Below, in pieces: positions 1-20,577 of a stretch of 20,577 nt of DNA (position 1 is the first letter of the stretch; every line of letters begins with the position of its first letter). The notes below the pieces were generated by a model, which was given only the letters and a program-made list of their open reading frames with translations, made no database searches and had not been told where the DNA came from. The stretch is from a virus. The position numbers were made by a program, and so were the translations under genes. Location: positions 1 to 20,577 of IMG/VR virus record IMGVR_UViG_3300049791_000122; one strand, 5' to 3'.

Positions 1-124
1 GGCCGGCATAGGTCGACTCGTCATAGGGGAGTTCCCGTTTCCTCGCCTTGCCGCCCGGCTCCTCAATTTTTCGCTTTGTTGTAGGCACGTACAGGACCGT
101 ACAACGCTCGTTGTTGTCGGTCAT
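1..124 (-). CDS. Partial leftward ORF of unknown function, cut by window edge
   Basis: A leftward reading frame opens at an ATG at 122-124 and stays open to the window edge (41 codons, starting MTDNNERC, later KRELPYDESTYAG). An AAGG lies about 3 nt before the ATG, a weak ribosome-binding site. A GTG at 86-88 is an alternative start and would place the upstream operator-like palindrome outside the coding region. By position, divergent from a Cro-like gene, a lysogeny repressor or another immunity gene would be expected, but the visible N-terminus has no recognisable helix-turn-helix, so no function is assigned. It could also be a chance frame. Confidence 0.35.
   Translation of the reverse strand, partial: MTDNNERCTVLYVPTTKRKIEEPGGKARKRELPYDESTYAG
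101..114. promoter_or_regulatory. Operator-like palindrome 1 (ACAAC-N4-GTTGT)
   Basis: ACAAC GCTC GTTGT is a perfect inverted repeat with a 4-bp centre. The same ten flanking bases recur at 147-160. Extra GTTGT half-sites lie at 78-82, 113-117 and 134-138. Two identical palindromes 46 bp apart between divergent reading frames are typical of operators for a CI/Cro pair; which protein binds is unknown. Confidence 0.55.
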
Positions 125-137
125 ACGCCTTGAGTTG

Positions 138-165
138 TTGACATTTACAACCTTAGTTGTAGATT
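138..165 (+). promoter_or_regulatory. Probable rightward early promoter (pR-like)
   Basis: A perfect -35 hexamer TTGACA (138-143) is followed, 16 bp later, by TAGATT (160-165) as a -10 candidate. Transcription would begin near 171-173, only a few bases before the ATG at 176, so the first message would be almost leaderless. The spacer holds an operator-like palindrome, which fits a repressed early phage promoter. This is read from sequence only. Confidence 0.6.
147..160. promoter_or_regulatory. Operator-like palindrome 2 inside the early promoter
   Basis: ACAAC CTTA GTTGT has the same arms as the palindrome at 101-114. It fills the spacer between the -35 and -10 candidates and touches the -10, so a bound repressor would block RNA polymerase directly. 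Confidence 0.6.
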
Positions 166-175
166 CTCGTCCCTT

Positions 176-418
176 ATGGATAAATTGCACGTTGCTGCGC
201 TCCGGCGCGCCATCTCGATCGCCGGCAATCAGTCCGCTCTCGCGGACGGCTTGGCGAGCTTTATGAAGCGCCCGACGATCAGTCAGCAGACTGTTTCCAA
301 ATGGCTCCGCGATGAAACGCTGATCGCAGCTGAGTACTGGCCTGCCTTCGAGCACGTCACAAACAATTGCGTCACTCGCGCGCATTTGCGGCCGGACGTG
401 TTCGGCCTGGCCGCGTGA
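176..418 (+). CDS. YdaS-like Cro-type transcriptional regulator
   Basis: This 80-residue protein matches the YdaS_antitoxin/Cro-like pattern. An N-terminal helix (ALRRAISIAGNQSALADGL) leads into a helix-turn-helix whose recognition helix is around ISQQTVSKWL (residues 35-44), followed by the typical tail in which charged and aromatic residues precede TRAHLRPDVF. Members are small DNA-binding proteins of lambdoid prophages that act as Cro-like repressors; some have been described as antitoxins, but no obvious YdaT partner follows. The ATG at 176 lies a few bases after the predicted transcription start and has no ribosome-binding site, so leaderless translation is likely. It probably binds the two palindromes just upstream; that is inference. 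Confidence 0.8.
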   Translation: MDKLHVAALRRAISIAGNQSALADGLASFMKRPTISQQTVSKWLRDETLIAAEYWPAFEHVTNNCVTRAHLRPDVFGLAA

Positions 419-606
419 GTTCTTTGTTTTCCGGAAGTATCGGGGAACGCGAGTCTTCTGTGTATCCATATGAACTTAATTCCTGTGATGGCTCCAGTAT
501 CGATACATGTATCTGCTGCGATACATCAGGATATCTCATGTTAGCTGTAGGAAATAGTCGACAGGACTACTGTGGAAAACGCGGGGATTTAACCAATACC
601 AGCTAG
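415..606 (+). CDS. Possible small Cys-containing protein, doubtful
   Basis: A 63-codon frame starts at a GTG that overlaps the previous stop by 4 nt (GTGA), the junction seen throughout this window. The product would contain a cysteine cluster (TCICCDTSGYL, residues 31-41) and resembles nothing I recognise. Codon use (many TCT, TTT, AGT, TAT) is unlike neighbouring genes, and the frame runs through several palindromes. It may be a regulatory stretch that happens to be open. Low confidence as a gene. Confidence 0.25.
   Translation: MSSLFSGSIGERESSVYPYELNSCDGSSIDTCICCDTSGYLMLAVGNSRQDYCGKRGDLTNTS
497..527. promoter_or_regulatory. Nested GATAC palindromes, possible operator
   Basis: GTATCGATAC (497-506) and GATACATGTATC (502-513) are two overlapping perfect palindromes, and a third GATACAT follows at 520-526. 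They lie in the AT-richer stretch between the YdaS-like gene and the zinc-ribbon gene. The spacing suggests a protein-binding site such as an operator for a second early regulator. Nothing else is recognised between 419 and 676 apart from the doubtful frame at 415-606. Confidence 0.35.
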
Positions 607-676
607 CCCGAGCCGGCGAACAACCTCGCGCGCCCGCACCGCGCATTGATGAAAACAGGCTACTGGGGTCGACGAG

Positions 677-850
677 TTGAACGAATCGAGCAACACACCT
701 TGCGGTCTATGCAAAGGCAAGCGCGTGCTCAGACGGCTGTTCGTACCGCCGTTGGCGTGTCCGTTCTGTAACGACCGCGGGCCGACACCGGCCGCAGCGA
801 ACGACGCGCAGTTCACGTGCGAGCTCGTCGAGATGAAGAGGGTGGCGTGA
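677..850 (+). CDS. Small zinc-ribbon-like protein
   Basis: A 57-residue frame starting at TTG contains two CxxC pairs (Cys9/Cys12 and Cys28/Cys31) in the order CGLC-N15-CPFC, followed by NDRG; this is the spacing of a small zinc ribbon or zinc-finger knuckle. A further Cys48 lies near the end. Upstream, GGGG at 665-668 sits 8 nt before the TTG and can act as a ribosome-binding site; the frame is closed further upstream by a stop at 650-652. It overlaps the next gene by 4 nt (GTGA). Its place at the head of the replication operon suggests a nucleic-acid-binding or accessory role, but no function is established. Confidence 0.6.
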   Translation: MNESSNTPCGLCKGKRVLRRLFVPPLACPFCNDRGPTPAAANDAQFTCELVEMKRVA

Positions 851-1218
851 CCGCGGTCAAACTGGAACGCGCCCGTGCCAGGCTCGCCCGGCGCCTATGG
901 ATGGTTCTGCTGGAACGAAATCACGCGCCCTCAATCGCGCGCTTTGCTGAAGTGAATCATCTCATCGCGCGCGCCCAATCGGTGCCGATTCAACAAATGG
1001 CCGCTGAGGGCGAGGTGCGCACGCTCCGACAACTTGAGCGAGATCGCGAACGGCTACTTAGCAAGATGCCGCCAGCCGACCTTGTGCGTGCGCTTCCGAT
1101 TGAAGTCGTGTTACCGCAAAAGTGGTGGGACCGGATATCCAACGATGAGTGGTACGCGCTCCGGGACCACGTGTCTCCGTATCCGGAAGATGCGACGCCG
1201 ACGGGAGCGGCTGAATAG
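847..1218 (+). CDS. Hypothetical phage protein, basic N-terminus
   Basis: This 123-residue frame uses GTG at 847, in the GTGA overlap with the previous gene and preceded by a good purine-rich ribosome-binding site (GAGGGTGG). An ATG at 817 in the same frame is possible but would lie inside the upstream gene. The N-terminus is Arg-rich (LERARARLARRLW), the middle is a charged helix (RTLRQLERDRERLLSKM), and the end holds WWDRISNDEWYALRDH. I do not recognise the family. Its position just before the initiator gene suggests a replication or regulatory accessory. It ends at TAG overlapping the next start by 1 nt. Confidence 0.65.
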   Translation: MTAVKLERARARLARRLWMVLLERNHAPSIARFAEVNHLIARAQSVPIQQMAAEGEVRTLRQLERDRERLLSKMPPADLVRALPIEVVLPQKWWDRISNDEWYALRDHVSPYPEDATPTGAAE

Positions 1219-2150
1219 TGGCTCGCTATCGCAAAGTCGACTCGCGCATCTGGAACGATGAGAAGTTCCGCTCGCTATCTGATGATGGCCAGCTCGTCTT
1301 TTTGTTCCTGCTGACTCACCCGCATCAGACGGCGCTTGGCGCCATGCGCGCAACAGTTTCGGGGCTCGCCGAAGAGAAGGGATGGCTTCCCGAAAGCCTT
1401 CCCGAAAGCCTTCCCGGAAGGTTCGACAAAGCCTTCACCGAAGTCTTACTGAGAGGGATGGTGAGGCACGACGCGAAGGCATCGTGCGTGTGGCTTCCAA
1501 ACTTTCTGAAGTACAACCGCCCGGAGTCCCCAAACGTCGTAAAGGCGTGGGCAAGTGCAGCGGATTTGATTCCTGAATGCGCACTGAAAATTGAATGCAT
1601 TCAATCCGCTAAAGCCTTCCTGAAAGGCTTCAAGGAAGCCTTTCGCAAAGCCTTTCGGGAAGCCTTCGGGGAAGGCTATACGAAAGACTATGCCTTATCC
1701 GGATCCGGAGCAGGAGCCGTAACAGGAGCAGGAGCCGATACTCAAGAGCAGCGCGCAAACCCGGCTGACGACGATCCATGTGGAAGCGAAGGAAAGCCCG
1801 CCGACCGTGACCCGACCAACCGCGAAGCGTTCGAGCGGCTGCGCGCTGGCTATCCGCTCGGGACCTACCCCCAGTCCGATTGGTTGCTCGGCGAACGCGA
1901 GGCATGCAAGCGCGTGGAGGAGGGCGAGGAAGGCTCCACCTGGGCCGACCTCGAGGCCGGCGTCCTGCGCTACCGCGACCAGCTCGTCGCACGCGGGAAG
2001 CTCGGCACCGAGTTCGTCTACTCGCCAAAGAATTTCTTCACCGTGCGCGAGAAACGCTGGCGCGACCCGTGGCCGCTACCGAGGACTACCGGCAAGCCGG
2101 AAGTCGAGCGCTGGCGCCCGCCACCCGAGCCCGAAGCAGGTACCGGCTGA
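1218..2150 (+). CDS. Phage replication initiator (lambda O-like) with embedded repeats
   Basis: A 310-residue protein. The N-terminal ~110 residues (MARYRKVDSRIWNDEKF..SDDGQLVFLFLLTHPH, then WLPNFLKYNRPESPN) match the winged-helix start of phage replisome organisers and O-like initiators, which bind origin repeats and recruit the helicase machinery. The middle is low-complexity: 4-residue repeats LPES (57-68) and KAFx/EAFx (132-159), then a Gly/Ala segment. The C-terminal third (about 200-295) is a charged helical domain with FVYSPKNFFTVREKRW. The repeats are mirrored in DNA as 12-bp iterons, like lambda O, whose gene contains ori. It starts with GTG overlapping the upstream TAG; GGGAG lies about 10 nt upstream. 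Its stop overlaps the next ATG by 1 nt (TGATG). Confidence 0.7.
   Translation: MARYRKVDSRIWNDEKFRSLSDDGQLVFLFLLTHPHQTALGAMRATVSGLAEEKGWLPESLPESLPGRFDKAFTEVLLRGMVRHDAKASCVWLPNFLKYNRPESPNVVKAWASAADLIPECALKIECIQSAKAFLKGFKEAFRKAFREAFGEGYTKDYALSGSGAGAVTGAGADTQEQRANPADDDPCGSEGKPADRDPTNREAFERLRAGYPLGTYPQSDWLLGEREACKRVEEGEEGSTWADLEAGVLRYRDQLVARGKLGTEFVYSPKNFFTVREKRWRDPWPLPRTTGKPEVERWRPPPEPEAGTG
1392..1451 (+). repeat. 12-bp iteron array 1 inside initiator gene
   Basis: Five successive 12-bp units run from 1392 to 1451. The first two are identical (GAAAGCCTTCCC), the third diverges (GGAAGGTTCGAC), the fourth is AAAGCCTTCACC and the fifth GAAGTCTTACTG. The core AAAGCCTTC occurs at 1393, 1405 and 1428. 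The repeats keep frame and encode LPES/LPGR/KAFT quartets. Confidence 0.75.
1590..1605. repeat. Perfect 16-bp palindrome beside iterons
   Basis: ATTGAATGCATTCAAT is a perfect 16-bp palindrome in the most AT-rich part of the initiator gene, 5 bp before the second iteron array. The half-site GAATGC also occurs at 1575-1580. Such sites at origins can bind initiator dimers or extrude a cruciform. Confidence 0.7.
1611..1694 (+). repeat. 12-bp iteron array 2 inside initiator gene
   Basis: Seven contiguous 12-bp units run from 1611 to 1694: AAAGCCTTCCTG, AAAGGCTTCAAG, GAAGCCTTTCGC, AAAGCCTTTCGG, GAAGCCTTCGGG, GAAGGCTATACG and AAAGACTATGCC. The core RAAGSCTTY is kept in the first five and decays in the last two. 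It shares the core with array 1 (1392-1451). The array encodes KAFL-KGFK-EAFR-KAFR-EAFG-EGYT-KDYA. Confidence 0.8.
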
Positions 2151-2635
2151 TGGACCTCGCGAAAGACTTCGACGCGTTTCAGGCGCTGCTCGACCAGCTC
2201 TGCGCTGTGTTCGACCGCCCGCCGGCGAAAAAGGAACTCGTGCAGGCGTACTGGGAGGCGTTGCGCTTCGCACCGTTCGGTGAAGTTGAGCGCAACGCGA
2301 ATCGCATCGTGCGCACGGCCACCAAAAGCGCGCGCTGGCCGAAGCCAGGCGACCTGCGCGATGAAGCTCCGGAGGAGCCCGCGCAGAAGTCCAGCAGCGG
2401 CGAGGCGGCATACCGCGCGGCGCTCGATCTCAACAAACGCACATGGGCAGAATTCGAGATGCGCGACCCGGCGCTATACGCAATCGAGATGGCCATCGCG
2501 CAATGCGGACGCTGTCTCGCCGCTGACCACGAGAGCACGCCGCAATTCGCTGAAGCGTTGAAGCTCGACCGCCGTTATCGGGATCGCCGACTGGCGCTTC
2601 ACGGTGAGCGCGCAGCCCGCGGAGCGCCGAAATGA
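2150..2635 (+). CDS. Putative replication accessory protein (helicase-loader-type, tentative)
   Basis: A 161-residue protein starting at ATG in a TGATG junction with the initiator gene; an open stretch upstream in the same frame lies inside that gene and is not used. The N-terminal ~75 residues (FQALLDQLCAVFDRPP, then LVQAYWEALRFAPFGEVERNANRIVR, then RWPKPGDLRD) have the pattern of small phage proteins encoded next to initiators, in which a helical domain with a YW..L and a PxPGDLRD motif resembles the start of G39P-type helicase loader/inhibitors. The C-terminal half is charged and helical, with CGRC (around residues 121-124). In lambda the gene after O is the helicase loader P, so the position agrees. 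The assignment is tentative. Confidence 0.5.
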   Translation: MDLAKDFDAFQALLDQLCAVFDRPPAKKELVQAYWEALRFAPFGEVERNANRIVRTATKSARWPKPGDLRDEAPEEPAQKSSSGEAAYRAALDLNKRTWAEFEMRDPALYAIEMAIAQCGRCLAADHESTPQFAEALKLDRRYRDRRLALHGERAARGAPK

Positions 2636-2793
2636 ACGCGCAGACCGTCTACGTGTTTCTCATCAGCCGCCCATGCGATCGCGGGTCCGCGTGGCCAGCG
2701 GTATACACCTCGAAGGAACTGGCCGAACAGGCATTCGGGCGTATATCCGACGTTGTCGAAGTGACCTTGCCCATTATCGAGACACCTCAGTGA
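2632..2793 (+). CDS. Small hypothetical protein, 53 residues
   Basis: A 53-residue frame (starting MNAQTVYVFLISRPCDRG, then AVYTSKELAEQAF) begins at an ATGA overlap with the preceding stop, with GGAG 7 nt upstream. The end forms a GTGA overlap with the next gene. The composition (beta strand, helix, beta strand) is that of a compact globular protein. The family is not recognised, but the two coupled junctions make it a convincing gene. Confidence 0.65.
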   Translation: MNAQTVYVFLISRPCDRGSAWPAVYTSKELAEQAFGRISDVVEVTLPIIETPQ

Positions 2794-3032
2794 ACCACGA
2801 ACTCGGCGAAGCCTGGCTGGCGAAACGATTGCTCGGCCATTGTGGCGTCGACGTCTTCGCCGGAACATTTGGTGCCGAGATCCGCCGCGAACGCATTCAG
2901 GCTGCGATTCTGGAACACGGGCTTGCGAGCGTCGTGCTGGGTCGTGGTGAATCTGGAAAGCCGGAGACGTATCAGATTGTTTTTCAGCGGCTGTATGAGA
3001 TGCCGCTTGTATCGAAGGCAGAACATGCATGA
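2790..3032 (+). CDS. Hypothetical phage protein, 80 residues
   Basis: It starts at GTG within the GTGA overlap with the previous gene and reads VNHELGEAWLAKRLLGHC through to LVSKAEHA; an ATG-started version beginning at 2604 would overlap two genes and is rejected. The N-terminal helix and the segment RIQAAILEHGLASVVLGRG look globular. No family is recognised. It ends in an ATGA overlap with the next gene. Confidence 0.6.
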   Translation: MNHELGEAWLAKRLLGHCGVDVFAGTFGAEIRRERIQAAILEHGLASVVLGRGESGKPETYQIVFQRLYEMPLVSKAEHA

Positions 3033-3244
3033 AAGTCGTAATCGACAAGAACGGCGCTATGGAGATTCGGCCGGAATCGCCGTTCGAAAACTATGCGTTG
3101 CGGAAATGGTGGGAAGACTGGCAGGCGCACAAGGTCACACTGCAAGTGTCGTGGCAGGACCCTGAGAAGCCGAATGGATACGTGCATGAACCATTAGCCG
3201 CCGACCTCAATTCATCAACAGTACCAACTTCGAAACAGGGGTAA
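3029..3244 (+). CDS. Hypothetical phage protein, 71 residues
   Basis: It starts at ATG in an ATGA overlap with the previous stop; GAAGG lies about 10 nt upstream. The sequence begins MKVVIDKNGAMEIRPESPFE and contains KWWEDWQAHKVTLQVSWQDP. Trp-rich strands suggest a small beta-rich fold. The function is unknown. It is followed by a 7-nt gap before the next gene. Confidence 0.6.
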   Translation: MKVVIDKNGAMEIRPESPFENYALRKWWEDWQAHKVTLQVSWQDPEKPNGYVHEPLAADLNSSTVPTSKQG

Positions 3245-3251
3245 CACCATC

Positions 3252-3929
3252 ATGGCGAAAGCGAAATCATCGAAGGCGAAGAAGAACGGCAAGGCCGCGG
3301 CAACGGAGAAGCGCGAGGTTCACACGCTCGACTGGCGCGACTGCCAGTTGCCGCCGAATATCAATTTCCGCACGCAGAAGCATGGCGACGAAGGCGTGCA
3401 GGCGACCGACATTCGGGTGAGCGAAATCGAACTCTCGAAGGACGAGATCGAAGCGCTTGCTCAGGAACAATACGCCTCACGCGTGCTGTGGGCGGCCGGC
3501 GGCCGCGGCAAGCCGGAACGTCCCACGCTCGAGAAATTCGAGCCGCTGAAGCTCACCGATCCGATCGAGTCCGCGCGCGTCGCGATTCGCGTCGGTGGCG
3601 AAGAGATCAAACTCGGCGTATCGAAGCTGAAGGCCGTGACGATTGCGCGAAAGATTGGCGGCGTTGTTCATCTGAGTTGCATGGTTCAGTCGACGCCGGC
3701 GATCAACGCGAAGCTTGCAGCGCTCATCGCCGGCATGGACGGCAAGGCGCGAATTCAGATTTCGTACGAGCACAATGCCGAGCAGCTCGAAGCGGATGTG
3801 ACCGCGGATCAGCCAGTGAAGAGCGACGCGGAAGCCGAGAAATTCGAAGCCGATGCGAAAGCACAGATCGAGGCGTTCCAGCGCGGCACGCCCATCAATG
3901 GCGAGAGCGGTGAGACCGGGGCCCACTGA
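3252..3929 (+). CDS. Hypothetical phage protein with Lys-rich N-terminus
   Basis: A 225-residue protein preceded by AGGGG about 11 nt before the ATG. The first ~20 residues are basic (MAKAKSSKAKKNGKAAATEK), which suggests nucleic-acid contact. The body has alternating strands and helices (TDIRVSEIELSKDEIEALA; SARVAIRVGGEEIKLGVSKLK; RKIGGVVHLSCMVQS; ARIQISYEH) and an acidic helical tail. It lies between the replication genes and rusA, where phages often carry recombination or single-strand DNA functions, but I see no diagnostic motif and assign no function. Confidence 0.6.
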   Translation: MAKAKSSKAKKNGKAAATEKREVHTLDWRDCQLPPNINFRTQKHGDEGVQATDIRVSEIELSKDEIEALAQEQYASRVLWAAGGRGKPERPTLEKFEPLKLTDPIESARVAIRVGGEEIKLGVSKLKAVTIARKIGGVVHLSCMVQSTPAINAKLAALIAGMDGKARIQISYEHNAEQLEADVTADQPVKSDAEAEKFEADAKAQIEAFQRGTPINGESGETGAH

Positions 3930-3937
3930 GGACTGAG

Positions 3938-4360
3938 ATGCCAGGCCCCGTCTACATGCGCCTGCCGTGGCCGCCCTCGATGAACCACTACTGGCTCTCG
4001 TTGCGGCGTGGCCCAATGGCTGGGCGCGTCGTGATTTCCGGCGACGGCAAGGCGTATCGAAAAGCGGTCGGGCAGATCGTCATTGCAGAACGGGTGCCGC
4101 GCAATCGACTTACCGGAAAGCTCGCGGTGTATGTCGTGGCCTTTCCGCCAGATCGACGCGCGCGCGATCTCGACAATCTCTGGAAGGCCATGCTTGATTC
4201 GATTCGACACGCGGCCGTGATCGTGGACGACTCTGAGATCGACGATCTGCACGTGGTGCGCGGGCCGGTTCGCAAGGATGGCGAGATCGTGATCGAGATT
4301 CGCGAGATACAAGGCGGCGCGACGGTCAGCGGCGAACTGTTCGGGGAGAAAGTCGCGTGA
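3938..4360 (+). CDS. rusA: RusA-family Holliday-junction endonuclease
   Basis: A 140-residue protein of the RusA family, dimeric metal-dependent nucleases that resolve four-way DNA junctions formed during phage recombination and replication. The start PWPPSMNHYW (residues 10-19) and the active-site block DRRARDLDNLWKAMLDSI (72-89) followed by VDDSEID (96-102) are diagnostic. By comparison with E. coli RusA, the catalytic carboxylates are probably Asp77, Asp79 and Asp97 or Asp98, with Lys83 as the conserved lysine. All key residues are present and the length is normal. A GAGG sits about 6 nt before the ATG. Its GTGA junction couples it to the following membrane protein gene. Confidence 0.93.
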   Translation: MPGPVYMRLPWPPSMNHYWLSLRRGPMAGRVVISGDGKAYRKAVGQIVIAERVPRNRLTGKLAVYVVAFPPDRRARDLDNLWKAMLDSIRHAAVIVDDSEIDDLHVVRGPVRKDGEIVIEIREIQGGATVSGELFGEKVA

Positions 4361-4698
4361 AGGAGTTCTTGAAAACGCTCGGAATCATCCTGCTCATCCT
4401 CTTTGTCATATTTTGCGCATTGGGCGCGTTGCTGAGCCACCAGGACCATGAGCGTGCCAAGAGAATCGCTCAATGCGGCTTGTATTCTGGTGATCGCGTC
4501 AAGACGGTGGTCGACGGGCTCGAAGGCATGGTGACGACCGGGAACGGCTATGGGGTGTTTGTTCGTTTTCGTTCTGACGCCCTTCGCACCGACACGCGCC
4601 TGCTCGGTTCAGACGGCACAATCTCACGCGAACCGTATGCGCTCGTGTACATGCAGTGCTACGAATTGAGACATGTGGAGCAGGTTGAGAAGCCATGA
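4357..4698 (+). CDS. Small membrane-anchored protein with SH3-like region
   Basis: A 113-residue protein starting at GTG in a GTGA overlap with rusA, with GGGGA upstream. Residues 8-26 (GIILLILFVIFCALGALL) form one transmembrane helix after a short Lys-containing N-terminus, so the body probably faces the periplasm or stays cytoplasmic as an anchored domain. The body (GDRVKTVVDGLEGMV, then GVFVRFRSDALRTDTRLLG) looks like a small beta barrel of SH3/KOW type. No lysis family is matched. The function is unknown. Confidence 0.6.
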   Translation: MKEFLKTLGIILLILFVIFCALGALLSHQDHERAKRIAQCGLYSGDRVKTVVDGLEGMVTTGNGYGVFVRFRSDALRTDTRLLGSDGTISREPYALVYMQCYELRHVEQVEKP

Positions 4699-4901
4699 GC
4701 CACCGCTACCCCGCCGGCACCCGCGTGCACTTCCGCTCCAGCAGCGACAGCACGAAAAGCTTCACTGGCCAGATCACGAGCTACTGCGCGAAAGGCGAGT
4801 ACGCGTTCATTCGCGACGACGGGCGCATGAAGCCAAGGCCAGTGGCGGTGACGCGCATCATCGGGTTTGCCATGGGCGCGGATGTGCCGAGGGTTGCGTG
4901 A
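4695..4901 (+). CDS. Hypothetical protein, 68 residues, beta-rich
   Basis: It starts at ATG in an ATGA overlap with the previous gene. The sequence (RYPAGTRVHFRSSSDSTKSF, then GQITSYCAKGEYAFIRDDGR) suggests a five-strand SH3-like barrel, as in the C-terminal part of the gene before it. The family is unrecognised. It is coupled by GTGA to the next gene. Confidence 0.55.
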   Translation: MSHRYPAGTRVHFRSSSDSTKSFTGQITSYCAKGEYAFIRDDGRMKPRPVAVTRIIGFAMGADVPRVA

Positions 4902-5548
4902 AAGCCGAAGATCTTATTTGCATTGCCTCGACACACGGCATCGATCTCAAGCGCATCGCCGGTATGTCCACGCCGACGCATGGCGTCAGCGTTCGTCGCC
5001 GATGTAGAACGCCCGAAGAAATTGCACGCGGCATTCCCGTGCGCGACACTGTGACCGGCACGGCCTCGCGCACCTTCCGCCGACCTGCGTGGTCACTCGC
5101 CGAGCTCGGGCAGGCCGCGCAGGGCGTGCCGCGCATCCCCTGGCTCGCGGCATGTTTCGCGATCGGGCGCGACGACCGCGTCTTCTGGGAACTGCATCGA
5201 GCGCTTCGGTACGAGGCCGAGCGGCTGCAACAGCAATACGAATGGCCTGCGCAGATCGTCGGCGCCGATGGCGCGCCACGGTTCTACATCGAAGCGATTG
5301 CACAACTCGTGCTCGACGAGGAGCGGCATTCGCACCTGTTCGCCGCGGCTCCGGCGACCGACAAGCGTCCCTCGCTATATGCGATCTATCTGCATATCGA
5401 GGAACCGCTCTGGAAGCGGCGAATCTTTCAGCGGTTCGACCTGCTCAAGCTCCGATATCTCGGCTGGCTCGATACGGCCAGCGCGATGATCCAGAGGAAA
5501 CTGTCACAGCGCGAGGACTCTGATGAGCCAGAGAAACGACGAGCGTAA
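4898..5548 (+). CDS. Hypothetical phage protein, 216 residues
   Basis: The chosen start is GTG at 4898 (VKAEDLICIASTHGIDLKR), in a GTGA overlap and preceded by GAGG; the same frame is open further upstream but only as a shadow of the preceding genes. The first ~70 residues hold basic stretches (GVSVRRRCRTPEEI) and the rest is helical, with SLAELGQAAQ, LVLDEERHSHLF and repeated aromatic/charged helices near the end (KRRIFQRFDLLKLRYLGWL). It occupies the place where lambdoid phages often encode a late antiterminator, but I see no Q, zinc or antitermination motif. The function is unknown. Confidence 0.6.
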   Translation: MKAEDLICIASTHGIDLKRIAGMSTPTHGVSVRRRCRTPEEIARGIPVRDTVTGTASRTFRRPAWSLAELGQAAQGVPRIPWLAACFAIGRDDRVFWELHRALRYEAERLQQQYEWPAQIVGADGAPRFYIEAIAQLVLDEERHSHLFAAAPATDKRPSLYAIYLHIEEPLWKRRIFQRFDLLKLRYLGWLDTASAMIQRKLSQREDSDEPEKRRA

Positions 5549-5711
5549 CGCGCGCATCTGCGAGTTGCGCGAGGCTGGACGCGCGCTCGAGCAGATCGGC
5601 GAACAGTTCGGCATCACGCGCGAGCGAGTGCGGCAGATTCTGAAGCGGCGGCCGATCGTTGTCGCGCAGTCTGAGGATGCCAAGCAGGCGATACGCGAGC
5701 CGCCGCCGTGA
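5523..5711 (+). CDS. Tiny sigma-70 region 4-like DNA-binding protein
   Basis: A 62-residue protein whose core (LREAGRALEQIGEQFGITRE, then RVRQILKRR; residues 15-43) has the helix-turn-helix signature of sigma-70 region 4, including the GITRERVRQI recognition helix that in sigma factors reads the -35 element. Region 2 is absent, so it is not a full sigma factor; it could contact RNA polymerase flap or a -35 site, or be a simple HTH. It overlaps the end of the previous gene by 26 nt, and GAGGA lies 5 nt before its ATG. It is followed by a GTGA junction. Confidence 0.7.
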   Translation: MSQRNDERNARICELREAGRALEQIGEQFGITRERVRQILKRRPIVVAQSEDAKQAIREPPP

Positions 5712-6028
5712 GCCGCGAGTATGTCGAGCAGCGACTACAGCAGATCGGCGTGCGGAAGCCCGGAGAACCGGAACCCATGCGGCGCGCGGAGCGCAATGCG
5801 CTGATCCTGCTGAGAGCGAAACGCGGCGATAGTTATGCAGCCATCGGCAAGGATCTCGGGCTGAGCGCGCCGGCAGTGTCGAATATCGCGCGAACTCGTG
5901 GAGAGCCGAGACGCGGATCGGGACGCCCGAAGCCGATCCCCGCTCGGCTTCAAAAAAGAGCAGCTAAAGGCCCTCGCGCGCGCCGGAGCAGGCCCATGTC
6001 AAGTTCTCCAGAAAGCGAAGAAAAGTGA
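5708..6028 (+). CDS. Small HTH protein with AT-hook-like tail
   Basis: A 106-residue protein starting at GTG in a GTGA overlap. Residues 42-63 (SYAAIGKDLGLSAPAVSNIA) form a helix-turn-helix of the homeodomain/sigma-like type. A basic stretch GSGRPKPIP (71-79) resembles an AT-hook, and the tail is Arg/Ser-rich, which implies strong DNA binding. It is the last gene before the promoter-terminator region at 6046-6187 and, with the sigma-4-like protein, is a plausible regulator of late transcription; that role is inferred from position only. Confidence 0.6.
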   Translation: MSREYVEQRLQQIGVRKPGEPEPMRRAERNALILLRAKRGDSYAAIGKDLGLSAPAVSNIARTRGEPRRGSGRPKPIPARLQKRAAKGPRARRSRPMSSSPESEEK

Positions 6029-6045
6029 GAGTTGCAAGTGGCGAT

Positions 6046-6074
6046 TTGCGTTGGAAAAAAATCGAGCCTAAACT
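6046..6074 (+). promoter_or_regulatory. Weak candidate late promoter (pR'-like)
   Basis: TTGCGT (6046-6051) and TAAACT (6069-6074) are separated by exactly 17 bp that include an A7 tract. Transcription would start near 6081, about 23 nt before the first terminator. The poor match to consensus fits a promoter that needs a phage activator. Confidence 0.35.
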
Positions 6075-6103
6075 CCGCCGCAACCCGTTCGCTCGCCCGC
6101 AAT

Positions 6104-6132
6104 AAACCCGGCCCCAAAAAGGCCGGGTTTTT
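6104..6132 (+). terminator. Rho-independent terminator 1
   Basis: A perfect 10-bp stem AAACCCGGCC (6104-6113) / GGCCGGGTTT (6121-6130) with a 7-nt loop (CCAAAAA) is followed by TT; the 3' arm and tail give five consecutive T. It follows the early operon. Confidence 0.85.
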
Positions 6133-6163
6133 CGTTTCTGACAGCTCGACATTCCCCCTGTCG

Positions 6164-6187
6164 CCCGCGCCCCCGCGCGGGTTTTTT
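6164..6187 (+). terminator. Rho-independent terminator 2
   Basis: Stem CCCGCGC (6164-6170) / GCGCGGG (6175-6181), loop CCCC, then six T (6182-6187). It lies 17 nt before the first late gene, so any late transcript initiated upstream must pass both terminators. Confidence 0.85.
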
Positions 6188-6203
6188 GCTTTTGGAGTTC
6201 CAT

Positions 6204-6752
6204 GTGAAACGCTCCCCATGGCTGGTGCTCATTGCGCTTGCGATTCTCGCGCCTGTGCTGGCGCGCGGCGCAGATGTCACGATCACGTGCGCACCGCCCA
6301 CGCAGTTCACTGACAACACGCCGATTCCGGCTACCGCGGTCATGACGTTCAAGCTGTATTCCGGCAGCACGGCACTCGATACGCAGCCAGCCTGCAAGTT
6401 TGTGCGTACGGGTCTTGCTCCGAACACGTACAACTACACCGCCACCGCAACGGTCGCGGGCGTGGAGAGCGATCAGAGCGCGCCTGCGCAGGTGGTGGTG
6501 CCGGCACCGAAGCCAAAGCCTCCCGGAACGCCGACAGCGACTATTGCAGTTATGGGACCGACTGCCTATTCGATGCTGAAATCAACCGACCAAGTAGTTC
6601 TAATTCCCGTTGGAACAATACCCATAGGCACCGCCTGTGATTCCAATCAGGGCGTAATCCGTGATGGGAAAGCATTCAATCTCGTGACGGCTGCAGCAGT
6701 TACTTGGACTGGCAGTGTGCGCAGCATTGCGGTAGTGGCAAGTTGCGGATGA
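6204..6752 (+). CDS. Predicted exported Ig/FN3-like protein
   Basis: A 182-residue protein starting at GTG with GGAG 7 nt upstream. The N-terminus has a Sec-type signal peptide: KR, then a hydrophobic core (WLVLIALAILAPVL), with cleavage likely after Gly22 or Ala23. The next ~85 residues form an Ig/FN3-like beta domain (TITCAPPTQFTDNTPIPA, TFKLYSGS, TGLAPNTYNYTATATVAG) ending in a Pro-rich linker (PAPKPKPPGTPT). A second segment (residues ~115-182) is encoded by visibly lower-GC DNA. The Ig part resembles the protein at 7362-7688. Exported virion-module proteins are unusual; a host-envelope role such as exclusion or lysis support is conceivable but unproven. Its stop overlaps the next ATG (ATGA). 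Confidence 0.65.
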   Translation: MKRSPWLVLIALAILAPVLARGADVTITCAPPTQFTDNTPIPATAVMTFKLYSGSTALDTQPACKFVRTGLAPNTYNYTATATVAGVESDQSAPAQVVVPAPKPKPPGTPTATIAVMGPTAYSMLKSTDQVVLIPVGTIPIGTACDSNQGVIRDGKAFNLVTAAAVTWTGSVRSIAVVASCG

Positions 6753-7348
6753 GTCATCAAATAACAGCTGGATTGAGATTCAGCAGGCTTGTAGTACTTA
6801 AGCAGCTGGCCTCGCGGGCGGGGAAGGCCCGATGGCTATGTGCCTGCGATTGTGGCAAGTCGGTATCGAGCACCACGGGAAATCTTACGAGCAGGAATAC
6901 TAGGTCCTGTGGATGTCTTCGCATTGATCGTACACGGCAAACGAAGACCACTCACGGGCACTGCCGGGTGCAAGATCGATCAAAGACCTATGACTGCTGG
7001 AATCAAATGCTGCAGCGGTGTACCAATCCGCGAAACAAGCGATGGAGCGACTACGGTGGCCGCGGCATAGATATCTGTCCTCAGTGGCGTGAGAGCTTCG
7101 AGAGCTTCCTCGCGGACATGCGCGAAAAGCCGCCTTCGCGCACTCTCGATAGAATTGATGTCGACGGCCATTACGAACCGCATAACTGCCGTTGGGCAAC
7201 TGCATCCGAGCAAGCCAGGAACACTCGTCGCAATCCGATATACAAGGCAAAACATGCATTTCACGGTTCCATGGTGGCGGATCAAGCTTTGCCGGCTCGC
7301 TCATCCGCTGCCACCGCGTCTCAGACGTATCCGTGTCAACAAATTTAA
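6749..7348 (+). CDS. HNH-like homing-type endonuclease with zinc ribbon
   Basis: A 199-residue protein starting in an ATGA overlap. It matches a common phage family: a start of the type GxRFSRLVVL, a zinc-binding CACDCG (31-36) with CGC (54-56), then WNQMLQRCTNPRNKRWSDYG (84-103), GRGI, and the HNH-like core LDRIDVDGHYEPHNCRWAT (133-151) followed by EQARNTRRN. Such proteins are free-standing, selfish HNH nucleases that cut phage DNA and spread by homing. After about residue 165 the sequence leaves the family pattern, which normally continues into another DNA-binding segment, so the C-terminus may be truncated or fused to pre-existing sequence. Its DNA is lower in GC than the neighbours, supporting acquisition. 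Confidence 0.7.
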   Translation: MSHQITAGLRFSRLVVLKQLASRAGKARWLCACDCGKSVSSTTGNLTSRNTRSCGCLRIDRTRQTKTTHGHCRVQDRSKTYDCWNQMLQRCTNPRNKRWSDYGGRGIDICPQWRESFESFLADMREKPPSRTLDRIDVDGHYEPHNCRWATASEQARNTRRNPIYKAKHAFHGSMVADQALPARSSAATASQTYPCQQI

Positions 7349-7361
7349 CGGAGTCACCAAA

Positions 7362-7688
7362 ATGTCAGATGTCTCGATTCCCGTCACTGCCCCGACGACC
7401 CGCAAGGATGGATCGACGCTGCCTCCCGAGCAGTTGGCCCGCCTCGACTTCGAACTGTCGAGCGACAACGGCCAGAGCTATACGAACGTCGGTCACGCGG
7501 CGGCGAACCAGACGGAGTTCAAGCTCCAGTCGCTCGATCCCGGAAGCTATCTGGTGCGCTCGACAGCCACCGATACGCAGGACCCGCCACTCACCTCGGA
7601 TTTTTCCGCAGTGGTGGGGTTCCAGATCGCAGCCCCGGCGCTTGCAGCCCCGAATCCTCCCGTGCTCGGTACGCCTGTGGTCACCTGA
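7362..7688 (+). CDS. Ig/FN3-like probable virion protein
   Basis: A 108-residue protein starting at ATG with CGGAG 8 nt upstream; the same frame is open far upstream but across the endonuclease gene. It has one beta-sandwich-like domain (TRKDGSTLPPEQLARLDFEL, LSSDNGQSYTNVG, LDPGSYLVRSTATDT) and a Pro/Ala-rich end. The motif order (charged loop, PPEQLA/PATA, FEL/FKL, LDPGSYLVRSTAT/LAPNTYNYTATAT) parallels the exported protein at 6204-6752, so they are probably paralogues; this copy has no signal peptide. Ig-like domains in phage virions often mediate weak carbohydrate binding. That role is inferred. Confidence 0.6.
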   Translation: MSDVSIPVTAPTTRKDGSTLPPEQLARLDFELSSDNGQSYTNVGHAAANQTEFKLQSLDPGSYLVRSTATDTQDPPLTSDFSAVVGFQIAAPALAAPNPPVLGTPVVT

Positions 7689-7710
7689 AGCCCAGGGACA
7701 ACCGCCAGCG

Positions 7711-7911
7711 ATGTCAGCTCTGCCCGAATCTAAAAGCAGACCCGAGCGGTCCGCATTCCACGATGATGATCCTCTGCAGTTGGGGATGGATGAAAGTGTG
7801 ATGTGCCTTGATGGGCGCGCGAGGCTTGCCGCGCGCAGCGGCCGGCAGCGGAGGCGTTGGCGTCGAACTTCAGCCGTACAACACCGCGTCTGCCGCCGGC
7901 AGCGGGCTTGA
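7711..7911 (+). CDS. Doubtful small ORF, Arg-rich end
   Basis: A 66-codon frame (MSALPESKSRPERSAFHDDD through an Arg-rich tail ending VCRRQRA) lies in the gap between the Ig-like and lectin-like genes. The Arg-rich second half looks like the shadow of the frame at 7811-7930. There is no clear ribosome-binding site other than GGGA 12 nt upstream. It may be real only in its first half, or not at all. Confidence 0.2.
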   Translation: MSALPESKSRPERSAFHDDDPLQLGMDESVMCLDGRARLAARSGRQRRRWRRTSAVQHRVCRRQRA

Positions 7912-7930
7912 TTTCAGCGTGTCGCAATAA
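7811..7930 (+). CDS. Possible small Gly/Ala protein, 39 residues
   Basis: The frame from ATG 7811 to TAA 7930 encodes MGARGLPRAAAGSGGVGVEL then QPYNTASAAGSGLDFSVSQ. The composition (G/A/S/V, with strand-like VGVELQPYN) matches the neighbouring virion proteins better than the alternative frame, and the stop lies 5 nt before the GTG of the next gene. There is no good ribosome-binding site and a 7-bp GC hairpin (7815-7836) covers the start. It may be the surviving end of a longer, broken gene. Confidence 0.35.
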   Translation: MGARGLPRAAAGSGGVGVELQPYNTASAAGSGLDFSVSQ

Positions 7931-7935
7931 GCATC

Positions 7936-8607
7936 GTGGGACGGCTCATCACGGCCCGGCGTGCGCCCATTGTCGCTGCCAGCTTCTCGACGAGCTTTCC
8001 GCTCACCGAGAACCCGATCAGTCAGGGCGGAATCTGGGACGGCGGGGCAGTACCCGGACTTGACTGGCAGACGCCGCGCACGACGCCAGGCGCCTGCGTC
8101 GCAGCCGGCTTCTCGACTGGCTTCGACGACAACATTGCGGTCCTGAACAACGGACCGTATAACGCGAACCAGTATGCCCAAGGGACGGTGTTCGTAGCCG
8201 GCGGATACGCGCCAGCTAATTCGCACGAAGTTGAGCTGCTATTGCGCGGCGGGATCACCGCGCATTCGGCGATTTTCTACGAGATCACGCTCGGCCTGTC
8301 CGATGGCCGCTACCTCGACATCGTTCGGTGGAACGGTGCGGTGAGTGATTTCTCCTATGTGTATCAGTCGGGGCATGGTAGCGGGCCGGCGATCAATGAC
8401 GGCGATACATTCCGCGCCGAGATCCAGGGCAGCACGATCCGGATCTTCCGGAACGGTTCGCTGTACTACACGCACGCCGATGTCACGAACAGCGGGGCGC
8501 TTTCGCTCATCGCCTCCGGCAAGCCGGGCTTAGGGTTCTATGCGCTGTCGGGCGGCGTGACGCTCGCCAATTTCGGCTGGTCGAGTTACGGCGCTGGGGA
8601 TCTGTAA
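7936..8607 (+). CDS. Concanavalin-like lectin-fold virion protein
   Basis: A 223-residue protein starting at GTG (VGRLITARRAPIVAASF); there is no strong ribosome-binding site, so it may depend on coupling to the frame that ends 5 nt upstream. The body alternates strands with the pattern of a jelly-roll/LamG lectin domain: SHEVELLLRGGITAHSAIFY, YEITLGLSDGRYLDIVRWNG, DTFRAEIQGSTIRIFRNGSL, GKPGLGFYALSGG and a final NFGWSSY. Such domains in phages are found in tail fibres and decoration proteins and bind glycans. The exact virion location is unknown. Its stop TAA overlaps the next ATG by 1 nt. Confidence 0.65.
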   Translation: MGRLITARRAPIVAASFSTSFPLTENPISQGGIWDGGAVPGLDWQTPRTTPGACVAAGFSTGFDDNIAVLNNGPYNANQYAQGTVFVAGGYAPANSHEVELLLRGGITAHSAIFYEITLGLSDGRYLDIVRWNGAVSDFSYVYQSGHGSGPAINDGDTFRAEIQGSTIRIFRNGSLYYTHADVTNSGALSLIASGKPGLGFYALSGGVTLANFGWSSYGAGDL

Positions 8608-9368
8608 TGGCCACGCTGATCAATACCGGCTCGCAATCCTCGGTTGCGGCCGGCGCGTCGCTCACGACGAACAGCCCGAGCGCGACGGCTGGCAATGCGC
8701 TGATATTGCAGATCGCGTGGTTGAACGCGAACACGGCAAGCACCACCGCGCCCGGCAATATCACGGGCTGGACGAAGATTTACGGCCCGACCGCGGCCAA
8801 GAACGCAGGTCAGAATGTCGTCTGCGGTTTTGCGCTCTATACGAAAACCGCAGCAGGGGGGGTGGAGTCTCCGGTCTTCCCCGACCCCGAAGGCGGCACG
8901 GTTGACCTGTATGCGCATGGGATCATCACTGAATGGTCCGGGATGGGCGCGCACGATACGCAGGATGCGAGTGCGAGCAGCACGAACAACAGCGCCGCCT
9001 CGACCACGGGCGCGACGATCCCGAATACCGGAACGCTGACCCAAGCGAATAACACGGTCTTTACCGGCGTTGCGATTGCGGCGACGACGGGGCTCGCGAA
9101 TGCGGCCATCGCCTTCAGCGGCGGTAGCTGGACAACGGAATTTGCCGATCAGGACACTACCGCGAGCGTCGGCACTCTGACGGGGCATAAGACGGTCTCT
9201 GCAAACACGGCACTCGGTGCGGTTTACACGTGGACCTCCGACGCCTCGATGCTCTGCTATCAGGGTGCGGTCATCGTCTTCAGCGATGCCGGCGGCGGCC
9301 CGCCATTTCCGCCGGTTCCGGAGCCGCCCTTTGTGCGCGCCAATCTGAATCCCATTCTCGCGAGGTAG
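8607..9368 (+). CDS. Ser/Thr-rich beta-structured virion protein
   Basis: A 253-residue protein starting in a TAATG overlap with GGGG upstream. It is rich in Thr, Ser, Ala, Asn and Gly with hardly any Lys: an N-terminal strand region (MATLINTGSQSSVAAGAS), a middle with NITGWTKIYGPT and HGIITEWSGM, a low-complexity DASASSTNNSAASTTGATIP, and a Pro-rich tail (GGGPPFPPVPEPPFV). This is typical of phage tail or head fibre domains. It follows the lectin-like gene and probably belongs to the same structure. No named family is claimed. Confidence 0.6.
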   Translation: MATLINTGSQSSVAAGASLTTNSPSATAGNALILQIAWLNANTASTTAPGNITGWTKIYGPTAAKNAGQNVVCGFALYTKTAAGGVESPVFPDPEGGTVDLYAHGIITEWSGMGAHDTQDASASSTNNSAASTTGATIPNTGTLTQANNTVFTGVAIAATTGLANAAIAFSGGSWTTEFADQDTTASVGTLTGHKTVSANTALGAVYTWTSDASMLCYQGAVIVFSDAGGGPPFPPVPEPPFVRANLNPILAR

Positions 9369-9370
9369 TC

Positions 9371-9628
9371 ATGCGTTACGTCATCAAATCGCCCGATGGC
9401 AGTTTCTTCTCCGGCTTCGACTGCATCGAGACGCGCCCGGTCTCGCTTCGCGGCGTCGTGCTCGGTCACGAGGATCATATGCGTCCTGTGTTCAAAGCGG
9501 CCGCCACTCGGGACGCGGCCAAGTTCAATTCTGAGGCCGATGCGGATTCGCAGATCGCCAATGGCGAGCCGCTGCACGGCGGCCCCGAGGTCTTCACCGG
9601 TTGCATCGTTCTCCCCACTGAGGATTAA
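9371..9628 (+). CDS. Small hypothetical virion-module protein
   Basis: An 85-residue protein with GAGG 6 nt before its ATG. It begins MRYVIKSPDGSFFSGFDCIE and continues with charged helix and loop (AATRDAAKFNSEADADSQIA), ending VFTGCIVLPTED. It looks like a small globular alpha/beta protein. No family is recognised; it lies 2 nt after the fibre-like gene. Confidence 0.6.
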   Translation: MRYVIKSPDGSFFSGFDCIETRPVSLRGVVLGHEDHMRPVFKAAATRDAAKFNSEADADSQIANGEPLHGGPEVFTGCIVLPTED

Positions 9629-9632
9629 CCCC

Positions 9633-10118
9633 ATGTTCATCGGACCTTGTTACGTACTCAAAAACAATGGCGTGTCGATCTCGACCGCCATCTCCCCGCT
9701 GCAATTGAAGCCGGGCGTCAATGGGCCGGTGGAAATCCTGCGCTCCTCAATGACGAACGGCTCGGTCGCGACCAGTGCGCAGTACGCCGCCGTGCTCGTT
9801 CAGCGCAAGACCGCGGCGGCCACGGTGACTACGGGAGTCGCCGGCACAACTGTGCTGAAACAGAATCCCGTGAATCCGACGACGGATGCATCACTCGGCA
9901 CCACCGCCACCGGCATCACGGCCACCGGCGAAGGCACCAACGGTGAAGCAACGATCACGCGCGGCTTCAACGACCTGAACGGCGCTGAATGGCTGGCAAC
10001 GCCCGAAGAGCGAATCATCGTGGCCCAGAGTGCCTTCGTCGCACAGACGTTCCTCGTCGCGCCGCAGTCCGCGATGCGCTATTGCGAGCTGGCGTTCCGC
10101 GAGCTCCGCGGCGGCTAG
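9633..10118 (+). CDS. Hypothetical beta-rich virion protein, 161 residues
   Basis: The ATG at 9633 has GAGG about 9 nt upstream; the same frame is open over the previous gene but that part is shadow. The protein starts MFIGPCYVLKNNGVSISTAI and is rich in Thr/Ala/Gly strands (ATVTTGVAGTTVL, GTTATGITATGEGTNGEA). The end (LVAPQSAMRYCELAFRELRG) is helical. It is probably structural by context; no family is recognised. Confidence 0.6.
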   Translation: MFIGPCYVLKNNGVSISTAISPLQLKPGVNGPVEILRSSMTNGSVATSAQYAAVLVQRKTAAATVTTGVAGTTVLKQNPVNPTTDASLGTTATGITATGEGTNGEATITRGFNDLNGAEWLATPEERIIVAQSAFVAQTFLVAPQSAMRYCELAFRELRGG

Positions 10119-10128
10119 ACCCGTAGCG

Positions 10129-10494
10129 ATGAAGCACTCCGACGTTTACAAGATCCCCCGGCCGCACGAAGTCGAACTTCCGCGGCCGGGGGATCTTGCG
10201 GAAGTGCGGCGTTCGCATTGCAAAGCGAACGCGGAAGCCGGCCTGCTCGTGCAGATCATGGGCGAGCCGCACTGGTGTTATTGCAACTGTGCGGAATGTG
10301 GTCTTGCCATCACGGAATACTTCGTCGAAATCCATTGCGACATGCCCGAATGGCAGGGCACACCGGGCCCATGGTTCTACCCGATCAACTGGCTGAAGCG
10401 CATCGATCCGCGCGACCCCGTTCAATACGAGCGGATTCGCAAGTATCGGTTCGTCGTGCCCACTGAAGCGCAATTGATCGCCGCGAACAAATGA
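10129..10494 (+). CDS. Cys-rich hypothetical protein, possible zinc binding
   Basis: A 121-residue protein with a dense cysteine cluster CYCNCAEC (residues 50-57) and a later HC (69-70), a candidate metal site. It also has WYPINWLKR-like aromatic strands (PWFYPINWLKRIDPRDP). The ATG has no clear ribosome-binding site, and codons 7-24 form a 50-nt hairpin (10149-10198) that gives the near-palindromic peptide KIPRPHEVELPRPGDL. Expression may depend on translation from the preceding gene. Its stop overlaps the next gene (ATGA). The function is unknown. Confidence 0.6.
   Translation: MKHSDVYKIPRPHEVELPRPGDLAEVRRSHCKANAEAGLLVQIMGEPHWCYCNCAECGLAITEYFVEIHCDMPEWQGTPGPWFYPINWLKRIDPRDPVQYERIRKYRFVVPTEAQLIAANK
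10149..10198 (+). repeat. 50-nt near-perfect hairpin in coding sequence
   Basis: Arms CAAGATCCCCCGGCCGC (10149-10165) and its exact complement (10182-10198) form a 17-bp stem. Inside it, GAAGT (10168-10172) pairs with ACTTC (10176-10180) around a CGA triloop, leaving only 3 unpaired bases between the two stems. No T-tract follows, so it is not a standard terminator. Confidence 0.9.
10209..10232 (+). repeat. Second hairpin after the 50-nt stem-loop
   Basis: GCGTTCGC (10209-10216) and GCGAACGC (10225-10232) form a perfect 8-bp stem with an 8-nt loop, 10 nt downstream of the larger hairpin in the same gene. Confidence 0.6.
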
Positions 10495-11606
10495 GCGTTT
10501 TCCGTCCCTATCCGAATCAGCAGCCGCGCACGCACGGACTCGCGCCGATCCAGACTGCGGCCAGCGGCTTCTATCCGTTCGAAGGCTCGACACGGCAACA
10601 AATCAATCGCGGCATGGACATCCGGGCAGTTCTGCCCGCGCTGGGAATAGCGGCATTGCTCGCGCCTGCGCCAGTGTTCGTGCCGCCGGCTACGGCATCG
10701 AGTCCGGCTGCATACGTTCGCATGACAGCGGCGCCGCAACTGCCTGCGGCCGGGCCCGCATCGACCGATGACACAGTGCTGGTCGTCTGCGGAGAGCCGA
10801 CGCAATCCGTTGCGGCGTTCATCAGGGCGCCGAGCCCGCCCGCGCCACAATTTACTTCGGCAGTCGCGCCATTGGCTCAGGCTCCGGGGCCGGTCATTCC
10901 GCCCTCAACGCTCGCGCGCCCGGCGTCGATCACCTATCCGCCGATTCAGTTGCCTGAGAGCGAGATTGCTCCACTGCTGGCTCCGTCGGCGACGGTTGCC
11001 CCGCCCGCGACCGTGCAAGGCGCATTGGCACGCGCCGCGATGGTCCTGCCGTTGCAGATCTATTCGGCGGTTACGCCGCTAGCTCAATCATCGCCGCCGT
11101 ATATTCCAGCGGTGGTGCTCGCGCGCACACCGCCGGTCATCTATCCTGCGCAGATCATTGAATACGATGTGGCGCAGTTCCTGACCGGGGCGGCGGATGC
11201 GCCACCGCCCATAGCGCCTGGCTTACAGGCAGCATATATGCGATCGATCAGCCCGGCGCAGCAGCCCGAGAATGAAATCGCGCCGCTGCTTCCGCAGGGC
11301 ACGCCGCTCGTCTTTGCGACATTGATCCCGATTCCGACGAGAGAGACAAGAGCGCTGCAGATCGCGCTCACGCCCTATACGCCCGCGGCAACAGTGTTCA
11401 TCTATACGGCACCAACGCCACTTCTGGGACTCTATGCGCGGCTTGCCTTTGCATGGCCACGGATACCGGTGCATGCCGCGGCTTTGATTCCGCCAGCGCC
11501 CTTGGCGCCGCTTTCTGATGTACGCATTCGTTTCTCATCCGGTGGCCCGGAGAGACTCAGATTCAGCGCGCGAGGTTCAGAGCGCGCGAGGTTCAGAGCG
11601 CGATGA
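10491..11606 (+). CDS. Pro/Ala-rich protein with ~34-residue degenerate repeats
   Basis: A 371-residue protein starting in an ATGA overlap. Residues ~73-340 are built of about seven or eight imperfect units of 30-36 residues with the pattern ARxxxxxxPxQ, then SAVxPLAQ or ESEIAPLL, then a Pro-rich spacer. Examples are PQFTSAVAPLAQ (119-130) against LQIYSAVTPLAQ (188-199), and PESEIAPLL (155-163) against PENEIAPLL (259-267). The C-terminus is Arg-rich (RIRFSSGGPERLRFSARGSE). A hydrophobic stretch at 47-66 (VLPALGIAALLAPAPVFVPP) is too Pro-rich for a confident membrane helix. Such composition suggests an extended fibrous virion component. No family is recognised. Confidence 0.6.
   Translation: MSVFRPYPNQQPRTHGLAPIQTAASGFYPFEGSTRQQINRGMDIRAVLPALGIAALLAPAPVFVPPATASSPAAYVRMTAAPQLPAAGPASTDDTVLVVCGEPTQSVAAFIRAPSPPAPQFTSAVAPLAQAPGPVIPPSTLARPASITYPPIQLPESEIAPLLAPSATVAPPATVQGALARAAMVLPLQIYSAVTPLAQSSPPYIPAVVLARTPPVIYPAQIIEYDVAQFLTGAADAPPPIAPGLQAAYMRSISPAQQPENEIAPLLPQGTPLVFATLIPIPTRETRALQIALTPYTPAATVFIYTAPTPLLGLYARLAFAWPRIPVHAAALIPPAPLAPLSDVRIRFSSGGPERLRFSARGSERARFRAR
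11565..11602 (+). repeat. 16-bp tandem repeat at a gene end
   Basis: AGCGCGCGAGGTTCAG occurs at 11565-11580 and again at 11581-11596, and a third partial copy (AGCGCG) runs to the next start codon at 11603. Because 16 is not a multiple of 3, each copy is read in a new frame, giving the SARGSERARFRAR tail. Confidence 0.85.
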
Positions 11607-12091
11607 GGAATGACGACTTCACATTCGACCCGGTAATGGTCGATCCCGCCGAGTCATTCAAAGTGGAGCTGGAACTGTTCGGGAAATGCGCGAACTTCTG
11701 GCGACCCAACGAGCCGTTCACAGCGAGCGAATTTGTAAGGCCTGGCAGGGCCACTGGATTCGCATATCAAGCATCGACCGACGGTTTGAGCGGAGCGCGC
11801 GAGCCGGTCTGGCCCACGACGCTCGGAGGTACAATGCGCGACGGATCGCTGCTCTGGACCTGTGTTGCAGCAGGCACCAATGGGCTCAATGCGGTGTCTG
11901 CGCCCGTGGCAAGCTCCTATCCCCCAGGGCTCACCATTTCGACAGTATCGGTAAGCGAATCGACGATCATCCTTGCTACATATGCGGTGGCGAGCGGCAT
12001 CGAGGGCCAGCAATTCGAAGCCATCTTCGATTTCACGCTCAATGGAGTGACGCGCAGGGCGCGCCAGCTGGTAATTCTGAGCAAGCGCTGA
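11603..12091 (+). CDS. Hypothetical virion protein, 162 residues
   Basis: It starts in an ATGA overlap and begins MRNDDFTFDPVMVDPAESFK. Residues 37-92 (EPFTASEFVRPGRATGFAY, SGAREPVWPTTLGGTMRDGS, LLWTC) show the pattern, common in phage tail and baseplate proteins, of a small beta module in which EPxWP and DGxxxW are conserved. The C-terminal half (ATYAVASGIEGQQFEAIFDF, RRARQLVILSKR) is a second beta domain. A role in the virion is inferred from context. TGATG links it to the next gene. Confidence 0.6.
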   Translation: MRNDDFTFDPVMVDPAESFKVELELFGKCANFWRPNEPFTASEFVRPGRATGFAYQASTDGLSGAREPVWPTTLGGTMRDGSLLWTCVAAGTNGLNAVSAPVASSYPPGLTISTVSVSESTIILATYAVASGIEGQQFEAIFDFTLNGVTRRARQLVILSKR

Positions 12092-12858
12092 TGTTCTATA
12101 GCGTTCAGGGTGATATTTCGGCTATTGAGCAGCACCTTTCGAAGTTCGCACGAGATCAGATGCCGTTCGCGACTGCATTGGCGCTCACGCGCACCGTGCA
12201 ATTCGCTCAGGCGAAGATCCGGGCAGAACTGCCGCGGATCTTCGATCGACCCAACAAGTACACGCTGAACTCACTATTCATCGAGCCCGCGCGCAAGACA
12301 AAGCTCAGCGCGGCGGTGAAAATCAAGGATGATCCGACATCCGGTGGTGTCATCCCTATCCGCTATCTCGCTCCCGAGATCTACGGCGGAGCACGTAGTC
12401 GCAAGGGATTTGAGAGGCGCCTGATCAGTGCTGGCAAGATGCCCCCGAACGTCTTTGCCGTGCCGGCATCGGGTGCGGAGCTCGATCAGTATGGGAATAT
12501 TCGTACTTCCATCCTGATTCAGATGTTGTCTGACCTGCAGGCACAGTTCGACGTGACGGCCAATAGCACGGCAAGATCGTTGGGCAGGCGCAAGGTTCGG
12601 CGCTCACGCAGACCGACATTCTATTTCTCCACGTGGCCACCGAATCGGCGCACCCAGCATCTGAGAGCCGGCGTCTATCGACGCGCGCATTTCGGCTTTG
12701 GCGCGGCCATTAAGCCGGTGCTGATATTCGTAAGTCATAACGTCTACAGGAAGCGCTTCAGGTTCTATGAGATGGCCGACCAGATATCACGTATGAGATT
12801 CAGGATCGAGTTCGCGTTGGCCATGCGGCAGGCTGTAATGACGGCACGCGCAGGATGA
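12091..12858 (+). CDS. Hypothetical phage structural/assembly protein, 255 residues
   Basis: The ATG lies in a TGATG junction; the longer open frame upstream is a shadow. The protein begins MFYSVQGDISAIEQHLSKFA, then MPFATALALTRTVQFAQAKI, AELPRIFDRPNKYTLNSLFI, and ends in a basic region (RRKVRRSRRPTFYFSTWPPN). The N-terminal helical pattern in which FATALALTRTA.A.AK precedes a short DRPT/NPKY motif is typical of phage proteins near the neck and tail, perhaps a tail-completion protein, but I cannot name the family securely. It is the last gene before the terminases, 121 nt away. Confidence 0.6.
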   Translation: MFYSVQGDISAIEQHLSKFARDQMPFATALALTRTVQFAQAKIRAELPRIFDRPNKYTLNSLFIEPARKTKLSAAVKIKDDPTSGGVIPIRYLAPEIYGGARSRKGFERRLISAGKMPPNVFAVPASGAELDQYGNIRTSILIQMLSDLQAQFDVTANSTARSLGRRKVRRSRRPTFYFSTWPPNRRTQHLRAGVYRRAHFGFGAAIKPVLIFVSHNVYRKRFRFYEMADQISRMRFRIEFALAMRQAVMTARAG

Positions 12859-12979
12859 GAGCGGCATCCTCTATGCAGGTCTGTGGATATCTGCGCACCA
12901 ATAAGTCGCCCAGCACCAAAAAAGGTGGGCCCCATTCATAGAACCAGAGCGGGTACTTCGAACCCCGTTGGCTGAGGCT
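12859..12979. other. Intergenic region before terminase, candidate packaging site
   Basis: These 121 bp contain no gene. Visible elements are CACC-A6-GGTG (12914-12927 area), the palindrome GGGCCC (12928-12933) and a small stem GGGT/ACCC around ACTTCGA (12951-12965). In lambda the cos site lies just before the small terminase gene, so this is the natural place to look for cos or pac. No sequence match to a known cos is claimed, and no convincing promoter is seen. Confidence 0.3.
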
Positions 12980-13531
12980 ATGGCGCGAAAAAAGACGCCA
13001 AAAAATAAATTGTCGCGCGTCGAGCGTGCCGAGTGGTTGGTGAGCGCTGGAGGCTGCGCGCGGTTCTTCGGGGTGTCGCCGGCGACTGTGACTACATGGC
13101 TCGACGCCGGAATGCCGTGCGTGAAGCGGGGAAAGACGCGCGGCGGGGTCGTAATCGACCTGCGCAAGGCGGCTCCTTGGGTTGCTCAGCAGCGCGGAGC
13201 CGAAAAGGCATCCTCTGCGCGGATGAGCGTTGCCCACGAAACCGCCGAACGCCTGCGCATCGCAAATGCAGAGAAGCGCCGCGAAGTTATCGCGGTAGCA
13301 GCAATGCGCCAACAAGCAATGGCTGCCTGCAACGATCTGAGAGAAGTACTGGAAGCGATGCCTCAGCGCGTAAGTCCGGATGTTCAGATTCAGGAGAGGG
13401 TCGCGGACGAATGCCGCGTAGCGAGGTCCGCCTTCGCCTCAAGGCTCGATATCCTCAATGAACGAAGATCTGATCTGGTTTTCAGAGGATCTGCGGCCCA
13501 AGCCTCAACGAACGGCGGCGCAGTGGGCTGA
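12980..13531 (+). CDS. Terminase small subunit, Nu1-like
   Basis: A 183-residue protein close to the length of lambda Nu1 (181). The N-terminal winged helix-turn-helix (SAGGCARFFGVSPATVTTWL then DAGMPCVKRGKTRGGVVIDL, residues ~22-62) is the DNA-binding domain that recognises the packaging site. A long charged helix (ETAERLRIANAEKRREVIAV) follows for oligomerisation and contact with the large subunit. The ATG at 12980 is chosen; a TTG at 12968 is also in frame, and the only GAGG sits just 2 nt before the ATG. The end overlaps the large subunit gene by 74 nt. Confidence 0.85.
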   Translation: MARKKTPKNKLSRVERAEWLVSAGGCARFFGVSPATVTTWLDAGMPCVKRGKTRGGVVIDLRKAAPWVAQQRGAEKASSARMSVAHETAERLRIANAEKRREVIAVAAMRQQAMAACNDLREVLEAMPQRVSPDVQIQERVADECRVARSAFASRLDILNERRSDLVFRGSAAQASTNGGAVG

Positions 13532-15446
13532 TGCGTGTCGCGTCTTGCCGCCGGGCACGCCAGAGCCTGGGCCCTGGCGCAGTTCACGCACGCCGTACAT
13601 GCCTCCGATCTTCGAGGCGCTCGAACATTACCGCCGAATCATCATTGTCTGTGGCTCGCAGATGGGGAAAACCGGCGGCCTGCTGAACGTCATCGGTCGC
13701 GAGCTCGATGATTCGCCGGCGCCGATCCTCTACGTGGGCCCGACGAAAAACAACGTCTCCACGGTGATCGAGCCGCAGATCACATCTATGCTGAAGTCTG
13801 CGCCGTCGTTGTGGGCGAAGACGGATCATTCACGCCGGGCGCAGCGCCTGGCCAAGACGGTCGCTGGCGTGAGCTTGCGGCTCGCGTGGGCCGGTTCGCC
13901 GACGGAACTCGCCTCGCAGTTTGCGAAGATCGTTCTGGTCGACGAGTTCGACCGCATGGCCCCGATCCCAGGCGAGGGCGACATCATGACGCTCGGTGAG
14001 GCGCGCAATTCCAACTATGCGCGCGGCCGAGCGATTGGGACCTCGACGCCGACCGCGGGGAATGTCGATGTGGAACGGCACCCGGAGACCGGACTCGAGC
14101 ACTGGAAGCCTGCAGACGCGAAGGACGTGCAGAGTCCGATCTGGCGTTACTTCCAGGAGGGCACGCGCTTCGAGTGGGCTGTTCCCTGCCCGCATTGCTC
14201 GCAATACTTCATCCCGCGGCTAAGGCACCTGTGGTGGCCCAAGGATGCCGAGGGCAAGAGTTGCAGCCCGCGCATTGCGAAGAAAGAAGCGCGGCTCGTC
14301 TGCTCGACCAATGGCTGTCACATCGAGGACAGCGCGAAGGCTGCGATGAACGCCGCGGGCCGCTACCTCGCGCCCGGCCAGAAGATCGTCGACGACAAGG
14401 TCGTGGGCGACCCGCCCGATTCCGATACGGCGAGCTTCTGGATCTCGGGGCTCATGTCGCCGTGGAAGACCTTCGGAGATCGGGCGGCGGACTACATCCG
14501 GGCGCTTAACAGCGGCGATCAGGAGCGGCTGCGGGTCGTCATCAACACCGGCTTCGGCGAGCTCTACGCCTTCCGTGGGGACGCGCCGCCCGCCGCGGCG
14601 GTGCGGGCCTGCGCTGGCGCATATGTCACGGGACAGATGCTCGCGGGCGCGCGAGTGCTGACCTGCGGCGTTGACGTGCAGAAGAAACGGCTGGTGTACG
14701 CCGTGCGCGGCTGGGGCTACTCGATGGAGTCGTGGCTCATCGATTACGGTGAGATCTGGGGCGAGACGGATCACACGGCGGTGTGGGAGCAACTGGGTGA
14801 GCTCCTCGAGCGATCCTTTGGCGCGGAAGGCGAGAAGGCTGGCCTGCAGATCCGTCGCATGGGCATCGACTCGGGTTACCGCCCCGGCGACAAATGGCGC
14901 CGGCCTGACAATCTGATCTATGACTTCTGTCTGCGCCACCGGCGCGCAGTGCCGACGAAGGGGCGCGACCGGCTGAACAAGCCGCTGCTGCCGTCGCTGA
15001 TCGATGTGACGTTCCGCGGCCAGGTGCACAAGAAAGGCCTGCAGCTCTGGCACCTCGATAGCGATTACTTCAAGTCATGGGTGCAGGGGAGGCTGGTATG
15101 GCCGGAAGACCAGCCCGGGCGCTTCTGGGTACCGCAGGACGTCACGGATGACTACTGCATGCAGCTCACCGCCGAGGCGCGCGTGCCGAAGGCCTCCGGG
15201 CTTGCGACATGGGTCAAGGTGCGGCAGGAGAACCATCTGCTCGACTGCGAAAGCATAAATGTCGCGATGGCGCAGTCGCTCGGCGTGCATCGTCGGCGCA
15301 AGCCCGCCCAGAAGGCCGCAGATGATCAGCGGATACCTGAGGGTTCACGCGATCCATCTGGCGATAGCGCACCGCCTGCCATTCAACAGCCGCGGCCGAA
15401 GTCTCGAGCGCCGATGCCACGCCGTAATTGGAGCACGAACTGGTGA
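13458..15446 (+). CDS. Terminase large subunit, GpA family
   Basis: A 662-residue GpA-type packaging ATPase/nuclease (lambda gpA is 641). The ATPase has Walker A CGSQMGKTGG (65-74), Walker B IVLVDEFD (158-165) and a GTSTPT coupling motif (194-199). CPHC (244-247) and CSTNGC (282-287) probably form a zinc site. The nuclease domain begins at CGVDVQKKR (403-411), where Asp406 is the likely first metal ligand. The C-terminus is Pro/Arg-rich. It packages DNA into the prohead through the portal and cuts concatemers at the packaging site. All key residues are present. It starts inside the small subunit gene in another frame. A 50-nt gap with a GGAG follows. Confidence 0.95.
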   Translation: MNEDLIWFSEDLRPKPQRTAAQWADACRVLPPGTPEPGPWRSSRTPYMPPIFEALEHYRRIIIVCGSQMGKTGGLLNVIGRELDDSPAPILYVGPTKNNVSTVIEPQITSMLKSAPSLWAKTDHSRRAQRLAKTVAGVSLRLAWAGSPTELASQFAKIVLVDEFDRMAPIPGEGDIMTLGEARNSNYARGRAIGTSTPTAGNVDVERHPETGLEHWKPADAKDVQSPIWRYFQEGTRFEWAVPCPHCSQYFIPRLRHLWWPKDAEGKSCSPRIAKKEARLVCSTNGCHIEDSAKAAMNAAGRYLAPGQKIVDDKVVGDPPDSDTASFWISGLMSPWKTFGDRAADYIRALNSGDQERLRVVINTGFGELYAFRGDAPPAAAVRACAGAYVTGQMLAGARVLTCGVDVQKKRLVYAVRGWGYSMESWLIDYGEIWGETDHTAVWEQLGELLERSFGAEGEKAGLQIRRMGIDSGYRPGDKWRRPDNLIYDFCLRHRRAVPTKGRDRLNKPLLPSLIDVTFRGQVHKKGLQLWHLDSDYFKSWVQGRLVWPEDQPGRFWVPQDVTDDYCMQLTAEARVPKASGLATWVKVRQENHLLDCESINVAMAQSLGVHRRRKPAQKAADDQRIPEGSRDPSGDSAPPAIQQPRPKSRAPMPRRNWSTNW

Positions 15447-15496
15447 TAAACAGATTTCGATGCGATTCGCACCGGGTTAAAGGCTGGAGATAAGTC

Positions 15497-16036
15497 GTGC
15501 CTGACGTCCCGACAACGTTGCCGACAGATCTCGTGGGTGGCGTCACATGGATCTGGGACCGGGACTACGCCGACTTCCCGCGGCCGACCTGGGCCGCGAC
15601 CGCCTATTTCGAGAAGGCCGGCGCGGCATTCAGCATCGCCGCCACGCAAAACGGGACGGCGCAGCGTTTCACAATCGCCGCGGCAACGACCGCCGGCTAC
15701 GCCGCGGGCCGCTATCGCATTCGCGTGCGGGTCACGGATGGCGCGTCGGTCTATATCGCCGAATCGGGCTGGTGTGATGTCGAGATTGATCCGGCCGCCG
15801 CCGGCACGGTCGATCCCCGTTCCTGGTCGGCCCGCACGCTGGCTGCAATCGAGTCCTTCCTTGAAGGCAACGCATCGAGTGCGCAAGCGAGCATGACGAT
15901 TCAAGGGCGGTCGATCGCGCGCTGGGCGCTGCAGGACCTGCTCTCATGGCGCGACAAGCTGCGCGCTGAAGTTCGAACAGAAGAAGGCTCTACTGCATCC
16001 GGCAAAGGCCGGGATATCAAAGTGAGATTTAAGTGA
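15497..16036 (+). CDS. gpW-like head-tail connector fused to a beta domain
   Basis: A 179-residue protein starting at GTG with GGAG 8 nt upstream. Residues 1-98 form a beta-rich domain (GGVTWIWDRDYADFPRPTWA, YRIRVRVTDGASVYIAESGW). Residues ~106-165 match the helix-hairpin-helix of gpW-like proteins: SARTLAAIESFLEGNASS, the hairpin SMTIQGRSIARWAL, then DLLSWRDKLRAEVRTEE. Lambda gpW is only 68 residues and binds the portal at the head-tail joint; its gene also sits between terminase and portal. The extra N-terminal beta domain is notable but may be usual for this phage group. GTGA couples it to the portal gene. Confidence 0.65.
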   Translation: MPDVPTTLPTDLVGGVTWIWDRDYADFPRPTWAATAYFEKAGAAFSIAATQNGTAQRFTIAAATTAGYAAGRYRIRVRVTDGASVYIAESGWCDVEIDPAAAGTVDPRSWSARTLAAIESFLEGNASSAQASMTIQGRSIARWALQDLLSWRDKLRAEVRTEEGSTASGKGRDIKVRFK

Positions 16037-17631
16037 ACCGATTCCAGGCGCTAGTCAGCAGGATTCTGCGTATTGCGCCAACGGTCGTGCGCATCCCGGC
16101 GGGTTCCGGCGCGAATCAGCGCATGTATGCGAGCGCGAAGAATACGCGCCTGACCGGCGGCTGGGCCGTATCGAATACATCGGCCGATGCCGAGCTCGTT
16201 ACGAGCCTGCGCGAGCTCCGATCACGCTCGCGCGCGCTCGGTCGCGATTCACCTTATGCGAAGCGTGGCCGCACGATCACGGTCAACAATATCATCGGCT
16301 GCGGGATTCGCCTTCAGGCCCAGGTGAAAAACACGCGCGATGAGTTCAACAAGCGCGTCAACGACGAGATCGAGAGCGAGTTCGGGAAATGGAATTGTGC
16401 AGAGTATTGCCACAAGGGTAGTCGGCTCAGCATTCCGGACATGGAGCGTTGGCTCATCGGGCAGGTGTTCGATGCCGGTGAAGTATTTATCCGCCGTCAT
16501 TTCACGGCGATACCAGGTTCACGCGTCCCCTATGCCCTTGAGGTCATCGAGGCCGAACGGATCGCGGATACCGTGGATCACGGCACAATTGCGATCCCGG
16601 CCGACAATCAGGTGCGCATGGGCGTTGAAGTCGACCGGTTTTTCCGTCCCGTTGCGTACTACATCCGTCGCTATCATCCGAATGAGGAGCGCTGGATGGG
16701 GACCCAGCGCGATCAGATCGAGCGCGTGCCGGCGGAGGAGATCATTCACCTCGCGCGCATTACGCGCTGGCCGCAGACCCGCGGTGAGCCCTGGCTGCAT
16801 GCTGTTGCGACGACGCTCAATGATATGGACGGCTATAGCGACGCCGAAATCACGCGCGCGCGTAGTCAGGCCTGCATCAATGGCGCGATCGAGACGCCCG
16901 AGGATGCGCAGTCGTTCGGTGATGAGCAGGCAGATGGATCAATCGAGATGGCGGTTGAGCCCGGAACCTACAAGCGGCTGAATCCGGGCGAGAAACTCTC
17001 CGCGGGGCCCATGAATTCGCCGAATCCCCAATACGCAGACTTCATGCGCGAGAAGAAGCGCGAAGTTGCGGTGGGAACCGGTGTGAACTACGCCTCACTG
17101 TCCGGCGACTACAGTCAGGCCGACTATTCGCCGCTGAAGCTCAGCCTGAACGACGACCGCGACTCATGGAAGGACATCCAGCAATGGTTTATCCGCAGCT
17201 TTCGCGTGCCCATGCACAAGGAATGGTTGCGACAGGCTGTCTATGCCGGGGCGATTTCATCGATTCCAGCGCAGTCCTACGTGCTCGATCCGTCTCGCTA
17301 TGAGGCGGCGCAGTTCCGCACGCGGGGCTGGGTCTACGTCGATCCGACCAAGGAAGTAGCAGCCGATAAGGATGCGGTGCGCTCCGGATTCAAGACGCTG
17401 CAGGACGTACTCGTCAATCAGGGCAGCGATATTGAGGATCTGATTGATCAGCGCGAACACGAGCTCGAAATGCTCGATGAGGCTGGCCTGGTGCTCGACA
17501 CGAATCCGGAACAGACAGCCGGCACTGGAGCGGCACAACCAGGGCCTGCACCCCCACCGGGTCTCAACCTACAAGCTTCCGAACCAACCCCGCCCGCGCG
17601 GGGTTTTTCATCTCTGAAGGTAGCCAAATGA
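16033..17631 (+). CDS. Portal protein, lambda gpB family
   Basis: A 532-residue portal protein, as long as lambda gpB (533), forming the twelve-subunit channel for DNA at one capsid vertex. It has the family landmarks: SLRELRSRSRALGRDSPYAK followed by NNIIGCGIRLQAQ, a FDAGEVFIRRHF segment, EVIEAERI, HLARITRWPQTRGEPWLHAV, and the core GTGVNYASLSGDYSQADYSP (residues ~353-372). It starts with GTG in a GTGA overlap and has no strong ribosome-binding site, so it is probably coupled. The last ~40 residues are Pro-rich and their DNA contains a terminator-like hairpin (17586-17608). ATGA links it to the next gene. Confidence 0.95.
   Translation: MNRFQALVSRILRIAPTVVRIPAGSGANQRMYASAKNTRLTGGWAVSNTSADAELVTSLRELRSRSRALGRDSPYAKRGRTITVNNIIGCGIRLQAQVKNTRDEFNKRVNDEIESEFGKWNCAEYCHKGSRLSIPDMERWLIGQVFDAGEVFIRRHFTAIPGSRVPYALEVIEAERIADTVDHGTIAIPADNQVRMGVEVDRFFRPVAYYIRRYHPNEERWMGTQRDQIERVPAEEIIHLARITRWPQTRGEPWLHAVATTLNDMDGYSDAEITRARSQACINGAIETPEDAQSFGDEQADGSIEMAVEPGTYKRLNPGEKLSAGPMNSPNPQYADFMREKKREVAVGTGVNYASLSGDYSQADYSPLKLSLNDDRDSWKDIQQWFIRSFRVPMHKEWLRQAVYAGAISSIPAQSYVLDPSRYEAAQFRTRGWVYVDPTKEVAADKDAVRSGFKTLQDVLVNQGSDIEDLIDQREHELEMLDEAGLVLDTNPEQTAGTGAAQPGPAPPPGLNLQASEPTPPARGFSSLKVAK
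17586..17608 (+). terminator. Terminator-like hairpin inside the portal gene end
   Basis: AACCCCGC (17586-17593) and GCGGGGTT (17598-17605) form a perfect 8-bp stem with a CCGC loop, followed by TTT (five T in all with the arm). It lies within the last codons of the portal gene and would reduce transcription of capsid genes unless antitermination or ribosomes overcome it. Confidence 0.7.
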
Positions 17632-17828
17632 ATGACGCGATTCAGTTGAGCTATGACGCCGCCGCGCGTCGTGGCGTTCTCACCTTCCCGAATGGCCGCA
17701 CGCTCTCCATCGGGAACGTGACCAAAGAACAGGCGGAAGACTTCCTGAAACGCCATGCCGGCGAATTCCAGAAGCGCGACTGCTGCATGCATACCGTGGA
17801 TGGGGAATTCACGCGAGAACAGCCATGA
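17628..17828 (+). CDS. Small hypothetical protein between portal and protease
   Basis: A 66-residue protein with a good ribosome-binding site (GAAGG 7 nt upstream) and ATGA overlaps on both sides. The sequence MNDAIQLSYDAAARRGVLTF then PNGRTLSIGNVTKEQAEDFL, KRHAGEF has two strands and a helix, and a CC pair near the end. Small genes at this place often encode head assembly accessories. The function is unknown. Confidence 0.65.
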   Translation: MNDAIQLSYDAAARRGVLTFPNGRTLSIGNVTKEQAEDFLKRHAGEFQKRDCCMHTVDGEFTREQP

Positions 17829-19768
17829 GCGAGAAAGGCCGCTCGAGGGGCCTGTCTTTCTCATCCGAGAAGGCAGTTGTTCCGCGCTGGTACGGCGGAG
17901 AGATTCTCGATCATTCGCCGAAGTCCGTCCGCATGGACTTCATGAACAGCGGTCGCGCGCCGTTTCTCATGTATCACGATCAGCGCCAGCAGATCGGCGT
18001 GATCGAAAAGGCGAATATCGGCGGCGACAAGATCGGCCACGCCATCGCGCGCTTCGGTCGTACCGCATCTGCGACTGATGCACTCAGCAACGTCGACGAC
18101 GGTATTTTCGTGAATACCTCTGTCGGTTATCGCGTGCACGAGATGATCCTCGACTCCGAGAAAGACGGCGAGCCGATTTATCGCGTCACCGACTGGGAGC
18201 CGTACGAAGCAAGCATTGTCGGCGTACCGGCCGACACGAATGTCGGCGTTGGACGAGCAGCCGTCTTGCCCACCGATGCCGGGCCATCCGGCGAAACCAC
18301 AGAAGCTGATCCCGAAGCCCGCGTTGAGCGGGCTTCTTCGTCTCCGGAGCCAATTCTGAAAACGACGACGACACAGGTCGCCACCACGAAATCGGCGACG
18401 ACGACTACCGAAGTTCAAACCACGGCGATACCCGCCGCAACACGAGGAGTCACAAGCGTGACGACTGAGACCACTGCCGCGGCGGGCACAAGCGCCGAAC
18501 CCAAGAAGATCACCGGAATCGAAGCGGAGAAAGAGCGCAAGCAGGCGATCGAGAACATCTGCCTCGTCAACAAGATTGACGCACGCGTGCAGGGGCGCTG
18601 GATCGAGGACGGTACGCGAATCACGGATGTGCTGAAGGAAGTCGTCGAGATTCAGGCGGAACGCAGCAAGCGCCCCTCGACAGCCGCAGCCTCGCTCGGC
18701 CTCTCCGGCAGCGAAACGAAACGCTACAGCCTTTTCCGTGCAATCCGCGCACTGCGCTTCGGTGGCCAGAATCAGCGTTTCCTGCAGGAGGCCGCATTCG
18801 AGATCGAATGCTCGCAGACCATCGGAAAGCGCTTCAATCGTGAGATGACGACGAGCATCCTCGTGCCGTCCGAAATCCTGCAGCGTCCGTTCGGCGATGA
18901 AGCCGCTCGCGCAATGCAGGAGCGCGCCATGGCGACAACGCCAGGCAGCAAGGGCGGCTACATGGTGAACGTCCAGAACATGGGCTTCATCGACATTCTG
19001 CGCAATCGCTCGGTCTCCATGCGCATGGGCGCGCGCGTATTGAGCGGACTGCAGGGCAATGTCACGTTCCCGCGCCAGACCGGCAAGGTGACGGTGACAT
19101 GGCAGGCCGGTGAAGGCACCAGCATCACCGCGGCCGATCAGGCGCTCGGCCAGCTCAGCATGACGCCGAAGACCTGCATCGCGATCACGGACGTGAGCGA
19201 GCAGCTGCTGGCGCAGGCATCTCCCTCTGCCGAAGCGTTCGTCATGGCCGACCTTGCCAGCGACGTCGCCATCGACGGCGTGGATGCGGCCGTGATCAAC
19301 GGCACCGGTGGCGCGCAGCCGCTGGGCATCAAGAACACGACGGGTGTGGCCACGGGTCAGGACTCGGCCACGGCGACGTACGCCAAGGTGCTGGCGTTCA
19401 TCTCGACGGCCGGCGCAGCCAATGCCATCCGCGGCAATCCGGGCTGGGTGACGAATACGGTCGGTGCATCCGTGCTGATGCAGCGGCAGCGTTTCACATC
19501 CACCGACACGCCGCTGTGGACCGGCAACATGCTGGACGGTCAGGTCGGCGGCTTCAACGCGATGAGTTCCGAGCAGCTCGCCTCCGGCAACCTGATCTTC
19601 GGCTCGTGGGATGAAGTCGTGATCGGCGAATGGGGCGTGCTCGAGCTCTCCACCGACAATGGCGGCACGCGCTTCAACACGGCGCAGGTCGGCATCCGCG
19701 CGATGTGGATGGTCGATGTCCTGCTGCGCTACCCGCAGGCGTTCGTGGTCAGCACGAATCTGAGCTGA
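17825..19768 (+). CDS. Prohead protease fused to HK97-type major capsid protein
   Basis: A 647-residue fusion. Residues ~1-145 are an HK97-type prohead protease (S78): RAPFLMYHDQRQQIGVIEKA puts the candidate catalytic His at 51, and DWEPYEASIVGVPADTNVGV puts the candidate Ser at 130. Residues 178-222 are a Thr-rich linker (KTTTTQVATTKSATTTTEVQ). From ~225, a charged helical delta-like segment precedes the HK97 capsid fold (VQNMGFIDILRNRSVSMRMG, TFPRQTGKVTVTWQAGEG, IAITDVSEQLL, INGTGGAQPLGIKN, RYPQAFVVSTNLS). The protease cuts itself and the delta region during head maturation; the capsid part forms the shell. A strong internal ribosome-binding site and GTG (18458) could also make capsid protein alone. 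Confidence 0.92.
   Translation: MSEKGRSRGLSFSSEKAVVPRWYGGEILDHSPKSVRMDFMNSGRAPFLMYHDQRQQIGVIEKANIGGDKIGHAIARFGRTASATDALSNVDDGIFVNTSVGYRVHEMILDSEKDGEPIYRVTDWEPYEASIVGVPADTNVGVGRAAVLPTDAGPSGETTEADPEARVERASSSPEPILKTTTTQVATTKSATTTTEVQTTAIPAATRGVTSVTTETTAAAGTSAEPKKITGIEAEKERKQAIENICLVNKIDARVQGRWIEDGTRITDVLKEVVEIQAERSKRPSTAAASLGLSGSETKRYSLFRAIRALRFGGQNQRFLQEAAFEIECSQTIGKRFNREMTTSILVPSEILQRPFGDEAARAMQERAMATTPGSKGGYMVNVQNMGFIDILRNRSVSMRMGARVLSGLQGNVTFPRQTGKVTVTWQAGEGTSITAADQALGQLSMTPKTCIAITDVSEQLLAQASPSAEAFVMADLASDVAIDGVDAAVINGTGGAQPLGIKNTTGVATGQDSATATYAKVLAFISTAGAANAIRGNPGWVTNTVGASVLMQRQRFTSTDTPLWTGNMLDGQVGGFNAMSSEQLASGNLIFGSWDEVVIGEWGVLELSTDNGGTRFNTAQVGIRAMWMVDVLLRYPQAFVVSTNLS
18314..18336 (+). terminator. 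Terminator-like hairpin in the protease-capsid linker
   Basis: GAAGCCCGC (18314-18322) and GCGGGCTTC (18328-18336) form a perfect 9-bp stem with a GTTGA loop. Only TTC follows, so the T-tract is poor. It resembles a decayed bacterial terminator now inside coding sequence, just where the protease domain ends. Confidence 0.6.
18444..18460 (+). promoter_or_regulatory. Internal ribosome-binding site and GTG start for capsid part
   Basis: GAGGAGT (18444-18450) lies 7 nt before an in-frame GTG (18458-18460), codon 212 of the fusion. Initiation here would make a 436-residue capsid protein beginning VTTETTAAAGTSAEPKK. This is one of the best Shine-Dalgarno matches in the late region. Confidence 0.55.
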
Positions 19769-20028
19769 TGAAAGTCCGTGCGCTACGCGGTGTATGCATC
19801 GGGGTCGGCCGGCATCTGAATGCCGGCGACTCCGCGGACCTTGACTCCGCCACGGTCATCTTCCTCGCCCAAATCGGCGCGGTCGAGCGCATTAAAGATG
19901 CGCCGATCGAGCCGGTGAAGGCCGAGCCCCAACCCGAGACAGCCATTGCCAAACCCGATGAGGGCGAAGCCAAGGCTGAACCCGAAACAAAATCTGAGCC
20001 GGCCAAGGCCGGCAAGAAGGAGAAATAG
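19768..20028 (+). CDS. Small head-associated protein with Lys/Glu/Pro tail
   Basis: An 86-residue protein starting in a TGATG junction after the capsid gene. Residues 1-42 (MKVRALRGVCIGVGRHLNAG, ATVIFLAQIGAVERI) form the compact domain common in small proteins encoded just after phage capsid genes. The tail is a low-complexity Ala/Lys/Glu/Pro run (EPVKAEPQPETAIAKP, EGEAKAEPETKSEPAKAGKK). It may stabilise or complete the head; the function is inferred from position. Confidence 0.6.
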   Translation: MKVRALRGVCIGVGRHLNAGDSADLDSATVIFLAQIGAVERIKDAPIEPVKAEPQPETAIAKPDEGEAKAEPETKSEPAKAGKKEK

Positions 20029-20031
20029 ACC

Positions 20032-20412
20032 ATGCTTCTCAATCAGGCTTCTGCGGCGACCACCACATCCATCCTCGATACGATATCGGCCGCCAACACC
20101 GCCGCGGCCACGAGCGGCAGCGCGAAGTGGCTCGACGTGCGCCCATATGATGGAGAAATCCTCGTCACTCAGGTGCTGGGCGCCGTCACAGGCACCATCG
20201 CCGGCAAGCTGCAGTCGGCAAGCGATGCCAATGGTACCGGTGCGGCCGACATCACGGGCTATACCTTTCCGGTCAATACCGCGAATCAATCGTCCAAGGT
20301 TGCCGTCGACCCGAAGAAGGTCGTGGGCGGGTTTCTCGGCTATGTCGGCACCATCGCGACCGGACCGTCGCTCATTGGCGTTACCGCAGCGGGCAAGCTG
20401 AAGATCGTCTGA
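20032..20412 (+). CDS. Probable capsid decoration/stabilising protein
   Basis: A 126-residue protein with the strong ribosome-binding site AAGGAG (20016-20021) 10 nt before the ATG. It starts with an Ala/Thr-rich segment (MLLNQASAATTTSILDTISA), then alternating strands (KWLDVRPYDGEILVTQVLGA, TIAGKLQSA, GYVGTIATGPSLIGVTAAGK). No Cys, high Thr/Ala/Gly and a place two genes after the major capsid fit a head decoration or minor capsid protein made in quantity. The family is not identified with certainty. Confidence 0.6.
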   Translation: MLLNQASAATTTSILDTISAANTAAATSGSAKWLDVRPYDGEILVTQVLGAVTGTIAGKLQSASDANGTGAADITGYTFPVNTANQSSKVAVDPKKVVGGFLGYVGTIATGPSLIGVTAAGKLKIV

Positions 20413-20431
20413 GATGTGGAGATCAGCTGAG

Positions 20432-20577
20432 ATGGAAACCGACGCCGATCGCCTGGACGCAATTCGGGCACTCGGCGGCATCTCAATCTCCTCGAGTCAG
20501 CGCGCTTCCTTTCTTGCGATCTTCGATCGTCAATACAGCAGCATCAGCGCGGGCGATCTCGACATCGAATCGAGATC
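20432..20577 (+). CDS. Partial head-tail module ORF, cut by window edge
   Basis: From ATG 20432 the frame encodes METDADRLDAIRALGGISIS then SSQRASFLAIFDRQYSSISA and is open to the edge. An in-frame ATG at 20414 (adding MWRSAE) is an alternative; GGAG at 20418-20421 supports 20432. Its place after capsid genes suggests a head completion or head-tail joining protein; too little is visible to name it. Confidence 0.55.
   Translation, partial: METDADRLDAIRALGGISISSSQRASFLAIFDRQYSSISAGDLDIESR

Follow-up and report, generated by a model that had tools for sequence, protein, structure and literature searches.

Two arrays of a near-palindromic 9-bp word, RAAGSCTTY, set at a 12-bp pitch were found inside a phage replication initiator gene (1218-2150, + strand), and from sequence comparison both are very likely to be the initiator-binding iterons of a phage origin that lies within the gene of that initiator. 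The analysis concerned a 20,577-nt stretch of viral DNA (IMGVR_UViG_3300049791_000122, positions 1 to 20,577; hereafter the window) and its relatives in viral sequences. An iteron origin within an O-like initiator gene had been proposed in the initial annotation, and the comparative evidence strongly supports it as a putative origin. As in the general kind of iteron origin located in a phage initiator gene, multiple direct repeats lie within the initiator coding sequence and are conserved as DNA independently of the peptide.

All eight exact copies of RAAGSCTTY in the window, at 1393, 1405, 1428, 1611, 1623, 1635, 1647 and 1659, were located inside gene 1218-2150, whereas dinucleotide shuffles of the window contained 0.36 on average and never more than 2. 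Synonymous shuffling of the gene yielded 1.43 words on average and 6 at most, eight being reached in 0 of 5000 shuffles, and redrawing the codons from the usage of the other window genes gave a mean of 0.81 and never reached eight. Array 1 (1381-1448, + strand) contains exact units at 1393-1401, 1405-1413 and 1428-1436 and degenerate units at 1381 (1 mismatch), 1416 (3 mismatches) and 1440 (2 mismatches). A single 11-bp step, from 1405 to 1416, shifts the reading frame within the array, and the word is translated as LPES at first and as KAF past the step. Array 2 (1611-1691, + strand) consists of seven contiguous 12-bp units, five of them exact and the last two degenerate (1671, 1 mismatch; 1683, 2 mismatches), and is translated as K/E-A-F. 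The LPES of array 1 and the KAF/EAF of array 2 are one DNA word in two frames. The 12-bp core arrays reported initially thus proved real, array 1 being less regular than had been claimed. Since the pitch equals four codons, array 2 shows up as a 4-residue peptide repeat in the linker, a side effect of the spacing of the DNA word.

The tie between word and initiator gene was followed across phages. When 2.9 million viral contigs were searched blindly at the DNA level for three units in tandem, without use of the protein, 57 of the 65 stretches recovered lay within homologues of gene 1218-2150. The remaining eight were outside any detected initiator; at least one of them (L029) carries KPS-frame arrays and a 7-bp repeat tract and looks like the same arrangement with its initiator undetected, and others look unrelated. 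When a pattern for a second dialect with a related core was scanned, 64 of 80 stretches fell within initiator homologues, and an additional DNA scan with a GGG-centred pattern gave no new loci. The 129 non-redundant homologues contained 525 words versus 121 ± 9 under synonymous shuffling, and the 78 homologues found by protein alone, a set used to avoid selecting on the word itself, contained 239 versus 62.9 ± 6.6. Words in relatives were spaced by 12 bp in 385 cases and by 24 bp in 60, their number per initiator gene ranging from 0 to 11. The position of array 1 is conserved (about nt 174-210 of the gene), as is that of array 2 at mid-gene. The initiators of Citrobacter phage Chris1 and Actinobacillus phage pPE4 are homologues with one exact word each, indicating that the array is common and not universal. 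Named hosts of array-bearing phages include proteobacteria, actinobacteria and others.

The initiator gene begins with GTG and encodes 310 aa, comprising a winged-helix N-domain, a linker that holds array 2 and a variable C-terminal part. Residues 1-292 matched the PHROG DnaD-like helicase loader (phrog_1701) at E 1e-20, and this profile (DnaD-like helicase loader / replisome organiser) was matched by 74 of 75 relatives. The window initiator also matched PHROG replication initiation families, and 'replication initiation O-like' was matched by 29 of the 75 relatives. No Pfam or NCBIfam match was obtained for the window initiator, a PDB sequence search gave nothing meaningful, and Foldseek against the PDB returned no confident match. 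The predicted structure shows a confident winged-helix N-domain, with pLDDT mostly >95 across residues 10-155 except in the array-1 loop; array 1 encodes helix 68-78 plus the preceding loop, and array 2 encodes post-domain helices continuing into a disordered linker. The top structural matches include the N-domain of staphylococcal RepA (5kbj, a DNA complex, Z 7.2; 4pql, Z 7.0), on a par with CRP and LexA folds, so that the fold fits an iteron-binding initiator and is not diagnostic of one. Several viral fold matches carry the name 'Replisome organizer'. In the alignment of relatives (A1) the N-domain is conserved and the C-terminal parts are strongly divergent past the EQEQ tract, which suggests that initiators may exchange modules at the iteron/tract region.

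The next gene (2150-2635, + strand) encodes a phrog_10105-type protein in the slot taken by DnaB or loader genes in relatives. Across 174 relatives the next gene was DnaB in 59, loader-like (phrog_10105 type, so labelled from its position and by inference) in 27, and DnaC-like in 12, the DnaB identity being confirmed by Pfam on example relatives.

In an origin of this design, the winged-helix N-domain would bind the 9-bp RAAGSCTTY words, and the words of array 2, stacked at 12-bp pitch, would nucleate an O-some-like complex. As the pitch slightly exceeds one helical turn, bound protomers would wind gradually around the DNA. Array 1, about 175 bp upstream, might be engaged through looping or else be a cluster with an accessory or copy-control role. 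The neighbouring asymmetric short-repeat tract would be the place of strand opening or helicase loading, and the initiator C-part, together with the product of the downstream helicase/loader gene, would bring in DnaB. Few environmental phages have a known origin, and a 12-bp-pitched word would allow probable origins to be mapped in metagenomic data from sequence alone. Palindromic words and winged-helix proteins suit repressors too, and CRP and LexA stand among the top structural matches; the words could accordingly be operators for autoregulation, at which the initiator or another phage regulator blocks transcription, with no origin present. This is unlikely, since a single gene can hold as many as 11 sites, far inside its coding sequence, array 2 is conserved at mid-gene, a helicase/loader gene adjoins, and origins at exactly such a place have precedents in lambda O and pSK41 rep (PMC7466680, PMC5703833).

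Reading frames and codon usage bear on whether DNA or peptide is conserved. In relatives, array 2 was read in frame 0 (K/E-A-F; KAF in L004) in 66 cases, in frame 2 (K-P-S; L041, L053 and L066) in 57, in frame 1 in 5 and in mixed frames in 7; the frame-2 cases came mostly from the DNA scan, and the frames in the protein-found set alone were 206/25/8. Array 1 was in frame 0 (EAF) in 101 of 103 relatives. Within 12-bp-phased RAA-NNN-TTY units the triplet GCC was observed 386 times versus 54 expected, and the synonymous Ala codons were depleted (GCG 7 versus 26 expected, GCT 4 versus 23, GCA 3 versus 22). The tripeptide E/K-A/G-F was encoded by the word in 86 of 88 cases in array 1 and in 83 of 99 in the linker, whereas only 6 of 31 such tripeptides, taken as controls from the other ORFs at these loci, used the word. 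In diverged proteins, the spacer triplets between words vary freely while the core stays fixed. Judged by these counts, the DNA word is selected beyond its encoded protein, and array 2 is a DNA element riding in a frame-tolerant linker.

Frame switching marks array 2 as a DNA element; array 1, which keeps one frame and lies in the folded winged-helix domain, is probably constrained at both the DNA and the protein level. With the word placed inside a gene, frame switching parts DNA-level from protein-level selection unusually cleanly. It had been suggested that one repeat serves both as binding site and as functional protein segment. Relatives read the array 2 word in three frames, giving KAF, KPS or other peptides, and the window reads the word in two, so that this dual role is unsupported for array 2, array 1 being a qualified exception. 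The pattern that the initial annotation had set against its own proposal, a peptide repeat kept while the DNA repeat is lost through synonymous change, was seen in reverse: the word is kept while the peptide changes. If the repeat were a protein feature, with selection acting on the structure of amphipathic EAF/KAF helices and the DNA likeness secondary, the location of array 1 in a folded helix, its single frame (101 of 103 relatives) and the modelling of array 2 as helices in the window would fit; the three frames of array 2 in relatives, the failure of 5000 synonymous recodings to reach the window word count and the avoidance of synonymous Ala codons make this highly improbable. Recent tandem duplication or slippage leaving functionless repeats would suit the tandem units and the range of 0 to 11 words per gene but is scarcely credible, given that the same word stands at homologous positions of diverged proteins with core fixed and spacers variable, that second dialects hold the pitch and alter the core, and that the word is conserved across diverged relatives beyond codon expectation.

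Between the two arrays lies a perfect 16-bp palindrome, ATTGAATGCATTCAAT (1590-1605), which is perfect as originally claimed and is the only perfect one of at least 14 bp in the window. A perfect palindrome of at least 14 bp was present in that stretch in only 3 of 196 sequences; as the palindrome is not conserved, an origin role for it is unproven. The 18-bp direct repeat pair noted earlier (GGAGCAGGAGCC..., 1707-1742, + strand) was likewise present, 3' of array 2, its copies at 1707-1724 and 1725-1742 being identical at 15 of 18 positions. This short-repeat tract is the window's form of a CAGGAR tract. It is translated as GAGA in the window and as EQEQ in most relatives, and the GAGAG stretch is, at the sequence level, the counterpart of the (CAGGAR)n tract of relatives, which is mostly EQEQ, frame-shifted in others and present in 7-bp versions in some. 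The coding strand of the tract is A-rich and T-poor (A 0.36, T 0.12). A strongly AT-rich unwinding tract was not found, AT content peaking at 0.45-0.49 versus about 0.38 downstream, and GC skew gave no clear minimum at the arrays, a 20.6-kb window being uninformative in this respect and the record of 20,577 bases possibly a fragment.

The iterons occur in dialects that keep RAA...TTY and the 12-bp pitch and differ in the central triplet, which was GSC in 94 of 196 genes, GGG/CCC in 39 and CGG/CCG in 10; another 45 of the 196 relatives had fewer than 3 phased words, too few for a dialect to be assigned. The best dialect-separating column among all N-domain columns corresponds to Ser104 of the window initiator (codon 1527-1529, + strand; PESPN motif), a residue whose identity follows the iteron dialect. 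In protein-found loci, S104 went with 198 GSC words to 1 of another dialect, and N104 with 10 to 36. At 19 additional loci found with an N104-bearing peptide pattern, 8 GSC words were counted versus 25 in the other two dialects, and among 115 S/N-type loci the ratios of GSC to other dialects were 93:0 for S and 5:17 for N. When residues 103-104 were considered together, ES went with GSC at 77 of 77 loci, DN with GGG/CCC at 6 of 7 and AN with CGG/CCG at 8 of 10. Counted as independent evolutionary events on a poorly resolved tree, the link between residue 104 and dialect comes down to only 2-4 supported contrasts, in the expected direction or neutral, and is not significant. These associations raise the tentative idea, toward which we lean less than away, of an origin-specificity code in which the central triplet of RAA-SSS-TTY might be set mainly by initiator residues 103-104. 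If such a code were true, exchanging one residue plus the triplet would change which phages have compatible origins, and the association makes initiator-origin co-evolution and replicon compatibility directly testable.

Other repeats were observed in more distant initiator genes. A divergent homologue (L013, 3330-3520) carries another 12-bp array, with GAACGTTAC units translated as ERYGERY, possibly a further dialect. The 'RepA-like' genes of Mycobacterium phage Mask (L331, 2510-2680) and of an M. abscessus prophage (L333, 2530-2710) contain GGGACCCWCC units at 12-bp pitch and, after them, a GGTTCW tract, a layout as in the window with a different word. The initiator gene of the M. abscessus prophage prophiGD43A-3 (L337, 1900-2080) has an 11-bp-period repeat at the same place, so that the pitch is not always 12.

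Several features elsewhere in the window were also recorded. A small Cro/YdaS-like regulator is encoded at 176-418 (Pfam YdaS_toxin E 3e-14; PHROG transcriptional repressor), and downstream of this repressor gene the stretch 485-537 resembles an operator region, with clustered GATACAT-type words among which is a perfect palindrome, GATACATGTATC (502-513). Another perfect palindrome, TGACCGCGGTCA (848-859), lies right at a gene-start region. An exact 16-bp tandem repeat, AGCGCGCGAGGTTCAG (11565-11602, 2.4 copies), lies at the extreme end of ORF 10491-11606, the encoded tail of which is Arg-rich. A cysteine-rich, HNH-like free-standing ORF at 6704-7348, with no Pfam match at E 0.001, is possibly a homing-endonuclease-type insertion.

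The kind of origin proposed here is already known, because those of lambda/Stx O and pSK41 rep lie in-gene. Origins of lambda and Stx phages are situated mid-way along gene O and combine iterons with an AT-rich tract; for Stx phage P27, mutating the iterons silently destroys origin function, and additional iterons lengthen O by residues (PMC7466680). Like the window, these phages have dyad-like iterons mid-way in an initiator gene and a replication gene adjoining, and the reading frames of the four annotated iterons of lambda are 0, 2, 2 and 1. Lambda iterons are 18 bp long, spaced at 20-24 bp and form one cluster, whereas the window has a 9-bp core, a 12-bp pitch and two arrays, one inside DNA-binding-domain sequence; 18-bp lambda iterons with an adjoining AT-rich tract were not found in the window, where word and pitch are other. 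Homology to lambda O was not detected with an HMM of the window initiator family (E 0.13). In pSK41, rep boxes lie centrally in rep and are bound by the winged-helix N-domain, and the linker that they encode can be dispensed with (PMC5703833). RepA_N plasmids of this kind resemble the window in having repeats in the interdomain part of their own gene and a variable C-domain and differ in repeat word and pitch, the window system having been found in phage sequences. No Pfam match to RepA_N was obtained for the window protein, and the listed Pfam families of 75 relatives did not include RepA_N.

Among phages, TP901-1 rep, a replisome organiser annotated as a DnaD-like helicase loader, belongs to the same functional class in PHROGs; no homology to it was detected (E 0.019), and it is without a 12-bp array, its best short-repeat lag being 15 bp. 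Some distant relatives of the window initiator are annotated 'RepA-like replication initiator'. For mycobacteriophage RepA, repA is necessary and sufficient and the ori was not located (PMC7157519); those experiments were set aside as support, as Miko RepA (MN369748) looks unrelated and has no 12-bp array. A cultured relative is Thermobifida phage P1312, whose gene 087 (ALA06446.1, hypothetical protein) is an initiator homologue of a distant subtype with nine RAASSSTTY words of the GGG/CCC dialect in two arrays, both in the linker region. No earlier description of the word or of a 12-bp in-gene phage iteron was found in the literature, although subscription journals may hold one. Compared with the known systems, the new elements are the word itself, a 12-bp pitch that yields peptide repeats, two arrays of which one lies in DNA-binding-domain sequence, frame switching at the level of lineages, and dialects.
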